A program made the position numbers and the translations under genes. A DNA stretch of 64,000 bases from Acidobacteriota bacterium. Lineage in GTDB: Bacteria > Acidobacteriota > Blastocatellia > UBA7656. The DNA lies in NCBI GenBank assembly GCA_016201275.1, contig JACQDB010000030.1:1-64000 (forward strand), given 5' to 3'. Every line of letters starts with the position of its first letter. Position 1 is the first letter of the stretch. Shown here one piece after another: positions 1 through 64,000 of the stretch. The notes under the pieces are model-generated. The model was not told the DNA's origin, ran no database searches, and saw nothing but the letters and a program-made list of their open reading frames with translations.

Positions 1-3000
1 ATCGTAGCTGTAACTCACACTTGGCGTCGCAGCCACGCCGCTGGCTCCGCTGACGTTATAGCTGATGCCGGTCATGCGATTCATCGTATCATACGTATAG
101 GTCGTCACCACGCCTCGCGCATCGGTCTTGGTTGATGGCGCGTTGAAATCGGTATAGACATACTTGGTCGTCCAATACGTCCCTGTGCCATCATTGATCG
201 TCGCTGTCTGTTCGGGTATCTTTTCAAACAACATTCGGCCCAATGAATCATACTTGAACTTGCGATATTGCGAGCCTTGATTGACCTCGGTGAGGTTGTC
301 CATCAGGTCATACGTATAACTGGTCTCCTGCGTCAGATTGCCGGTCGAGCTATCCGGCTCGGTGACTTTGATGAGCCTTCCCAAGCCGTCGCTTTCGCGT
401 TTCATTTTGCGATTGACTTGATCCGTCATCGTCACGGTTGCGCCGCTATAGCTGGCTTGCACGGTGTTGTTATCAGGCAATGTCACCAGCGTTGTTCTGC
501 CCAGCGCGTCGAACGTATTGACGGTTTGCGCTCCCGGCGTCTGTCCCGCTGGAAACGGATTAGTCTGTTTCCACTTTCTGCCCATCGCATCATACGTTAT
601 GTTGACCTGTCCGCCGTTCGCATCAACCGCAGAGACAACTCTCCCCCAACCGTCATACATATTGGTCGCGGAAACGGTATTGGTTGAACCATTCTCGGTA
701 TAAGTGACGCTTTGGGTTGTCGTCATCGCCGAATCATTATAATTGCTATTTTGCGTCGCTCCGGTCGGAGCGGTCACGAGATCAACGCGCTCTGCTGCAT
801 CATAGGCATAAGTGGTTGTTTTGCCTTGCGGATCAATTTGACTGACTACCAGCCCGGTGTTGAAGTCGGTAGCGGTTGATGAAGTCAGCGTTGTGCTGCC
901 AGAACCTCTGATCTCTTCTACCGGCACGGCGTAACCGTTCGTCTGATTCATAGCGAGAACGATCTCGTTACAACAGGACAATTGCTCTTTTACGACGTTG
1001 CCGTACTTATCATATTTCTTCAATCTTGCAATGGTTTGCGATGCCGCTACATCTTTGTACTGCGTGACACCGGTGACGTTGCCGCGCACGGTTACGCTGG
1101 CGTCAAAAGACAAGTCGTGACTCGGCGCTTCCGCCTGCCCCGTATAAACTTCCATCCCGCTCATCGCGTTGTAATCATCATAAGTCAACGTCGTTTTAGC
1201 AAGCATCACATCGTCGTTGTCATTGGTGTTTTGCTGCGCGTCATACAGATCGCTTTCAATCACCCGATTCCGCAAGTAAGCATTGAGGTAAGCGGTATCG
1301 GTTTTATAAACCATACGCGACCTTCTTCTGACCTGCCAGTTGCCGTTGATTTGAAAACCGTAGTCGCGTTTGTTGGTGACATTGCCATAATTATCGTAAT
1401 CGAAATCCACCTTGGTCGGCGTGTTGGTGTCGTCGTAATTGGTGATACTTTGCACTTGCGTATTGCTGCCGCCATCAGTCGTGTAGGTCACCACAGACTT
1501 TGCCATCGCGGTGCTGGATGAATCCTGAATTTGCGTCTCAATCAGCAAGCCGTCCGTTGCGCCCGTGGTCGAGCGCGTCAGCAACAGCTTCGATGAATCG
1601 GGTCGCGTAATCGTAAACGTCTTGGTTCCTGCTCCGGTGCTGGATGAGTAAGTATAAGTGCTGGTCGGCGCGTTTAACGCCGATTCCACGCGTTGCGAAA
1701 ATGACGGCGCATCAGTAAGCGAAGCTGCCGCTGTCGGATAGTTATATTCAATTCCCGCCTTTTGAATGCCATCGGCAATCACGCCATTCACATCAATTGT
1801 CATGTCTTTGCGAAGCGTTGCTTTATAGGCCATGCCGTAAGCCGAATAACTGAATTTGTAGCCGGTCTGGGTCGCCGGAAAATAGATGTGGCGCAACATC
1901 GGCACGGCTGAGGTCGGACGATTTTCCACCGTCAAGCCGCTGAAACTGTTGCTGACCGTGTTGCATTGATAATCGAATTGCACCAGCGTCTGGGTGCCAT
2001 TATTCAACGCCGGAGTAGTAATCGAAGTCAGGTTGGCAAACGAATCGTAGCCGAATGTGATATAGCGTCCGAGCGTGTCGGTAATGCTGTCAATCGCCTG
2101 CCGCCACGGAAACGAGAAGGAATTATAGGTCTTATAGCCAATCGAAATGTAGTTGCCGTTGGCATCGCGTATGCGCGTCGGCAATAACAGATTGTTATAA
2201 ACCGTTATGGTCACCTTAGTGCCGTTGTTGGAATAGAGAGAGCCGCCGCCGGTTTTGCTGCCTACAAAAGTGATGTGCGTGCCATCGGTGGTTTCATAAG
2301 TTGTCGTGGTCGTATCGCTTCCGGTTCCCAGATAATGGCGTGTGCCATCAGCATCAATCAAAACATATTTGGTAGTGGAGCCGGAACCATATGTGAGAAT
2401 GCGCCCGAAGCCCAAGGAAAACCCCGCGAAGGGAAAGCCATTGACGGCATTGTAGGTGACAGCACTGCCGTGCCGCGACCACACGCGAGAGTTATAAAAC
2501 AACGTCAGGTTGAGGCCCGGCCCTCTGCCATTCAAACTATAAAGCGGCACCGCCAGATCGAAGTTGCTGCTTTCGGGAAGCACTGCCTCCATGTTGACGC
2601 CTTCGGTGGCTCGATAACGCGGTGAGCCAACCAAGTTGCGCGGGTCGCTGTAGAGTTCGTCATAACCAAAGTCCGTGCTGTCGCCCAGCGCCATACATCC
2701 GTTGCTCTGTGCAGAGGCAAGCGGCACCGGTTTCTCGAATAACGCTTCAACAGACCGCGCAGAAGATCGCGATAATATTGACGACGTGGCGAGGGCATCA
2801 ACCCTGCTCGTATCCATTGGGTTGGCGAATGGCGCGTTCGGCTCAAATGAATCCATAGCCACATCAACCTGATGTTCTTCAACAGCGACTTCATGGCGTT
2901 CATCCTCACCACCAGTATTTTCGCCGCTCACGGTTCCATCCTCGCTCAACTGCGCTTGATCGTCATCCCACTCGGCGTGAGTTTGTGGTGGGCGACTACC

Positions 3001-3543
3001 GGGATGAATCAAAACCGGAACGCTCGTTTCGGCAGAACCGGCGCGACAGATGACGCGCACTTGTCCCGGTTGCAACAAGCGCGCAACGCCGGTGTCGCCT
3101 ATTTGCAATTTATTCGAGTTGGAAGATTCCCACGAAAGGCGAACGCCTTGAACCGTCTTGCCGCTGGCGTCCACGGGCAGCGCATTCAACGCCAGAGTGT
3201 CGCCCACATAGCCGACAAACTTTGCCGGAGACAGGCGCAAGCTCGACACCATCGCAATGCGGTCAGCGAGTGAAAGTTTTTTGCGCGGCGCTTTTCTTGC
3301 GCCGAACAGCCAATCGTAGAGCGCTGAAAATGAGTGCATAGGAGCCACCGACAACTGCAAGGTATTGACGGCAAACCCGCGCATCTCTTGAACCGATGTC
3401 CCTTGAACCGGCAGAATCAACAGGCTCAAAATCAAAGCCAGACAAACCAGTTTTCTATGAAAGCCACGATAAAAAAATCGGCTCAATAATTGCAGGGGGA
3501 GGGTAATAAAACGCAGACTACGCGAGAAACGGTTCAAGTTCAT
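1..3543 (-). CDS. Giant secreted YD-repeat (RHS-like) protein, 5' part; runs off left edge
   Basis: Reading the minus strand from the ATG at 3543 gives an uninterrupted frame of 1181 codons to base 1 with no stop. The N-terminus (MNLNRFSRSLRF...) is followed by a hydrophobic signal segment at about residues 35-50 (LVCLALILSLLILPVQG). A linker follows, then the conserved start of RHS/YD wall proteins (NFDLAVPLYSLNGRGPGLN, about residue 330). Near the edge come typical YD units such as KYDSLGRMLFEKIPEQ and YTYDTMNRMTGISYN. YD proteins are secreted or surface shells that often carry a C-terminal toxin; that end lies outside the window. Start choice: a GGAG lies six bases before the ATG at 3543 but touches the ATG at 3549, so 3543 is preferred. 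Upstream is a repeat field with no operon partner. Confidence 0.9.
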   Translation of the reverse strand, partial: MNLNRFSRSLRFITLPLQLLSRFFYRGFHRKLVCLALILSLLILPVQGTSVQEMRGFAVNTLQLSVAPMHSFSALYDWLFGARKAPRKKLSLADRIAMVSSLRLSPAKFVGYVGDTLALNALPVDASGKTVQGVRLSWESSNSNKLQIGDTGVARLLQPGQVRVICRAGSAETSVPVLIHPGSRPPQTHAEWDDDQAQLSEDGTVSGENTGGEDERHEVAVEEHQVDVAMDSFEPNAPFANPMDTSRVDALATSSILSRSSARSVEALFEKPVPLASAQSNGCMALGDSTDFGYDELYSDPRNLVGSPRYRATEGVNMEAVLPESSNFDLAVPLYSLNGRGPGLNLTLFYNSRVWSRHGSAVTYNAVNGFPFAGFSLGFGRILTYGSGSTTKYVLIDADGTRHYLGTGSDTTTTTYETTDGTHITFVGSKTGGGSLYSNNGTKVTITVYNNLLLPTRIRDANGNYISIGYKTYNSFSFPWRQAIDSITDTLGRYITFGYDSFANLTSITTPALNNGTQTLVQFDYQCNTVSNSFSGLTVENRPTSAVPMLRHIYFPATQTGYKFSYSAYGMAYKATLRKDMTIDVNGVIADGIQKAGIEYNYPTAAASLTDAPSFSQRVESALNAPTSTYTYSSSTGAGTKTFTITRPDSSKLLLTRSTTGATDGLLIETQIQDSSSTAMAKSVVTYTTDGGSNTQVQSITNYDDTNTPTKVDFDYDNYGNVTNKRDYGFQINGNWQVRRRSRMVYKTDTAYLNAYLRNRVIESDLYDAQQNTNDNDDVMLAKTTLTYDDYNAMSGMEVYTGQAEAPSHDLSFDASVTVRGNVTGVTQYKDVAASQTIARLKKYDKYGNVVKEQLSCCNEIVLAMNQTNGYAVPVEEIRGSGSTTLTSSTATDFNTGLVVSQIDPQGKTTTYAYDAAERVDLVTAPTGATQNSNYNDSAMTTTQSVTYTENGSTNTVSATNMYDGWGRVVSAVDANGGQVNITYDAMGRKWKQTNPFPAGQTPGAQTVNTFDALGRTTLVTLPDNNTVQASYSGATVTMTDQVNRKMKRESDGLGRLIKVTEPDSSTGNLTQETSYTYDLMDNLTEVNQGSQYRKFKYDSLGRMLFEKIPEQTATINDGTGTYWTTKYVYTDFNAPSTKTDARGVVTTYTYDTMNRMTGISYNVSGASGVAATPSVSYSYD

Positions 3544-3549
3544 GTTCAT

Positions 3550-4440
3550 CTCCAAAACATCAGCAGTTGATATATGCGCTCTTTGGTGAAGAAAACTATA
3601 GGCGCATGAAAACGACAAGACGTTTTCATTATTCGAGTAATACAAAATTGACCCGTTGTAACGGGGCATAGAGTACAAAATCACAAAAACCGCTGTCAAG
3701 ATTTTTTTTTTGACATCACAATTACTCTGTTTTGATGAGCGTACAACTGCCTTTTAGGATCAACAACGAAATTGCCTTACCACCAAGATCACCAAGAACA
3801 CCAAGATCACGAAGCTAAAGAATCAAGCAGGCACTTTCGTGTTCTTGGTGTTCTTGGTGTTTGGGAAGTAACGACCCCGCCTGCTTTGCCCCGCAGGGGT
3901 GTAGGAGAGTACAGCCGACAAAGAACTGTTTGATGTGGATGCGCCTTTGCCCCGCAGGGGTGTAGGAGATTAGCCAGTGCGGTAGGCACTGGAACCAAGT
4001 TTGGGCAAACGCGGCGCGCCCTGAAAGGGTGCAGGAGATGCGACACTGCAAACCTCCGGCGCTCCTTCAGAGCGCGACCTTTCAGCCGCCTTCACCTTCC
4101 CGTGGCTTCACCACGGGCTAATTTCCCCTGCGCCTCTGGCGCACAAACTAATTCCCGTGGCTTCACCACGGGCTAATTTCCTCTGCGCCTCTGGCGCACA
4201 AACTAATTCCCGTGGCTTTCCCACGGGCTACTCTCCTGTGCGCCTCTGGCGCAAAAATGGCAATGCAGCGGCGCGCATCCTCTCAGCGGTAATTTCCTGT
4301 GCGCCGATGGCGCAAAAACTAAGGGAGTCGGAAGAAAATAGAATCCTATGATTCTCGTTGAGCAGCGCTCTCTGACCGCTGGCTTGGCTGTGCGCCGACG
4401 GCGCAACAACGAAGCGACCGGCAATTTTCAACCAAGCTGG
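3550..4440. repeat. Gene-free field of palindromic intergenic repeats
   Basis: About 900 bases without a credible gene. 3781-3874 is a long imperfect palindrome (arms rich in CACCAAGA / TCTTGGTG). 3885-4045 holds two copies of a CCCCGCAGGGGTGTAGGAGA unit and one related CCCTGAAAGGGTGCAGGAGA unit. 4097, 4152 and 4207 begin three head-to-tail copies, period exactly 55, each containing the hairpin CCCGTGG-CTTCA-CCACGGG followed by GCGCCTCTGGCGC. 4262-4400 holds decayed versions. The same unit types recur at 28376-28600 and, inverted, at 39313-39525. They look like REP/BIME-type elements; no RAYT transposase is in the window. Confidence 0.75.
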
Positions 4441-4552
4441 GTAATTAGAGGGTGTCGCAGAAATGGATGCTCTGCCCATATATTGTATGTGATGGTGTAA
4501 CCATCTACAATATATGGGCGGTTGCTGGAATTCTGCGACACCCTCTAATTAC
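4441..4552. mobile_element. 112-bp palindromic MITE
   Basis: The left end GAGGGTGTCGCAGAA (from 4447) and right end TTCTGCGACACCCTC (to 4546) are perfect inverted repeats. With the flanking GTAATTA/TAATTAC they extend to 22 bases. Inside is a second inverted pair, GCCCATATATTGTA / TACAATATATGGGC. A TA direct repeat flanks the GAGGG...CCCTC termini, which fits a TA-targeting (IS630/mariner-like) parent, although the family assignment is inference. No coding capacity. A parental transposase is not present in this window. Confidence 0.8.
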
Positions 4553-4728
4553 GTTGGGAAACTGATTTTATTTTCCATCCTTGAACTTGCTTACCTGATG
4601 ATTTTCTTCATCATTTTTTGCGGCCCTGGCGATTCACCAATCACTGAGCGATTTTCTTGGGAGTGCAAATCATTCACTTGCCATCGTTTCGTCATACCGC
4701 TTGCCTGATGCGAACGGCGAGGTAATAC

Positions 4729-5460
4729 TTGGGGTTCGCTCTTGAAAACCATAGCCGAGAAAACCGATTGCCAATTCTGACGGTCACTGATGTCGAAAAA
4801 ATTTATGCGGGGGGGCGCAGCGGCGTCGCCGCTTTGCAGGGCGTGAGCCTGGTGTGCGAGGCGGGCGATTTTATTTCGTTGATGGGGCCATCCGGGTGCG
4901 GTAAATCTTCGCTGCTGCATATACTCGGCGGCATTGATCGCCCAACGCGAGGCACGGTTACGCTTGACGGCTTGCACCTGGAATCCCTCGATGCAGAAGC
5001 GATGACCGAGGTGCGGCGAAAAAAGATCGGCTTCGTATTTCAATTCTTCAATCTGCTGCCGACGCTTTCGGTCAGCGAAAATGTCACGCTGCCTTTGTTG
5101 CTCGATGGCGCAAGCGAACGCGAGGCCAACAGCCGCGCTCAAGCGTTGCTCCAGCGCGTAGGACTGGAAGCGCGCGCCGCGCATTATCCGGCAGAACTTT
5201 CCGGCGGCGAGATGCAGCGCACCGCCGTTGCCCGCGCTCTGATTGCCAAGCCGCAACTCGTGCTGGCCGATGAACCGACCGGCAACCTAGACAGCGACAA
5301 CGGCCAACAGGTTATGCAACTGCTGACGGAAATCAACCGCGATTTGGGCGTGACGATTATCCTCGCCACGCATTCAATCGAAGCAGCGCACTTCAGCCAT
5401 CGCATCATACGAATGCGCGACGGGATGATTGAAAAGATAGAAAACAGGACTGAGGACTGA
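4729..5460 (+). CDS. ABC transporter ATP-binding protein (LolD/MacB/AttE class)
   Basis: 243 aa. The ATPase that powers the FtsX-type permease directly downstream. Visible motifs: Walker A GPSGCGKSS (53-61), Q-loop Q105 in GFVFQFFNLLP, signature LSGGE (157-161), Walker B VLADEP (178-183), D-loop NLDSD and H-loop histidine in ATHSIEAAHF. The GFVFQFFNLLPTL stretch is typical of the LolD/MacB/HrtA group that energises lipoprotein or lipid export rather than solute uptake. Start is a TTG with GAGG six bases upstream; no ATG is available before the Walker A. The last residues (NRTED) are encoded by the left arm of a repeat that fills the gap to the permease. Confidence 0.92.
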   Translation: MGFALENHSRENRLPILTVTDVEKIYAGGRSGVAALQGVSLVCEAGDFISLMGPSGCGKSSLLHILGGIDRPTRGTVTLDGLHLESLDAEAMTEVRRKKIGFVFQFFNLLPTLSVSENVTLPLLLDGASEREANSRAQALLQRVGLEARAAHYPAELSGGEMQRTAVARALIAKPQLVLADEPTGNLDSDNGQQVMQLLTEINRDLGVTIILATHSIEAAHFSHRIIRMRDGMIEKIENRTED

Positions 5461-5584
5461 GTGACAGGGAAAACGGTAAAGTGATGAAGGATGAACAAGT
5501 CAACGCAAATCTCAGTTTCTCGTTCATCGTTCTATTTTCATATAAACCCTCAGTCCTCAGTCCTCGGTCCTGAGTCCTCAGCAC
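5449..5584. repeat. Imperfect inverted repeat of the AGGACTGAGGACTGAG family
   Basis: The left arm, AGGACTGAGGACTGAGTGACAG (from 5449), overlaps the ATPase stop codon. The right arm at 5550-5581 is a run of CTCAGTCCTCAGTCCTCGG type, its approximate reverse complement. The element occupies nearly the whole gap between the ATPase and permease genes. Related GTCCGG/CAGACTAC arrays occur inside the permease (5891-6115), between bshB1 and bshA (19893-19997) and inside the CHAT gene (24581-24708). Confidence 0.6.
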
Positions 5585-5591
5585 TAAAAAA

Positions 5592-8435
5592 ATGAAGGCG
5601 TATTTCAAACTCTTCACCCGCTTCATTCTGCGCGCTTTGACGCGGGAAAAGTTGCGCTCAGGGTTCACCGCTCTCGGCATCAGCCTCGGCGTAGGCGTGA
5701 TGATTGCCATACGACTCGCCAACGCCAGCGCCCTCGATTCTTTCAAAGCCGCTACCGATGCCATCGCCGGAGAAACCTCGCTGCACCTCACGGGCGCGAC
5801 CGGGCGCTTCGATGAATTGAAGTTGCGCGACTTGAATTGGCTGCGCGATTACGGGCAACTCAGCCCTGTCATTGAAGGCTATGCGCTGACTGCTGTTGGC
5901 AGTCGGCAGTCGGCTGTAAGCAGTCAGCAGCCCACCACGGACAATAAGCAATCCGCCACCCCCCCGCAACAAAATTCGTCATCAAAAGGGCAAGCAACAG
6001 GCAACGGATCACAGACTACGAACTACGAAACACAGACTACGGGCAACGGAACACAGACTACGAACTACGAAACACAGACTACGGGCAATGGACAACGGGC
6101 TACGGACTCGCAAAGCGCTGGAGAGTTTGTGCAAATTCTCGGCGTGGATATTTTGCGCGATCATTCATTGCGGCGTTATCAATTGCTGCAAGTCAACGAT
6201 GCTGAAAAAGCGCCGACCACACGAGATTTTTTGTTGCTGTTGACCGACCCGCAAGCCCTCGTCATCAGCGCAAAATTCGCTCACAAAAATCACCTTGTCA
6301 TTGGTGACACGCTGCCGCTCGTCATCGGCGACACGCGACAAGAATTTATTGTTCGCGGCCTGCTGCGTGATGAAGGCCCGGCGCGCGCCCTCGATGGCAA
6401 CTTCGCGTTGATGGATATAGCCGCCGCGCAACTGGCATTCAAACGCCTGGGGTTTCTGGATCGTCTGGACATTAAACTCAAACCCGAAATTTCACTTGAG
6501 CAGGCCGAAGCCGAAATCAACCGTCGTCTGCCTGTGGGCTTGATGGTGACGCGCCCTTCGTCGTCTTACCAGCAAGTGGAAAAGATGATCGCCGCTTTTC
6601 ATTTCAACCTCAGCGCGCTCGGCTCCATAGCTTTATTGGTCGGCCTGTTTTTGATCTACAACACGATCTCGATTTCCGTCATCTCGCGCCGTGCAGAGGT
6701 CGGCACACTGCGCGCCATCGGTGCATCGCGGCGCTTGATTCTTGCGCTCTTTTTAGGCGAAGCCGTTTTGTTAAGCACGGTCGGCACTGTCATCGGCTTA
6801 GGCATAGGCCGCGTGCTTGCCAACGCCGCCGTGCGCGCCACAGCGACCACCGTTGATACGTTTTACATAGCGACAGCGGCCACCGAATCGGCGGCGCGTC
6901 AGGCGCTCACGCTCGCGGATGTTCTACTAGCCTTTGCCATAGCCTTGTTGTTGTCACTGGCAGCGGCGGCAATCCCTGCGCTTGAAGCCGCAAGAGTTCG
7001 GCCTGTTGAAGCCATGCGCGGCGCAACCCGCCTCGCTGCAAGTTTTCATCTGTCGCGCCGCTATCTCGTCATCGCCTTTTCGTTGTTCGCGCTCGGCTAT
7101 CTTTTCAGCCGCTTTGACGCCATCAAAGGTTTGCCGATGTTTGGTTATTTATCGGCGCTGGCCTTGATGTTCGGCGGCGCATTTCTGATTCCGCATACGT
7201 TGTCGTTGGCCTGTCGCCTCGTCGCTCGCGGACGTGCAGTTGTCGGCAAGGCGCTATGCTGCAAAGGTAAATGGCTAGTGGAAGCGAAACTGGCAAGCGC
7301 CAATTTACGCGGCGCGATTCCCCGCGTCGCCATTTCGGTTGCGGCGCTGGCGGTGAGTCTGGCGATGATGGTGGCGATTTCGATTATGATTGGCAGCTTT
7401 CGCGACACCGTTGCCTATTGGGTAGATCAATCGCTCGTGGCCGATATTTACGCCAGACCATTGACGCGAACTTCAACCATCGCAGACAGCGAAATTGATG
7501 ACGACGCCATTGCCCAGTTCAAATCCGACGCCGCCATTGATGCGGTTTACACTTACGCCTCGCAATCGTTGACCTATCAAAATCGCTTGATTTCATTAGG
7601 CTCCAGCGATTTTTCCATCTTCGCCAAACACGGACGCCTGCTGTTCAAAGCGCCGTCAAACGGACGCGATAAAATGCTCGGCGCGATGGCTCAGGATGAA
7701 GTTGTGGTCTCGGAAAGTTTTTCGCTGCTGTTCAAAAAAGCGGTCGGGGACACGATTGAATTGCCTACCGCAACCGGCGCGCACGCCTTTACCATCGTCG
7801 CTGTCTTTTATGATTACGCAAACAATCGCGGCACTGTGGTGATGGATAGTCGAACGCATGATAAATATTTCGACCGCGTGAAAGCCGCCAGCGTTTCGAT
7901 GTATCTGCAAGACGGCGAGAATGTGGAAGCCGTCCGCGACCGTTTGGCGCACACCGTAGGCAGACGGTTTCAACTCGTCATCACCACCAACCGCACGATC
8001 CGCAGCGAAATCATACGCATCTTCGACAGCACTTTTTCAATCACCTACGCGCTGGAAATCATCGCCATCGTGGTTGCCGGACTCGGCGTGATTTCAACGC
8101 TCATCACTTTGATTTTAGAGCGCAGAGAAGAACTCGCCATGCTCGGTTTTCTGGGCGCAAGCGCTTCGCAGATTCGTCGCATGATTGTGATAGAGGCGGT
8201 GTTAATTGGCGCGGTGAGCGAAGCCGTAGGCGCTTTGATTGGCACCTTGATGTCGCTGGTTTTAATTTATGTCATCAACGTGCAGTCGTTCGGCTGGACG
8301 ATTCAATTCCATTTTCCTCTGCTGTTTCTGCTGCAATCGGCGTGGTTGATTTTAGGAGTCACCGCCGTGGCCGGTCTGTATCCGGCATCACGAGCCGCAA
8401 GAGTTTCGAAGGTTGAGGCGGTAAATTACGAATGA
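5592..8435 (+). CDS. ABC transporter permease with two FtsX domains
   Basis: 947 aa, twice the size of a single FtsX permease, so likely a fused pair. An N-terminal membrane segment (about 20-40) precedes a periplasmic domain. FtsX domain 1 is at about 330-460 (SISVISRRAEVGTLRAIGA). After a second membrane-rich middle region, FtsX domain 2 is at the C-terminus (LILERREELAMLGFLGAS). Such permeases (LolC/MacB/AttFG type) move lipids, lipoproteins or peptides across the envelope. Residues about 99-175 are a Q/T/N/S-rich low-complexity stretch encoded by short DNA repeats, foreign to the family and probably an in-frame repeat insertion. The stop overlaps the next start by ATGA, so the two are coupled. 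Confidence 0.9.
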   Translation: MKAYFKLFTRFILRALTREKLRSGFTALGISLGVGVMIAIRLANASALDSFKAATDAIAGETSLHLTGATGRFDELKLRDLNWLRDYGQLSPVIEGYALTAVGSRQSAVSSQQPTTDNKQSATPPQQNSSSKGQATGNGSQTTNYETQTTGNGTQTTNYETQTTGNGQRATDSQSAGEFVQILGVDILRDHSLRRYQLLQVNDAEKAPTTRDFLLLLTDPQALVISAKFAHKNHLVIGDTLPLVIGDTRQEFIVRGLLRDEGPARALDGNFALMDIAAAQLAFKRLGFLDRLDIKLKPEISLEQAEAEINRRLPVGLMVTRPSSSYQQVEKMIAAFHFNLSALGSIALLVGLFLIYNTISISVISRRAEVGTLRAIGASRRLILALFLGEAVLLSTVGTVIGLGIGRVLANAAVRATATTVDTFYIATAATESAARQALTLADVLLAFAIALLLSLAAAAIPALEAARVRPVEAMRGATRLAASFHLSRRYLVIAFSLFALGYLFSRFDAIKGLPMFGYLSALALMFGGAFLIPHTLSLACRLVARGRAVVGKALCCKGKWLVEAKLASANLRGAIPRVAISVAALAVSLAMMVAISIMIGSFRDTVAYWVDQSLVADIYARPLTRTSTIADSEIDDDAIAQFKSDAAIDAVYTYASQSLTYQNRLISLGSSDFSIFAKHGRLLFKAPSNGRDKMLGAMAQDEVVVSESFSLLFKKAVGDTIELPTATGAHAFTIVAVFYDYANNRGTVVMDSRTHDKYFDRVKAASVSMYLQDGENVEAVRDRLAHTVGRRFQLVITTNRTIRSEIIRIFDSTFSITYALEIIAIVVAGLGVISTLITLILERREELAMLGFLGASASQIRRMIVIEAVLIGAVSEAVGALIGTLMSLVLIYVINVQSFGWTIQFHFPLLFLLQSAWLILGVTAVAGLYPASRAARVSKVEAVNYE
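5891..6115. repeat. Repeat array inserted in frame in the permease gene
   Basis: GGCAGTCGGCAGTCGGC units at the left are followed by a 50-base tandem duplication built from ACACAGACTACGAACTACGAA and ACAGACTACGGGCAACGGA. It keeps the frame open and encodes a polar linker in the periplasmic domain. Its base pattern matches the intergenic family at 5449-5584 and 19893-19997. Confidence 0.6.
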
Positions 8436-9601
8436 TGAAAAAGCGATTGGCAGTTGTTCTCCTCTTGATGATCGGCGCTTGCGTGAGTTTTGCAATCGAG
8501 CGCGGCGGTCCAAGATCGCCGCTAAACCGGAACATCAATATTTCTACCGCAACGCTGAAGACCAAAGGCTGGCGCGAAGCCGAAGCCGGATACGCCTATG
8601 CTTTTCCACGCGACTACGCCGCGCACCCGGATTATAAAATCGAGTGGTGGTATTACACAGGCAATCTGGAAACCGCCAACGGCAGGCGCTTCGGTTATCA
8701 ACTGACGTTTTTCCGCACCGGCATCACGCCACAGGTCGCCAATGCGTCGCGTTGGGCGGTGCGCGATTTGTACATGGCGCATTTCTGCATCTCCGACATA
8801 GAGAAAAAAACTTTTCATCCGTTTGAAAAATTGAACCGCGCCGGTATCGGCTGGGCAGGCGCGGAAAGCACTTTTTATCGCGTGTGGAATGAAGATTGGC
8901 AAGCGGCATTGGACGGCCAAGACCAAGTGATACAAGCTCGCCAAGGGGATTGCCAATTGGCACTACGCCTGTCGCCGGAAAAGCGCGAAGTGATTCACGG
9001 CATCAACGGCATCAGTCAAAAAGGCTATGCCGCAGGCAACGCCTCGCATTATTATTCGCTCACGCGCTTGCGTTCAACCGGCAGTCTGACGATAGGCGGC
9101 GAACGCTTTGCGGTTACCGGCCTCAGTTGGATGGACAGAGAATTTGGCAGCAGCTTTCTGGAAGAACAACAAAACGGCTGGGACTGGTTGGCGATACAAC
9201 TCGATGACCAACGCGAATTAATGCTCTATCAATTTCGCCGCGCCGATGGTGCGCTTGACGCGCATTCGAGCGCCACCTTGATCGAAGCCGACGGGCGAGC
9301 GATTCATCTGCCATTCGGTGAATTTACTCTGCAACCGGCGGGCGCGACCTGGCACTCTGAAGCAAGCGGCGCAACTTATCCTACGGCCTGGACGATTACC
9401 GTACCGCAATACGACCTGCATTTACAGGTGAAAGCGGCGTTTGAGAATCAGGAATTGCGAACCACGCAAAGCACGGCGGTGACCTATTGGGAAGGCAGCA
9501 TCAAGGTTGATGGCACAAGCGGTGCGCGCCCCATCAACGGGCGCGGCTATCTGGAAATGACCGGCTACGCGGGGCAAAGCATGGGCGCGATTTTTCAATA
9601 A
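8432..9601 (+). CDS. AttH-like / CrtC-type lipocalin-like exported protein
   Basis: 389 aa. An N-terminal hydrophobic segment (KKRLAVVLLLMIGACVSFA) suggests export; a Cys after IGA could even be a lipobox (inference). The rest matches the carotenoid 1,2-hydratase/AttH family: HPDYKIEWWYYTGNL near residue 70, the LTFFRTG strand, and WMDREFGSSFLEEQQNGWDW near 230. AttH-type proteins are encoded with AttEFG ABC transporters, exactly the arrangement here (ATPase, permease, AttH). The role is therefore probably hydrophobic-ligand handling at the outer face of this exporter rather than carotenoid chemistry. ATGA overlap with the permease stop. Confidence 0.85.
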   Translation: MMKKRLAVVLLLMIGACVSFAIERGGPRSPLNRNINISTATLKTKGWREAEAGYAYAFPRDYAAHPDYKIEWWYYTGNLETANGRRFGYQLTFFRTGITPQVANASRWAVRDLYMAHFCISDIEKKTFHPFEKLNRAGIGWAGAESTFYRVWNEDWQAALDGQDQVIQARQGDCQLALRLSPEKREVIHGINGISQKGYAAGNASHYYSLTRLRSTGSLTIGGERFAVTGLSWMDREFGSSFLEEQQNGWDWLAIQLDDQRELMLYQFRRADGALDAHSSATLIEADGRAIHLPFGEFTLQPAGATWHSEASGATYPTAWTITVPQYDLHLQVKAAFENQELRTTQSTAVTYWEGSIKVDGTSGARPINGRGYLEMTGYAGQSMGAIFQ

Positions 9602-9625
9602 AGTTGAAAATACAATCCCTTGACT

Positions 9626-9703
9626 CATCACGAAAAACACCAAAGACACGAAGCCAGAGAATAGATGAATTGCCTTCGTGTTCTTGGCGTTCTTCGTGGT
9701 GCA
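9626..9703. repeat. Imperfect palindrome (CACGAA...TTCGTG family)
   Basis: A left arm around CACGAAAAACACCAAAGACA faces a right arm TTCGTGTTCTTGGCGTTCTT. It is the same family as 3781-3874. It lies just after the AttH-like stop and may act as a transcription end, but there is no clear T tract. Confidence 0.55.
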
Positions 9704-9868
9704 AAGAATTAATTTTGCTCCTACGTTTTTTTCGCAAACGCCATCATCCATAATGGCGTAGCGATCTCCCTTCATTCATTCTTGTCATCAATCCGCTGTT
9801 GCCTGGCTGTGGTATGATAGCCGTGCCCCGCAATTCAAATTCACTACTCAATGACAAGGAGTCCGATT

Positions 9869-10342
9869 TTGAAAAGGCTTATCGCGGCGCTGTGTGCGCT
9901 CATCATTGTTTTGATACTCAACGCAAATTCCACGGCGGCGCAAACCGGCAAAAGCACAGCCGTCGGCAAGGTTCCCGGTTTACTGGAAAAGTCCGGTTTC
10001 AAAGCTGAGAAGTTGAAAGAAGGCGTCTGGCAAATTAACTTTCAAGGCAAGAATCTGAAAGAGTTTCACCTGACCATCACTTTAATCGGCGAGCAATTAA
10101 TCATGTTTGTCGAACTGGCAAACCGCGACGCCGTGAATTTGACGAGCGGCTTGGCAGTGAAGTTGCTGGAGTTGAACGACGCGATGGATACCATCAAATT
10201 TGCGCTCTCGGAAAAATCGCTCTATGCGCGGATAGAGGCGCACGAACGTCTTTTGGATGTGCAGGAGTTGAAGTACATGATCAGTCAAATGTCGGCGGCG
10301 ATTGACGAAGCTTATCCGCAAATCAAAGCGTTCTACAAATAG
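9869..10342 (+). CDS. Small exported protein, YbjN-like fold suspected
   Basis: 157 aa from the TTG start chosen here; an ATG 18 bases upstream is in frame. AAGGAG lies 7 bases before the TTG, and that start puts the signal peptide (MKRLIAALCALIIVLILNA...AAQ) at the very N-terminus, so the TTG is preferred. The mature part (about 130 aa) has alternating strands and a helical C-terminus (LYARIEAHERLLDVQELKYM) reminiscent of YbjN/type III chaperone-like sensory proteins. That resemblance is weak and the function is unknown. Standalone gene. Confidence 0.8.
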   Translation: MKRLIAALCALIIVLILNANSTAAQTGKSTAVGKVPGLLEKSGFKAEKLKEGVWQINFQGKNLKEFHLTITLIGEQLIMFVELANRDAVNLTSGLAVKLLELNDAMDTIKFALSEKSLYARIEAHERLLDVQELKYMISQMSAAIDEAYPQIKAFYK

Positions 10343-10761
10343 ACCGACCGACTGATAGCGAACGGCGAAACCTTCTGAGATACCGACGCTTGAGAGGCGG
10401 ACAAAACTTGCCGCGCCACTCTGCCTATGCGATTTTGCGTTGGCAAGGCGACGCGACGCGAAAGTTTCTGCGGCTAACTTTATCGCTACTTCGGAGCGGC
10501 GCACGGCGGCATAAATTTTCCCAAGAATTACTCTCGACAGCGCAACAAAATCGGAATACAGTACGCATTGGCAACTGCCCTGTAGCAAAAGTAGTACGCC
10601 CTCTCCTCACGGATTCAAAACCATTTACGCCCCTTGCGCCATTGCATTGGTTCGATGCTGACTGTAGGCGGGAAACAGCAGCGCACCTGATTGTACATCA
10701 CCAACCAGCCCCTTGAGAGCGTCGTCTGGCGGCCTTGTTGCCAGTCCGACCCGTACTGTAT
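10343..10761. other. Gene-free gap
   Basis: About 420 bases between the small exported protein and the TPR gene. Both strands show only short, unconvincing frames. No repeat or clear terminator was seen. Confidence 0.5.
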
Positions 10762-11859
10762 ATGGGACTTTTTGACAGCCTGAAAAATCGTAAGAACCGG
10801 GAATTTCATCGGCAAGCGATGGAACTGGGTAGCCGTCTGGCCAGCGAAGGCCAATATGAAGAGGCCATCTATTCCTACACCCAGGCAGTCACGGTGATGC
10901 CGGATGATTTGTACGCCCATCACCGCCTCGGCGAATTATACGCCAAGCTCGCACGCTTCGAGTTCGCCCTCGCCTCTTATCAACGCGCTCTGGCAATAGA
11001 CCCCACCGACCGCATCGCCATCGAAGGCGTCGCCGACATCTATATCGAAACCGAGCGCTATCAGGAAGCCCTGCACGCTTATCAGCAAATTGGCAATCAC
11101 AATTCTTACAATGCCAAACTGCATTTGCATCAGGGCATCGCTTACGAAAAATTGAATCGTTATGAAGAAGCGCTGACGGTGTTTCAACAAGCGCTGGCTA
11201 TTGATGCCAATTCGGTTGCCGTCCATTTTCACATCGGTCTGATTTACCAACAACTGGAGCGCTATGAAGACGCCCTGCACGCCTATGAGCAGGCCATCGG
11301 GTTGAAGTCCGATTATTGCGAAGCCTATTACAAACTCGGCGTCGTGCATTCCAAGTTGCGAAATTGTGAAGACGCCATTGGTGCGTATCAACAAGCCATA
11401 CGCTTGAACGCTGAACACGTCTCGGCGCATTATAATCTGGGCGTCAATCTCTTACGCTTGGGACGCTTTCAGGAAGCTGTAGAAGTGTATAAACGGGCGA
11501 TTCGCATCAATCCGGAGTTTGCCGAAAATCATCACAACCTGGCTGTCGCCTATGCCAATCTCAATCAACACGAAGAGGCTATACGTGCTTACAAGGACGC
11601 CATACTGGTCAAGCCGGAATTCGTTGATGCCTATTTCAATCTCAGCGCCGCTTATCGCAAACAACACCGCTTTGAAGATGCCGCGCAAACTTACAAACAC
11701 GTCATCCGCCTCAAGCCTGAACACACCGAAGCGCATTATAAACTGGGGCAATTGTATATGCAGATGGGCGACCGCGCCTCGGCCTTGAGCCAGTACAAAG
11801 TGCTGCAAGGCTTGCACCCGACAACAGCGCAAAAATTATTCAACGAGATTTATAAGTAA
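10762..11859 (+). CDS. TPR-repeat protein
   Basis: 365 aa from the ATG used here (an in-frame TTG lies 27 bases upstream; neither has a good RBS). After a short charged N-terminus (MGLFDSLKNRKNREFHRQ) the protein is almost entirely tandem 34-residue TPR units, about nine to ten of them, each with the usual A..LG......A...Y..A pattern (for example YKLGVVHSKLRNCEDAIGAYQQAI). No signal peptide or catalytic domain is seen, so it is probably a cytoplasmic scaffold. No partner is suggested by the neighbours. Confidence 0.88.
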   Translation: MGLFDSLKNRKNREFHRQAMELGSRLASEGQYEEAIYSYTQAVTVMPDDLYAHHRLGELYAKLARFEFALASYQRALAIDPTDRIAIEGVADIYIETERYQEALHAYQQIGNHNSYNAKLHLHQGIAYEKLNRYEEALTVFQQALAIDANSVAVHFHIGLIYQQLERYEDALHAYEQAIGLKSDYCEAYYKLGVVHSKLRNCEDAIGAYQQAIRLNAEHVSAHYNLGVNLLRLGRFQEAVEVYKRAIRINPEFAENHHNLAVAYANLNQHEEAIRAYKDAILVKPEFVDAYFNLSAAYRKQHRFEDAAQTYKHVIRLKPEHTEAHYKLGQLYMQMGDRASALSQYKVLQGLHPTTAQKLFNEIYK

Positions 11860-11876
11860 GCGCTATGAATCACGCT

Positions 11877-11990
11877 TAGGATTGTGGATGAAATAAGACG
11901 CAGTTTTTGAGGTTCAGAGGTACGCCTTTAGGCGTGAGTTGACGCAGACGCTTCACGCCTAAAGGCGTAACTCTGAACTTGTACTTTACT
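11877..11990. repeat. Repeat region with one MITE-like end and an internal palindrome
   Basis: TTAGGATTGTGGATGAAATAA at 11876-11896 matches the terminal repeat of the complete element at 42100-42208. It is followed by a long inverted repeat (GTTCAGAGGTACGCCTTTAGG ... reverse complement ending GTAACTCTGAAC). The opposite terminus is missing, so this is a truncated or composite element. It lies between the convergent TPR and hydrolase genes. Confidence 0.5.
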
Positions 11991-12006
11991 TAAACCCTGG
12001 GGCGGC

Positions 12007-12672
12007 TCATTCCATTATGGTGTGCAGCCAGCGGGTGATTTCATCCTGCGCGGCGTTATAGATTTGCGCCGTTGATACGGCCAGTTTTTTCGCCACCGCA
12101 AACGAGTGGTCGCCAGCGGCAATCACATACAGATGCGCCGCCGGTTTTAGTTTTTTCAGGAGGGGTTGCAATTCTTCAGGAGTGCCAAACGGGTCGCGTT
12201 CGCCTTGCGCGAAAAACATGGGTTTATGAATAGCGGCAAGATGCGCGGCGCGCAGTTCGTCGGGTTTACCGGGCGGATGCAGCGGGTAGCCTAGAAAAAC
12301 CAGGCCGCACAAATCTTCTACTCCAGCGGCGGCCACTTGTGAAGCGATGCGTCCGCCCATAGATTTGCCGCCGATGAAAAGTTTATCGGCAGCAAATTTC
12401 TTGCGCGTCGCGGCAATCACAGCGCGATAACAGGCTTCGAGTTTCGCCGCTCTATCGGGCGCTTTGCGGCCTTGTTCGGTGTAAAGAAAATTGAAGGTGA
12501 CAACGGTAAGGCCACGCGCCGCCAAGCCTACAGCGAAACGCACCATAAAATCGCTGTGTTGATTAGCGCCCGCGCCGTGGCCAAGCACGAGAGTCGCGCC
12601 GCAGCGTTTACTTTTAGGAGCGCGATACACTGTAGCGGTGACCGCTTCGCCATCGTTGATGACAACCTTCAT
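12007..12672 (-). CDS. Alpha/beta hydrolase, KANL3/Tex30-like
   Basis: 221 aa. Compact alpha/beta hydrolase with an oxyanion-side LVLGHGAGANQHSDFM motif near residue 30. The nucleophile elbow GKSMGGR (Ser near 104) and the catalytic His in AAGDHSFAVAKK (about 190) are visible; an acid residue is likely in GERDPFGTPEEL. This matches the KANL3/Tex30 dienelactone-hydrolase-like family of cytosolic serine hydrolases; the substrate is unknown. Its start codon overlaps the stop of a 43-aa membrane protein (ATGA), so the two are probably translated together. Confidence 0.85.
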   Translation of the reverse strand: MKVVINDGEAVTATVYRAPKSKRCGATLVLGHGAGANQHSDFMVRFAVGLAARGLTVVTFNFLYTEQGRKAPDRAAKLEACYRAVIAATRKKFAADKLFIGGKSMGGRIASQVAAAGVEDLCGLVFLGYPLHPPGKPDELRAAHLAAIHKPMFFAQGERDPFGTPEELQPLLKKLKPAAHLYVIAAGDHSFAVAKKLAVSTAQIYNAAQDEITRWLHTIME

Positions 12673-12800
12673 GGCTTGGTCGTGTCAGGAACAAGATAGT
12701 ACAAAATCGCCCAGACCATCAGGACAAACAACGCCAGCGTGAATACCACAGCCACCAGTTTCTGCATGAATAATTGTTTTGGAGTAAGTTCTTCTGCCAT
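12669..12800 (-). CDS. 43-aa single-span membrane protein
   Basis: Too short for usual gene-size cut-offs, but convincing. ATG at 12800, 43 codons, stop TGA whose ATGA overlaps the hydrolase start. The protein begins MAEELTPKQLFMQK, then has one hydrophobic helix of about 25 residues (LVAVVFTLALFVLMVWAILYYLV) and ends PDTTKP. The composition and position resemble a short membrane anchor or subunit. The spacing to the hydrolase argues for a functional pair. No homologue was recognised; no strong RBS is seen. Confidence 0.65.
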   Translation of the reverse strand: MAEELTPKQLFMQKLVAVVFTLALFVLMVWAILYYLVPDTTKP

Positions 12801-12855
12801 AGCGGCGACATAATAACTGGACTCTGCCCCAAAGAGCAATATAGTCTTTGGCTTT

Positions 12856-13030
12856 CTGAATCACGATCACGAGATCACGATCACGAGGAATCGTTCATGC
12901 CTCTCTGCGTACCTCTGCGCGTTCCTCTGCGTACTCTGCGTTTCATACGAGCTTCACGCTCATTAAACCGCAGAGGCACGCAGAGGTTATCGCAGAGGTA
13001 CGCAGGGAGGAACACGCAGAGGTCGCGGGC
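12856..13030. repeat. Inverted array of CCTCTGCGTA / TACGCAGAGG units
   Basis: A short GATCACGA array (12862-12888) is followed by pyrimidine-side copies (CTCTGCGTACCTCTGCG from 12902). Purine-side copies (CGCAGAGGCACGCAGAGG from 12968 to about 13022) form the other arm of a long imperfect hairpin. This fills most of the gap upstream of murB. Confidence 0.6.
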
Positions 13031-13077
13031 AACCAAGGTTGGAACGATTCTCGCTCATCAAAATGCGGAGAGTTAGA

Positions 13078-14157
13078 TTGTCGAATCACGAAGCAGCGAT
13101 CAAAGAAAATGTGCCGCTGGCGCAACTCACGAGCTTGGGCATAGGCGGCACGGCGCGCTATTTTCTGGAAGCAACCGACAGCGCCAGCCTCGCGTCAGCC
13201 GTCGGCTGGGCGCGTTCCCAAAATCTGCCGCTCTTTATACTCGGCGGCGGCAGCAATGTCGTCATCGCCGATGAAGGCTTCAAAGGGCTGGTCGTTCACA
13301 TCAATATTCGCGGCATCGAAGCGCGCCTTGAACCGCATCAGGCGATCATCAAAGTGGGCGCGGGCGTCGAGTGGGACGACTGCGTAAAAATGTGTGTAGC
13401 CAATGATTGGGTGGGCCTCGAATGTTTATCGGGCATTCCCGGCAGAGTCGGCGCAACGCCAATTCAAAACGTCGGCGCTTACGGACAGGAGGTCAGCGAA
13501 ACCATCGTCGCTGTCGAAGCCTTTGATACGCAAACCAACCACCTCGTTGAACTGTCCGCCAGCGAATGCGCCTTCGGTTATCGCGCCAGCCGCTTCAAAT
13601 CTCAAGACCGCAATCGCTTCATCATTACCAATGTGACTTACAAACTCAACCTCCACGGCCAGCCTGCGATACGCTACGCCGATTTGCAAACCTATTTTGC
13701 CGAACAACTCATCACCAATCCCAACCTTGCCGAAACGCGCCAGGCGGTGCTGACCATACGTCGCCGCAAAGCCATGGTCATTGACCCAAATGACCCCGAT
13801 TCGCGCAGCGTCGGCTCGTTCTTCGTCAACCCTGTTGTCACGCATGAAGCCTTCGAGTCAATCAAACAACGCGCCGAGAAAACCGGAAAAACCCTTGATA
13901 AAATGCCGGTTTTTCCCGCCGCCAAGCGCTCCGTAAAATTATCCGCCGCGTGGTTGATCGAACACGCTGGCATCTCGCGCGGTACGGTTTACGGCAACGT
14001 CGGCACCTCAAGCAAACACGCCCTCGCCATCATCAATCGCGGCGGCGGCACAGCGCGTGAAGTCGTCGAATTGTACAAACTAATTCAAGCTCGCGTGCAA
14101 GATACCTTCGGCATCACGCTTGCACCCGAACCCCTCTTCGTAGGCTTTGACCTATGA
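13078..14157 (+). CDS. murB: UDP-N-acetylmuramate dehydrogenase
   Basis: 359 aa from the TTG start chosen because GGAG lies 7 bases upstream; in-frame codons at 13063 (ATG) and 13039 (TTG) have poorer context. MurB reduces UDP-GlcNAc-enolpyruvate to UDP-MurNAc with NADPH and FAD in peptidoglycan precursor synthesis (cytoplasm). Seen: the FAD-binding N-terminus NVPLAQLTSLGIGGTARYF, the phosphate loop LGGGSNVVIADEGF, the SGIPGRVGATPIQNVGAYGQEV block, RSVGSFFVNPVV with the catalytic Ser, and a C-terminus ending FGITLAPEPLFVGF. Motifs and length fit a normal, complete enzyme. It stands alone, not in a dcw cluster. Confidence 0.96.
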   Translation: MSNHEAAIKENVPLAQLTSLGIGGTARYFLEATDSASLASAVGWARSQNLPLFILGGGSNVVIADEGFKGLVVHINIRGIEARLEPHQAIIKVGAGVEWDDCVKMCVANDWVGLECLSGIPGRVGATPIQNVGAYGQEVSETIVAVEAFDTQTNHLVELSASECAFGYRASRFKSQDRNRFIITNVTYKLNLHGQPAIRYADLQTYFAEQLITNPNLAETRQAVLTIRRRKAMVIDPNDPDSRSVGSFFVNPVVTHEAFESIKQRAEKTGKTLDKMPVFPAAKRSVKLSAAWLIEHAGISRGTVYGNVGTSSKHALAIINRGGGTAREVVELYKLIQARVQDTFGITLAPEPLFVGFDL

Positions 14158-14409
14158 TCCGAGGGTCGCCGTTGCAGCCTTGATAAAACAGCGATGATAC
14201 AAAGCAAAGGCGAACCTAATCTATGAATATGCGTTGCGTCCCTAGCCGTCCTCTCTGCTTCATTGGCGAAGTGGCCTGAACCGGAATCGCGTCGCAACCG
14301 TAAAGCCGCACATAAAAGTTTTCACCTGATGACACGAAACCGGCTACTGTTGCCCGTTTCACGCCATCGAATGTTTTCAGCAAGACGGCGTGCAGCCCTG
14401 AGCGTATGG

Positions 14410-16578
14410 CTAGGTCGCCGAAAACGTCGCGCAGTAACGGACAAATTCTCTGGCCTCTGCCACGCGCTCTTGCGCGACGTTCTCTGGTGCAACGCTCACT
14501 TGCCATTCCGCAAAACGCGCCGCAAGATTCGCCCACGCGCCATGCGTCAAGCCCGATAAGACAAACAGATTTTCAAATTCCCACAGCGCCTCTTCACTGG
14601 TAAACGGATCCACTAGACGTTCATACAGCGGCACACGCGCCGCCGCCGCCGCCGCTTCATAAGCCGCCCGTTGCGCCTGCTCATACTCCTTGTGATAAAG
14701 CAACGCCTCGGCCTGCGCCAACCCTTCTTTTGCCTGCTCAATGGTCGGTATCGCTTCCGCCACGGTTGCACCGGCGCACTCACCTTTGACGCCTTGGCGT
14801 ATGGCGAAGCGTTCGTTTTCGTGGCCGTAATCCTGATAAGACGTCGGGTCATCGGCAAAGTCCGGCACGGCGCGCAATGGCTCCAACGCCGCTTTCAAAC
14901 GCTCATCGCCAACTCGCGCCGCAAAAGCGTTGAAGTCTTCGGCGGCGCGGCCTTCCTCTTGATACAGTTGCAACAGCGTTTCAATCACCTGCACGCTGCG
15001 CCTTGCGGGAAACTTACCGATGAGGCGTCCGAATTGCGCGCTGTCCGGGTTGGTCTGTCCGCCTACGAATAACAGATGCGCGGGAACGGTGCGCCCTTGG
15101 TGTGAAAAAGCGGCGGCGTGAAAACCTATGTCGGCGATGGCGTGTTGCGCGCAACCGTTCGGGCAGCCAGAAATTTTCACGCGCAGCGGTCGCGCCAACT
15201 CGCTGAATTTGGCCAGCGCGCCATCGAAAGCTTCGGAGATCGCGCTGCCCAAACCTTTCGCAGAAGCGATTCCCAACCGACAGGTATCCGAACCCGGACA
15301 GGTCGTCACATCGGTTACCGTGCCTGCGCCGATTTCAACCAGCGATATTTTTTTGAGCGCCAGATACAAATCAAACAACTCTTCTTCACGCGCCCACGGC
15401 AGATAAAGATTCTGCTCAATTGAAACCCGCAACTGCCCTGCGGAAAATTGCTGCGCTACGTCGGCCAGTTGTCGCGCTCGTTCCGCCGTTATGTCGCCGA
15501 GTTTGATTCGCACCTGAACGCCGCGAAATCCCGCGACCTTGTGTGCGACGACCGCAGCGCGCACCCAATGGCGAAAGCCACGGTCTTCGGTGCGCGGGTC
15601 TAACTGCGCCAGTCCGCGTGAGCGCGACAACGGTTCGGCTGGTAGCGGTTCGCGCTTCGCAACCTCATCCTTGAACGCAAGCGCACCGATTAACTCGCGC
15701 TCGTTTTCCAAGGCTTCTAAAAACGCTTCCCACCCCATCGTCTGTATAAGAAATTTCATGCGCGCCTTCATACGCGATTTGCGTTCGCCGTAGCGATCAA
15801 AAACCCGCAGCACCGCCGTCGTCAGGTTGAACAATTCTTCGACCGGCAGAAACTCCGTATAAAGGTGCGCCAGATGCGGCGCACCGCCCAAACCGCCGCC
15901 CATATAAACTTTGAAGCCGCGTTTGAGTTGTCCATCCACGATGCGATTGACCGCCCAGAAACCCAGATCATGGATGCGTAAAGCCGAGTGATCTTCGGCG
16001 CACCCCTCGAAGGTGATTTTGAATTTTCGCCCCAGATTCTGATGCTGTTTATGGCGCACCAGAAAGCGAAACAACGCCTCGGCATACGGCAGGACATTGA
16101 AGGCTTCGTTGTGCGAAACCCCGGCGCGATAACAAGCGGTGATGTTTCGCACGGTGTTGCCGCAGGCTTCGCGTGTGGTGATGCCGACGGCTGCCAGAAA
16201 GCGCAACAAGGCGGGCGCTTCTTCGAGGCGCACATAATACAACTGCGCGTCTTCGCGTGTGGTGAAGTGAATGAAGTTGCTGCCGAAGCGGTCTGCGGCA
16301 TCGGCCAGTCGCGTCAATTGTTCGGCGGAAAGAAAGCCGCCGGGAATTTTGATGCGCTGCATCTGCACGCCCTCCTGACGTTGGGCATAAGTGCCGAAAT
16401 GCAGTCGCAGTTTCTGCATTTTCGTTTCGCCGATTTCACCGGCGAGGTATTTGCGAATCTGCGCTTCGTAATTTGCCAGTTCGTTTTCGACATCATCCGG
16501 CAGCGTCGGCAGCAAGGCTTCGACATCGGCAAGCATAGGCGGCTTCAACGCGACCGTCTCTACAGGGTTTACGCTCAT
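14410..16578 (-). CDS. Siroheme sulfite/nitrite reductase with C-terminal extension
   Basis: 722 aa. Ferredoxin-type nitrite/sulfite reductase hemoprotein. Two ferredoxin-like half domains (for example IPGGFLSAEQLTRLADAAD near 75) flank the cofactor segments. The [4Fe-4S]-siroheme cysteines are present as TCPGSDTC and SGCPNGCAQH (about residues 425-475). It performs six-electron reduction of sulfite to sulfide or nitrite to ammonia in the cytoplasm; which one cannot be settled from motifs alone. The last 130 residues or so (from IPTIEQAKEGLAQAEALLYH) form an extra helical domain resembling HEPN, absent from E. coli CysI. GAGGAG six bases before the ATG. Preceded by a structured leader with a terminator. 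Confidence 0.9.
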   Translation of the reverse strand: MSVNPVETVALKPPMLADVEALLPTLPDDVENELANYEAQIRKYLAGEIGETKMQKLRLHFGTYAQRQEGVQMQRIKIPGGFLSAEQLTRLADAADRFGSNFIHFTTREDAQLYYVRLEEAPALLRFLAAVGITTREACGNTVRNITACYRAGVSHNEAFNVLPYAEALFRFLVRHKQHQNLGRKFKITFEGCAEDHSALRIHDLGFWAVNRIVDGQLKRGFKVYMGGGLGGAPHLAHLYTEFLPVEELFNLTTAVLRVFDRYGERKSRMKARMKFLIQTMGWEAFLEALENERELIGALAFKDEVAKREPLPAEPLSRSRGLAQLDPRTEDRGFRHWVRAAVVAHKVAGFRGVQVRIKLGDITAERARQLADVAQQFSAGQLRVSIEQNLYLPWAREEELFDLYLALKKISLVEIGAGTVTDVTTCPGSDTCRLGIASAKGLGSAISEAFDGALAKFSELARPLRVKISGCPNGCAQHAIADIGFHAAAFSHQGRTVPAHLLFVGGQTNPDSAQFGRLIGKFPARRSVQVIETLLQLYQEEGRAAEDFNAFAARVGDERLKAALEPLRAVPDFADDPTSYQDYGHENERFAIRQGVKGECAGATVAEAIPTIEQAKEGLAQAEALLYHKEYEQAQRAAYEAAAAAARVPLYERLVDPFTSEEALWEFENLFVLSGLTHGAWANLAARFAEWQVSVAPENVAQERVAEAREFVRYCATFSAT

Positions 16579-16584
16579 GATAAT

Positions 16585-16615
16585 CTCCTCAAAAAAAATC
16601 CGGCTTCGGATCAGG
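16585..16615 (-). terminator. Weak hairpin plus T tract just before the reductase RBS
   Basis: On the minus strand ATCCG-AAGC-CGGAT is followed by eight T and then GAGGAG. The five-pair stem is weak, but its position just ahead of the RBS makes it a possible part of leader control. Confidence 0.3.
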
Positions 16616-16627
16616 TCAAAAAAGCAA

Positions 16628-16720
16628 AGCGCCCCGATTCCTGTTTAGGAACCGAGGCGCTTGGGGTGCCACTTTCAATCATCCTTGAGCCAGGTCAATC
16701 CTTCTGGACTAGAGATCGGT
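16628..16720 (-). promoter_or_regulatory. Structured leader with intrinsic terminator upstream of sulfite/nitrite reductase
   Basis: On the minus strand a strong hairpin (AGCGCCTCGGTTCCT, loop AAAC, AGGAATCGGGGCGCT; 16628-16661) is followed by TTGCTTTTTTT, about 50 bases before the start codon. That is a terminator inside the 5' leader of the gene it precedes. Immediately upstream is GAAAGTGGCACCCC, whose CACCCC can compete for the GGGGCGC arm. The TGGCACC looks like a T-box, but no stem I or specifier loop was recognised and the N base (C) does not fit tRNA-Cys. Function as an attenuator is inference. Confidence 0.5.
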
Positions 16721-17121
16721 TCCATACCAACATACCCATACAGCAACAAGGACAAAGACACGCCTGACGCAGACGAGCAGCACGGCGGCTGGCGTTTGCG
16801 GTGTCAAAGTTTTGTTGTGCGGTTTGTGGAACCATTAATTTAATCTCAACTCAATAAAATCTGTAGTCTCGAAAACTAGCACCGGCCTTGCGCGCCTGTC
16901 AACCGAGGTCTGGCAGCGATAACCGGGGAGATTAATTGGTTCTGTCCTGAAGCGGAAAAGCGCTCACCTGAAAAACGCCCTGAGATCGTTAAGAAAGTGG
17001 TAGAAGCGAGAGGAGCAAAGTAGGGGAAGTCTTTGCAATAGTCGCTTTCAAGTTTAAAAAATCAGATTCCACATGACCATCAATCCTGTGGTAGTATTTT
17101 GCCTCTTCAACCGGTTCAGTA
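16721..17121. other. Gene-free gap
   Basis: About 400 bases between the reductase leader and the toxin island. It contains the probable distal part of the reductase leader or promoter (minus strand); nothing else was recognised. A plus-strand stop at 17092 limits any upstream extension of the toxin frame. Confidence 0.5.
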
Positions 17122-17454
17122 TTGTCGGAGTCTATATCAGTGCCATATACTAAAGGATCCTATCCCCCTAGACTAGGGCAGCACTTTGATGACCACGGGG
17201 CAGATTTTGGTGCCGCAACAGAGGCGGAGTACGAAGCGATGGCAGATGATTTTTTAGGGAGTCCATTACAACACGGTAGCGAAGAAGACAAAGATAGTGA
17301 GGGGAATTTAATTCGTTATAATCGTCTTAATGATTATTTTGGTATCCTTGCCCCTGATGGTTATATACGCACTTTTTATAAGCCAAAACCCGGGAGCAAG
17401 GGACACGGTCACCGAACAAACTATATTTACTTTAAGGCGAGGTGCAAAAAATGA
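17122..17454 (+). CDS. Orphan polymorphic-toxin C-terminal domain (BECR-type RNase suspected)
   Basis: Up to 110 aa from a TTG; a GTG at 17140 is an alternative and there is no ATG. The frame opens only from 17095, so no delivery domain is attached. The sequence has the pattern of toxin tips found at the ends of YD/RHS, CdiA and similar proteins: a PPRLGQHFDDHGADFGA opening, an EYEAMADDFL helix, then RYNRLNDYFGILAPDGYIRT and FYKPKPG. Those features fit the BECR (barnase/EndoU/colicin/RelE) RNase-like families; the exact family is inference. It overlaps the next gene by ATGA, as toxin and immunity genes often do. It may be a 5'-truncated fragment of a larger toxin. Confidence 0.7.
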   Translation: MSESISVPYTKGSYPPRLGQHFDDHGADFGAATEAEYEAMADDFLGSPLQHGSEEDKDSEGNLIRYNRLNDYFGILAPDGYIRTFYKPKPGSKGHGHRTNYIYFKARCKK

Positions 17455-17843
17455 AATATACTTGTCCTGTTTGTGGATATAAAGATTTATTGGAACCTCC
17501 GAAAAACGATATGATTTGCCCTTCTTGTGGCACCCAATTTGGCTATCATGATTCAGGTGTCACGCATGAGAAATTGCGAGCTGCCTGGCTGAATGAAGGC
17601 GCTTTGTGGCATAGTCGTAGAATTCATCCCCCTAAAGACTGGAATGCTTATAAGCAACTTGAAGGACTCGGTATTTTTCACTTTAGTGAAGCAGCCTCCA
17701 TTACTCGCACAGAAGTAAAAATCCTTGATATCGTGACAGGAACTTTTATTGGCCCCCTGAGTAATGTTTCAATCAGTAGGTCGCTTAGTCTTTGGGGAAC
17801 CTTGCTTGAGGCACCACAACACGTTCATTTAGCTCGCTCATAG
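17451..17843 (+). CDS. Zinc-ribbon protein, probable immunity partner of the upstream toxin
   Basis: 130 aa from the ATG at 17451, chosen for the ATGA overlap with the toxin stop and GAGG about 8 bases upstream. The N-terminus holds two CxxC pairs (CPVCGYKD and CPSCGTQFGY), a zinc ribbon of the CPCC type, followed by HEKLRAAWLNEGALWHSRR. Small Cys-rich proteins of this shape are commonly encoded right after polymorphic-toxin domains and are thought to be antitoxins. The C-terminal 50 residues have no recognised motif. Codon use is AT-richer than in the flanking genes. Confidence 0.75.
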   Translation: MKYTCPVCGYKDLLEPPKNDMICPSCGTQFGYHDSGVTHEKLRAAWLNEGALWHSRRIHPPKDWNAYKQLEGLGIFHFSEAASITRTEVKILDIVTGTFIGPLSNVSISRSLSLWGTLLEAPQHVHLARS

Positions 17844-17851
17844 GATGGCTT

Positions 17852-18295
17852 ATGCTGAAACTGAAAATATTTGCGCCCTGCGAAAGGGTTATTGTAGGCG
17901 AGGATGGTTTGACCTCTATGATCGCCCTACTTGAGAGAGTCAATGCCGATTTGCGCGAAGATATTCCAGAAGATGCAGTAATACCCATGAGGTGGAGTAT
18001 CTTGACGTTATGGCACAGGGATGCTGAACTGGAAAATCCTATTACTTACCAACAACGGTTGGAGATTATTAAACCGGACGGAAATCAGGCTGGAAGTATG
18101 ATTGTAGATTTCCTGGTTAATAATGAATTTGAAAACTTCCGCAATGTTATGAATGTTGATAAATTCCCAATAGGAATACCTGGAAAATGCTTTTTAAAGA
18201 CTTTTCTTAGGGAAATTGGCGACGAAAATCAGTGGCACGAAATAGCGGAATACTCAATACAGGTGATTCATAATAGAATAGCTGCTTCCGTTTAA
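17852..18295 (+). CDS. Small conserved protein, DUF6941-like
   Basis: 147 aa, eight bases after the preceding stop, so probably the third gene of the island. It starts MLKLKIFAPCERVIVGEDGLTSMIALLERV, a pattern like the DUF6941 family (short cytoplasmic beta-rich proteins of unknown function). No catalytic motif, signal or membrane segment is visible. It shares the lower GC of the two genes upstream. Its role in the toxin island is unknown. Confidence 0.7.
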   Translation: MLKLKIFAPCERVIVGEDGLTSMIALLERVNADLREDIPEDAVIPMRWSILTLWHRDAELENPITYQQRLEIIKPDGNQAGSMIVDFLVNNEFENFRNVMNVDKFPIGIPGKCFLKTFLREIGDENQWHEIAEYSIQVIHNRIAASV

Positions 18296-18703
18296 TACTT
18301 CTCTCCGCTTTCCCTTAAAATTACCTGAGCCGTTAATGAGAAGCCTATTTCGACAAGTCATATCGAAAGACAAACCTCACGATAAGACGGTCTAGGTGTC
18401 GCTTTACTCGTTTAACAAACGCATTCAGTAAGAAATTTGAGAACCACATTCACGCAACACGCTTACACTGAATGCACGATAGTTCTGTTCGCATCCATCG
18501 AATGCTACGCTGCACTCCTGTAAGAAAAACAGCGCTAACAATGGAACTTTGGAGTCTTACAGCGGTAGTGGAGTTGATTCCGTAGAACATTCGAACTATA
18601 TGCCAAATACACCAAGATGGGGATTGTGAATCTTGAATCACTGCCATTTTTGAAAGCTCAATCGGGATTTTGGAATCCATATCTTGGTGTATCGCCCATA
18701 TAG
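18296..18703. other. Gene-free gap with an imperfect palindrome
   Basis: About 400 bases. 18594-18625 (AACTATATGCCAAATACACC...) and 18677-18708 are near-perfect reverse complements over about 32 bases with a 50-base centre, which suggests a small palindromic element at the edge of the AT-richer island. The right arm touches the 3' end of bshA. An 86-codon minus frame here has no coding character. Confidence 0.5.
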
Positions 18704-19873
18704 TTACCATGGATCACTCCTTTCAGCAATCAATGACTTATATAGCCGTTCGTATTGCGGAATGATTTTTTCCGTAGTGAAATTCGCCAACGCGATGTCG
18801 CGTCCGCGTTTGCCCAAGCGCTGGCGCAGGCTTTCGTCATTCAACAACTGTAGCGCCGCTTGCGCCATGCCTTCCACGTCGCCGATGTCGAACAGGTAGC
18901 CGGTCTCGCCTTCTTTCACCACTTCCGGCAGGCCGCCAACGCGGGTAGCAATTACCGGAACTTCGCAGGCCATCGCTTCAAGCGCCACCAGACCGAATGA
19001 TTCCGACTGACTGGGCAACACCAACAGATCGGCTATCGAAAGATAATCGCGGACTTGCGCCTGTGGTTGTTTGCCCGCAAAAATCACATTCTCTTCAACC
19101 CCCAATCGCCACGCCAGACATTCGGCTTCGGCGCGTTCCGGCCCGTCGCCGCACATTAGCAGCTTGACACCAAACCGGCTACCAGAGCCACTTTCAAGGC
19201 TTCGCAGTCGTGCCAGCATCGCTATGCAATCGGCGATGCGCTTGACCGGGCGGAAGGTCGAAACGTGCAGGATAATCTTTTCGTCGTGGGGCGCGATGCT
19301 CTTGCGTAAGGCTGCATTGGGTTCGCGGCGGTAATAGTCCGCGTCAATAAAGTTGTAAATCACGTCAATGGGACACGCTATGCAGAACTCTTCCTGGGTC
19401 GCCTGTTTCAAATAATCGGAAATCGTAGTGATGGCATTCGATTGCTCTATGCTGAATTTGGTAATCGAAAGAAACGACGGGTCGCGCCCGACCAACGTGA
19501 TGTCGGTTCCATGCAGCGTCGTCACCACCGGCAGGTGGCGCTGCGGTTTCAACATCTCGCGCGCCAGATAAGCACTGACCGCATGAGGAATCGCATAATG
19601 CACATGAATCAAATCCAGTTCTTGTTCCAGCGCTACCTCTTTGAGTTTCGACGCCAGCGCGTCCGTATAAGGCGGATATTCAAACAGCGGATAGGTGAAC
19701 ATATCCACGGCATGAAAATGTACGCGCTCGCGTGGGGTATCGCCCAATCGCATAGGCGGCGCGTAGCTGATGAAATGCACCGAATGGCCGCGCTTGGCCA
19801 GTTCAAGCCCCAGCTCTGCGCCGACTATGCCGCTGCCGCCATAGGTTGGATAACAGGTGATGCCGATTTTCAT
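18704..19873 (-). CDS. bshA: N-acetyl-alpha-D-glucosaminyl L-malate synthase
   Basis: 389 aa. A GT4 glycosyltransferase that joins GlcNAc from UDP-GlcNAc to L-malate, the first step of bacillithiol synthesis (cytoplasm). Seen: the signature N-terminus MKIGITCYPTYGGSGIVGAE, the HVHYAIPHAVSAYLAREM segment near 95, the acceptor-side TTLHGTDITLVGRDPSF, and the donor site SESFGLVALEAMACEVPVIA (about 310). These are characteristic of BshA rather than other GT4 enzymes. bshB1 lies directly upstream on the same strand, so the first two pathway steps are together. bshC is not in the window. Confidence 0.95.
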   Translation of the reverse strand: MKIGITCYPTYGGSGIVGAELGLELAKRGHSVHFISYAPPMRLGDTPRERVHFHAVDMFTYPLFEYPPYTDALASKLKEVALEQELDLIHVHYAIPHAVSAYLAREMLKPQRHLPVVTTLHGTDITLVGRDPSFLSITKFSIEQSNAITTISDYLKQATQEEFCIACPIDVIYNFIDADYYRREPNAALRKSIAPHDEKIILHVSTFRPVKRIADCIAMLARLRSLESGSGSRFGVKLLMCGDGPERAEAECLAWRLGVEENVIFAGKQPQAQVRDYLSIADLLVLPSQSESFGLVALEAMACEVPVIATRVGGLPEVVKEGETGYLFDIGDVEGMAQAALQLLNDESLRQRLGKRGRDIALANFTTEKIIPQYERLYKSLIAERSDPW

Positions 19874-19892
19874 ATAAAAAGTCTTTCGTCTC

Positions 19893-19997
19893 GCGTCCGG
19901 CGTCCGGTGTCGTTGTCAACAAGCAGTCCGTAGTTTAGCGATGCGTGTAGAAATCCAAAGCGTCAAAATCTTGCAACACGGACGCCGGACACCGGAC
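19893..19997. repeat. Imperfect inverted repeat between bshB1 and bshA
   Basis: GCGTCCGGCGTCCGGTGTC at the left and GACGCCGGACACCGGACAC at the right form the arms, with an internal GCAGTCCGTAGTTTAG. It belongs to the same GTCCGG/CAGTCC family as 5449-5584 and the in-gene copies at 5891-6115 and 24581-24708. Confidence 0.6.
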
Positions 19998-20014
19998 ACC
20001 CGACTTTCAGACAG

Positions 20015-20776
20015 TTAGGAATACATACTCATCTGCGTGGATAACAAGGCAACCGGGTCGTGAACATTCAAGGCTTCGCGCACGAAGAAGCCTTCGGCAT
20101 GATCTACGCCAATGGTCGAGCCGAAATACAGTTGCTTCGATTCCAGGCGACGCACGAAACCGGCATCGCTTAAATAGGTTTGCGGCTCGCTGCTGTTGGG
20201 GTCGTAGAGTTGCGATTTGTAGCACAGAATCGCAGCGCGTTTTGATTCGGCAAATTCCGTGATGTCCACCATGAAAGTTGGCACGACGGTGCGCGGAAAC
20301 ATGAAATGCGCGATGGTGTTGGGGCGATGGCGAGCGTGCGCCGTTTCAATATCGTATTTGCCAAGCCCCGCCAGGTGAGCGGCTTCGCGAACGATTTGAC
20401 AGGTGTGAACGTGGTCGGAATGCGGGTCTTCCCAAAAATGCGTGAAGAGGATCGTCGGGCGGTAGAGGCGGATTTTCCGCACCATTTTCGTGCGTGACTC
20501 TTCATCAAGATGAATGTGCGAATCGGGCAATTCCAGATTGTCGCGCACCGTAAGGGTTAAAATTTTTGCTGCTGCCGAAGCTTCCTGAGCGCGCTGTTCA
20601 GGCGTGCCGCGCGTTCCCATCTCGCCTCGCGTCATATCAAGTATGCCCACGGCGTAGCCCAACGCCGCCAGCTTTGCCAACGTGCCGCCGCACCCAAAAT
20701 CAGCATCGTCGGGGTGCGCGCCTATTGCCAGCACATCCAGTTTCATCGGTTCGCCAAGTTTTTTTGCTTCGCTCAT
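20015..20776 (-). CDS. bshB1: Bacillithiol biosynthesis deacetylase BshB1
   Basis: 253 aa. Zinc-dependent LmbE/PIG-L family enzyme that removes the acetyl group from GlcNAc-malate, giving GlcN-malate (second bacillithiol step). Seen: LDVLAIGAHPDDADFGCGGT (zinc-binding AHPDD near residue 20), GILDMTRGEMGTRGTPEQRA and THFWEDPHSDHVHTC with the second histidine cluster (about 115). DMTRGEMGTRGT is typical of BshB1. Start at 20776 is used; an internal ATG at 20743 (MKLDVLAIGAHPDD) would also give a full domain and neither has a clear RBS. Same strand and order as bshA. Confidence 0.94.
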   Translation of the reverse strand: MSEAKKLGEPMKLDVLAIGAHPDDADFGCGGTLAKLAALGYAVGILDMTRGEMGTRGTPEQRAQEASAAAKILTLTVRDNLELPDSHIHLDEESRTKMVRKIRLYRPTILFTHFWEDPHSDHVHTCQIVREAAHLAGLGKYDIETAHARHRPNTIAHFMFPRTVVPTFMVDITEFAESKRAAILCYKSQLYDPNSSEPQTYLSDAGFVRRLESKQLYFGSTIGVDHAEGFFVREALNVHDPVALLSTQMSMYS

Positions 20777-20877
20777 AGTGATTTTTTCCCGTTATCGTTC
20801 ACCAATTCCGCCGGAGTAATTTTACTTTGTCAAAGAGGGTTTGAGAAACTCTATGAGCCAGTATCTGTGGTCGGCGG

Positions 20878-21990
20878 TTACGATTTGAACGCTTCTTTGT
20901 TGACCACATAAGGCATACGCGATAAATCGCCATCGTAATGTTTTTCCAAAACATCTATCACACCCTGCACGGCGCGGCCTGCCATGCCGATGGCGGGGTC
21001 GGCGGACAAACGAGTTTCGCGGGTTCCCGAAGCAAAGTGATGAAACAATCGCAAGCGCTCTTTCAATCTCGCGTCGCGCAACATACTGTCCGCTGGCAGC
21101 GGCTCTTGCGTGAACACGTCGAGCGCGGCTCCGGCAATTTTGTGATAGAGCAACGCTTCGTACAACGCCGCTTCGTCAACGACTGCGCCGCGTGAGGTGT
21201 TGATCAAATAGGCCGTCGGCTTCATGCGTGCGAAGGCCGCTGCGTTCATCAATTGATAGGTCGGCGCGGCGGCTTGACCGGGCATCGTCAAAGGAATATG
21301 CAGGCTCACATAATCGGCCTGCTGCAAGGCTTCTTCAAATGACACATAGGCGATGCGATGACGCTTGCGCGAAAAGCCTGCGTCAAAGCGAAGCTGCATT
21401 TCGCGGTCGGCGAATTCGATAAATTTTTCATCGCGGGAATGCGCGTTGTACAATCGCACATCCATTTCCAGGCCGATACATTTTTTCGCAAAGGCTTTGC
21501 CGATGCGCCCCGCGCCGATTACCGCTACGGTTTTGCCGCTGACTTCATCGCCGAGAAACGGCAGGTAGGGATGCCAGGTTCCCCACTTATGTTCTTCGAC
21601 CAATTTTTCCGACGCATAGAGTTTGCGCGACACCGCGCCCATTAAAAACAGGGCGAATTCCGCTGTCGCTTCGGTCAACACATCGGCGGTGTTGGTAAAC
21701 GGCAGGCGATAACGGTTGGCGGCGGCGCGGTCTATGTTGTCTATGCCTACGGCCATTTGCGCGATGACTTGCAAAGAGCTTGCCGCCGCCGCCGCCAACA
21801 CCTCTTCATCAAGCGGATCGCGCAGCGACGTGATGAGCGCGTCAATGCCGCTGCGAATTTTTTCCAGGAGCAGGGCTTTCGGCGGCGCATGGATTTCCGC
21901 ATAAACTTCGACGGCATAACCGTGTTCGCGCAAACGCTCAAGCGCCGCTTGACCTATATCTACCGTGACAAAAATTTTTTTCTTCGCCAT
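20878..21990 (-). CDS. D-2-hydroxyacid dehydrogenase (glyoxylate/hydroxypyruvate reductase-like)
   Basis: 370 aa. NAD(P)-dependent reduction of a 2-keto acid. Seen: substrate domain with MAVGIDNIDRAAANRYRLPF (residue about 80), Rossmann motif VAVIGAGRIGKAFAKK (about 155), catalytic Arg in INTSRGAVVDEAALYEAL, the Glu in LDVFTQEPLPADS and the His in HHFASGTRETR. The arrangement matches GyaR/GhrB-type enzymes, but the exact substrate is open. It is slightly longer than usual because of an insert after the NAD-binding motif (EMQLRFDAGFSRKRHR). Not obviously linked to bacillithiol synthesis, though it lies upstream on the same strand. Confidence 0.9.
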   Translation of the reverse strand: MAKKKIFVTVDIGQAALERLREHGYAVEVYAEIHAPPKALLLEKIRSGIDALITSLRDPLDEEVLAAAAASSLQVIAQMAVGIDNIDRAAANRYRLPFTNTADVLTEATAEFALFLMGAVSRKLYASEKLVEEHKWGTWHPYLPFLGDEVSGKTVAVIGAGRIGKAFAKKCIGLEMDVRLYNAHSRDEKFIEFADREMQLRFDAGFSRKRHRIAYVSFEEALQQADYVSLHIPLTMPGQAAAPTYQLMNAAAFARMKPTAYLINTSRGAVVDEAALYEALLYHKIAGAALDVFTQEPLPADSMLRDARLKERLRLFHHFASGTRETRLSADPAIGMAGRAVQGVIDVLEKHYDGDLSRMPYVVNKEAFKS

Positions 21991-22228
21991 CGTTCCACCC
22001 TTCGCAGCCTCCCTTCAAACGCACCGCTATTTTGAATTGGTGCGGACGCATCGCGCAAGCATAACGACAGGCAAAACCCGCGGAAGGGGTTTCCGATCAG
22101 TTGCCCGTCAAGAAGGTTGGCGGCTTGCTTTCTTCAAGCGAATGGCCTAGAAATAAGCCCATCCTCAAGACGAAAAATTCGCTCTGGCCAAAGTTCAACG
22201 CTTGAACTTTTCAAGGGAGGCGCGGTTG

Positions 22229-25200
22229 ATGAACTTGGGAAAGACAAAGCCTTTTGCAATCTTTATTGCCGCATTGTTGTGGTTTCATCCTTTGGGTGTC
22301 GGGTCGCCTGCGGCCTCGGCTTCCAGTTACAGCGTCACGTTCCTGCAAGAGAGTCTGGCGTTCGCCAAAGGCGCAACCTTCAAACGCGAGATTCAAACCG
22401 GCGAAACGCTAGCGTTTCGGGTGGCGCTTGCGGCTAATCATTATCTGCTATTGACGGTGAAGCAAATCGCCATAGATGTCATCGTCGCTTTGTATGCGCC
22501 GGACGGAGAAAAAGTTTTTGCGGCGGATAATCCGCACGGCCTGATTGCAGACGAGCGGCTGTTCTTAATCAGCAAAACTTCAGGCGATTATCGTTTGGAA
22601 ATCCGCAACAGCGGAAAAGGCGCGGGGCGCGGGTCTTTTGAAATCCACATCGAAGAGTTGCATCCGGCAACTGCCCAAGACCACACCTACGTTGCCGCCG
22701 AACAGCTTTTTCAGGAGGCCGAAAACTTGCGCGCCAAAGGCGATGCCGCGTCTTTGCGACTGGCTATCGAAAAATATGAACAATATGTGCCGCTGGCGGC
22801 TTCGTTAAAAGAAGACACCGGCGGCGCTGTGCAAATGATTGGGCAGAGCTATCGAATGCTGGGCGATCAGCACAAGGCGCTGGACTATTATCAACAGGCT
22901 TTGCCATTGGCGCGGGCAGCGAACAACCGCGAACAGGAAGCCGGTATTCTCAACAGCATAGGCAACGCGCTGGTGTCGCAAGGCGATGCGCCCAACGCCT
23001 TGACCTATTACGAACAGGCGATTGTCATTCTGCACGAATTGAATTTGCGTTTGCCGGAATCATCGCTACTCAACAATCTGGGTTTTCTATATCTGTCGCT
23101 GAACGAAGCCGACCAGGCGCTTGATTATCTCAAGCGCGCTCTTGCCATACGCCAAGAGAGGGGCGACATCAAAGGCGAAACCATTACGCTGGGCGGACTG
23201 GCGCAAGCCTACAGAGATGTGGGCGATTTTCAAACCTCGCTGGTTTATCTGAATCAAGCGGCGCAAAATTTGCCCAACCTTAAAGACAATCGCATTCACG
23301 CCTCTATATTGAACAATCTCGGCACAGTCAACAAAGAGCAGGGCAATGATCCGGAAGCCATACGCTATTTCGAGCAGACCTTGGCGCTACTGGCGAACTT
23401 CGCCGAGCCGTTTCTGGAAACTTCCGTCTTGAACAATCTCGGCTCCCTCTATTTCGCCAGAGGCGAGGCGCAGCAAGCCTTGTCCTATTTTGAAAAAGCG
23501 CTGGTCGTCTCGCACAAAGCGCAGGAGCGGCAACGCGAGGCACGAAGCCTCGGCAACATCGGGTTGGCGCACGAAGCGTTGGGCGATAGCGCGAAGGCTT
23601 GGGATTTTCTCAATCAGGCATTGCTTATTTTTCAAGCCATCCAGGACCGCAACGGCGAAGCCAGCGTCTTGCAAGAGATGGCGCGCATAGAAAGTCAGCG
23701 CGGCGATCTGACTCGCGCACAAACCAGAATTGAAACGGCCATAAACATCATTGAATCCTTGCGCGGCAAAATCAGCAGTCAGGATTTACAGACTTCGTTC
23801 TTTGCCAGCAAGCAGGATGCTTATGATTTACACACAGACATTTTGATGCGCCTGCACGAAAAGAATCCTTCACAGAATTTTGCAGCGCTGGCCTTGCAGT
23901 CCAACGAACGCGGACGTGCGCGCAGCCTGCTGGAAATGTTGAATGAAGCTCGCGTGCAAATCCATCAAGGGATGGATTCAAATCTATGGGCTCGTCGCGC
24001 CGCTTTGCAAAAACAGATCAACGCCAAAGAGCAATATCGCATACGCCTGCTCGCAGGCCGACACACCGAAGCGCAGTTGGCCAACGTCGAAAAAGAGTTG
24101 AATGAATTGCTGATTCAGTTTCAGGAAGTGCGCGGCAAAATTCGCACCAGCAATCCGCGCTATGCCGCCATCATGCAGCCGCTGCCAATTACCGTGAAAG
24201 AGTTTCAACAACAGGCGCTCGATGAAGAGACATTGTTGCTGGAATACGCCTTGGGCAAAGAGCGCAGCTATCTGTGGGTGGTGACGCCGACGACGCTGCA
24301 CAGTTTCGCCTTGCCTGGTCGCCTGGAAATCGAAGCCGCCGCCCGACAGCTTTATGATTTGTTGACGGCGCGCAATCAAAAATCGGCGAACCAAACCGTC
24401 GAGCAGAAACTATTGCGCGTCAAACGCAGCGACGATGAATTTGCCAAAGCCGCCGCCCAATTGAGTCAGATGGTGCTGTCGCCTGCCGCCGCGTTGTTAG
24501 AAAACAAACGCCTGCTGATTGTCGCCGATGGCGCGTTGCAATACATACCGTTTGCGGCATTGCCGCAACCTGCAAGTCTGGCGTCTAGCGTCCGTAGTCC
24601 AGGGTCGCAGGAAAACGGCAAAGCCAATGTCAGGTTGCCAAAACCCAAAGAAGTCAACCCCCTGCAATCCTCTGACGCCAGACAACGGACACTAGACTAT
24701 GGACTTCCATTGATCGTTGAGCATGAAATCATCAACCTGCCTTCGGCTACGGTGTTGACGGTATTGCGGCGCGATGCAGTGCAAAGCAATGCGCCGCCGA
24801 AAACCTTAGCGATATTGGCCGACCCGGTGTTTTCCGATGATGACCCGCGCTTGAAACAAGCCTTGATGGGGAGAAGCCGAAGCGCGCCCGTCAATGCCGC
24901 GACAGCGCCGCAGGTATGGAGCGCGGCGTTGCGTTCGGGCAGCGATTCGGGAGTGATGGAATTCCGGCGGCTGCCATCGAGCGGACAGGAAGCCGAAGTC
25001 ATTTCGCAATTGGTCGCCGCCGACAATCGTTTGAAGGCGACAGGTTTTGACGCCAATCGCGCCACGGCTACGAACGCCGAACTCAGCCGCTATCGCATCG
25101 TGCATTTCGCTACGCACGCCTTGATGAATAGTCGGCATCCCGAATTGTCGGGCATCGTGTTGTCTCTGGTTGACGAGGAGGGCAAAGCGCAAGACGGTTT

Positions 25201-25534
25201 TTTGCGGCTTCACGAAATTTATAATTTGAAACTCGCTGCCGACCTTGTGGTGTTGAGCGGTTGTCAAACGGCGCTAGGCAAAGAAGTGCGCGGCGAAGGC
25301 TTGGTCGGTTTGACGCGAGGGTTTATGTACGCCGGAACGCCGCGCGTGATTGCCAGTTTGTGGAAGGTGGACGACAAGGCAACGGCGGATTTAATGAAGC
25401 AGTTTTATCAATTCATGTTGAATGACAGAATGCGACCGGCGGCGGCGCTCAGAGCGGCACAGATTGCTATGGTCAAACAAAACAAAGCGGCTTATTATTG
25501 GGCGGCTTTCGCGCTACAAGGCGAGTGGAGATAA
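22229..25534 (+). CDS. Secreted CHAT-domain TPR protein
   Basis: 1101 aa from the ATG at 22229 (GGGAGG eight bases upstream; an in-frame TTG at 22202 has no RBS). An N-terminal signal (FAIFIAALLWFHPLGV...) precedes a beta-sandwich (about 40-150), about eight to ten TPRs (200-500), and a C-terminal CHAT domain, a caspase-like fold. The catalytic dyad is visible as His in RIVHFATHALMNS (about 960) and Cys in VVLSGCQTALGKEV (about 1011). CHAT-TPR proteins act as proteases or signalling modules (family knowledge). Residues about 784-826 are an unusual insertion (SVRSPGSQENGKANV...) coded by a palindromic DNA repeat. A diiron MBL protein and a sigma/anti-sigma pair follow. Confidence 0.9.
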   Translation: MNLGKTKPFAIFIAALLWFHPLGVGSPAASASSYSVTFLQESLAFAKGATFKREIQTGETLAFRVALAANHYLLLTVKQIAIDVIVALYAPDGEKVFAADNPHGLIADERLFLISKTSGDYRLEIRNSGKGAGRGSFEIHIEELHPATAQDHTYVAAEQLFQEAENLRAKGDAASLRLAIEKYEQYVPLAASLKEDTGGAVQMIGQSYRMLGDQHKALDYYQQALPLARAANNREQEAGILNSIGNALVSQGDAPNALTYYEQAIVILHELNLRLPESSLLNNLGFLYLSLNEADQALDYLKRALAIRQERGDIKGETITLGGLAQAYRDVGDFQTSLVYLNQAAQNLPNLKDNRIHASILNNLGTVNKEQGNDPEAIRYFEQTLALLANFAEPFLETSVLNNLGSLYFARGEAQQALSYFEKALVVSHKAQERQREARSLGNIGLAHEALGDSAKAWDFLNQALLIFQAIQDRNGEASVLQEMARIESQRGDLTRAQTRIETAINIIESLRGKISSQDLQTSFFASKQDAYDLHTDILMRLHEKNPSQNFAALALQSNERGRARSLLEMLNEARVQIHQGMDSNLWARRAALQKQINAKEQYRIRLLAGRHTEAQLANVEKELNELLIQFQEVRGKIRTSNPRYAAIMQPLPITVKEFQQQALDEETLLLEYALGKERSYLWVVTPTTLHSFALPGRLEIEAAARQLYDLLTARNQKSANQTVEQKLLRVKRSDDEFAKAAAQLSQMVLSPAAALLENKRLLIVADGALQYIPFAALPQPASLASSVRSPGSQENGKANVRLPKPKEVNPLQSSDARQRTLDYGLPLIVEHEIINLPSATVLTVLRRDAVQSNAPPKTLAILADPVFSDDDPRLKQALMGRSRSAPVNAATAPQVWSAALRSGSDSGVMEFRRLPSSGQEAEVISQLVAADNRLKATGFDANRATATNAELSRYRIVHFATHALMNSRHPELSGIVLSLVDEEGKAQDGFLRLHEIYNLKLAADLVVLSGCQTALGKEVRGEGLVGLTRGFMYAGTPRVIASLWKVDDKATADLMKQFYQFMLNDRMRPAAALRAAQIAMVKQNKAAYYWAAFALQGEWR
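24581..24708. repeat. Palindromic repeat inserted in frame in the CHAT gene
   Basis: TCTAGCGTCCGTAGTCCAGGG at the left faces GACAACGGACACTAGACTATGG at the right, forming imperfect inverted arms. The insert interrupts the otherwise conserved stretch between FAALPQPA and LPLIVEHEIINLPSA. It keeps the frame open and matches the family seen at 5449, 5891 and 19893. Confidence 0.65.
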
Positions 25535-25681
25535 TCAAGGCAAACGTCGGTTGACGGGCAGGCCGCAAGCCCTGCGCTGGCGCAAAAACAATTGGAGCAT
25601 CTTCAGGAATCAGGAACGAGCGCCGAGGGTCGCCCGTACATTTTTTTGCAAATTAATCTATGCAAAAGGAGAAAAAATCTG

Positions 25682-26410
25682 ATGATTACCAATACACAAT
25701 CTGGAACCAATGTTCATGAAATCGCCGAGGGTATTTATCGCATCAATACCCCCGTAGGCATAGCCGATGGCCCCGGCGGGTTCTCGTTCAACCAGTATCT
25801 GATGGTGGATGAAGAGCCATTACTGTTTCACACCGGGCCGCGAAAAATGTTCCCGCTGGTTGCCGAAGCCGTCGCTCATGTCATGCCGGTCGAGCAACTT
25901 CGGCATCTTGCCTTTTCGCACGTCGAAGCCGATGAATGCGGCTCGCTCAACGAATGGCTGGCGGCGGCTCCGCAAGCATTGCCGCTGTGTGGCAGCATCG
26001 CTGCTATGGTTTCGATAAGCGATTTGGCGGATCGTCCGCCTCGCGCCCTTGCCGATGGCGAAACCATTGCGCTGGGCAAACATCTGTTGCGCTGGTTTGA
26101 CGCACCGCATCTGCCCCACGCCTGGGAATGCGGTTACCTGATGGATGAGCAAACGCGCACGCTGTTTTGTGGTGACCTGTTCACCCAGGGCGGCAGTACG
26201 CATCCGCCTCTCACCGAAGCCGATATCTTGGGGCCTAGCGAAGCGTTTCGGGGAAAGATGGATTATTATTCCCATACCAAAAATGGCCGCCAAATATTGG
26301 AAAGACTGGCCGCCGCCGAACCTGGAACGCTGGCCTGTATGCATGGAAGTGCGTGGCAGGGGAACGGTGCTGCCTTGCTGCGCGCTTTGGCAGATTCGCT
26401 GTCGCGCTAG
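25682..26410 (+). CDS. MBL-fold diiron protein, ODP/flavodiiron-like
   Basis: 242 aa from the ATG at 25682, chosen for AAAAGGAG about ten bases upstream; longer in-frame starts (25592) lack an RBS and family sequence. Metallo-beta-lactamase fold with flavodiiron-type ligands: HVEADE (His/Glu/Asp, near 80), a His in APHLPHAW, Asp in LFCGDLFTQ and His in ACMHGSAW. There is no flavodoxin domain. ODP-type proteins bind O2 or NO at the diiron site and often act as sensors (family knowledge); the role here is inferred. A palindrome after the stop (CCCATAGGCA ... TGCCTATGGG, 26421-26467) may end transcription. Confidence 0.85.
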   Translation: MITNTQSGTNVHEIAEGIYRINTPVGIADGPGGFSFNQYLMVDEEPLLFHTGPRKMFPLVAEAVAHVMPVEQLRHLAFSHVEADECGSLNEWLAAAPQALPLCGSIAAMVSISDLADRPPRALADGETIALGKHLLRWFDAPHLPHAWECGYLMDEQTRTLFCGDLFTQGGSTHPPLTEADILGPSEAFRGKMDYYSHTKNGRQILERLAAAEPGTLACMHGSAWQGNGAALLRALADSLSR

Positions 26411-26570
26411 TCGGCGCAGCCCATAGGCATCAAGCGGAGACCATCGAAGCCGGTTGCCTATGGGTTGTCAAAGCTCGATGGCAACCCGTTTACAGCAGAC
26501 ACAGGCACACGGTTTGGGAGCAATTGAAATAGCGGGCAAAGGGAGATTCCGTATTCTCACAAAACTAATC

Positions 26571-26602
26571 ATGAAATGTTTTCCGCAACGCGACCAGATA
26601 TA
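26571..26602 (+). promoter_or_regulatory. Candidate promoter of the sigma gene, shared with the gene at 31690
   Basis: ATGAAATGTTTT, then CCGCAACGCGACCAG, then ATATAG. Nearly the same series (ATGAAATGTTTT, TTCGCAACTCACCAG, TATAG) occurs at 31516-31547. The spacing differs by one base. The arrangement fits -35 and -10 boxes of an ECF-type promoter, so the sigma factor may drive both. If so, the real start codon of the sigma gene must lie downstream of 26604. Confidence 0.5.
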
Positions 26603-26603
26603 G

Positions 26604-27296
26604 ATGAACGGGTTGTGGGCGCGTGTTTCGAGAGGGCGATCAGCATTGGAACCACGAAATCATGTTGTCTTGAAAAGGGCTTCCTGGAATTTGACTCAGG
26701 AAGCTTTTGCGAAGTTTCTTGCCTGCCTCGATGCCAATACGACGCGGGCTGGTGAGTTATATGAAAAGATTCGCGCCAAATTAATCAGCTTTTTTGCCTG
26801 GCGCGGTTTCCAATTTGCCGAAGACCACGCCGACGAAGCTATCAATCGCGTCATTCGCAAAATAGACGAAGGCGAAGAGATACGCGACCCCTCCACTTAT
26901 GTATATGGCGTGGCGCGTATGCTGATTCTGGAATTGGCTAAAGAACGCGAAAAGCAAAATGCGGCGTTTGACAATCTGCCGCCTCCTATTGCGCCGGAAG
27001 CCGAAGCCGATGACGATTCGCAGATGCGCGTCGAGTGTCTGCAACGCTGTTTGCAGAGCTTGTCGCCGGACAACCGCGCCTTGATTCTCGGTTATTATCA
27101 GGAGGACAAAGGCGCGAAGGTTGCAAGCCGCAAACTGCTGGCGGAGCGTTTGCAAATTCCTCTCAACGCGCTTCGCATACGCGCACTGCGCCTGCGCGAC
27201 AAACTGGAAACCTGCATCAACAGTGGTCTGCAACAGATGAGCAGAGGACGCTCGTTCGGCGCGAATTTGTCTCCGTTGGGAAAGAAATGGAACTGA
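26604..27296 (+). CDS. ECF-like RNA polymerase sigma factor
   Basis: Up to 230 aa. Region 2 is recognisable around EDHADEAINRVIRKIDEGEEIRDPSTYVYGVAR (about residues 78-112) and region 4 around LQSLSPDNRALILGYYQEDK to ALRIRALRLRDKLETCI (about 148-210), with a linker between. This is a divergent sigma-70/ECF type common in acidobacteria (family knowledge). The first ATG at 26604 sits where the mRNA of the motif at 26571 would begin; a TTG at 26646 with GAGAGGG nine bases upstream is a better start. The 3' end overlaps the anti-sigma start by 10 bases. Confidence 0.85.
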   Translation: MNGLWARVSRGRSALEPRNHVVLKRASWNLTQEAFAKFLACLDANTTRAGELYEKIRAKLISFFAWRGFQFAEDHADEAINRVIRKIDEGEEIRDPSTYVYGVARMLILELAKEREKQNAAFDNLPPPIAPEAEADDDSQMRVECLQRCLQSLSPDNRALILGYYQEDKGAKVASRKLLAERLQIPLNALRIRALRLRDKLETCINSGLQQMSRGRSFGANLSPLGKKWN

Positions 27297-28354
27297 AAAA
27301 TTATGACGAACAATTTTTGACGCGCTACCTGCTGGGCGAAGTGTCCGACGCGGAACGGGCGCAGGTTGAAGAGCGTTTTTTTGCCGACGACGACTATTAT
27401 CAAAGCCTGCTGGTCGCCGAAGACGAATTGATTTACAACTATCTGTGCGGCGCGCTTTCGCCTCACCAGCGCGGACTGTTTGCAGCCCAACTCGCTGCCT
27501 CGCCCAAACGCCGCGACAAAATGAAATTCGTCAAAGACCTGATGACCGCCGCTGCGGCAAACACTGCCGCCGTAACCGTAGCAGCGAGGGTACCAGCAAT
27601 CGTTACGCCCCGGGATGAATCCGCCGCAACGCCGCGCAGCGACGACGAGCGCAAATCTTTCTGGCAAAGCCTTCTGGCTTTTTTGAGTGGACGCAATGCG
27701 GCGCTGCAATTTGGGATGGCGGCGGCGCTGTTGTTGATTGCGTTGGGCGGTGTGTGGATGTGGCGACAGAGCCGTACACTCAGCGCCGAACTGGAAGCCG
27801 CCAAAGCCCACCAGCATCAATATGAACAGAGCGTCCGCGATGCCGAAGCACGAGCGACCATCGAACAACAGAAAGCCGACCAACTGCGACAGCAGAACGC
27901 GGCGTTGAATGATGAACTCAAACGCCAACAGCAAGTGCGGGCGGAATTGGAAAAAGCGAATGAGCAGTTAATTGCTCAAGCTGAAAATCCCGCGAAGCCA
28001 ACAGGACTGACAATTCCGTTTACGCTTGAGCCGGGATTGCCGAGAAGCGATAGCGAAGCCCCTAGGCGGCTTTATTTGCCGCGTCGCGCCGCTCAATTAA
28101 AACTGACGCTGGCCTTGGGGAGCGATGATGGCGGCGGCAAATATCGCGCCGAATTCAGCACTCGCGGCGGCAACTTGATTTGGCGTCAGGACGGGCTTTC
28201 ATCAAGACCGAGGGCTTGGGGCAAAGCCTTGGTGGTGAATTTACCGGTCCGCGTGTTGCGAAACAGCGAATACGATTTGACCGTCAAGCGCGTCATCAGC
28301 AAAGGCGCATTTGAAGATGTAGGCTCCTACTATCTCAAAATCGTCAAACAATGA
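27287..28354 (+). CDS. Membrane anti-sigma-like protein
   Basis: 355 aa from the ATG at 27287, which overlaps the sigma stop; longer in-frame starts run inside the sigma gene and carry unrelated sequence. An N-terminal cytoplasmic helical domain (YDEQFLTRYLLGEVSDAERAQ) fits an anti-sigma domain, although no zinc ligands are present. One membrane helix lies at about 142-160 (MAAALLLIALGGVWMW), then a coiled coil (about 165-230, rich in E, Q, A) and a C-terminal beta-rich extracytoplasmic domain (about 245-355). Such proteins hold their sigma at the membrane until a periplasmic signal arrives (family knowledge). Confidence 0.85.
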   Translation: MELKNYDEQFLTRYLLGEVSDAERAQVEERFFADDDYYQSLLVAEDELIYNYLCGALSPHQRGLFAAQLAASPKRRDKMKFVKDLMTAAAANTAAVTVAARVPAIVTPRDESAATPRSDDERKSFWQSLLAFLSGRNAALQFGMAAALLLIALGGVWMWRQSRTLSAELEAAKAHQHQYEQSVRDAEARATIEQQKADQLRQQNAALNDELKRQQQVRAELEKANEQLIAQAENPAKPTGLTIPFTLEPGLPRSDSEAPRRLYLPRRAAQLKLTLALGSDDGGGKYRAEFSTRGGNLIWRQDGLSSRPRAWGKALVVNLPVRVLRNSEYDLTVKRVISKGAFEDVGSYYLKIVKQ

Positions 28355-28375
28355 GCGATCCATTAAAAGGCCAAC

Positions 28376-28600
28376 ACAACGACTTGGCTTTTTTGCCCCG
28401 AAGAGGTGTAGGAAATTAGCCTATGCTGTAGGCACTGCAATCTTGTCGGATAAATTCTTCGCGCCCTGAAGGAGCGCAGGAGGTTCAACGTGGGAAACTT
28501 CCTACGTCCCTTCAAGGCGCGAATTTCTTTCCCGTGCTTTCCCAAGGGCTTCTCCCTTGGCTAATCTCCTGTGCGTCTCCGGCGCAAAAATCATCTGACT
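28376..28600. repeat. Palindromic repeat cluster
   Basis: TTGCCCCGAAGAGGTGTAGGA, CGCCCTGAAGGAGCGCAGGAG and a TGCGTCTCCGGCGCA hairpin: the same unit types as in 3885-4400 and 39313-39525. No coding content. Confidence 0.6.
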
Positions 28601-28673
28601 TTCAATTTTCAACAGCCCTGAACCGTTATCAAACAAAAGGCAAACCGCCCATCGCTAGATTGAAGAACACCGC

Positions 28674-29039
28674 TCAACTCTGCGCGATAGAAACAATCTC
28701 TCCGGTGACGCGATCCAGACTGACGATGAGAATTTCTCCCATCGGGTTCACCTCGCCAACTGGTTCGCCGCGAAAGGTCACGCGCCACAACCGCCGCCCG
28801 TTCTCTTTTATTTTTTCGGCCTTGATGCTTTGCGGTTGAAACTTCACCTGCGAACGGGCGATTTCAATGGCGCGTGCGCGGCTCAACTCTTTTCGGGAAA
28901 CCGCTGGCGAAGTTGGCGCAGCCGTGTGCAGGCAACTCGCTAGGAGCATCACGGACAACAGGATGAAAAAGGTGACGACGATTTTCCTAGCTTGAGAAAA
29001 GCGCGTTGCAAAATGATTGATGATGATTTTATGAAACAT
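28674..29039 (-). CDS. Small lipoprotein, PepSY-like
   Basis: 121 aa. A long hydrophobic signal (KIVVTFFILLSVMLLASC) ends in a lipobox (LASC, Cys near 36), so it is probably a lipoprotein. The mature part has one helix (SRARAIEIARSQV) and a strand pair (RRLWRVTFRGEP ... ILIVSLDRVTGEIVSI), the topology of a PepSY domain. PepSY proteins often inhibit or chaperone secreted proteases; a protease gene lies 900 bases away on the same strand, but a functional link is speculative. Confidence 0.75.
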   Translation of the reverse strand: MFHKIIINHFATRFSQARKIVVTFFILLSVMLLASCLHTAAPTSPAVSRKELSRARAIEIARSQVKFQPQSIKAEKIKENGRRLWRVTFRGEPVGEVNPMGEILIVSLDRVTGEIVSIAQS

Positions 29040-29281
29040 GATTTTTTCAAGCCCGCGAAGTCAAGCGACGGTCTGAAACCCTGTGCGTCAGCGCCAAAGT
29101 GAAGCCCGTCGCAGCATTCTCAAATCCTTGGAACTGGCTACAGTAGCCAGTTTCGTGTCATCCAGCGCCGGTTTCGTGGATTTGTTCCAGGGCTGCAATC
29201 CCCTCCTGCTTCGCTTTAGAGTTTGTCGCCATCGCGTCGCCCAAATTGCAGTGAGCGACGCGACGGTTGGGTACGTGCCGA

Positions 29282-29854
29282 CTATTCAATCAGCCGTAAA
29301 CGATTCTGAATCAAGCTGCGACCCCGATCAAGCGGCTGCTTGTGGAGTCGCGCCACCACTCGGTCAGTCGGATCAACACCCTCCAGCACCTCGCCATCTT
29401 CGATACGATAGCGCGCCTGATGACTAATCAGGTAATAGCTGCCATCACCCTTGCTCTTGAGGAATAACAGATACCTGCCGCCCGGCTCATAGGCACCACC
29501 ATCGTTGATGTTGAAGACCTGACCGTTGGCCGTAACGCCACCGGTTTGTTCTAGCATCAGCGTCACCTCTTCGTGTACGCCCTTCAAGATGGACTCGATG
29601 GCAAAGGTGTTATTGGTAAATAGCGTTGCATCTTCGCCTTCGCCAACCACGCGGCCTGGTTCTGCCGCCAGATGATCGGCGATGACAATCAGATCAGCGC
29701 CCGCCACTAATCCCCCCGGAGTTCGATAAACGTCCTTCCACTGCGCCTGCATGGTTGGCGTCGCCGTTGGCGATGCTGTCAGAAAATGACCTACGGTCAG
29801 AGCCAGACCTGCGCCCATGACCAGAGACACACACAAAATCGCTATGTTCTTCAT
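29282..29854 (-). CDS. Exported protein of unknown function
   Basis: 190 aa. Signal peptide (MKNIAILCVSLVMGAGLALTV), GGGAGG five bases before the ATG. The mature domain has a pattern of short strands (GADLIVIADHLA, NTFAIESILKGV, GGRYLLFLKSKGDGSYYLI). Secreted proteins of this general shape are widespread in acidobacteria and myxobacteria, but no named family was recognised. It is the third gene after the thioredoxin and the metalloprotease on the same strand, 48 bases behind the protease, so it may be a substrate or partner of either. Confidence 0.75.
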   Translation of the reverse strand: MKNIAILCVSLVMGAGLALTVGHFLTASPTATPTMQAQWKDVYRTPGGLVAGADLIVIADHLAAEPGRVVGEGEDATLFTNNTFAIESILKGVHEEVTLMLEQTGGVTANGQVFNINDGGAYEPGGRYLLFLKSKGDGSYYLISHQARYRIEDGEVLEGVDPTDRVVARLHKQPLDRGRSLIQNRLRLIE

Positions 29855-29902
29855 CTTTTCCTCCCTTTGAAGAAGTGGAAGCCCGCAAGGCTCACGGGCT
29901 GG

Positions 29903-30487
29903 TTATTGGGGAACGTGTGCATAAATCGAATTGAGTTGATCCCGGTCGTGCTGGTTGATCTGGTTGCCCGCCGTCAGGATGGTATCGTTCATGCAAGTGT
30001 CGCTCTGGGTGCGATTGTGATTCAAACCGAAGGTGTGCCCGACCTCCTGGCAGGCCACATGATTGACTGCCGTTTGCGAATAACGCGCCGTGTCTCGCAT
30101 ATAGGTGTCGTTGATCTTGGCATTGGCGCTATTGACGTGGCAACTGCTGATACTGGTTAGCGAGGCCAGTCCCAGCCAACCGTTCTGACCATAGGCTCCA
30201 TAATACAGCCGCAGCTTGGGCGTCGAACTGACAAACAGCGAAACAATGGTTGAATCCCATACGGAAACGGAACCACTATAGGCGCTGGTATAGCTGCTGG
30301 CGCTTCGCACCACGCTGCTTTGGGCAACCGCGCTGGCATAGCCTACCGACCGGGGTGAGTAGTGATAAGCCGTCGAACCGCTGCATAGCCACGGGTGATT
30401 TGCCAAAACGATGCCGGTGCCACTCAATAGCCCGACAACAAAGGTCGCCGCCACCGGCAACCATCGCTTAGTTTGGAAAAGCTTCAT
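29903..30487 (-). CDS. Secreted metzincin-like metalloprotease (Gln in first motif position)
   Basis: 194 aa from the ATG at 30487 (AAAGGAGG nine bases upstream; an in-frame codon at 30514 is weaker). N-terminal export signal (WLPVAATFVVGLLSGTGIVLA). The zinc motif reads CQEVGHTFGLNHN: HExxHxxGxxH with Gln at the first His, retaining Glu, the second His, Gly and the third His. TCMND after it may be the Met-turn. I recall similar QExxHxxGxxH sequences in other secreted bacterial proteins, so this may be a family trait; activity is uncertain. The thioredoxin gene lies 51 bases upstream. Confidence 0.8.
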   Translation of the reverse strand: MKLFQTKRWLPVAATFVVGLLSGTGIVLANHPWLCSGSTAYHYSPRSVGYASAVAQSSVVRSASSYTSAYSGSVSVWDSTIVSLFVSSTPKLRLYYGAYGQNGWLGLASLTSISSCHVNSANAKINDTYMRDTARYSQTAVNHVACQEVGHTFGLNHNRTQSDTCMNDTILTAGNQINQHDRDQLNSIYAHVPQ

Positions 30488-30538
30488 AAGTTGACTCCTC
30501 CTTTGCGTTTTCAAAAGGTGAACAGTTTGAATGGGCGT

Positions 30539-31153
30539 TTAAAAGCCCACCCGCTCGATACATTCGGGACAAACCATCTCGATGACATCCCCAACTTCTC
30601 CTTCATCGAGTGGCTTGCTCCAAACGGCTTGAACTTTCCCCTGTTGATTAACCAATACGGTAAGGGGAACTTCGGTGACGCCATACCGCTTCTGTAGTTC
30701 GATACTGGGAAATGGCACCACCGCGAAGGGCAGTTTCATTTTCCTGGTATGTTGCACAGTGGTGTATGAGTCCGCTATGGAAAGCGCCAGTACCTGGGTG
30801 GAGGAATGAAGTTGTTGCAGCTTGTTGCTAATTTTGATCCACCCGGGAATACTTGCTTCGCAACGATCACAACTGGGACTGTAGATAAACAGCAAGGTTT
30901 GTCGGCTGCCACGCGCCGCGACTTTGACTTCCTGCCCGTCTATATTTGGCGCGGTAAATTCGGGCAATTCATCGCCCTCCCGCACCATACGTATCGGCTC
31001 AGATGCAGGCTCTTCCTGTCGCGGAGTGGCGGCTTGCAGACGCTCGCGCAATCTGGTGTTCTGCCGCCACAGGTAAACGGCCACACTGATCGCAGCAACC
31101 AGGAACAACATAACCATACCGATGAGAATTCGAGAACGAGATTTTGGTTTCAT
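30539..31153 (-). CDS. Membrane-anchored thioredoxin-like (TlpA/ResA class) protein
   Basis: 204 aa. One N-terminal membrane helix (ILIGMVMLFLVAAISVAVYLW), a linker, then a thioredoxin fold facing the periplasm: GDELPEFTAPNIDG (about 61-74), strand LLFIYSPSCDRC with the CDRC active site (about 97), and the cis-Pro region GVTEVPLTVLVNQQGKV. Alkyl-hydroperoxide-reductase/TSA-like or TlpA-like oxidoreductases reduce or form disulfides in the envelope. First gene of a three-gene minus-strand operon with the metalloprotease and exported protein. A second CxxC (MVCPECIER) lies near the C-terminus. Confidence 0.85.
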   Translation of the reverse strand: MKPKSRSRILIGMVMLFLVAAISVAVYLWRQNTRLRERLQAATPRQEEPASEPIRMVREGDELPEFTAPNIDGQEVKVAARGSRQTLLFIYSPSCDRCEASIPGWIKISNKLQQLHSSTQVLALSIADSYTTVQHTRKMKLPFAVVPFPSIELQKRYGVTEVPLTVLVNQQGKVQAVWSKPLDEGEVGDVIEMVCPECIERVGF

Positions 31154-31515
31154 AGCGCTTCCTTGTACAACCAGAGTGATGATACGTCTGACAAAGTGAT
31201 GAACTAATCCTAAGCGTGAGGGAGTCTCAAACGAGACGGTTTTCGGGCTTCCGCAACGATCCGAAATCGGAAAAACTTTTTGAAATCAAAGTGAACACTT
31301 ATGGGATGAGGCGCTACTGTACCAATGCTTCTTCACCTTGTCAACAAATTTATAACGCTTTGGAAAAGCGTAATCATCGTGGCCAACGGACAAACGACCG
31401 GCGCACTGCGGATAGCGCGAAACCGCCTCAACTCAACTGCCGGGTTGAACTGGCAACAGAAAAAACCGCCTGCCCATCAGCGCATCAAAACTTTTTTCGC
31501 CCACTGATTTTTTTC
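31154..31515. other. Gene-free gap
   Basis: About 360 bases upstream of the thioredoxin operon (minus) and of the promoter-like motif at 31516. Several short frames exist on both strands, but none has coding character. The promoter of the minus-strand operon is presumably near 31160-31250 but was not resolved. Confidence 0.4.
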
Positions 31516-31547
31516 ATGAAATGTTTTTTCGCAACTCACCAGTATAG
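31516..31547 (+). promoter_or_regulatory. Candidate ECF promoter, twin of the motif at 26571
   Basis: ATGAAATGTTTT, then TTCGCAACTCACCAG, then TATAG, followed by a 140-base leader to the secreted protein at 31690. See 26571-26602. Confidence 0.5.
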
Positions 31548-31689
31548 GTTGTGAGAACGATAAAGAGGTCAACTTCATGGAACCGATAAACGCTATCGCC
31601 TTCGATGCGGTTGGACGATAACAAAAAAATCAGGGCTGCGGTTGTCGAACCGAGCCTGAATATTACCAGCAGATTAAAGGAGAAAGTTT

Positions 31690-32547
31690 ATGAAACACAC
31701 GCGAAAATCACAAAGCATCGCCAGCATTTTAGCCGTCGTATTTCTGATGTCCATGTTCAGCCTGTTGAGCGTTTCTACACCGACCGCCGATGCCGCCAGC
31801 ATCACCAAAACCTTTGAAATCGGTGCGGGAACCGGACAGCAACGCAGCCACTTCCGCAGCTTCACCGTACCCGCCGGATTGACTGTCAGCACCGCCGTGA
31901 AATTCAAACGCCTGGGCGATCCGGGCGCGCAAAATGATGTGCCGATCATCATCGAATTGCGTCAACCCGGCGCTACCGAAAGCGAAGACGGCCCACTGGT
32001 TGACAGCAAAAACGCTATCGTCCGCCGCGATGAACAGACCCTCAACCTCAGCGGTTCATCCAGCACGCGAGGTTGCAGTTTGCCTTGGCGCGTGCGCGTC
32101 AAATTAGGCGGCACCAATGTTCCGGCCAACGCCGTCATCGGCAGCAGCACCGTCAGCTTTAACGACAGCGCTCGCAATGTCGGCATCGAAGGCGGCTTGA
32201 TTACCTTGAACAAAGGCAACAGCGTCACCAAGAATTTCGGCGGCTCGTCGGGCTTCGGACAAGGCACTTTTACGGTCACCGCAACCTGGATGCACGCCGT
32301 CGCCGGTGTTCCCAATCCCTTCAATCGCCGCATCCTGCTGCGCTTCGAGTTGCTGCGCCCGAATGGTTCGGTAGCCGCTTCCGATACCGGCTACCCGCTG
32401 GAAGGCTCGGACACGCCGAAGATGCGTATCACCTTCAACAACACCACGGATGTCAACGGGCAGTGGAAAATCCGCATCACCAACAACACCAACGACGATG
32501 TGGCTAACATTGACCCGAAAGCCAAATTCGATCCGGGCTGCAACTAA
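31690..32547 (+). CDS. Secreted beta-sandwich protein
   Basis: 285 aa. AAAGGAG six bases before the ATG, signal peptide MKHTRKSQSIASILAVVFLM ending near ADAAS. The mature protein is rich in Ser, Thr, Asn and short strands (FTVPAGLTVSTAVKF, TFTVTATWMHAVAGV, KWKIRI-like end NGQWKIRITNNTNDDVAN), which resembles proprotein-convertase P/PPC-type beta-sandwich modules. It may be a surface or matrix protein. It stands alone behind a promoter-like motif shared with the sigma gene and is followed by a very strong terminator hairpin. Confidence 0.8.
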   Translation: MKHTRKSQSIASILAVVFLMSMFSLLSVSTPTADAASITKTFEIGAGTGQQRSHFRSFTVPAGLTVSTAVKFKRLGDPGAQNDVPIIIELRQPGATESEDGPLVDSKNAIVRRDEQTLNLSGSSSTRGCSLPWRVRVKLGGTNVPANAVIGSSTVSFNDSARNVGIEGGLITLNKGNSVTKNFGGSSGFGQGTFTVTATWMHAVAGVPNPFNRRILLRFELLRPNGSVAASDTGYPLEGSDTPKMRITFNNTTDVNGQWKIRITNNTNDDVANIDPKAKFDPGCN

Positions 32548-32551
32548 AATT

Positions 32552-32606
32552 TTAACTGGCGAAGGCAACACGAACCAGATTCGTTCGTGTTGCCTTCGCC
32601 AGTTAA
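32552..32606 (+). terminator. 23-bp perfect stem hairpin after the secreted protein
   Basis: TTAACTGGCGAAGGCAACA... pairs perfectly with the reverse complement ending AGTTAA; the loop is 9 bases. It starts five bases after the stop codon. No long T tract follows, so it may also serve as an mRNA 3' stabiliser. Confidence 0.7.
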
Positions 32607-32669
32607 AGCTCCGCAGCGCCACTTAAAAAAGCATATAGCGAATTTCATTTGCCCACGACCATGACATCT

Positions 32670-32770
32670 TGTTGAGAGGCGGTCTGTGACCGCCTCTCAA
32701 CCCATCGCACCCCTCGGCAAGCGCGGCGGCACAGACCGCCTCTCAACCCATCGCACCCTCGGCAAGCCAC
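32670..32770. repeat. Direct and palindromic repeats around GAGGCGGTCTGTGACCGCCTC
   Basis: A hairpin GAGGCGGTC-TGT-GACCGCCTC is followed by two direct copies of ACCGCCTCTCAACCCATCGC plus CTCGGCAAG, about 48 bases apart. No coding content in 32607-32910. Confidence 0.55.
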
Positions 32771-32910
32771 TATAACGATCATTGTGGTTGCTGTTTCTTC
32801 ATCGGCTCCTCAGTTTCCCGTCGTTGCGGCTTGAGACATTGCTTCATCTCAGATTGGCGTGTCCACTCGCCAGCGCATTCACCTCCCCGTGTGGATTTTA
32901 TCGAGCTGTC

Positions 32911-34293
32911 CTACAGTTTCTTGAGGTACGCCAGCAACGCCGCTCGCTCGTCCTTCGTCACAAACCCACGATCAATGTCCATGCCGTTTGACGAAAGAAG
33001 CGGCGGCAAGTTGGGTGGCGGATTTAGCCTAGCTACACGCTTGAAGAACGCGTCGTAGTGGTCAAGCACCTCCTCAAGCGTTGCCGCCGAATTGTTGTGG
33101 AAATAGGGGGCGGTCTTGCTGATGCCGCGCAGTTGGGGAACGTCCATCACGCCGAGATCGGCGATTTGCCCGGTTAGCAACAACCGTCCAGGGTCTGAGG
33201 TCGTGAAGGTCTGAGTAGCACCATTGGCAAGCGTGATGCGGTAGGTTCGGGCATTGCGCGCCAGCCGCTGCGGACACGGCGAGAAGTCGTCCGTGGCGGG
33301 GCGCGGACAAGGCGTCTGGATGTTGTGATAGCGTGCGATGGGGCGCACGATCCCGGTCTCGGGCGTCGAGCCGCTCGGATGCAAGGTGCCTCCGTGGCAT
33401 TGAGCGCAGGCGCGGTTGAAGATTTTTTTGCCCTGTTGTTCGAGTTCGTTCAATTCAGTATCAGGGTCGGGGAATGGCATCGAGCCTGAGAGAATGGCGT
33501 TGGCGAGCTTCTTAACGCCTCTTGATGAAAACAGCGTCTGCTGGAAAGCCGCCAAGTCATCGAGCAAGCGCGCCTTGGGTTCCACCGTCACTTGTGCGTG
33601 TGCGAAGAGCGCCCCGCGAGCTTGCTCCTGAAGCGTGGCGAAGCGTGCATCGTGTTGGTAGCCGCCTTGCCGGTTGGGACCGTTGGGGTCTTGCCCCATG
33701 ATGGGGAGACGCGGCGCACCCGGCGGCCAGGTCGGCGCGAAACCATCCGCTCCGGTGATCGCGACATTGAACACAGGCATGACCGCCCGCCACAGATCAA
33801 CAGAGGTCTCGTTGGTGGGCTGTCCGGTGGCTGAATCAATTAGTTTGACATTCAAAGGCAAGGGCATGGTTACGCGAATAAGCCCGTTCTCCACCAGGTT
33901 CGAGAAGTCACTGGCGTTGTCCCCGTGAATGCGGAAATCGTCGGCATCTACAGGGCGAAAGAGCGGATCGTCAGCGTTGGCATTTTGCAGCCGTTTCATC
34001 TGTAGCGCATCGAAGCGCGCTTTGGCAGTTGCTGGAGATAGCTGAAAGCTCTCCGAGGGTATATGACAGTCGGCGCAGGCGCGTCCGTTGCCACCAAGAT
34101 GGCTGAGATTGCTCTTGAAGGCGGCACGCCCTCGCGCCACGGCATTGCAGGGCGGTTCATCGCAATCAAGCTGTGTTGCGCCGTTCTGGTTTGAGTCTTG
34201 TCCCAAGCCGGTGTGCGGCATGGCGGCGGTCATCGCGTAGATGATGGTAAATAAAGCGAAGAAGGCGATGACCGAGTTCTTGAATTTGTACAT
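32911..34293 (-). CDS. Di-heme cytochrome c peroxidase / MauG-family protein
   Basis: 460 aa, exported (MYKFKNSVIAFFALFTIIYA...). Two heme c sites are visible: CADCH near residue 73 and CAQCH near 295. The second domain carries the conserved DVPQLRGISKTAPYFHNNSA and LEEVLDHYDAFF segments of the CcpA/MauG family. Such enzymes reduce peroxide or oxidise protein or small substrates in the periplasm. The length exceeds a classical peroxidase (about 330 aa) because of an inserted segment (about 150-250) with no recognised motif. Minus strand, behind a 28-codon frame and an HTH-like gene. Confidence 0.9.
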   Translation of the reverse strand: MYKFKNSVIAFFALFTIIYAMTAAMPHTGLGQDSNQNGATQLDCDEPPCNAVARGRAAFKSNLSHLGGNGRACADCHIPSESFQLSPATAKARFDALQMKRLQNANADDPLFRPVDADDFRIHGDNASDFSNLVENGLIRVTMPLPLNVKLIDSATGQPTNETSVDLWRAVMPVFNVAITGADGFAPTWPPGAPRLPIMGQDPNGPNRQGGYQHDARFATLQEQARGALFAHAQVTVEPKARLLDDLAAFQQTLFSSRGVKKLANAILSGSMPFPDPDTELNELEQQGKKIFNRACAQCHGGTLHPSGSTPETGIVRPIARYHNIQTPCPRPATDDFSPCPQRLARNARTYRITLANGATQTFTTSDPGRLLLTGQIADLGVMDVPQLRGISKTAPYFHNNSAATLEEVLDHYDAFFKRVARLNPPPNLPPLLSSNGMDIDRGFVTKDERAALLAYLKKL

Positions 34294-34335
34294 GGTGATT
34301 CTCCTTTTCGTTAAAACAAGGTTAAATGATTTGAG

Positions 34336-34422
34336 CTAGCACCAAGGCTCTTGCGCGAAAGCCGCGCTCACGAGCAATGTCAATATCGAAATCAGTGCCA
34401 GTGGTGTTGGTCTCTTTTTCAT
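34336..34422 (-). CDS. Candidate 28-aa signal-like micropeptide
   Basis: ATG at 34422, 28 codons, ending TAG at 34336. The translation is a positively charged start (MKKRPTPL), a hydrophobic core (ALISILTLLVSAA) and AFAQEPWC, so a perfect signal peptide with only about five mature residues. It lies between the HTH gene and the peroxidase on the same strand. It is either a tiny exported peptide or the remnant of a decayed exported gene. Low confidence: no RBS of note and no homologue known to me. Confidence 0.35.
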   Translation of the reverse strand: MKKRPTPLALISILTLLVSAAFAQEPWC

Positions 34423-34437
34423 AATCTTTTCGGCTAA

Positions 34438-34731
34438 TCAGTTGGTGTTTAGTAATGAGTTAAAACAGATGAGCAGCAAGCCGTCGGAACTTTCTGTAAA
34501 GTGCAATCTCTCTGCTTCCACCCATCGGTAAATCGTGCGGGCGCTGATGCCCTTTACGACAGCCGCCTCCTCCGGCTTCCACGCCAGTACGCTTTCTTTA
34601 CAGGTAGCGCACCAGATTTGGCGGTTGCCGACTTCTCGTTTCAGGATCAGTCTTTCGTAGGTTTCAAGGATGATTTCGATCTTCTTTTCTTTCACCCATC
34701 CTCCATTCCTTTTGCCTTGCTCATCAGACAT
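34438..34731 (-). CDS. Small helix-turn-helix protein with CxxC
   Basis: 97 aa. N-terminal half basic (KEKKIEIILETYERLILKREV), a CATCKES pair in the middle, and a MerR/excisionase-like helix-turn-helix (EEAAVVKGISARTIYRWVEAERLHF). The C-terminus (SDGLLLICFNSLL) follows the wing. Probably a DNA-binding regulator of the locus; targets are unknown. It is divergent from the winged-helix regulator at 34859, with a 127-base intergenic region likely to hold both promoters. Confidence 0.75.
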   Translation of the reverse strand: MSDEQGKRNGGWVKEKKIEIILETYERLILKREVGNRQIWCATCKESVLAWKPEEAAVVKGISARTIYRWVEAERLHFTESSDGLLLICFNSLLNTN

Positions 34732-34858
34732 TAGCTATACTCGCTGGCGGTTGTTCCTTGGCGAGTCTGTGTTATAGCCGAGCCTCATCATCAGTCAAGT
34801 GCGCCTTAAATGTCTTGAAGATCGCACTTATATTTTCTGAATCTTTTGAAGATGGATT

Positions 34859-36808
34859 ATGAAGACGCCAGCCTGTCTCTTTTATCAGTTCGGACCCTTT
34901 CGCCTAGAGGCGCAAAAACGCACGTTGTTGCGTGAAGGCGAGCTTGTGCCGCTGGCACCAAAGGCTTTTGATGTGCTGCTGGTTTTGGTCGAGCGGCAAG
35001 GCGAGGTGCTCGACAAAGACCGCTTGATGGAGATGCTGTGGCCTGATAGCGAGGTCGAGGAATCCAACTTACCGCAACACATCTCGGCGTTGAGGAAAGC
35101 CTTGGGCGAAAGCCCCAACGAGCGCAAGTACATTACGACGGTACCGGGGAGAGGCTATAAATTTGCCGCCGAGGTGAGAGTCGTCAGCAGCGACGACAGC
35201 GAGGTAGTGGTCGAGCGTTATGCAAAAGCCACGCTCGTGGTTGAGGAGAAAGAGCAGGAGCAAGTTGAGGAGTTTGGAAAAGCAGATCTCGCTCAACTCC
35301 CTGCTTCTGTGTCACGGTCGCTCTCTGGAAACTCCAGGCAGTTGCTTGGGCTGGTGGTTCTGCTGCTTGCTGCTCTGGGCTTCAGCTATTGGCTCTACAA
35401 CCGTGGCGCGGCCCGCCCAATCCAGATCGAATCCATCGCCATCTTGCCGTTCGTCAATGAAAGCGGCAATGCTGATCTTGAGTATTTGTCAGATGGCATG
35501 ACCGATACGCTGATCAGCAATTTGTCGCAACTGCCGAAACTCAACGTCAAATCGCGCAGTTCGGTGTTTCGCTACAAAGGCAAAGAAATCGTCCCGCAAA
35601 GGGTCGGCAAAGAATTGTCGGTGCAAGCCATTCTGACAGGGCGCGTGGTGCAGCGCGGCAATGATTTAACCCTACATATTGAGCTGGTTGATGCACAGAC
35701 AGAAAATGCCTTGTGGAGCACGGATTACAAGCGTTCGATGACCAACCTGATTTCTTTGCAGAGCGAGATTGTGCGCGACCTGTCACAGAAACTGCGGGCG
35801 CGGTTGTCGAGCGCGGACGAGCAGAAGGTGGCGAAGAACTACACGGCAAACGCCGAAGCCTACCAACTCTATCTCAGAGGGCGTTATCACGTTCTCAAAA
35901 TCATACGACTGGAAACTCAAAAGGGCATTTCATATTTCCAACAAGCGATTGCCATTGACCCGAACTACGCCCTTGCTTACGTTGGACTCGCCGACGGTTA
36001 TCGTGTGCTTTCACTCGGCGGTGAAATGCCCTCAAGGGAATTCATGCCGAAAGCGAAAGCGGCAGCGCAAAAAGCAATCGAACTTGACGATACTCTTGCC
36101 GAAGCTCATGCCGTTCTTGGTAACATCATCTTTTGGTATGACTGGGATTGGAACGAATCCGAAAAACAGCTCAAACGAGCCTTAGAGCTTGATCTAAATA
36201 ACGCGGACACCCACCTGCATTACGCGGGTTTACTTTCCCACACGGGGCGGCACGCCGAAGCACTCGCCGAAGCAAAACGCGCCAGAGAACTCGAACCGCT
36301 TAATTTGAGAACCAACGCCGTCGAAGGGCTATTTCTGATTAACGCCGGACGACCCGATGAAGCCTTAGCCAGGTTGCAGGAAACTCTTGAACTCGACGCC
36401 AATTATTGGCTCCCTCATGCGTTTGCGGCAAGCGCCTATATCGAGAAAGGGATGTATGCCGAAGCCATCACTGAAGCGCGCAAGGCGCAGGAACTTTCCG
36501 GCGCGAGCACTTCCCAACCAATTTTTTTACTTGGTTACGCTCTGGCGAAGTCGGGCAAACAAGCTGAAGCTCGGGGTCTGCTTAAAGACTTATTGAAATT
36601 ATCCACCGAGCCTTACGCTTCAGCTTATTCCATCGCCATGATTTATAACGGCTTGGGCGAGCGCGACCAAACGCTTGCCTGGCTTGAGCGCGGGTTTGAG
36701 GAGCGCAACGTGAGGATGACTTTTTTGAAAGTCGAACCGAAATGGAATAACTTGCGTGCAGACCCACGCTTTCAAGATTTGCTGCGGCGCATTGGTTTCT
36801 TACCGTAA
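34859..36808 (+). CDS. CadC-like winged-helix / TolB-like / TPR membrane regulator
   Basis: 649 aa. N-terminal OmpR/PhoB-type winged helix (FGPFRLEAQKRTLLREGEL to YITTVPGRGYKFAAEV, residues 9-105). One membrane helix at about 160-182 (LLGLVVLLLAALGFSYWL) follows, then a TolB-like/adenylate-cyclase-associated domain (IAILPFVNESGNADLEYLSD to VQRGNDLTLHIELV, about 195-280). Many TPRs fill the rest (from about 320). Membrane-bound regulators of this layout sense an envelope signal and bind DNA directly; targets and signal are unknown here. No partner gene on the same strand. Confidence 0.88.
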   Translation: MKTPACLFYQFGPFRLEAQKRTLLREGELVPLAPKAFDVLLVLVERQGEVLDKDRLMEMLWPDSEVEESNLPQHISALRKALGESPNERKYITTVPGRGYKFAAEVRVVSSDDSEVVVERYAKATLVVEEKEQEQVEEFGKADLAQLPASVSRSLSGNSRQLLGLVVLLLAALGFSYWLYNRGAARPIQIESIAILPFVNESGNADLEYLSDGMTDTLISNLSQLPKLNVKSRSSVFRYKGKEIVPQRVGKELSVQAILTGRVVQRGNDLTLHIELVDAQTENALWSTDYKRSMTNLISLQSEIVRDLSQKLRARLSSADEQKVAKNYTANAEAYQLYLRGRYHVLKIIRLETQKGISYFQQAIAIDPNYALAYVGLADGYRVLSLGGEMPSREFMPKAKAAAQKAIELDDTLAEAHAVLGNIIFWYDWDWNESEKQLKRALELDLNNADTHLHYAGLLSHTGRHAEALAEAKRARELEPLNLRTNAVEGLFLINAGRPDEALARLQETLELDANYWLPHAFAASAYIEKGMYAEAITEARKAQELSGASTSQPIFLLGYALAKSGKQAEARGLLKDLLKLSTEPYASAYSIAMIYNGLGERDQTLAWLERGFEERNVRMTFLKVEPKWNNLRADPRFQDLLRRIGFLP

Positions 36809-37136
36809 AGCTTTCAGTCAAAGCAAACAGTTTGGCTCTCTCCGCAAAATAAATCACACGCTCCTGAAAATGATTGAGTCCGCGCCAAGAAAGGCGATGG
36901 CTAACATGAGAATCCATTTCTTCACGTTCTCTGGCGCAATGATAGGTGTCTTTTCTAACGAGACAAGATGCCATCCTTTCCGGTGTGTCAATCTTGGGTG
37001 CTTCGATTTAGACAGCGTGGGCAAAGCAATGAAACATCCTGTGCAGTTATCAGGCAAGCGCTCGCTTGCGAAGTTCCGCCAGCCTCATTCAAGGGCTTGC
37101 CAGAAAATTGAGCAAGCCCTTGAAGCCAGCGATGAC
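36809..37136. other. Gap between convergent genes, with a hairpin at 37089-37123
   Basis: TCAAGGGCTTGC (37089-37100) pairs perfectly with GCAAGCCCTTGA (37112-37123), 14 bases past the stop of the gene at 37137 (minus strand). It could be a bidirectional terminator although it lacks a T tract. No genes were recognised in the rest. Confidence 0.5.
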
Positions 37137-38951
37137 TTATTGGTTATGCTGCGTCTGCGCGGCGGTTTTGCTTTCCCGTTCGGAGTGATTTTGCTGCTTG
37201 ATTTCGGCTTCGACGAGAGCCAGAAACTCTTTGAGTAACACGCTTCTCTGTTGCGAGAAATTGGCTGATGCTTGCGATTGAGTTGCTGTCGCTGGCTGCT
37301 CATCGGCTTCTTCTTCATCTTCAGAGCGTGATTGTTTGGCGTACTCCTCTGCCGCTTTTTTGAGTTTTTCATCAGCGAAAAATTCAGCCAACGCATAGAT
37401 TGCGCTTTGCGCCTGCGCTGGCGGGTCGGCCTGCACGCGGCGCAAATGATCCAGTAAAAACGGCTGCAGCCTTGCATCTTTCCACTCTTTGGCTATCTCA
37501 ACCAACTCGTAATTAATGTCCGTCAACGCCTCGGCGCTCAACAACACGATCATCAAGCGTTCTTTCTGCTGCGGCGTCAACAGCGCAAACAGGTTGATGG
37601 GTTCTTTCTCCTCCGGCTGCGGATTTTCGGTTACGGTCGCTTCAACCTTCGGTGCTTCATTGTTCGCGGTGCCCTCTGCGGTTTCGGCATCCGACATTTC
37701 TGCTTCTGCCTTTTCTGGTTTTTCTGCTTTGCTCCTCGCCTGTCGTTCCTGGCGATAACGCAACTGGCTGGCTTCGGCGGCAAGTTCGTATGCGCCCTCG
37801 GCGCGTGTCGCCTTATCCTCAACACAACGCACCAGCCATTCAACGGTTTCGGCGGGCCCGTTGTCTTCTTTCTCCTGTAGGTTTTTCAACTCTTCCAGAC
37901 GTTGCAGGTAAATTTTCAAATCCGCATCGTCGAGCTTTTTCAGCCCTTCCCGATAGCCGCTGAGGTCATACCCATCTTCTATGCCGGTCTGCGATTCGCG
38001 GCGTTGCAGAAAGACCAGCACGCGCTCATCTTTGACGAATTGGCTCGGCTCGTCTTTATACACATACTCGTAAACATAGAGTGTAGATTGGTGTTCGCCC
38101 TTGACGGTGGAGGAAACCGTAAGCGCAATCTTCCTCAACGTGCTGTCATGCTCTTTGCCGATTTTGACGGCTTTGCCAACTGTGGCGACCACCACCCGGT
38201 CGCTCTCGTTATAAAGCGTTCGCAAAGGCTCTGCGGCATAGGCCATCGCCCCGCCAACAGAATAATCGTTTGATTGGAGACTGACATCCGCACGGCGTTG
38301 TTTGCCCGAATTCAAGGTGATGCCATGAACGGTTTGCGCTTTGAACCCCTCGGCTTCGACTCGCAGGATAAAGACGCCTGAGCCGGTCGCTTCAATTTCA
38401 TACTCGCCGCTTTCCGCAGTCACCGCGCCAAACATTTCGCCGGTGTTTTCATTTATCAGCATCACCATAGCGCCGCCAATTTTTGCCTCACTGAAAGTCG
38501 TCACGCGGCCTTTCAAACCAGCCGTTCCGCCTTGTGGTTTAGCCTGGGTTGGCAAAGGGTGAAGGTCGGCAACGGCAGCAGCGGGTTGCAGAATCGGAAG
38601 ACTTGAAGGAGCCGCCATCGCCGGACTGACCGCCATCAATGCAGAGACCACGGCGCTGGCGACGGGCGAAGGCCGGCGGTTTGGTGGAGGAAGTTTTAGC
38701 GCGAAAGTCGAAACCTCATCCATCGTCAGAAGTGTGCCATCGGCCTGGCGGTTGAAGCGCACACAAAGATTGCCGCGTGACGTTGCAATCATTGCTTCTG
38801 CCTGTCGTCGCGTCATCGCCGACAGGTTATAAACGTGCTTGTTGCATTCCTGGCAAAAGCGCGTTTGTTCATCGCCGGTCATCTGTTGCCAGTCAACCGG
38901 GCAAGGTTTTTGAATGTGTAGGCTGTCCAGTCTGCTGATTTTTTTGCTCAT
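37137..38951 (-). CDS. Exported-domain protein with carboxypeptidase-regulatory-like module
   Basis: 604 aa. The N-terminus (KPCPVDWQQMTGDEQTRFCQECNKHVYNLSAMT) carries a Cys cluster typical of an acidobacterial N-terminal domain in such proteins. A short hydrophobic stretch (PVASAVVSALMAVSPAMA, about 95-113) follows. A carboxypeptidase-regulatory/SdrD B-like module lies at about 145-225 (GLKGRVTTFSEAKIGGAMVML). The second half is charged and helical (coiled-coil, E/K/A-rich, about 380-470). Function is not recognised; the role may be in protein interaction at the envelope. A perfect 12-bp hairpin follows its stop. Confidence 0.75.
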   Translation of the reverse strand: MSKKISRLDSLHIQKPCPVDWQQMTGDEQTRFCQECNKHVYNLSAMTRRQAEAMIATSRGNLCVRFNRQADGTLLTMDEVSTFALKLPPPNRRPSPVASAVVSALMAVSPAMAAPSSLPILQPAAAVADLHPLPTQAKPQGGTAGLKGRVTTFSEAKIGGAMVMLINENTGEMFGAVTAESGEYEIEATGSGVFILRVEAEGFKAQTVHGITLNSGKQRRADVSLQSNDYSVGGAMAYAAEPLRTLYNESDRVVVATVGKAVKIGKEHDSTLRKIALTVSSTVKGEHQSTLYVYEYVYKDEPSQFVKDERVLVFLQRRESQTGIEDGYDLSGYREGLKKLDDADLKIYLQRLEELKNLQEKEDNGPAETVEWLVRCVEDKATRAEGAYELAAEASQLRYRQERQARSKAEKPEKAEAEMSDAETAEGTANNEAPKVEATVTENPQPEEKEPINLFALLTPQQKERLMIVLLSAEALTDINYELVEIAKEWKDARLQPFLLDHLRRVQADPPAQAQSAIYALAEFFADEKLKKAAEEYAKQSRSEDEEEADEQPATATQSQASANFSQQRSVLLKEFLALVEAEIKQQNHSERESKTAAQTQHNQ

Positions 38952-39550
38952 GGTCTTCTCCTTGTGAAACTCTTTTGAAGAATTCGCGCTCGCTGAAGAA
39001 GCCGTTGACGTTGACCGTCAGCGATGGAACGAAGCGCAAACATGGTTACGGCGCAAGCTGAGGATATAGACACCGCTGCACTTGAATAGTTCCATTTTTG
39101 TTTACCTTGATGCAGCCAAAGCGAATCTCTCATCGGAGTTTTTGCAATGGGTAACAAGCTGGCACGGGATGTCTGGAAATTTACGGTGAGCGCTTGGGTT
39201 CCGGCTCACTGACAGTAAGAACCTGCCGGGATGGGAATCTTGCGAGGTTTATAGCGGATGAATTGCAGGGGGCAATGACGGTGAAAAGGTAACTATCCAG
39301 CGTGGTTGAAAATTGCCGGTCGCTTCGTTTTGCGCCAAAGGCGCAGAGGAAATTAGCCCGTGGTAGTGCCACGGGAAGGCGCAGGCGGCTTGACGGTCGC
39401 GCTCTGGAAGAGCGCCGGAGGCTGGCGGCAATCTATCTCCTACACCCCTGCGGAGCAAACGCCGCTACGACGGCGGCGTGGACGAATGCTACCTCATCTC
39501 CTACACCCCTGCGAGGCAAAGAGGGTTAGGGAGTTACGCGAAAAGAATAA
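38952..39550. other. Gene-free gap with inverted palindromic repeat cluster
   Basis: 38952-39300 has no recognised gene. From about 39313 to 39525 are the same repeat units as at 3885-4400, in the opposite orientation (GCGCCAAAGGCGC, CCCGTGG-TAGTG-CCACGGG, then two CTCCTACACCCCTGC units). They lie between selD and the gene at 37137. Confidence 0.6.
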
Positions 39551-40582
39551 TTATTTCACGACCAGAGAATGTTCACCGCGCTCCACGACGCGCCCGATGA
39601 GGGCGGCGTCTTGATAAGTTTGGCGCAGGCGTTCGAGCATCTGGTCGGCGCGGTCTGCGGCGATGACAATCAACAAGCCGCCAGCCGTTTGCGGGTCGAA
39701 CAAGACGCGGCGCATCTCTTCGCTCACCGCCTCGTTGAGGAAAACATCTTCGCCAACATATTCGCGGTTGGTTTTGTTGCCGCTGGTTATTAAGCCTTGC
39801 GCCGCTAGTTCCAGCGCTCCCGGTAAAATGGGCAAAGTTGCTGCATCAATTTCGATGGTCACACGGCTGGCTTTCGCCAATTCCCAGGCGTGACCTAACA
39901 AGGCAAAGCCGGTCACATCGGTTGCGCCGCGCACCTTGAATTCGCGCATCAATTCAGCGGCTTGCTTACCGGCAGTCAACATCGTGGCGAGGGAGGCAGC
40001 GGCAATTTCTTCACTGGTTTTGCCAAACTTGATGCCGGTGGAAATGATACCTGTGCCTAAAGCCTTAGTTAAAATAATGGCATCGCCCGGACGTGCGCCC
40101 GCATTGGTCGCTACTTGATTTGGGTCTATGATGCCGGTGACCGAATAGCCGAACATGATTTGTTCGTTATCCACGCTGTGACCGCCGATCAAGGTGACTT
40201 GGTTTTCCATCAACACGGCAAGGCCGCCGCGCATGATGTCGGTGAGAATGGCATAGTCCACGCCTTTTTTCGGAAAGCAGGTAATCGCCATAGCGGTGAT
40301 CGGTGTGCCGCCCATCGCCCACACATCGTTGATCGAATTGAGCGCCGCTATGCGCCCATAATCGAACGGGTCATCCACAATCGGCGTGAAGAAATCGAGG
40401 GTCTGGACGATGGCGAGGTCGTCACGCAGACGAAAAACGCCTGCATCGTCAGCCGTGTCAAAGCCGACAATCAAATTTTCGTTATGCGGTTGTTGAGGTA
40501 AGCCGCTCAAAACTTGAGCGAGCATATTAGGCGCAAGCTTCGCCGCTCAACCGGCGCACGATACCATTTCTGTTAATCGCAT
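39551..40582 (-). CDS. selD: Selenide, water dikinase; selenocysteine-containing (in-frame TGA)
   Basis: 344 codons including the recoded one. SelD makes selenophosphate from selenide and ATP for selenoproteins and seleno-tRNA. An obvious frame starts at an internal ATG (40525), but that lacks the catalytic N-terminus. Upstream, GGGAGG seven bases before an ATG at 40582 opens [27 protein letters not shown]. The TGA (40547-40549) sits exactly where SelD has its catalytic Cys or Sec. Later motifs: [76 protein letters not shown] and [11 protein letters not shown]. selA, selB and selC are not in this window. Confidence 0.92.
40515..40549 (-). promoter_or_regulatory. Possible bacterial SECIS hairpin after the selD TGA
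   Basis: The minus strand from the TGA folds as an outer stem TGAGCG / CGCTCA (40549-40544 with about 40520-40515) around an inner hairpin GGCG-AAGCTTG-CGCC. Its position immediately 3' of the recoded codon is where a SelB-binding element should lie. Hand fold only. Confidence 0.5.
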
Positions 40583-40652
40583 TTCTGTCCTCCCTCAGAT
40601 TTTTTTCGTCGCAAATTTAAGCGAACCCACGAATGATTATAGCCATCCGCTA

Positions 40653-40686
40653 CAAAAAACAAGAGCGATGGCACGCACCATCGCTC
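40653..40686 (-). terminator. Intrinsic terminator after yjbQ
   Basis: On the minus strand GAGCGATGG-TGCGTG-CCATCGCTC (40686-40663) is followed by TTGTTTTTTG. It lies 25 bases after the yjbQ stop codon and separates yjbQ from selD. Confidence 0.85.
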
Positions 40687-40711
40687 GGAAAAATTTTCCC
40701 GCTGCGTGCGA

Positions 40712-41206
40712 TCAAATGCCGAATGCCTGCATGAAAACTTTGCGTGAATTCGAGCCGTCAAACTCAGCGAAGATGATGCTCTGCCATTGTCCCAACACCA
40801 GTTTGCCTTGCGAAATCGGTATCGAAAGACTGCGCCCCAGCACTACATATTTTAAATGTGAATCGGCGTTGAAGCGGTCGCAATCGGAAAACTGCGGGTC
40901 GTTATGTTTGTAGTATTCTTCACGCGGCACCATTGTATCAATCATGGTTTTGACATCGTGCAACAAAGCCTCTTGCCATTCGTTGACATACAGCCCGGCA
41001 GTCGTGTGCAAAGAAGTCACCTGCACATAACCATCGGTGATACCTGCTTCGGCAACAAAAGCACGCAACTCGTCGCTCAAATTGATTAACTCGGTGCGCT
41101 CTTGCGTTGCTACGGTGATGGTCTTGGCCAGCACTTTTACGGTGCCTTCATTTCTATAACAATCCAAACTGGCTGCCTGATTTTCGCTGGCTGGTGTAGC
41201 CTTCAT
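40712..41206 (-). CDS. yjbQ: YjbQ/UPF0047 family protein (secondary thiamine-phosphate synthase)
   Basis: 164 aa from the ATG at 41206, chosen for the GGAGGAGAGG run just upstream; the in-frame codon at 41227 lacks an RBS. The family signature is clear: GYVQVTSLHTTAGLYVNEWQ, HNDPQFSDCDRFNADSHLKYV and PISQGKLVLGQWQSIIFAEFDG, ending in KVFMQAFG. YjbQ proteins have a weak thiamine-phosphate synthase activity in E. coli, and their real role is unsettled (family knowledge). It follows hpnG on the same strand but has its own terminator; no hopanoid role is suggested. Confidence 0.92.
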   Translation of the reverse strand: MKATPASENQAASLDCYRNEGTVKVLAKTITVATQERTELINLSDELRAFVAEAGITDGYVQVTSLHTTAGLYVNEWQEALLHDVKTMIDTMVPREEYYKHNDPQFSDCDRFNADSHLKYVVLGRSLSIPISQGKLVLGQWQSIIFAEFDGSNSRKVFMQAFGI

Positions 41207-41303
41207 TTTTCCTCTCCTCCTACTCAAAGTTCAGGTATAGCTTGCTTAAAGATGAAGACGGATTATACAGCAGCAACGCCTGCCTGTCGCTGCGAAATTG
41301 CCT

Positions 41304-42080
41304 TTATGGTTCGCGCCCAAGCCATCGCTCAACGCCTTGCTCCTGCACGCTTGCGCGCAATATAGGCAACGCCTGTTCAACGAATGCCGCCAGCCTTGCG
41401 GCGCATAAATTCGTCCGCCTATGCAATTGCAACAAGCCGCGGATGGCTTGCGGTTGGCGCAACACTTGGCGCATTATTTTCGCCGTGCTGACTCGTCCAT
41501 CCGAGTTGCGGCAGGCATTGAAATCTAGCGGAAAATCTTCCGCCAACAAATCGCTGATGGCACGCACAGACAGCAAGGGAAGCTGGTTTTCCTGACAGAC
41601 TTCGGCAAGCGCCGCCGCTTCCATCTCTACACAAGCCGTGTCATCTTGAGGCAGCGTTGCCGCCAATTCGCCTTTGCCTTTGGCGTTCAAAATCTCGTCA
41701 ACGGTGATGATGCGCCCCAAATGCAGCGCTGAAAAAATCTCTACCGACGCAGTTGCCGCTGCCACCGCCGCAGCGTCCGGCGCAGTGGCGGGCTGGGCCT
41801 TCGACAGCGTATGGCGTGCGTTGATTTTTTCAAACAGGCTGGCTCCGAGTCGCGCCTCTTGATCCATCACCACATCGCCGATAGCCAGCTTTGCCGATAA
41901 CGCTCCGGCAAACCCTACACCGAGGATAACCGCCGCAGAATTTTTCTCAAGCCATTGACGCAAAGCGCGTGCGGCATTGTGACGACCTTCGCCCGTCACC
42001 AGCGCTTCCACGCCCTTCAGGCGCAAACGAAGCAGCGGCGCGATCTCTCTTGGCAAGGCAGCGACCACCAGAATTTTCAT
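41304..42080 (-). CDS. hpnG: Hopanoid-associated nucleosidase/phosphorylase HpnG
   Basis: 258 aa from the ATG at 42080 (MKILVVAALPREIAPLL); the longer frame to 42176 runs through a MITE and is not plausible. Phosphorylase superfamily 1 / MTAN fold: ILGVGFAGALSAKLAIGDVV near 60, VEMEAAALAEVCQ (about 155; substrate Glu) and VRAISDLLAEDFPLDF with the catalytic Asp. HpnG removes adenine from adenosylhopane to give phosphoribosyl- or ribosylhopane after HpnH (family knowledge). Last gene of the hopanoid run; the 127-base gap to hpnA contains a MITE. Cytoplasmic. Confidence 0.88.
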   Translation of the reverse strand: MKILVVAALPREIAPLLRLRLKGVEALVTGEGRHNAARALRQWLEKNSAAVILGVGFAGALSAKLAIGDVVMDQEARLGASLFEKINARHTLSKAQPATAPDAAAVAAATASVEIFSALHLGRIITVDEILNAKGKGELAATLPQDDTACVEMEAAALAEVCQENQLPLLSVRAISDLLAEDFPLDFNACRNSDGRVSTAKIMRQVLRQPQAIRGLLQLHRRTNLCAARLAAFVEQALPILRASVQEQGVERWLGREP

Positions 42081-42099
42081 GCGAGCATCCGTTAGGATT

Positions 42100-42208
42100 G
42101 TGGATGAAATAATCTGCAACCCTGTACGGGCGACTCTGCGGTGGTCGCCCGTACCAGGCCTGGGAAAATCTCTCAAGTTTTGCAGGTTATTTCATCCACA
42201 ATCCTTAT
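42100..42208. mobile_element. MITE between hpnA and hpnG
   Basis: GGATTGTGGATGAAATAA at 42103 and its reverse complement TTATTTCATCCACAATCC ending near 42204 are perfect terminal repeats, flanked by TTA direct repeats (a target duplication of three). An inner hairpin GTACGGGCGAC / GTCGCCCGTAC fills the centre. The same terminus is found at 11877. The three-base TTA duplication would fit an IS5-group parent (inference). Confidence 0.8.
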
Positions 42209-43197
42209 CAATCAACGTAGCCGTGCGCTTGGAACCAGACGATGGCGCGCTGTAGCGCGTCTTCAATAGGGTTTTGCGGCAAACCCAGTTCGCGCACCGC
42301 CTTTGACGAATCGAACCACATCTTGTGGCGCGCCATGCGGACGCTTTCCAGCGGCGCAAACGGTTCGCGTTGACGCAGCCGTATTGACCAGAAATTTTCC
42401 ATCCGCGCATAGCTTTCGGCAACCCACTGCGGCACACTGAAGGTCGGCGATTTAATGCCGGTGAGATTGGACAACGCATCAAAGATTTCTTTGAGCGTCA
42501 GATTGCGATGTCCCAGAATATATTTCTCGCCGATGGTGCCGCGCTCTGCCGCCAGTATATGACCTTCGGCGCAATCCTTCACGTCTATCAAATTCATTCC
42601 TGTCTCCACGAAGCCGAACATTTTGCCGCGCAGAAAATCCACGATAATTTTTCCGGTCGGCGTAGGCTTGAGGTCAAGTTCGCCGACCGGCGTTGACGGA
42701 TTGACGATGACGACCGGCAGGCCACGGGCGATCCAGTTTTCAACTTCGCGCTCGGCCAGAAACTTGCTGCGTTTGTAGTGACCGATCATATCGTCAATGG
42801 TGACGGGCGTTTTTTCATCAGCCGGAGTGCCGTCACGGTGCAAACCGAGCGCTCCTACCGTGCTGGTATAAACTACGCGCTCGACTCCCTCATCCCAGGC
42901 CGCCTGCATTAGGTTGCGCGTGCCGTCAACATTGGCGGCGTACAACTCCTGCGGGTCTTTGGCATAGAGACGATAATCGGCGGCGCAATGATAGACCGTT
43001 TGACAATCTTTCATGGCCACGCGCAGCGACTCGGCGGCGCGCAAATCACCATAGACAATTTCGATGGGCAAATCTTTGAGGTTATCAAAACGACTGCGGC
43101 GGCGCGCCAGACAACGCACCGTCGCGCCGCGTTCGAGCAGACCGCGCACCAGATGCGAGCCAACAAAACCGGTGCCGCCGGTGACCAGAACATTCAT
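42208..43197 (-). CDS. hpnA: Hopanoid-associated sugar epimerase HpnA
   Basis: 329 aa from the ATG at 43197; the longer frame (to 43335) adds repeat-derived residues. Extended SDR fold: NAD motif TGGTGFVGSHLVRGLL (residues 6-21), a CAADYRLYAKDPQELYAANV segment (about 75-95), catalytic Tyr-Lys in HYKRSKFLAEREV (about 140) and VNPSTPVGELDLKPTPTGK. This last stretch is characteristic of the HpnA/dihydroflavonol-reductase-like hopanoid epimerases. HpnA is linked by context to hopanoid side-chain formation; its exact reaction is not established. There is no SD; the leader is pyrimidine-rich. Confidence 0.9.
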   Translation of the reverse strand: MNVLVTGGTGFVGSHLVRGLLERGATVRCLARRRSRFDNLKDLPIEIVYGDLRAAESLRVAMKDCQTVYHCAADYRLYAKDPQELYAANVDGTRNLMQAAWDEGVERVVYTSTVGALGLHRDGTPADEKTPVTIDDMIGHYKRSKFLAEREVENWIARGLPVVIVNPSTPVGELDLKPTPTGKIIVDFLRGKMFGFVETGMNLIDVKDCAEGHILAAERGTIGEKYILGHRNLTLKEIFDALSNLTGIKSPTFSVPQWVAESYARMENFWSIRLRQREPFAPLESVRMARHKMWFDSSKAVRELGLPQNPIEDALQRAIVWFQAHGYVD

Positions 43198-43615
43198 AAG
43201 CTGAAAAGGAAAAGGCAAAAAGGAAAAAGGAAAAGGTAAAAGACGCGACCGACCGTGCCGCAATCTATTTCCTGTTGACGCAAAATTTTTGCTTCCATAC
43301 GTGGCGCGCTTTGCCCATCGAGGTCGCCCGTACAAGCATTCGCAAACTGATTTCGGCTAACCAATTTCATTTTCTCATTCTGCCTGATGACCAGCACCGC
43401 CGCACTGATTGCGGCAACGCTCGGGGTTGATCGCGCAGGGCTTCCCAAGCATCGGCATCAAGCGTGAAACTGGTTTCATTCAACTATCCGATTACTCGTG
43501 TGGCCGCAAAAATTTTCACCGAGATTGTATCTCGAAGGCTTCCACAACAGCGCCTTGCGCTTGAAGGCGAGACGCCAGGTCGCTCTGCACTTTGCGCCGC
43601 TGCTCATCCTCGCCT
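43198..43615. other. Gap between hpnA and the dehydrogenase, with a purine-rich repeat
   Basis: 43200-43240 is an array of AAAAGGAAAAAGG units (pyrimidine-rich on the hpnA strand), of the same kind as 51205-51258. The remaining 370 bases show no convincing gene. This break could separate the hpnA-hpnG pair from the upstream hopanoid genes. Confidence 0.5.
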
Positions 43616-44644
43616 TTATCCGATGCGTAAAACTTTCGCACCGCGAATCTTGCGGGTCTTGAGTTCAACGAGCGCCCGATTGGCATCCGCCAGCGCAAAC
43701 TCTTCGACGGCGGGTTTGATGTGCATAGCAGCAGCGAGTTGCAAAAACTCCTGCACATCGCTACGACAGACATTGGCGACGCTCTTGATCTCTTTTTCCA
43801 TCCACAGGTGCGACGGATAATCTAAATGGTCGAGCGCCGCTTTGTCTAACGCTTCTTTGCGAATCGCGTTGATGACCAGCCTGCCGCCCGGCGCAAGATT
43901 TCGCAAAGCCTCAACTACAGGCCGCCACACCGGCGTCGTGTCTATGACCGCATGAAGTTTTTCCGGCGCGGTATCGGTCGTATCACCAGCCCAGACGGCT
44001 CCTAATTCTTTCGCAAATTCGCGCTCTTCGGGATTGCGCGCAAACACAAAAATTTGCGAATGCGGCAAAGTATGCTTCGCCATTTTCACGACCAGATGCG
44101 CCGCGCCACCAAAACCCGTCAGCCCCAAATTCTGTCCGTCCTCTATATTCGCCAGTCGTAAAGAGCGATAGCCAATGGCTCCTGCACACAACAGCGGCGC
44201 GGCTTCGGCATCCGCAAAGACTTCCGGGATTGCATAAGCGAAGGCTTCTTGAACCGCCATCTGTTCAGCGTAACCGCCATTGGCATCTCTGCCGGTGGCG
44301 CGAAAATCGGCGCATAAATTTTCTTCACCGGACAGGCAGTAGGCACAGTTGCCGCACGCTGAAAAAATCCAGGCGACGCCGACGCGCTCGCCTATGGCAA
44401 AGCGCTGTGCATTCGCGCCTCTGGCCATCACTCGCCCGACGACTTGATGGCCGAGGATAACCGGCAACTGCGGCGGCGGCGTGCGACCTTCGATTTCATC
44501 AAGCTCGGTGTGACAGACGCCACAGGCGGAAACCTGGATGACGATTTCATGAGCTTTCGCCAGCGGCGCGGGCAGGTCTTCCAGGTGCAGAGGCGCGGGT
44601 TGCTGGCGCAGCTCGGCAAGGTTGTGTAACACCATAGCTTTCAT
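43616..44644 (-). CDS. Zinc-dependent alcohol dehydrogenase (MDR family)
   Basis: 342 aa from the ATG at 44644, which overlaps the kinase stop by ATGA. Medium-chain dehydrogenase: catalytic zinc site CGVCHTELDEIEG (Cys near 36) and GHQVVGRVMARG, structural zinc cysteines CGNCAYCLSGEENLC (about 95-109), Rossmann turn LGLTGFGGAAHLVVKMA, and a C-terminal ADANRALVELKTRKIRGAKVL. It oxidises an alcohol or reduces an aldehyde with NAD(P); the substrate is not known. Coupled translation with a kinase inside a hopanoid locus is unusual. A hopanoid-alcohol or aldehyde substrate is only a hypothesis. Confidence 0.9.
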   Translation of the reverse strand: MKAMVLHNLAELRQQPAPLHLEDLPAPLAKAHEIVIQVSACGVCHTELDEIEGRTPPPQLPVILGHQVVGRVMARGANAQRFAIGERVGVAWIFSACGNCAYCLSGEENLCADFRATGRDANGGYAEQMAVQEAFAYAIPEVFADAEAAPLLCAGAIGYRSLRLANIEDGQNLGLTGFGGAAHLVVKMAKHTLPHSQIFVFARNPEEREFAKELGAVWAGDTTDTAPEKLHAVIDTTPVWRPVVEALRNLAPGGRLVINAIRKEALDKAALDHLDYPSHLWMEKEIKSVANVCRSDVQEFLQLAAAMHIKPAVEEFALADANRALVELKTRKIRGAKVLRIG

Positions 44645-46077
44645 GTTCCGGCGCTCCGTTGCATAGCCTTTCCGGGTCTTTGCAGAATCTTTTGCCGAAT
44701 CGCTTTGATACCGAACAGCGAGGCGATGGCGAGCGACACGACGAGTACATTGTAATAAAACAGAATGCCAGCGAAAGGCTCTTGCGCCTGACGCGGCGTC
44801 CATTTATTGACGATGGCCAGAAAGGTACACAAGAGGCAAACCGGAAAGACGGACAGCCCCAGAAACGCGCCTCTGAGCAAGCCGCAGCGGATGCCGTAAA
44901 TCGTCGTCGTCAAGCCGATGACGATCAGCACCAGGCCGTTAATCGGTATCGGTTCGACATCTATCAAAGCGATCAGAAAGGTGAGCATCGTCGTGATCAT
45001 TTGTATCCATACGAAGACCGTCAGAACCGTCAGGTGACGGAACCGGCGTTTGTTTTCAAACGGGATGACGGGCGGATAAACCGGCGCTACGACTCGTGGC
45101 ATTTGCTGATTGGGCGGTACGAGGGTGGGGATTTGTTGATTGGGCGGCGTGCCGCTTTGGCGCTGTTCATCAGTTGTCAAGCGGCGGTTTCGTTCATCGG
45201 TTGCCCAGCGTCTGTCGGGTTGGGTCTCCAGCGCAAGTTGTCTATTAGGCAAAGGGGTGTGCAAAACTTGGCTGTCCTGCTTGAGAGCAAACAACAAAGC
45301 GGCGCGCATTTCCGCCGCAGATTTGAACCGCAGCGCGGGATTTTTTTCCAGCGTCCGCGCAATGACGGCTTGCAGATGATTGGACACCACGAGCGGCAGC
45401 GGTTCCGGCGGGCGGCTCAGAATCGCGCCCATCAATGAGGTGAGGTCTTTTTGCGGAAACGGCAAACGTCCGGCAATCATTTGATAAAAGATGACACCCG
45501 CCGCCCACAGGTCGGTCTGTTCGTTGCGCTTGCCATCAAAGGCTTCCGGTGCCATGTAAGCTGTCGTTCCGGCAATGGTGACGCTCTGGCTAGTGGTCTT
45601 CAATACCCGCGAGATACCGAAATCGGCGATGCGCGGCGTCTGCCCCTGCAACAACAGGTTGGACGGTTTGAGGTCGCGGTGAATGATGTGCTGCGTATGC
45701 AGATGCTCAAGGCCATCAAGTATGCCGAGCATCATGCGTATGGCCGCATCCATCGAAGGTGCAGCGCCGCCGTGTTGTTTCAACCAATCCTGCAACGAGC
45801 CATCCGAAGCGTACTCGCTGGCGATCACGATATGGTCGTCGTAGATATTGGCTTCAATAATCGGGATGATGTTGGGATGACCGCTGGCTTGCGCCCAGAG
45901 CGCCGCTTCCTGTTTGATTTCTTCGAGGTCTATTTCATCATCGAGTGGAATTTTGAGCGCGACACGGGTGGTCGCCAGTGCAGTGCGCTTTTCCGCCAGC
46001 CACACCACGCCAAACGAACCGCGCCCGATTTTGTTGGTGAGAATGTAGGGACCTATCTGTTCTCCGGGTCGTAGCAT
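44641..46077 (-). CDS. Membrane Ser/Thr protein kinase (Hanks type)
   Basis: 478 aa from the ATG at 46077 (AAGGGGG five bases upstream; a TTG at 46095 is an alternative). N-terminal kinase: P-loop IGRGSFGVVWLAEKR (about 17-30), catalytic Lys in VALKIPL (about 42), HRDLKPSNLLL (about 138-148), DFGISRVL and APEAFDGK (about 180). A Pro/Gln-rich linker (about 275-345) leads to four C-terminal membrane helices (for example ILFYYNVLVVSLAIASLFG). There is no extracellular sensor domain, so it probably senses at or in the membrane. It lies between hpnH and a dehydrogenase and shares an ATGA overlap with the latter. Confidence 0.9.
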   Translation of the reverse strand: MLRPGEQIGPYILTNKIGRGSFGVVWLAEKRTALATTRVALKIPLDDEIDLEEIKQEAALWAQASGHPNIIPIIEANIYDDHIVIASEYASDGSLQDWLKQHGGAAPSMDAAIRMMLGILDGLEHLHTQHIIHRDLKPSNLLLQGQTPRIADFGISRVLKTTSQSVTIAGTTAYMAPEAFDGKRNEQTDLWAAGVIFYQMIAGRLPFPQKDLTSLMGAILSRPPEPLPLVVSNHLQAVIARTLEKNPALRFKSAAEMRAALLFALKQDSQVLHTPLPNRQLALETQPDRRWATDERNRRLTTDEQRQSGTPPNQQIPTLVPPNQQMPRVVAPVYPPVIPFENKRRFRHLTVLTVFVWIQMITTMLTFLIALIDVEPIPINGLVLIVIGLTTTIYGIRCGLLRGAFLGLSVFPVCLLCTFLAIVNKWTPRQAQEPFAGILFYYNVLVVSLAIASLFGIKAIRQKILQRPGKAMQRSAGT

Positions 46078-46136
46078 AGGAACCCCCTTTACCAAGGTGT
46101 TCGCGATGGCTTGATTAAAACGGAATTCTCAGCGGA

Positions 46137-47138
46137 TTACAAACCCATGTTCCAAGCCGCCATACGCAGCAAATCTTTCGGACTCTTCTTCAACTCGAAC
46201 ATGGCCGACGCTTCAAAGCCGCTGTGCATCATGCAGTTCTGGCACAACCTGTCCTGCCGCGATTCCCAATATGCCCAGTCCACTTTGTTCCAGAACTCTT
46301 GCCAGTTGTCGTAATACTCTTTGCCGATTAAATAGCAGGGGCCTTTCCAGCCGTTCGGGGTATAGGTCACGGTACTCCACGGCGAACACTGGTAATCGCG
46401 CATCCCTGCAGTAAATTCCAAGTACATGGGCGTGGACATCAAGCGATATTTTTTCGACAGTTCCAGCACCCGCTGGAACTTGATTTGAATCTCCTGCTTG
46501 GACAGAAAAATATCATGCTCGACGGTTTCGTAATGATAGCCCGGCGCAATCATCAAACCATCCACGCCCAATCCGGCGACCAATTCGCAGAGGTCTTCAA
46601 TCTCCTGCATCGCCGTCTCTTTGAACACCGTGGTATTCGTGGTGACGTGATAGCCGAGGCGCTTGGCTTCTTTAATCATCTCTATGGCTTTGTCGAAAAC
46701 GCCTTCGCGGTCGCAGACCAGATCGTGCGTGTGCTTCATGCCATCGAGATGCACGTTGAGGGTCAGGCGTTTATGCGGCGCGACCTTGCCGAAGATGCGC
46801 GAATCCAGCAACAGCGCGTTGGTGCAAAGATAGATGTGGCGCTGACGTTCGATGATGGCTTCAATCAGTTCTTTGATTTCGGGATAGATAGTCGGCTCGC
46901 CGCCGCACAAAGAGACAATCGGAGCCTGCGTTTCTTCGACCGCCTGAATACATTTTTCGAGTGCCAAGCGGTCTTCGATTTTGCCGGTGTGGCGTTCCAG
47001 CGCACAGCCTATGCAAGCGAGATTGCAGGTGTAAAGCGGCTCCAGCATCAACACCATAGGATAGCGTTTGTTGCCTTTCCTGGCGTTGCGAATTTGATGT
47101 TTGATAGCGTCTGTGGTGATATGAACGGGAAATCGCAT
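46137..47138 (-). CDS. hpnH: Adenosyl-hopane transferase HpnH (radical SAM)
   Basis: 333 aa. Radical SAM enzyme that attaches a 5'-deoxyadenosyl group from SAM to hopene (diploptene), starting C35 hopanoid synthesis. Seen: the N-terminal family sequence PVHITTDAIKHQIRNARKGNKRYP, the cluster motif CNLACIGC (about 38-45; CX3CX2C), SLCGGEPTIYPEI (SAM-binding GGEP), and PWSTVTYTPNGWKGPCYLIG, with further Cys residues in LCQNCMMHSGFEASAMF. All are characteristic of HpnH. Cytoplasmic, 70 bases after the Rpn-like gene and 60 before the kinase, same strand. Confidence 0.96.
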   Translation of the reverse strand: MRFPVHITTDAIKHQIRNARKGNKRYPMVLMLEPLYTCNLACIGCALERHTGKIEDRLALEKCIQAVEETQAPIVSLCGGEPTIYPEIKELIEAIIERQRHIYLCTNALLLDSRIFGKVAPHKRLTLNVHLDGMKHTHDLVCDREGVFDKAIEMIKEAKRLGYHVTTNTTVFKETAMQEIEDLCELVAGLGVDGLMIAPGYHYETVEHDIFLSKQEIQIKFQRVLELSKKYRLMSTPMYLEFTAGMRDYQCSPWSTVTYTPNGWKGPCYLIGKEYYDNWQEFWNKVDWAYWESRQDRLCQNCMMHSGFEASAMFELKKSPKDLLRMAAWNMGL

Positions 47139-47208
47139 GGTGATCGTACCTTCTTAATAAAATCGTTACTGGCATAGCGGCTCTGTCATAGTCCGCCAAG
47201 TCGTTTCG

Positions 47209-48099
47209 TCAGTGCGCGAGATTTTGCCGGTTGAGCCATTCACGCAGATCGGCTTTGGTTTTGAAGTTCAGCAGAGCGGTGCCCAAGGCTTCGATTTGCG
47301 TTCGCGATAAAGTCTCAATTTGTTGCTTCACTCTGGCGCTCAGTTTGCCGACCTGCTGGGCAAGCTGTCTAGCGACCAAATCGCGCTCGCCTTCCAGTTG
47401 TCCTTTCTTGAAGCCTTGTTGCTCCCCTTCTTTGAGGATTGCCTGATAAACCGATGATTCTCTCATAAGTCCCTCCTGAAAAATATTTCTTACCATTTCG
47501 TTATCAAAACGTAAACCGGCTATGACCTGCGCCCAACCGGAGACATTGCGACGCAGAGCCAGCGGCTCTATGGCGTTGATCTTTTCAGCCAGCGCTTCCA
47601 GCAGGGCCGCTGGCGCTGCCGTGCGGCACAAGGTCGCCAACGGCAGAGACGCTTCGTGCTGCATAAATTCCTGTGGGTCTTGCTCCCACATCTTCACCAG
47701 ATGAAATTTGTGCCGCGTCTGGTCGCAAACAAATTCATCACGCACGACGACTTTCGTCTGTTTCAGCAAAACCACAAATTGGCGGCTCGCTTTGCCATAT
47801 TTGCGAAACAGGCGCACCCAATAATCCAGCATACGAAATTCAATCGGCGGTGCGCTTTTCGGGTCGGTCTGAAACTCCAAGTGCAACAGCTCATCGCCCG
47901 TGTCGAGCAAAATCACCGAATCGGCATGAATCGGCGGACTCATCAATTCGGTCTTCAAGACTCTGGCTTTGGTCACCGCACGCCCCAGAAACAGCGACGC
48001 AAACAGTTCGGGATTCCGCTCGGCAAGATACTTGCACAAATTATCGGTGCCCGCTCGACTGCGTGTTTTGCTATTTGCTGTGCTGTGCGTGTCGCTCAC
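47209..48099 (-). CDS. Rpn-like PD-(D/E)XK nuclease-family protein with DUF4351
   Basis: 296 aa. N-terminal Rpn/YhgA-like domain: ILLDTGDELLHLEFQTDP carries an Asp/Glu-x-Gln variant of the restriction-type catalytic core (about 65-82), then RMLDYWVRLFRKYG. A basic helical linker (KEGEQQGFKKGQLEGERDLV) precedes a C-terminal DUF4351-like helical hairpin (LSRTQIEALGTALLNF...LREWLNRQNL). Such genes are abundant in cyanobacteria and acidobacteria and behave like mobile nuclease genes (family knowledge). It sits seven bases after shc, inside the hopanoid run, probably as a guest. Confidence 0.85.
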   Translation of the reverse strand: MSDTHSTANSKTRSRAGTDNLCKYLAERNPELFASLFLGRAVTKARVLKTELMSPPIHADSVILLDTGDELLHLEFQTDPKSAPPIEFRMLDYWVRLFRKYGKASRQFVVLLKQTKVVVRDEFVCDQTRHKFHLVKMWEQDPQEFMQHEASLPLATLCRTAAPAALLEALAEKINAIEPLALRRNVSGWAQVIAGLRFDNEMVRNIFQEGLMRESSVYQAILKEGEQQGFKKGQLEGERDLVARQLAQQVGKLSARVKQQIETLSRTQIEALGTALLNFKTKADLREWLNRQNLAH

Positions 48100-48106
48100 C
48101 TTCGCG

Positions 48107-50032
48107 CTACTCCAAATCGAACATACGCTGCGCGAACAAGCCCAGAGCCAGCAAGGGAAAATAGACAGCGTACAAATGATAGCGAAGATAAAAGACTTTC
48201 GGAAAGCCTGTGCCGGTCCAGCCTTCGTCTATCCATGAGCCGTCTTCGCGTTGCGTCGCCAGCAAATACTCGATGCCACGGTCAACGCTCTGACTGACAT
48301 CCTGGGTTGCCATCAAGCCCATCACCGCCCAGGCCGTTTGTGAAGCCGTGCTGATGCCCTGCCCTTTGGTTGTCGCATCGTCGTAACTGCGCGGCGATTC
48401 GCCCCAGCCGCCATCCTCGTTCTGCACCGAACGCAACCAGCAGCCCGCCGATTGATAACGCGCTTCCATCATGTCTTCGCCTATGCACTTCAAACCGTGC
48501 AAGGCCAGCCACGTCCCGTAAATGTAATTGCAGCCCCAGCGCCCGAACCAAGTGAAATCGCGCTCCTGCTCTTTCAACAAAAAACTCATGGCTTTTTCCA
48601 CCACCGGATGCTTCATCTCAAGACCCAAACCGGCAAAAGTTTCCAGGCCGCGCCCGGTGATGTCTGCGGTGCTGGGATCAATCATCGCATTGTGGTCGGC
48701 AAAGGGAATCTGCGTCAGAAATTGTTCGTCGCAATCTTTATCGAACGACCCCCAGCCGCCATCTTTGTTCTGCATGGTCAAGATCCAGTTGAGGGCGCGT
48801 TGCATGGCCTCGCGTTTGCGCCGTTCGTCCGGCTCGCTGGGAAAGCGCACCTTGCTCAAGGCCGTCAACACTTGAAAAGTATCGTCAACGTCCGGGTAAA
48901 ATTCGTTGGCATATTCAAAATACCAGCCGCCGGGTTCGCCTTCTGGGTTCTTCACTTTCCAATCGCCGACCTCTTTGACCTCTTTGCTCAAAATCCATTC
49001 GGCGGCTTTCAACAGGCGCGGATGATGATTGGGCATACCCGATTCCACCAAGGCATTGATGGCCAGCGCCGTGTCCCAGACCGGCGAAAAACACGGCGCG
49101 ATTTTTAAGGTGTCGCCGTCTTCAATCTCCAGCCGTTCCAGCTCGCGGATTTGCGAAGCCGTCAACGGATGGTCGTTGTCATACCCCAAACAACGCAGCG
49201 CAATGATCGAATTGATGATCGGCGGAAAGATCGCGCCAATGCCGTCGCTCTTGGCAAAATGCTCGATCATCCATTGTTCGCAAGCCTTCAAAGCCTTGTC
49301 GCGTTTCGGCGACCACTTGCGTTTCTCCAACTGTTTCAAAGTCAGGTCGGTGGTGTGGAAAAAGCGTTTCCAAAAACTGAGATTCAATTCATTCGCCGGT
49401 CTGGCACCGGCTATGCGTAATTCAGCAATATCGGCATAAGGCGGCACCGGGCAAAACGGTTTATGCGCCCACATCACCGCCAGCGGCACCACGATGCCGC
49501 GTGTCCAGGCCGACATTTCCGACAGATTGACCGGCGACCATTTCGGCAACAGAATAATTTCCGGCGGCACTGCAGGGCAACGCTCCCAAGGGTATTGCCC
49601 GAAAATCGCCAGATAAATGCGCGTAAAACTGTTGGTCGCATCCAGCCCACCCAAATTCAAAATCACTTCGCGGGCTTTCTTCATGTGCGCGGCTTCGGCA
49701 TCATCGCCCAACAGTTTCAAGACGAAATAGGCTTTCGCAGAGGCGCTGACATCGGGCGGCCCACCTTGATAAATCGCCCAGCCGCCATCAGGCAGTTGCT
49801 GTTGGCGCAGGTAATTGGCGGCCATATGAACGCGTCCGCTATCGCCGCGCCCGATGTAATACATGGTCAGGATATATTCGGATTCCAATATGGTGTCGCC
49901 TTCCAATTCGCCGCGCCAATGACCATCCGCATATTGAATCCGCAAGAGGTGCTGCTGTGCCGCAGCAATGGCGTGGCGTACTTTGGCGTGCAGAGGAGAG
50001 AGAACGATTTGCGCTTGACCAGGTTTTGACAT
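48107..50032 (-). CDS. shc: Squalene-hopene cyclase
   Basis: 641 aa from the ATG at 50032, where GAGG lies nine bases upstream; ATG 50041 touches the RBS. Cyclises squalene to hopene/hopanol at the inner membrane. Seen: the N-terminal QW-like segment HLLRIQYADGHWRGELEGD, PDGGWAIYQGGPPDVSASAKAY, the protonating DVDDT in NEFYPDVDDTFQVL (about 380), and QW repeats QNKDGGWGSFDKD, QNEDGGWGESPRSYDD and QREDGSWIDEGW near the end. Length is a little below E. coli-type annotated cyclases (about 650-720 aa). ispH lies 110 bases upstream. Confidence 0.97.
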   Translation of the reverse strand: MSKPGQAQIVLSPLHAKVRHAIAAAQQHLLRIQYADGHWRGELEGDTILESEYILTMYYIGRGDSGRVHMAANYLRQQQLPDGGWAIYQGGPPDVSASAKAYFVLKLLGDDAEAAHMKKAREVILNLGGLDATNSFTRIYLAIFGQYPWERCPAVPPEIILLPKWSPVNLSEMSAWTRGIVVPLAVMWAHKPFCPVPPYADIAELRIAGARPANELNLSFWKRFFHTTDLTLKQLEKRKWSPKRDKALKACEQWMIEHFAKSDGIGAIFPPIINSIIALRCLGYDNDHPLTASQIRELERLEIEDGDTLKIAPCFSPVWDTALAINALVESGMPNHHPRLLKAAEWILSKEVKEVGDWKVKNPEGEPGGWYFEYANEFYPDVDDTFQVLTALSKVRFPSEPDERRKREAMQRALNWILTMQNKDGGWGSFDKDCDEQFLTQIPFADHNAMIDPSTADITGRGLETFAGLGLEMKHPVVEKAMSFLLKEQERDFTWFGRWGCNYIYGTWLALHGLKCIGEDMMEARYQSAGCWLRSVQNEDGGWGESPRSYDDATTKGQGISTASQTAWAVMGLMATQDVSQSVDRGIEYLLATQREDGSWIDEGWTGTGFPKVFYLRYHLYAVYFPLLALGLFAQRMFDLE

Positions 50033-50141
50033 AAAGGACATCCTCAAAAAAGTACCGCTTGAAACATATAGTTGAGACGATTTTCGCGCCCCCCTGAAAA
50101 AGCGTGGGCGGTGTTTTGGATCAGATAGTCGCCGTTGAATA

Positions 50142-51089
50142 TCAACTGGCGCTCAATTTCACCACCGGTTGAAGCAATTCCGGTGGCAGAGCAAAATGGA
50201 CATTTTCATCTTCGCCGGGTTGTTCGACAAATTCGCTTGCCCCTAGCTCGCGCAATTTTTCCAACACCCGTTTGACCAATTCTTCAGGTGCCGAAGCCCC
50301 TGCCGTGACGCCGACGACTTCGGCATCGGCAAGCCATTCGCTGTGAATCTGGGTGTCATCGTCTATCAAATAAGCAGGCACGCCAGCGACTTTCGACACT
50401 TCGCGCAAACGCTGCGAGTTGGAACTATTTTGTGAACCGACGACCAACAATACATCCACCTGTTGGCTCATCTCTTTGACGGCATTCTGGCGATTCTGCG
50501 TGGCGTAGCAAATATCATCTTTCGGCGGCGATTTCAAATTGGGAAATTTTTTCTTCAAAGCGTCGCTGATTTCCGCCACATCGTCCATGCTCAAGGTTGT
50601 CTGGGTAATGCAAACGACATTATCAGGATTTTCGACGGTTAAATTTTCCACATCCGCTACGGTGCTGACCAAGTGCATAGGCGCTTCGCCCATCGTGCCT
50701 TCGACCTCTTCGTGTCCCGGATGCCCGATTAAGACGATGGATTTTTTCTCCCGCGCATAGCGCACCGCTTCCAGATGCACTTTGGTCACCAGCGGACAGG
50801 TGGCATCTATGACTTGCAGATTTTTTCGAGCGGCGACCTCATGAATATACGGCGAAACGCCATGCGCGCTGAACACACAGACGTTGTGATCCGGTACTTC
50901 TTCGAGGCTGTTGACGAAAATGACGCCGCGTTTGCTGAGGGTTTCAACGACATATTGATTGTGGACAATTTCGTGAAAGACATAGATGGGTTCAGGAAAC
51001 CAGTCTATGGCTCGCTCGACAATATCAATCGCACGCACGACTCCGGCACAAAAACCACGCGGTTTCGCCAGCACCACTTTTTTAATCAT
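50142..51089 (-). CDS. ispH: 4-hydroxy-3-methylbut-2-enyl diphosphate reductase
   Basis: 315 aa. Fe-S enzyme of the MEP pathway that converts HMBPP to IPP and DMAPP, the precursors of squalene. Seen: GFCAGVVRAI (Cys near 13), FHEIVHNQYVV (substrate His), CPLVTKVHLEA (Cys near 97), IGHPGHEEVEGTMGEAP, ITQTTLS, CYATQNRQNAV (third Cys near 194) and VVGSQNSSNSQRLREV. All three cluster cysteines are present. Its placement between hpnI and shc links isoprenoid supply with hopanoid synthesis. Cytoplasmic. Confidence 0.97.
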   Translation of the reverse strand: MIKKVVLAKPRGFCAGVVRAIDIVERAIDWFPEPIYVFHEIVHNQYVVETLSKRGVIFVNSLEEVPDHNVCVFSAHGVSPYIHEVAARKNLQVIDATCPLVTKVHLEAVRYAREKKSIVLIGHPGHEEVEGTMGEAPMHLVSTVADVENLTVENPDNVVCITQTTLSMDDVAEISDALKKKFPNLKSPPKDDICYATQNRQNAVKEMSQQVDVLLVVGSQNSSNSQRLREVSKVAGVPAYLIDDDTQIHSEWLADAEVVGVTAGASAPEELVKRVLEKLRELGASEFVEQPGEDENVHFALPPELLQPVVKLSAS

Positions 51090-51189
51090 CAGTAAAAATC
51101 CTCTACATCAAAAATTCCACCAACTTTATCGAAAACGAAGCCCGAATTACAAATTGAATTATAGCGACGGGCTGAAGCTTCCTCAACGC

Positions 51190-51362
51190 GCCCCCTTTAG
51201 GAGTGTAGGAGAAAGGGAGTAGGGGAGTAAGGGCGTGGGGGCGTAAGGGCGTGGAGAGATTTTTTATCAGTCGAAAAATTCTCCATCGCATCTTCTCCCT
51301 GTCTCCTTGTCTCCCCTTCTCCCTTTCTCCCTTTCTCCCCTACTTCCCCACTCCCCACTCCG
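51190..51362. repeat. Purine/pyrimidine inverted repeat array
   Basis: GAGAAAGGGAGTAGGGGAGT (from 51210) and GGGCGTGGGGGCGTAAGGGC give one arm; CTCCCTGTCTCCTTGTCTCC and CTTCTCCCTTTCTCCCTTTC (51296-51345) give the other, ending at the hpnI stop. The last codons of hpnI (TEWGVGK) are contributed by the repeat. Fills the gap between hpnI and ispH. Confidence 0.6.
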
Positions 51363-52512
51363 TCATCCGTCCGTCGCGCTGCACTTCAAAGATTCGTCCG
51401 CGCCATTCGACGCGCTTGCCCACCATGCTTAAACACCAGATGGCAAAGCTTAACAGATCACGCAATGGCAACAACCAGAAATATTTTTTCAAGAGCTTGT
51501 CCTGCATCCACTGCACGCCGATCATCCAAGCCGTCAACAAGCGTATGACCAGCGTTGCGGCCAATAAAATCAGGCTTTTTGGCGTGAAGCCATCCACTAC
51601 ACCCAGCAACAGCGCGAGCGCCGTGCCATAGGTAAGCAGCAACCCCAGATACCCTGCCGGACGTGAAATTCTGGTCGAACGCCCCCAACGCAATTGATGG
51701 CGCAGCATCCCGCTAAACCCTGCGGGCGACATCGCCGTTTCGACGATGTGTTCCGATAAACGAACTTCATACCCGGCCTCGGCGATCAAATTGCCGAGCA
51801 TAAAATCGTCGGCCAGATAATCGGCCAGCGCTTCCAATCCGCCAATCTCCTGCAAGTGCGTTTTGGTAGTCGCCATGGTGGAGCCGAGCGCAAACTTTAC
51901 GCCTTCCAACATACGCGCCATCAACACCCCTGCCGTAAATTCGCCGGTGATGCCGATGGCTTCCAACAACGCCGCGACATCGGGCGGCTCTGTAGCGCGA
52001 TACAAACAAGTCACCAGCCCGACTCGCGCTTCACCAAGCGGCGCGGTCACGCGCCGCAGATAATCTGTTTGGACACGAATATCGCTGTCAACAATGATGA
52101 TTTGCTCGTGTCTGGTTTGCGCCAAAATATTACGCAGGTTGCTGACTTTGAGATTTGCGCCGATGACCTGTGAAGCAATCACCAATTTGATGTCACGGTC
52201 GGGAAAATCGCTTTGCAATTTTTCGACAATCGGTATCGCCGTGTCGCTGGCTTCCCGCACACCGAACACCAGTTGATAGGCGGCTGGATAATCCTGCCGA
52301 CACAGGCGAGCATAGTTTTCATAGGCATTGAAATCGGCTCCGGCCAACGGAATCAGCAGCGACACCGGTTGCAGAGTGACGGCGGCGCGTTGCGGTTTCG
52401 GGAGAAAGAATCTGGCTCCGGCAAGCAGCGACAACAGATAAAAAACATTGGCCGCAAAGACGCCACAGACCAGAATAATTTTTATGATCAGAAGCAGCAT
52501 GAGTATTCCCAC
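51340..52512 (-). CDS. hpnI: Hopanoid glycosyltransferase HpnI
   Basis: 390 aa from GTG at 52512 (an ATG at 52500 also works). GT2 membrane glycosyltransferase that adds N-acetylglucosamine to bacteriohopanetetrol. Seen: an N-terminal membrane helix (LLLIIKIILVCGVFAANVFYLL), the catalytic DSDIRV (about 130), the ADDFMLGN acceptor motif and the Q/RxxRW-type motif in LRHQLRWGRSTR, then three C-terminal membrane helices. The family resembles ceramide glucosyltransferases, as HpnI does. Directly after the two SMR-like transporters (6 bases from the stop). The C-terminus runs into a repeat. Confidence 0.92.
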   Translation of the reverse strand: MGILMLLLIIKIILVCGVFAANVFYLLSLLAGARFFLPKPQRAAVTLQPVSLLIPLAGADFNAYENYARLCRQDYPAAYQLVFGVREASDTAIPIVEKLQSDFPDRDIKLVIASQVIGANLKVSNLRNILAQTRHEQIIIVDSDIRVQTDYLRRVTAPLGEARVGLVTCLYRATEPPDVAALLEAIGITGEFTAGVLMARMLEGVKFALGSTMATTKTHLQEIGGLEALADYLADDFMLGNLIAEAGYEVRLSEHIVETAMSPAGFSGMLRHQLRWGRSTRISRPAGYLGLLLTYGTALALLLGVVDGFTPKSLILLAATLVIRLLTAWMIGVQWMQDKLLKKYFWLLPLRDLLSFAIWCLSMVGKRVEWRGRIFEVQRDGRMTEWGVGK

Positions 52513-52518
52513 AGCACC

Positions 52519-52896
52519 TTATTCCGGCAACGAAATCAATGCCACCCCTAGGCCAACCAGCAAGGTGCCAAGCAAACGCTCGCGGCTGATTTTCTCGCGC
52601 AAAAAAACTTTCGCCGCAAAGGTCTTGAGAACAAATCCCAGCGCCGTGGCTGGCACCACCAGACTCAAATCCGCCTCCGACAAAACCACTAGAAAGACAA
52701 AAAAATTCATGCTCATCAGCACAAAGCCGATGAAGAAAAATTTATTGCTCAACACCCGCCAGCCAATCTTGACCAACTCCCGAATCCGCAGCGTCGAGAT
52801 TTCGCCAATCTGCCGCATCCCTTTGGCAATACAAATTTCGCCTATGGCATTGGTCAAAACGATGATGATGATAAGCGTAGCGATGTGCAGATTCAT
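52519..52896 (-). CDS. SMR/EamA-like 4-TM transporter, second of a pair
   Basis: 125 aa with four predicted membrane helices (starts NLHIATLIIIIVLTNAIGEICIA) and a conserved LSEADLSLVVPATALGFVLKTF stretch followed by FLREKISRERLLGTLLVGLGV, the half-EamA/SMR signature. It overlaps its partner gene by ATGA (52893-52896) and is the last gene before hpnI. Paired small SMR proteins such as ArnE/ArnF flip lipid-linked sugars across the inner membrane (family knowledge). Here the natural candidate cargo is glycosylated hopanoid; that is inference. Confidence 0.88.
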   Translation of the reverse strand: MNLHIATLIIIIVLTNAIGEICIAKGMRQIGEISTLRIRELVKIGWRVLSNKFFFIGFVLMSMNFFVFLVVLSEADLSLVVPATALGFVLKTFAAKVFLREKISRERLLGTLLVGLGVALISLPE

Positions 52897-53288
52897 GCTT
52901 CGCCTCCACGGATATCTTCAACCTCCGGCGTTTTAATTTCCGAACGCGACACAAAGGCAACGCCTACGCAGATAATCACTGCGCCCAGCCAGCGCAGCGG
53001 AGAAACCTGTTCGTGCAAAAAATATTTGGCGCAGGCGACATTCAAAACGTAGCCGAACGAAGTCGCTGGCAAGATGAAACTCAAATCCGCCCACGACAAC
53101 GCCGCCGTGTAGAGCGCGAAAAACGCCGCCAGCAAACCAATGCCTAGCCAGATCATGGGGTTTTGCATCCCCTGCAACAACGTCGCCATGAATCCGGCAT
53201 CGTCGAGGTTGTGCATCCCTTTGCTGAGTAAAATATTTCCGGCGACCTGTGCGACGATGGCCAGAATCAACACCACTGCGGTTTTCAT
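52893..53288 (-). CDS. SMR/EamA-like 4-TM transporter, first of a pair
   Basis: 131 aa, four membrane helices (VVLILAIVAQVAGNILLSKGM at the start, LSWADLSFILPATSFGYVLNV at helix 3, YFLHEQVSPLRWLGAVIICVGV at helix 4). It is a diverged paralogue of the next gene, consistent with a heterodimer. It overlaps both hpnK (ATGA at 53285-53288) and its partner, so stoichiometric translation of hpnK, transporter 1 and transporter 2 is likely. The charged tail (SEIKTPEVEDIRGGEA) is cytoplasmic by the positive-inside rule. Confidence 0.88.
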   Translation of the reverse strand: MKTAVVLILAIVAQVAGNILLSKGMHNLDDAGFMATLLQGMQNPMIWLGIGLLAAFFALYTAALSWADLSFILPATSFGYVLNVACAKYFLHEQVSPLRWLGAVIICVGVAFVSRSEIKTPEVEDIRGGEA

Positions 53289-54151
53289 ACGAGCGTATCC
53301 AATCCAAAATAGTTGATGAGTTGGAAGCGCGCATCTTGAGCGCGTTCCTGCACCTGCTGGTTTATCAAAGCCTCGAATTCTATCATCAATTGTTTCTCCT
53401 CCGCGTTCAAAACGCGACCTGTCGCGTAGAGCGCCGGGTGAAAATAGATTTCGTTGGTGGCGGCGTGCAGGTGTTCGAGGGCGTGTAGAAAATATTTATC
53501 GTTCATCGCGCCGCTCTGCAAATTGCCATAGACGCGCTCGGCAAACACGAAGTCGTGTTTTTTCAAATGACGCTTCATGTACAGCCCCAAAGCGCCAAAC
53601 ATCAATCGGTGTATGCCCTTTCGCAGTTTGAATCTGCCGTCAAATTGCAAAGCGAGATGTAATTCTTCCATAGGCACGCGCATACGTTTCGCGCCGTATT
53701 TCGCGCCCAATTCCAAAGCGGTTTTGAAAATCACCGGATGAATGTGCAGGTGCAGATGCCCGTCAATATGTGATAGTGGCAAGCCGGTTTGATGAAAGCG
53801 CTCGAACTGCGCGGCTAATTCTTTGCGTAGTTCGCGGCGCGCTCGCAATGAAAAAAAGTATTTCATACCGGCGGTGTTCGGGTTGTTCGAGAAATTGCCC
53901 TGGGCGTCAACCAGGGTAGGAATTTCCGCCTGTGGCAAGGCGCTGCGCCCGACCACCGTGACCAGATGAATGCCAACGCCGAGCTTGGGATTTTCTTTCG
54001 CCAACTGCACCGCTTGCTCGAAAGCTGCGCCGGTCACCATCAAACTGCAACTGGTCAACACGCCGTCTTGATGAGCGCGAATGATGGCTTCATTGACCTC
54101 TGCGGAGGCACCGAAGTCATCGGCATTGATAATCACTCGATATGGATTCAT
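53285..54151 (-). CDS. hpnK: Hopanoid N-deacetylase HpnK (YdjC/ChbG-like)
   Basis: 288 aa. YdjC-fold carbohydrate deacetylase that removes acetate from the GlcNAc head of hopanoids, after HpnI (family knowledge). Seen: VIINADDFGASAEVNEAI (metal-binding Asp pair near 12), LGVGIHLVTVVGRSALP with His near 63, and the HIDGHLHLHIHP cluster (about 130). GYFF-type features are replaced by GMKYFFSLRARRELRKEL. Length is normal. ATGA overlaps at both ends (with the 80-aa gene and the first transporter gene) make it the centre of a tightly coupled four-gene block. Confidence 0.93.
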   Translation of the reverse strand: MNPYRVIINADDFGASAEVNEAIIRAHQDGVLTSCSLMVTGAAFEQAVQLAKENPKLGVGIHLVTVVGRSALPQAEIPTLVDAQGNFSNNPNTAGMKYFFSLRARRELRKELAAQFERFHQTGLPLSHIDGHLHLHIHPVIFKTALELGAKYGAKRMRVPMEELHLALQFDGRFKLRKGIHRLMFGALGLYMKRHLKKHDFVFAERVYGNLQSGAMNDKYFLHALEHLHAATNEIYFHPALYATGRVLNAEEKQLMIEFEALINQQVQERAQDARFQLINYFGLDTLV

Positions 54152-54390
54152 GAATTGCGGGATTTGATTGAGGCTTTCGGCGGCAGGACAGGTTTGCAGA
54201 CCACTTCCAATTGGCGTTCAATGCGGTCAAGGCGTTGTTCAATTGAGCCTACTCCGTGATCAAATCGCTTTTCCAATTGGGCAACCAGCTTTCCGGCTGG
54301 CCGTTGATTCGGCCAGGGCGCGCCAAACATAGAGACGACCAGAGCAAGCATAGCAATCGCGGCGGCAATCAGGGCAATACTTGGGATCAT
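54148..54390 (-). CDS. 80-aa single-span membrane protein
   Basis: Starts MIPSIALIAAAIAMLALVVSMFG, one membrane helix, then a charged helical stretch (LVAQLEKRFDHGVGSIEQRL...DRIERQLEVV) that could form a coiled coil, and a Pro/Lys-rich tail. GGAGAG lies six bases before the ATG, and the stop overlaps the hpnK start. It is not a recognised hopanoid gene. Its position between hpnJ and hpnK suggests a scaffold or partner of the hopanoid-modifying enzymes. Confidence 0.75.
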   Translation of the reverse strand: MIPSIALIAAAIAMLALVVSMFGAPWPNQRPAGKLVAQLEKRFDHGVGSIEQRLDRIERQLEVVCKPVLPPKASIKSRNS

Positions 54391-54464
54391 CTTCTCTCTC
54401 CTGTTTCGGAGTTATCGAATGCCATCATTTTCACAAGCTACCGCTATCTTTTTATCTTAAAATT

Positions 54465-54502
54465 TCGGCACTGCTCTTGCGGAAACAAAAGCAGTGCCGA
54501 TG
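54465..54502 (-). terminator. Hairpin after hpnJ
   Basis: On the minus strand TCGGCACTGCT pairs with AGCAGTGCCGA, about 27 bases after the hpnJ stop, followed by AAATTTTAAG. It is a weak candidate terminator. If active, it would separate hpnJ from the hpnK block. Confidence 0.5.
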
Positions 54503-54528
54503 AAAATCGCCATGCAACAAACGCTTGA

Positions 54529-55965
54529 TTAGCGACTCGCTTGCGTTGCCACGAACTGTTTGCGCTTCGAGCGCAGTTGCAAAAATTCCTTCGCCTCTTT
54601 GTACAGGCGTCTGCGTTCGTGACCATTAAACGCCGCTTTGCGAACAATGCGGAAGATGATGCGGGGACGGAAATAATAGCGGTCATAAAAACTCTCGACC
54701 GCCTGCACGATCTCTTCCCGCGACAAGCCCGGATATTGAATCACCGGCAGTTGATGGCCTACGTCGTCAATCATGTTGTCGTAATCCATCAGGTAATTAT
54801 TCTTCTTCACAAAATCATCGAACTCGGTGCCGGGATAAGAATGCCCTATGGAAACCTGTATGGTTTCGCAATCCAGTTTTTCGGCAAACTTCACCGTGCG
54901 TTCGATGGTTTCGTGCGTCTCACCCGGCAAGCCTATGATAAAGTCGCCGTGAACCACGATGCCGAGTTTCTTGCAGTTCTTCATGAACTCGTGAGCCTGC
55001 GCCACGTCCGCGCCTTTCTTGATGTTCTTCAATATCTGATCGTCGCCCGATTCAAAACCGACAATCAACAAACGGCAACCGGCATCGCGCATGGCTTTCA
55101 GGGTTTCGTAATCGGTATGCACACGCGACGTGCAAGACCAGGTTTTCTTCATAGGCTTTAACTTCTCGCACAAATCAATTGTCCGGCGTTTGCCCCAAGC
55201 GAAGGTATCATCGTCAAAGAAAATTTCTTCAAGGTTGGGAAACAATTCCCAGGCGCGTTTGAATTCGGCGGCGACGTTATCCGCACTGCGCGTGCGCCAG
55301 GCGTGACCGCTGATGGTTTGCGGCCACAAACAAAAGGTGCAGAGCGCCGGACAACCGCGCGACGAATAGAACGCGATATACGGGTTCAATAAAAACGGCA
55401 CATTGTATTTGGTGATGTCGAGATCGCGTTTGTAAATATCCACGGCAAACGGCAACCCATCCAGATCGTGCAGCGGGGCGCGCTCAGGGTTATGAATGAT
55501 CTTGCCGTCTTTGCGATAGCTGACATTTTGTATGGTCTCCAGCGGCTGGCCTTCGGTGTATTCTTTGAGCGGAAAATCAATCTCTTTGCGAACAATGAAA
55601 TCAATAGCGTTCGAGGCTTTCAACGCTTGATCGGGTTGCGAGGTGACGGGCGGCCCTACGAAAGCAATCTTCAAATCGGGCTTGGCCTGTTTCATCAACT
55701 CCGCGAGTTTCAAATCATTTTTCCAACCGGGAGTGCTGGTATAGAGGGTGACGAAATCGTACTGCTTGGAAATTTCGATGGTCTCTTCGGGCGTCACGCC
55801 ATGCGGCGGCGCATCCAGCAAGCGGCTGTCTTTGATTAGCCCTGCAGGATAGGTCAACCACACGGGATACCAGAACGAAGCGATTTCCCGCGCCGCCGGC
55901 CAACGCGAACTCGCGCCGCCGTCAAAGTTCGGGAACGAGGGTGGATTGAGAAGCAGTGTTTTCAT
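54529..55965 (-). CDS. hpnJ: Hopanoid-associated radical SAM enzyme HpnJ
   Basis: 478 aa. An N-terminal cobalamin-binding-like domain (about 1-160: FVTLYTSTPGWKNDLKLAEL, IAFVGPPVTSQPDQAL) is followed by a radical SAM core with YSSRGCPALCTFCLWP (CX3CX2C, about 205). Later motifs are FFDDDTFAWGKRR and VGFESGDDQILKNIKKG. HpnJ is proposed to convert the amino-sugar head group to the cyclitol ether of bacteriohopanetetrol cyclitol ether (family knowledge). First gene of the minus-strand hopanoid run; a divergent PhyH gene begins 250 bases away. Confidence 0.93.
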   Translation of the reverse strand: MKTLLLNPPSFPNFDGGASSRWPAAREIASFWYPVWLTYPAGLIKDSRLLDAPPHGVTPEETIEISKQYDFVTLYTSTPGWKNDLKLAELMKQAKPDLKIAFVGPPVTSQPDQALKASNAIDFIVRKEIDFPLKEYTEGQPLETIQNVSYRKDGKIIHNPERAPLHDLDGLPFAVDIYKRDLDITKYNVPFLLNPYIAFYSSRGCPALCTFCLWPQTISGHAWRTRSADNVAAEFKRAWELFPNLEEIFFDDDTFAWGKRRTIDLCEKLKPMKKTWSCTSRVHTDYETLKAMRDAGCRLLIVGFESGDDQILKNIKKGADVAQAHEFMKNCKKLGIVVHGDFIIGLPGETHETIERTVKFAEKLDCETIQVSIGHSYPGTEFDDFVKKNNYLMDYDNMIDDVGHQLPVIQYPGLSREEIVQAVESFYDRYYFRPRIIFRIVRKAAFNGHERRRLYKEAKEFLQLRSKRKQFVATQASR

Positions 55966-56217
55966 AGTTAATCCTTATGATGTTCGTTTCTTTAATTGGG
56001 TCAACAGAAACCTTAACCGCGCTCTTGAAAACTCGTCAAGCAAAGACCGCACGGCCAGGCGGATATAAAAGCGTGCCTCTTTGCGTTTCCACTACCGTCA
56101 GTATGCTTTTGCGTCTAAGCGTTACTGCTGTCACCAGGCGTCTGTGATTCGACAACTCTGGTTTTTTGGTCTCGGTGATGGAATGTCGGTATGATAAATT
56201 CATGTTGCCAATAAACG

Positions 56218-57060
56218 ATGAAATTAACCGCGCAACAACTGACCGATTACGAGTGCCAGGGTTTTCTGGTTTTAGAGAATTTCGTTAGCGCAGCGGCGTG
56301 CGATGAACTGCAAAGCCGTGCGGCGCAATTGGTCGCCGATTTTGAACCGCACGGCGCGGCTGCGATTTTTTCGACACGCGAACAGCAGCGCAAGAGCGAT
56401 GATTATTTTCTCGAATCGGGCGACAAGATTCGCTTCTTTTTTGAAGAACAGGCTTTCGATGAAGCAGGCCATCTGCGCCGCAGCAAAGAACAATCGCTCA
56501 ATAAAATCGGCCACGCGCTGCACGACCTCGACCCGGTGTTCGATAACTTTTCGCGCACGCCTGCGCTGCAAGAATTGGTCGCGTCGCTGGGTTATGCAAA
56601 GCCTCTGCTGTTGCAGTCCATGTACATTTTCAAACCGCCGAACCTTGGCGGCGAAGTCACTTGTCATCAAGATGCGACGTTTTTATACACCGAGCCGATG
56701 AGTTTGACAGGCTTGTGGTTTGCCCTTGAAGATGCGAACCGAGACAACGGTTGTTTGTGGGCGCTTGCCGGTGGTCATCGGTCAGGTTTGAAAGCGCGTT
56801 TCGTGCGCGCTTCAGCAGGCGGCGCGAAATTTATCAAGCTCGATGAAAGCCCTTGGCCGGTGAATAAGCTGACCTGTCTGGAAGTGGCGAAAGGGACGTT
56901 GATTCTGTTGCATGGCTTGCTGCCGCATTTGAGTTATGCCAACACCTCGGCGCGTTCGCGCCACGCCTACACCTTGCACATCAGCGCCAGCGATAGCGCC
57001 TACCCGCCGGAGAATTGGTTACAGCGTTCGGCGGCGCTGCCTTGGCGCGGGTTTAGTTGA
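56218..57060 (+). CDS. Phytanoyl-CoA dioxygenase (PhyH) family protein
   Basis: 280 aa. Fe(II)/2-oxoglutarate dioxygenase fold. Iron ligands: His and Asp in EVTCHQDATFLYTEP (about 144-146) and a distal His in LHGLLPHLSYANTSARSRHAYTLH (about 240). R in the same stretch would bind 2-oxoglutarate. Residues 1-20 (LTAQQLTDYECQGFLVLENF) are the usual PhyH start. Substrate unknown. It is divergent from hpnJ, so a shared regulatory region is possible, and is followed 19 bases later by a GNAT gene. Confidence 0.88.
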   Translation: MKLTAQQLTDYECQGFLVLENFVSAAACDELQSRAAQLVADFEPHGAAAIFSTREQQRKSDDYFLESGDKIRFFFEEQAFDEAGHLRRSKEQSLNKIGHALHDLDPVFDNFSRTPALQELVASLGYAKPLLLQSMYIFKPPNLGGEVTCHQDATFLYTEPMSLTGLWFALEDANRDNGCLWALAGGHRSGLKARFVRASAGGAKFIKLDESPWPVNKLTCLEVAKGTLILLHGLLPHLSYANTSARSRHAYTLHISASDSAYPPENWLQRSAALPWRGFS

Positions 57061-57079
57061 AAGGCGAAGAAAGAGAGTT

Positions 57080-57592
57080 ATGGAAATAGAGTGCGACAAT
57101 TTCACTATACGCAACTGGCGGGTTGGCGACGAGATGTCGCTGGTGCATCACGCCAACAACCGAAAAATCTGGCGCAATGTGCGCGATAGATTTCCGCACC
57201 CGTATAAACCGGAAGATGCCGTGTGGTGGATCAGTTATGCGAATTCGGAAAGACCGGTGGTCAATTTCGCCATCGCCGTTGAGGGCGCGGCGGTGGGCGG
57301 CATCGGTTTGATTTTGCGCGACGATGTGTATCGCCTGTCGGCGGAGATCGGCTACTGGCTGGGCGAAGAATATTGGGGACGCGGCATCGTCAGCCAAGCG
57401 GTGAGCGCTTTGACGGAATATGCGTTTGCCAATTTCGGTTTATGCAGGTTGTACGCCGAAGTCTTCGAGTGGAATCCGGCTTCGATGCGAGTCTTGGAAA
57501 AAGCCGGTTATCAATTGGAAGGACGCCTGCGAAAGAGCGTCATCAAGGAAGGGCAAATCATAGACGCCTGCATCTACGCCATCGTGCGTTGA
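57080..57592 (+). CDS. GNAT family N-acetyltransferase (RimJ/RimL-like)
   Basis: 170 aa from the ATG at 57080 (AAAGAGAG a few bases upstream); longer frames run back inside the PhyH gene. Acetyl-CoA-binding fold: YWLGEEYWGRGIVSQAVSAL (motif A, about 95-115), ALTEYAFANFGLCRLYAEVF, NPASMRVLEKAGYQLEGRLR and a C-terminal DACIYAIVR. It resembles the RimJ/RimL branch, acetylating protein N-termini or small amines. Probably co-transcribed with the PhyH gene; joint substrate unknown. Confidence 0.9.
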   Translation: MEIECDNFTIRNWRVGDEMSLVHHANNRKIWRNVRDRFPHPYKPEDAVWWISYANSERPVVNFAIAVEGAAVGGIGLILRDDVYRLSAEIGYWLGEEYWGRGIVSQAVSALTEYAFANFGLCRLYAEVFEWNPASMRVLEKAGYQLEGRLRKSVIKEGQIIDACIYAIVR

Positions 57593-57718
57593 GGCGCGGC
57601 ATTGTATTGAATTGCAGAATTAAAGCAGATGGGTTGCGCGGCGGTCTATGACCGCTGAAATTTGCGATTTGGTCTAGGCTCGACTTTGTACATTTTTCAG
57701 AGGCGAAGCAACCTTGCT

Positions 57719-58020
57719 AATCCCCCCGATGGCAGTCGGGGGATGCTTAAAGTCCAACCTACGAAACGCCGCGCAACATCTACCAATCCCCCCGATGGCA
57801 ATCGGGGGATGCTTAAAGTCCAACCTACGAAACGCTGCCAACGAGAAACGAATCCCCCCGATGGCAATCGGGGGATAGTTAAAGTCCAACCTTGCTCGAT
57901 GCTCAAGGCTGGACTTTAACCATCCCCCAACTGCCGTTGGGGGGATTGCAAAAAAACTTTGCTTGCTTGGTGTAGGCTGGACTTTAACCATCCCCCAACT
58001 GCCGTTGGGGGGATTCAGAT
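57719..58020. repeat. Cluster of five palindromic CCCCCGATGGCAATCGGGGG units
   Basis: Three direct units (from 57719, 57785 and 57851), each AATCCCCCCGATGGCAATCG plus GGGGAT and TTAAAGTCCAACC, are followed by two inverted ones (57905 and 57973) with GGACTTTAACCATCCCCCAA plus CTGCCGTTGGGGGGATT. Each unit is a hairpin with a shared tail. This fills the gap between the GNAT and HPr-kinase-like genes, which has no genes. Confidence 0.8.
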
Positions 58021-58162
58021 GAATTGCCTAACTGCCTCGGCTCTCCGTTGGTAAACTTCTCACAGGCGCATCACTCGGAGTGAATCTGCTTTTTACTTTA
58101 ACGTAAGCTCTGGATTGATGCGGGCCAAGCTCAACTTGTACAAAATCGAGATCAGAAAAGAT

Positions 58163-58939
58163 TCATTCATTCTGGTTATTCAGAAGATAGTCAACCAACT
58201 CGCTGGCTTCGCCGCGCACGCCTTTGAAAGCTTGCGCCTGCGAAACGGCTTGCTGCACAAAGGGGAGCGCGGTTTGCGGACTGCGGCGGGTTGCCGAAGA
58301 GTGCGCTAATAATTCCAGCGCCGCCTGTCCGGCGGAAAGTTTGCGCGGACGAAAAGGCGCGCCCTCCTGGTAGCGCGTCACTAGAATCGTCGCCACCGGC
58401 AAAGCGCTTTTGCCCACTTGTTCAACAGCAAAATCATGCGCGAAACCGGCATAAGGATGGACGCGCCCTCGGCTATCGAGCCGTGCGTAATCGTCCGAAT
58501 AATAGGTCGCTCCGGCTTTGACCAATTCGTTTACCAGCGTGGTCTTGCCCGATGCTTCCAAACCAGCAAGGATGATGGCGCGGCCTTGCCAACCGACTAC
58601 GCCTGCGCGTATGAAGACATTTTGCGTCGCCAGAAATGCCACGGCGTGGTGCAAATCTTTTTGCAAAGCCGCGAACACATCAGCCAGATTCATAGTGCGC
58701 GCCAGCTTGTTGACATTGCCGTACAACAGATTGAACTGACGCAGGCGCGCTCCAACATCAGCGACTTTCAAAGAATATAATTGCTCGACAACTTTTTTTC
58801 GCGAAGGCTTGCACCCTTCGGGCAAAAACTCCTTGAGGGTTTCCAGCACGTCCGCTCGATTGACACGCACGCCGACATGAACGCCGTGCGCGAGGAACGC
58901 AAAACCTGCCGCCCAGCCTAGGCGGTCAAGCTTCGCCAT
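58163..58939 (-). CDS. HPr-kinase-like P-loop protein
   Basis: 258 aa. A central P-loop (ILAGLEASGKTTLVNELVKAG, about 125-145) is followed by YYSDDYARLDSRGRVHPY, the pattern of HPr kinase-related proteins (catalytic Asp pair). There is no classical HprK N-terminal domain and no CxxA loop. Such HprK-related kinases occur in polysaccharide and peptide modification loci (family knowledge). The first 100 residues show no recognised domain. The role here is open; it may belong with the polysaccharide genes downstream. Confidence 0.8.
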   Translation of the reverse strand: MAKLDRLGWAAGFAFLAHGVHVGVRVNRADVLETLKEFLPEGCKPSRKKVVEQLYSLKVADVGARLRQFNLLYGNVNKLARTMNLADVFAALQKDLHHAVAFLATQNVFIRAGVVGWQGRAIILAGLEASGKTTLVNELVKAGATYYSDDYARLDSRGRVHPYAGFAHDFAVEQVGKSALPVATILVTRYQEGAPFRPRKLSAGQAALELLAHSSATRRSPQTALPFVQQAVSQAQAFKGVRGEASELVDYLLNNQNE

Positions 58940-59118
58940 TCAAGTGGACTTCCATTTATAACTGGGAATGATGGAATCCTGCTGCATCGCCAACCTGCCT
59001 TTATGCCTGATAGTACCGCTTGCATTTGAGCTTGTGGAAAAACCAAACTGGTTGAGAGACAGTCAAAGACCGCGCCTCGACGAGGAGATGTCCAGCACAC
59101 TCATTGGCAAACCGCGCT

Positions 59119-59161
59119 AAAAAAATAACACGCCCCGATGCTTGTCGGGCATCGGGGCGTG
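59119..59161 (-). terminator. Strong intrinsic terminator
   Basis: On the minus strand CACGCCCCGATGC-CCGACAA-GCATCGGGGCGTG (59161-59129) is followed by TTATTTTTTT. It lies 35 bases after the stop of the exported protein at 59196 and ends the polysaccharide-side transcription. Confidence 0.9.
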
Positions 59162-59195
59162 AAGGTGTAGTAAAGATTTTACGAAACCAAAATTT

Positions 59196-59984
59196 TCAGT
59201 TCGTCGGGCTGACTTCCGGTGTGACGTTAGCAGTGGTATCGCCCTGCGCGATGCCGAGCGCCACGCCTGCCGCCGCACCCAAAAGCGCCAGCCAACTGTA
59301 AGGCGCATAGACAAACGCGCCGCCAGCTTTGGCCACCTCGCCGCATTCGCAGCAATTCACCGTAAAAGTCGCTTCGCCAGTTGCGGTCAACTCTTCCAGT
59401 TTATCGAAAGAGCGGCTCTCGTCCTGTATCACTGTGACATCTTCAATCTTTGCCGTAGTGGTATTGGCCGGAGTGCCTTTGTCATCAATCACCACCTGGC
59501 CGCGCACTTTGGCTTCGCCGCGAGTGGAAGCCACTTGCATCATCTGCGTCACCGAAGTTTTGACGACCGCTGTAACATTTTGCGGAATCGTCTGCGTCAG
59601 CGACCCGCAACGCTGCAATTCGATTTCGCAGCGACGCGCCGCCAACTGCAAGCGAATCTGCGTGCCGGGGCGAAGTTTGAGGCGTCCGAGCGCGCCCAAA
59701 TCCAGCACCGCATCGCTGTAGGCATCGGTCGCCACCGTGCTGCCGTTCAACACCGTCGCGCCGCTTTGCACGATATTGCCGTTGACCATCAAGGTTCCCG
59801 TGCCGGTCAAGGTGCCGCTCAAATCACTTTGCGGCGCGGCCTCGGTTGGCGCAGACGTAGGCGTTGCGGCTTTGGTATCATCCGCGAGTTTATTCGGTTG
59901 TTGCGGCGCGGCAAAAACCGTAAAGGTAAAAGCCGTGGTGATGGTGATGACCAGCAGCAGGCTGAGAATTGATTTTCGGCACAT
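59196..59984 (-). CDS. Exported Cys-rich FecR-like protein, paralogue 1
   Basis: 262 aa. Signal peptide (SILSLLLVITITTAFTFTVFA), a Pro/Thr-rich linker, then a FecR-like beta-rich domain: SGTLTGTGTLMVNGNIVQSG (about 56-75), GSTVATDAYSDAVLDLGALG, LRPGTQIRLQL. Conserved cysteines appear as CEIELQRCGSLTQTIP and CCECGEV (about 215). A hydrophobic C-terminal segment (YSWLALLGAAAGVALGIA) may anchor it. A second copy (60044) shares the domain and the Cys motifs. Function unknown. It follows the paralogue on the same strand, and a strong terminator follows this gene. Confidence 0.8.
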   Translation of the reverse strand: MCRKSILSLLLVITITTAFTFTVFAAPQQPNKLADDTKAATPTSAPTEAAPQSDLSGTLTGTGTLMVNGNIVQSGATVLNGSTVATDAYSDAVLDLGALGRLKLRPGTQIRLQLAARRCEIELQRCGSLTQTIPQNVTAVVKTSVTQMMQVASTRGEAKVRGQVVIDDKGTPANTTTAKIEDVTVIQDESRSFDKLEELTATGEATFTVNCCECGEVAKAGGAFVYAPYSWLALLGAAAGVALGIAQGDTTANVTPEVSPTN

Positions 59985-60043
59985 AACGAACTCCTGTTTA
60001 TCGTTGACCGTTGGCGTCGAACCGCAGCGCCAACCGCCTTCAG

Positions 60044-60670
60044 TTACGGATTGATCTTATCCACAAAACAACACTGGCAGCAGTTCAAGGTAAAACTCGT
60101 GTCGCCTTTGTTGTTGCCATCAACCGTCAAGGTTTTCGCCAGCGTAAAATTTTTATGTTTACCCGAAGCGAGAGCTTTTCGGACGGTCTTGGAATTGTTA
60201 CCGACAACCTCCTGCGTAATCCAGAGATTGCCGTGACTGGAAATCACTTGTACTTTGGCAGGCGTCTCCATTTGCACTTCGCTGGCGACGCCCTGCGGCA
60301 CCATCTGAGTAATCGAACCGCAACGCTCCATCATCACCTGGCAACTGTTTGGCGACAACATCACCTTGATGGTGGTGTTAGGTCGCATGACGATTTGTCC
60401 AAGCAAGCCCAAATCTACCGTGGCGTCGGCATCGGCATCCGTAGCGATGACGCTGCCATTGGTGATGCGCGCACCGCTTTGCGCCACTTGGTCATTGATG
60501 GTGATGCGCCCCGAACCGGTGACGGTGCCGGTCAACCCTTGCAGAAGCGTTGACGGTTCCGAAGCAGCCACGTTTACCTTTGGCATAGCCAGAGCCAGCA
60601 ACACAAAAACGCTGATCGCCAACAACGCACTGCAAGCATTGGTCAGTCTGTGAAAATTGGTTTTGGACAT
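60044..60670 (-). CDS. Exported Cys-rich FecR-like protein, paralogue 2
   Basis: 208 aa. Signal region (LLAISVFVLLALAMPKVNVAA), then the same domain as its neighbour: LTGTVTGSGRITINDQVAQSG, GSVIATDADADATVDLGLLG, RPNTTIKVMLSPNSC and QVMMERCGSITQMVPQGV. The C-terminal Cys group is NCCQCCFVDK, and there is no C-terminal membrane segment. A tandem duplication is obvious. The Cys residues might bind metal or form disulfides in the envelope. Sixty bases separate the two genes. Confidence 0.8.
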   Translation of the reverse strand: MSKTNFHRLTNACSALLAISVFVLLALAMPKVNVAASEPSTLLQGLTGTVTGSGRITINDQVAQSGARITNGSVIATDADADATVDLGLLGQIVMRPNTTIKVMLSPNSCQVMMERCGSITQMVPQGVASEVQMETPAKVQVISSHGNLWITQEVVGNNSKTVRKALASGKHKNFTLAKTLTVDGNNKGDTSFTLNCCQCCFVDKINP

Positions 60671-60992
60671 TCGATCATGCTCCTTCGCAAAAATGCGCTT
60701 TGCGGTAATTCAAAAGCCGCTTTCTCGCGTTTGCTGAAACCCGCCGAAAGGCGCGGATTCGTGAGGCCAGAATACGGAACGCCTACACAAAAGTCAATAC
60801 ATTTGCGCGGCGGAAAACCGGGCGCTAGGCAAGAAATCGCTTGGAAAAAGTAACGCTTCAGCCAGTGCTGATGGCTGTGCCGTGCGGACAGGCTCGGCCT
60901 TGTCGTCAGCGTTGCTCGATACGGCTTTGCGACGATAACGCACGGAGACTTGGCCTCTGAACTCCGCTTCTCTATCTTCGCCTTACCACCAA
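60671..60992. other. Gene-free gap
   Basis: Between the FecR-like pair and the WecA-CapD fusion. It probably holds the promoter of the pair (minus strand). No RNA or repeat element was recognised. Confidence 0.5.
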
Positions 60993-62789
60993 CTACTCAA
61001 TCCTGATACTCATCTTTCGCAAGCAAATGCCTAAATCGCGCAAGCTCGTCAGGCGGTTTTCGGAAACCTTTTCGCTGGAGATCAACACTTCGTGAATATG
61101 GTGGCGTTCTAACACGCCGGGCAATTCAAGGCTGCTGAAGATGCGATAGCCGTGCATCAACTTGCCGGCCTTGCGTTCATCGTCATCTATGAAACCAACG
61201 GGCATATATTGATGACAGGGATTGTTGAGAATTTCCCGAATCAACAAAGCGCCACCATCACCGGCTCCATAAATCAACACCGGGCGCGCATCGGGCGACA
61301 CTCGATGTTGGTGACCCAAGACCAGCGCTGGTAATAAGCGGAACGATAAGCGGCTCGCGCCGACAAATAAAAACAGCAGCAGGCCATTCAAAATAAACAC
61401 CGCACGCGAAGGGCCGTGAAAATTGTACATCACCAAAACCCCTGCCACTGCCAACACCGCATACCCCAAAACGGACTTGGCGATGGTGATCAAATCATCA
61501 ACGCCCATGTAACGCCACAAACCGCGATAGACGCCGCCGAACCAAAATATAGCCATCTGCATCAGCATCAATAACGGCAGCGTCTTCATAAAAATCGCCA
61601 GTTGCACATCAGGAATATCGCCATCAAAGCGCAACAGATACGCGCCATAATAAGCCAACGCCACCAAGCCCAAATCGAGCAGCACTTCAAAGACGCGGCG
61701 CTTATAGGAAATATCCGCGACCACGCGGATCAGAGCGTTGTCTTCGGGCTGCTGGCCTTCTTCATACACTTTCACCTTGCCCAGATAAAGCCCTATGAAG
61801 AGCATCACCAACACAAACGCCGGAACCATCAACAGGGTGATGCTGGGACTAACAAAGCGCACCATCATGGCCAGCGTCCCCGACAGCGCCGCCAGAAAAT
61901 AGAGCATAATCACGGCGCGGCGTTCGCTCATGCCCATCGCTACCAAACGGTGCGAGGTGTGGTCGCGTCCGCCCTGGGAAATCGGCCTGCCTGACAGTTT
62001 GCGCGTCACCGTCACCACGCAGGTATCGAAGATCGGTATCAGCAGAATCAACACCGGCGTCAGCAACACCGCCGTCAAATTTCGCAAACGCCCGTAGCTC
62101 ATCAACGCCGTGCCGCCCAGCATGAAGCCCAGAAACATCGAGCCGCAATCGCCCATAAAGATCGTCGCCGGATTGAAATTAAATACTAGAAAACCCAGCA
62201 CGGCGCTGCCCAGCAACGCTGGTAATAAAATTTCCGCCGGTTGTCCGCCAATGAAAAAGGTCACGCATAAAAAGACGCAGGAAATAACCGCCACGCCACC
62301 CGCCAGCCCGTCCATGTTATCGAGCAGATTAATCGCGTTGGTGATGCCGACGAGCCAGAAAATCGTAATGAAGTCGTTGATAACTTCCGAGCCGGTCAAG
62401 GTCAAACGCACACCGAAATAAACCACCGTAGCCGCAGCAATAACTTGAGCGATCAGTTTCGTATAAGGCTTGAGTTGATAAATGTCATCAAGCAAACCGG
62501 CCAGAAACAACAGGCTTGCGGCAAACAGTATCGGGCGCGCATTCGGCAAGCTGGGCGCAAACACCATATAGCCGAGCATAACGGCCACATAAATAGCGAT
62601 GCCGCCAAACATCGCTGTCGGTTTTTGATGCCAGCGATCCGCTCTGGGCGCGGCCACCAGCCCTTGGCGGCGCGCCATATGTCGCACGAACAACGTCAAG
62701 GCAATGCTGAAGAAAAGCGTCGAAACGATGCCTATCGCGTATAACATCTCCTGGCCACTTTCAGAGCAAACACCGAAGCCTTTGCTCAT
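60993..62789 (-). CDS. WecA-type sugar-phosphate transferase fused to CapD-like NAD-binding domain
   Basis: 598 aa. N-terminal part (about 1-340): GT4 polyprenyl-phosphate glycosylphosphotransferase with 10-11 helices and motifs LLDDIYQLKPYTKL, NAINLLDNMDGLAGG, FMGDCGSMFLGF and GGRDHTSHRLV, all WecA/MraY-like. It would start lipid-linked polysaccharide synthesis on undecaprenyl phosphate. C-terminal part (about 360-598): four membrane helices and a Rossmann segment PVLIYGAGDGGALLIREIL, VGFIDDDERKAGKLMHGYRI, like the N-terminal region of CapD/WbpM epimerases but ending before their catalytic SDR domain. The fusion is unusual. The sugar epimerase lies upstream. Confidence 0.88.
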   Translation of the reverse strand: MSKGFGVCSESGQEMLYAIGIVSTLFFSIALTLFVRHMARRQGLVAAPRADRWHQKPTAMFGGIAIYVAVMLGYMVFAPSLPNARPILFAASLLFLAGLLDDIYQLKPYTKLIAQVIAAATVVYFGVRLTLTGSEVINDFITIFWLVGITNAINLLDNMDGLAGGVAVISCVFLCVTFFIGGQPAEILLPALLGSAVLGFLVFNFNPATIFMGDCGSMFLGFMLGGTALMSYGRLRNLTAVLLTPVLILLIPIFDTCVVTVTRKLSGRPISQGGRDHTSHRLVAMGMSERRAVIMLYFLAALSGTLAMMVRFVSPSITLLMVPAFVLVMLFIGLYLGKVKVYEEGQQPEDNALIRVVADISYKRRVFEVLLDLGLVALAYYGAYLLRFDGDIPDVQLAIFMKTLPLLMLMQMAIFWFGGVYRGLWRYMGVDDLITIAKSVLGYAVLAVAGVLVMYNFHGPSRAVFILNGLLLFLFVGASRLSFRLLPALVLGHQHRVSPDARPVLIYGAGDGGALLIREILNNPCHQYMPVGFIDDDERKAGKLMHGYRIFSSLELPGVLERHHIHEVLISSEKVSENRLTSLRDLGICLRKMSIRIE

Positions 62790-62841
62790 GCGAATAAAAT
62801 CAATACCGTGGGGTGAGGAAGTTGAACGCCTGGTTCAGCGC

Positions 62842-63843
62842 TTAAAACTGTAGCGCTGAGGGGGAGACCTGCCGCTCCTGCAACTTAGAATGTTGGTAAT
62901 CTATAACACTGAGGAGGATTTCGTCCAGTGTAATCTGCGGCGCGTAGCCAATCAAGCGATTGACTTTCGTAATGTCCGGCACTCGCCGCATCATATCCTC
63001 GAAGCCTTCTTCGTAAGCCTTTTCATACGGCACAAAGACTATAGGCGAGGGCGAATTGGTCAACGCTTTAATCTTTTCGGCAAGCTGCTGAATGGTCACT
63101 TCCTGAGTGCTGCCGATGTTATAAACTTCGCCCACCGCTTCGGGATGCTCAATAATTTTCATCAACGCGCCAACCACATCGGCAACGTGCGTGAAGCAAC
63201 GGCTCTGGGAACCATCGCCATAAACGGTGATCTCTTTGCCTTGCAGCGCCTGCGTCACAAAATTCGGAATCACCATGCCATAGCGTCCGGTTTGCCGTGG
63301 GCCAACGGTGTTGAACAACCGCGCAATGACGGTCGGCACGCGCTTCTCTTTCCAATAGGCAATCGCCATGAATTCATCAATCGCCTTCGAGCAGGCATAA
63401 CTCCAGCGCCCTTTGTTGGTCGGCCCCAAGACCAAATCATCATCTTCCCGAAACGGTATGTGGTCGCGCTTGCCATAGACTTCGGAGGTCGAAGCAATCA
63501 ACACGCGCTTGCGTTTTTTCGCCGCCAGTTCCAACACGATTTCGGTGCCGCGTATGTTGGTCTCGATGGTTTTGACCGGGCTTTCGACAATCAACCGCAC
63601 ACCGACAGCGGCGGCCAGATGATAAACCACATCGCACAGGTCAACCAGTTCGGCGGTGCGCTGATAATTGATTACCGAAGAGATGTAGTAAGTAAATTTC
63701 GGATGCTCTTTGATGTGTTGAATGTTCTCTATACTGCCGGTCGAAAGGTCGTCCATGATATAGACCTCGTCGCCTCTGTCAAGATAGCGTTCCGACAAAT
63801 GCGAGCCGATGAAGCCCGCCCCCCCTGTGATTAAAACTTTCAT
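62842..63843 (-). CDS. NAD-dependent nucleotide-sugar epimerase/dehydratase
   Basis: 333 aa. Extended SDR: TGGAGFIGSHLSERYL (NAD motif, residues 6-21), VYHLAAAVGVRLIVESPV, catalytic Ser-Tyr-Lys in STSEVYGK and WSYACSKAIDEFM (about 150), and FNTVGPRQTGRYGMVIP. It resembles GalE or UDP-glucuronate decarboxylases (UXS); the substrate cannot be assigned from motifs. Same strand as the WecA-CapD fusion, 52 bases upstream, so they form a surface polysaccharide gene group running off the right edge. Confidence 0.9.
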   Translation of the reverse strand: MKVLITGGAGFIGSHLSERYLDRGDEVYIMDDLSTGSIENIQHIKEHPKFTYYISSVINYQRTAELVDLCDVVYHLAAAVGVRLIVESPVKTIETNIRGTEIVLELAAKKRKRVLIASTSEVYGKRDHIPFREDDDLVLGPTNKGRWSYACSKAIDEFMAIAYWKEKRVPTVIARLFNTVGPRQTGRYGMVIPNFVTQALQGKEITVYGDGSQSRCFTHVADVVGALMKIIEHPEAVGEVYNIGSTQEVTIQQLAEKIKALTNSPSPIVFVPYEKAYEEGFEDMMRRVPDITKVNRLIGYAPQITLDEILLSVIDYQHSKLQERQVSPSALQF

Positions 63844-63918
63844 GAATTATTTTTCCCTCTCTGAATGTTCCAGCTTATTAGCCTGCCACTGTCGGTGCGT
63901 GAAGCGCACCGTTTTCAA

Positions 63919-64000
63919 TTATTTCGGCGCGCTCTCCAGATTGATGCCTAGCGCTATATCTGGTTTGCTTTCGCACGCCAACCCCAACAAATTGCGGTAT
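63919..64000 (-). CDS. Possible 3' end of a further polysaccharide-locus gene
   Basis: A minus-strand frame open from the right edge ends at TAA (63919-63921) with the residues YRNLLGLACESKPDIALGIN and ESAPK before the stop. It is too short to identify. Listed because it is on the same strand as the preceding genes and 75 bases from the epimerase start. Confidence 0.35.
   Translation of the reverse strand, partial: YRNLLGLACESKPDIALGINLESAPK

Follow-up and report, generated by a model that had tools for sequence, protein, structure and literature searches.

Does the selD gene of this acidobacterium begin where a simple gene caller places its start, or does it begin further upstream and run through an in-frame TGA at the codon of its catalytic residue? 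Here, we address this question for a stretch of 64,000 nucleotides (the window), probably from a soil acidobacterium of the class Blastocatellia, using protein family models, comparison with relatives, RNA folding and a survey of the genome for the selenocysteine (Sec) machinery. The gene almost certainly codes for a selenophosphate synthetase with Sec as catalytic residue 12. Sec-containing SelD is well known and the gene belongs to a known kind; it deserves notice chiefly because the active site is lost in simple gene calling.

The selD frame on the minus strand is open from the TGA through to the TAA stop, and the TGA stands 11 codons after an ATG with a likely ribosome-binding site (Table 1). 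Start, TGA and SelD frame are thus as the preliminary description had claimed. It had also claimed that ordinary annotation would begin the gene at 40525 and lose the active site, and the six-frame listing of open reading frames does start the gene at this ATG, giving 324 amino acids from which residue 12 is excluded. With the TGA taken as a residue, the product scores 362.8 bits against the SelD equivalog model TIGR00476 (cut-off 125) and 320.4 bits against NF002098 (cut-off 299), and it contains the AIRS and AIRS_C domains. Residue 12 falls on a Cys in both PDB 3u0o (within AGC; query residues 2–333 aligned) and PDB 2yye (within SGC; query residues 3–333), each deposited as selenide, water dikinase, which bears out the earlier claim that the TGA stands at the Cys/Sec site of SelD enzymes; the deposited chains have Cys where the window's SelD has a predicted Sec. 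3u0o is the Escherichia coli enzyme and 2yye that of Aquifex aeolicus. The TGA is followed by AAKLAPNML, and in U12-A-A-K15 the U and K columns are both invariant in the seven genomes of the family; UxxK is given as the SelD motif in Table 1 of PMC13188914.

Table 1. Features of the selD locus, in window coordinates.
Feature	Position	Strand	Basis or remark
selD coding sequence with Sec, 343 residues	39551..40582	-	TAA stop at 39553-39551
GGAGG, likely ribosome-binding site	40589..40593	-	six bases 5' of the ATG, read directly
selD start codon ATG	40580..40582	-	shared by 7/7 family genomes
In-frame TGA, predicted selenocysteine, residue 12	40547..40549	-	TGA/Cys of relatives and structure alignment
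Lys15 of the UxxK motif	40538..40540	-	sequence and family alignment
ATG chosen by the ORF caller, not conserved	40523..40525	-	six-frame ORF listing
Predicted bSECIS hairpin	40502..40523	-	covariation, folding, bSECIS model
7-bp core of the hairpin, apical loop GUU	40520-40514 with 40510-40504; loop 40513-40511	-	
U at the base of the core	40521	-	pairs with 40503 or bulges (bulge in the window's own fold)

Could the TGA be a true stop that ends a leader peptide, the gene being either a pseudogene or a truncated SelD that starts at 40525? The 324-residue call is compatible with this reading, but such a form would be without the catalytic residue, and the conservation around the TGA speaks against it. 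All seven family genomes have a SelD with one TGA, identical residues 1–11 before it and A-[AS]-K-L after it, whereas the codon at the position of the caller's start is ATG in just one of 86 distinct TGA sequences, namely the window's own. We collected 137 loci, of which three (L104, L111 and L161) had no N-terminal alignment and were dropped; the remaining 134 represent 105 distinct sequences, 94 with TGA and 11 with Cys, and the 94 comprise a main set of 86 and eight genes from families f5 and f7 that were counted apart. The preliminary description had held that a random sense codon in close relatives would tell against Sec. At the site, 121 of the 134 loci have TGA and 13 have TGC or TGT, with no sense codon other than Cys among them, and the G-U-x-x-K motif surrounds the TGA in 121/121 cases (several loci being the same record twice). 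A true stop is most improbable on this evidence, and we retain the reading as Sec.

The alignment of SelD found 47 named loci, 45 of them titled as Acidobacteria(ota), and we assign the window's genome to Blastocatellia as probable on the strength of these titles, which include Blastocatellia, Pyrinomonadaceae and Chloracidobacterium. Two loci fall outside: a 26% partial match from Methanobrevibacter (L111) and L098. The latter is titled Akkermansia muciniphila and carries a SelD 64% identical to that of the window, TGA included; it is perhaps a mislabelled metagenome-assembled genome.

Across the class, we sampled 147 genomes. SelD was matched in 128 of them (E ≤ 1e-30), and in 125 the match covers the site (the matches of G041, G111 and G137 fall short of it). 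One in-frame TGA is present in 113 of these 125 and a Cys codon (TGC/TGT) in the remaining 12, ten of which belong to family f4, the others being G139 and G145. For 77 of the 113 genomes the gene was fetched and read, with the TGA in the motif in each; the other 36 enter as a TGA count only. Could the window's TGA then be a sequencing error for a TGC or TGT codon, given that 12 class genomes have a Cys-SelD and that one of these, G139, sits in a genus with TGA in its other fetched members? Against such an error stand the one TGA in 113 of 125 genomes and the hairpin kept alongside it (see below), and the probability that we assign to it is negligible. Sec-SelD is widespread in the class, as follows from the TGA, Cys and tRNA-Sec counts over the 147-genome sample, and Sec and Cys have probably replaced one another in SelD, in one direction or the other, on several occasions (f4, G139, G145).

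Sequence evidence also supports well a bacterial SECIS element (bSECIS) downstream of the selD TGA. The preliminary description had claimed a hairpin directly following the TGA; a hairpin there is, but it starts 23 nt past the TGA, so that "directly follows" is inexact, and its loop lies 32–33 nt downstream. Counting the U of UGA as 1, positions 29–36 pair with 47–40 around a loop at 37–39. Over the 86 distinct TGA genes of the main set and eight pairs, standard pairing is found in 680 of 688 cells, compared with only 116–339 of 688 if the partner is slid by 1–6 bases; five of the pairs are standard in all 86 genes and the other three in 82, 84 and 84, while the next outer pair, 28–48, is standard in merely 42. 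A protein tree was made for 84 genes of this set (two shorter than 250 amino acids were omitted); on it, co-occurring changes amount to approximately seven steps for pair 30–46 (C-G, T-A, G-C), four for pair 33–43 (T-A, C-G, T-G) and seven for pair 36–40 (A-T, G-C, G-T), and some of these compensatory changes leave both codons synonymous (CAA/CAG with TTG/CTG). The TGA genes have 7.9 of the 8 pairs on average, against a mean of 4.8 after synonymous shuffling; for the 11 Cys genes the values are 5.6 and 4.6.

Taken alone, the hairpin of the window gene is only moderately unusual: its eight pairs are attained by 0.4% of 20,000 synonymous shuffles, and its 27-nt folding energy (−11.5 versus −5.4 ± 2.3 kcal/mol) is matched by 1% of 500 shuffles. 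Longer-stemmed hairpins exist elsewhere in the window's selD, and hairpins with 7 bp and a 3-nt loop occur elsewhere about 1.3 times per gene in the 86 genes; we therefore place the weight on conservation and not on the single sequence. Folding, a check that had been proposed with the hairpin, gave a divided answer: the hairpin appears when 92 nt around the TGA, or the sequence after the TGA, are folded, but 54 nt from the TGA on adopt a different minimum-energy fold in which the TGA itself is paired and the hairpin is absent.

For bSECIS elements, PMC13188914 (legend of its Fig. 2) gives a loop of 3–9 nt and a stem of 4–16 bp, and also a G within the first two loop bases, a spacing of 16–37 nt and an energy below −7.5 kcal/mol. 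Read with a 5-nt loop, the hairpin of the window gene satisfies all of these (32 nt, −8.9 kcal/mol), as do 79 of the 86 TGA genes and one of the 11 distinct Cys genes; with internal codons as a comparison, 295 of 4,229 (7.0%) do so. The eight f5 and f7 genes lie off the main register: five fit the model in another register, and none of the three f5 genes fits it. In the five f7 genes (L164, L166, L168–L170) the loop is about 7 nt nearer the UGA and contains GGUC. Set beside Sec-SelD in general, most of the class has a nearly uniform register, with the loop 31–33 nt past the UGA. The upper stem of the E. coli fdhF SECIS is shorter than that of the window hairpin. Two of the Cys genes may be mentioned separately: the TGC gene of G139 (L055) still fits the bSECIS model and may reflect a recent Sec-to-Cys change, and the TGC gene of G145 (L162), near TGA relatives, does not fit it, in a genome without a tRNA-Sec match.

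Is the machinery for Sec insertion present? The preliminary description had implied a working Sec system and had named the absence of selA, selB and tRNA-Sec as grounds for rejection. All three are found in the window's genome (6.84 Mb in 162 contigs, 98.7% complete; selD on C76): on C111 a tRNA-Sec whose anticodon is UCA (66 bits against a gathering score of 47), selA on C130 (539.6 bits, cut-off 267.9) and selB on C18 (364 bits, cut-off 242.25), whose product has the two winged-helix domains SelB-wing_2 and SelB-wing_3. SelB would bind the downstream hairpin and bring Sec-tRNA to the UGA; once complete, SelD would make selenophosphate with which SelA makes further Sec, and the new Sec would supply SelD and at least three other predicted selenoproteins. 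Compared with Sec-containing SelD as known from TIGR00476 and UxxK, the window gene shares the full-length match, the TGA at the codon of the catalytic Cys, the Lys three residues on and the Sec genes in the genome, and differs in nothing essential. A second use of SelD in selenouridine formation was considered and rejected: the TIGR03167 match covers just 30 positions with 22.3 bits against a cut-off of 219.75, and no selenouridine synthase lies above the cut-off in this genome. The same genome has 19 tRNA genes within approximately 2 kb (L007, C94:5001-8074), resembling the tRNA arrays of phages and mobile elements.

The UGA might instead be read as a residue other than Sec, by near-cognate Trp or by a suppressor, for example a tRNA-Cys of the selC* type, and four of the seven family genomes indeed have a tRNA of Sec shape, or the anticodon arm of one, that bears GCA (Cys). 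Its anticodon, however, is GCA and not UCA, its exact arm pattern was searched for in the window's genome and is absent there, that genome has UCA tRNA-Sec, SelA and SelB, and 10 of the 11 distinct Cys genes fail the bSECIS model; we consider a non-Sec residue very unlikely and Sec the preferred reading. The GCA tRNAs themselves, similar to selC* tRNA-Cys, are L039, L040, L041 and L263 (G002, G003, G004 and G006; L263 by pattern only). Their anticodon arm is one base off that of tRNA-Sec, and the exact pattern occurs in 4/147 class genomes, as in 4/7 of the family. Such selC* tRNAs were reportedly treated by Mukai and colleagues in 2017. A review on selC* tRNA-Cys names, in its available part, other phyla and not Acidobacteria.

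A tRNA-Sec match, in a class-wide search with strict filters in which the anticodon was read for part of the matches and the cross-count was made by hand, is present in 110 of the 113 TGA-SelD genomes and in 11 of the 12 Cys-SelD genomes (the exception is G145, 85% complete); among the 19 genomes that lack a SelD match, 10 have one for tRNA-Sec. The three TGA-SelD genomes without a match under these filters are G045, G046 and G127 (73–89% complete). Within the family, 7/7 genomes have a tRNA-Sec-family match; the sole match of G005 (L038, on C29) carries the anticodon UCA, yet its fold is poor and ARAGORN does not call it. The expectation that Cys-SelD genomes are without tRNA-Sec is contradicted by these counts. 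Hence, tRNA-Sec alone is no pointer to Sec in SelD, and where SelD has Cys, it is presumably other genes that make use of the Sec system.

Which other genes would use Sec in the window's genome? A scan with PF00578, PF10262 and TIGR01591 revealed one TGA inside each of three of the 16 listed PF00578 matches (20 counted): a peroxiredoxin-type protein with TPVU (TxxU; L242) and an 8-bp stem 3' of the TGA, a peroxiredoxin-like protein with WUPYC (UxxC; L243), where a stem of at most 5 bp was found, and a ResA-like protein with WASWUGC (WAxxUGC; L244) and a 7-bp stem. L244 exceeds the cut-off of the ResA-like WAxxUGC model NF041054 (332.4 versus 300); L242 and L243 exceed that of PF00578 and of no NCBIfam model. 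At least three further genes thus carry a TGA at a redox Cys site, and on their account a self-serving Sec system with SelD as its sole selenoprotein was rejected. Formate dehydrogenase as an explanation of the Sec system in this genome was likewise rejected, as all 12 TIGR01591 matches are without an internal stop; the relatives G004 and G005 do carry a TGA form among theirs. The scan for SelW (PF10262) found none in the seven family genomes.

Zhang et al, 2006 (PMC1794560) report FdhA or SelD in every selenoproteome and regard these families as keepers of the trait, a place that SelD would fill in the window's genome. We tentatively propose, as an idea with the odds against it, that the Sec trait of Blastocatellia is held by a self-amplifying loop and that the SelD bSECIS has kept one register in most families but has moved by about 7 nt in f7. 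In this loop, Sec-SelD would supply selenophosphate both to the making of SelD itself and to that of antioxidant selenoproteins with a thioredoxin fold, in the window's genome independently of formate dehydrogenase. If so, selenium supply would switch the whole selenoprotein set on or off together, and the f7 move would represent SECIS turnover within an orthologous gene.

Sec occurs in 19% of the SelD genes in the reference set of PMC4561486, in line with the earlier statement that Sec-SelD is known in other bacteria, and the same source describes selenoprotein genes as usually misannotated. Acidobacteria are listed with three selenoprotein families and four selenoproteins in PMC1794560, and an Acidobacteriota genome with three selenoproteins in PMC12013277; our literature search pairing selenocysteine with Blastocatellia found no paper. 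Plain ORF calls would lose the SelD active site wherever the TGA form occurs in the class, and selenium use in the class may therefore be under-annotated. With TGA genes that have a covarying hairpin and Cys genes mostly without it, the class lends itself as a clean, natural set of data on the retention and loss of bacterial SECIS elements.

Finally, the region at 42208-55965 of the window looks from its translations like a hopanoid cluster: presumably squalene-hopene cyclase (48107-50047), an HpnH-like radical SAM protein (46137-47138), IspH (50142-51089) and HpnI/J/K-like genes.
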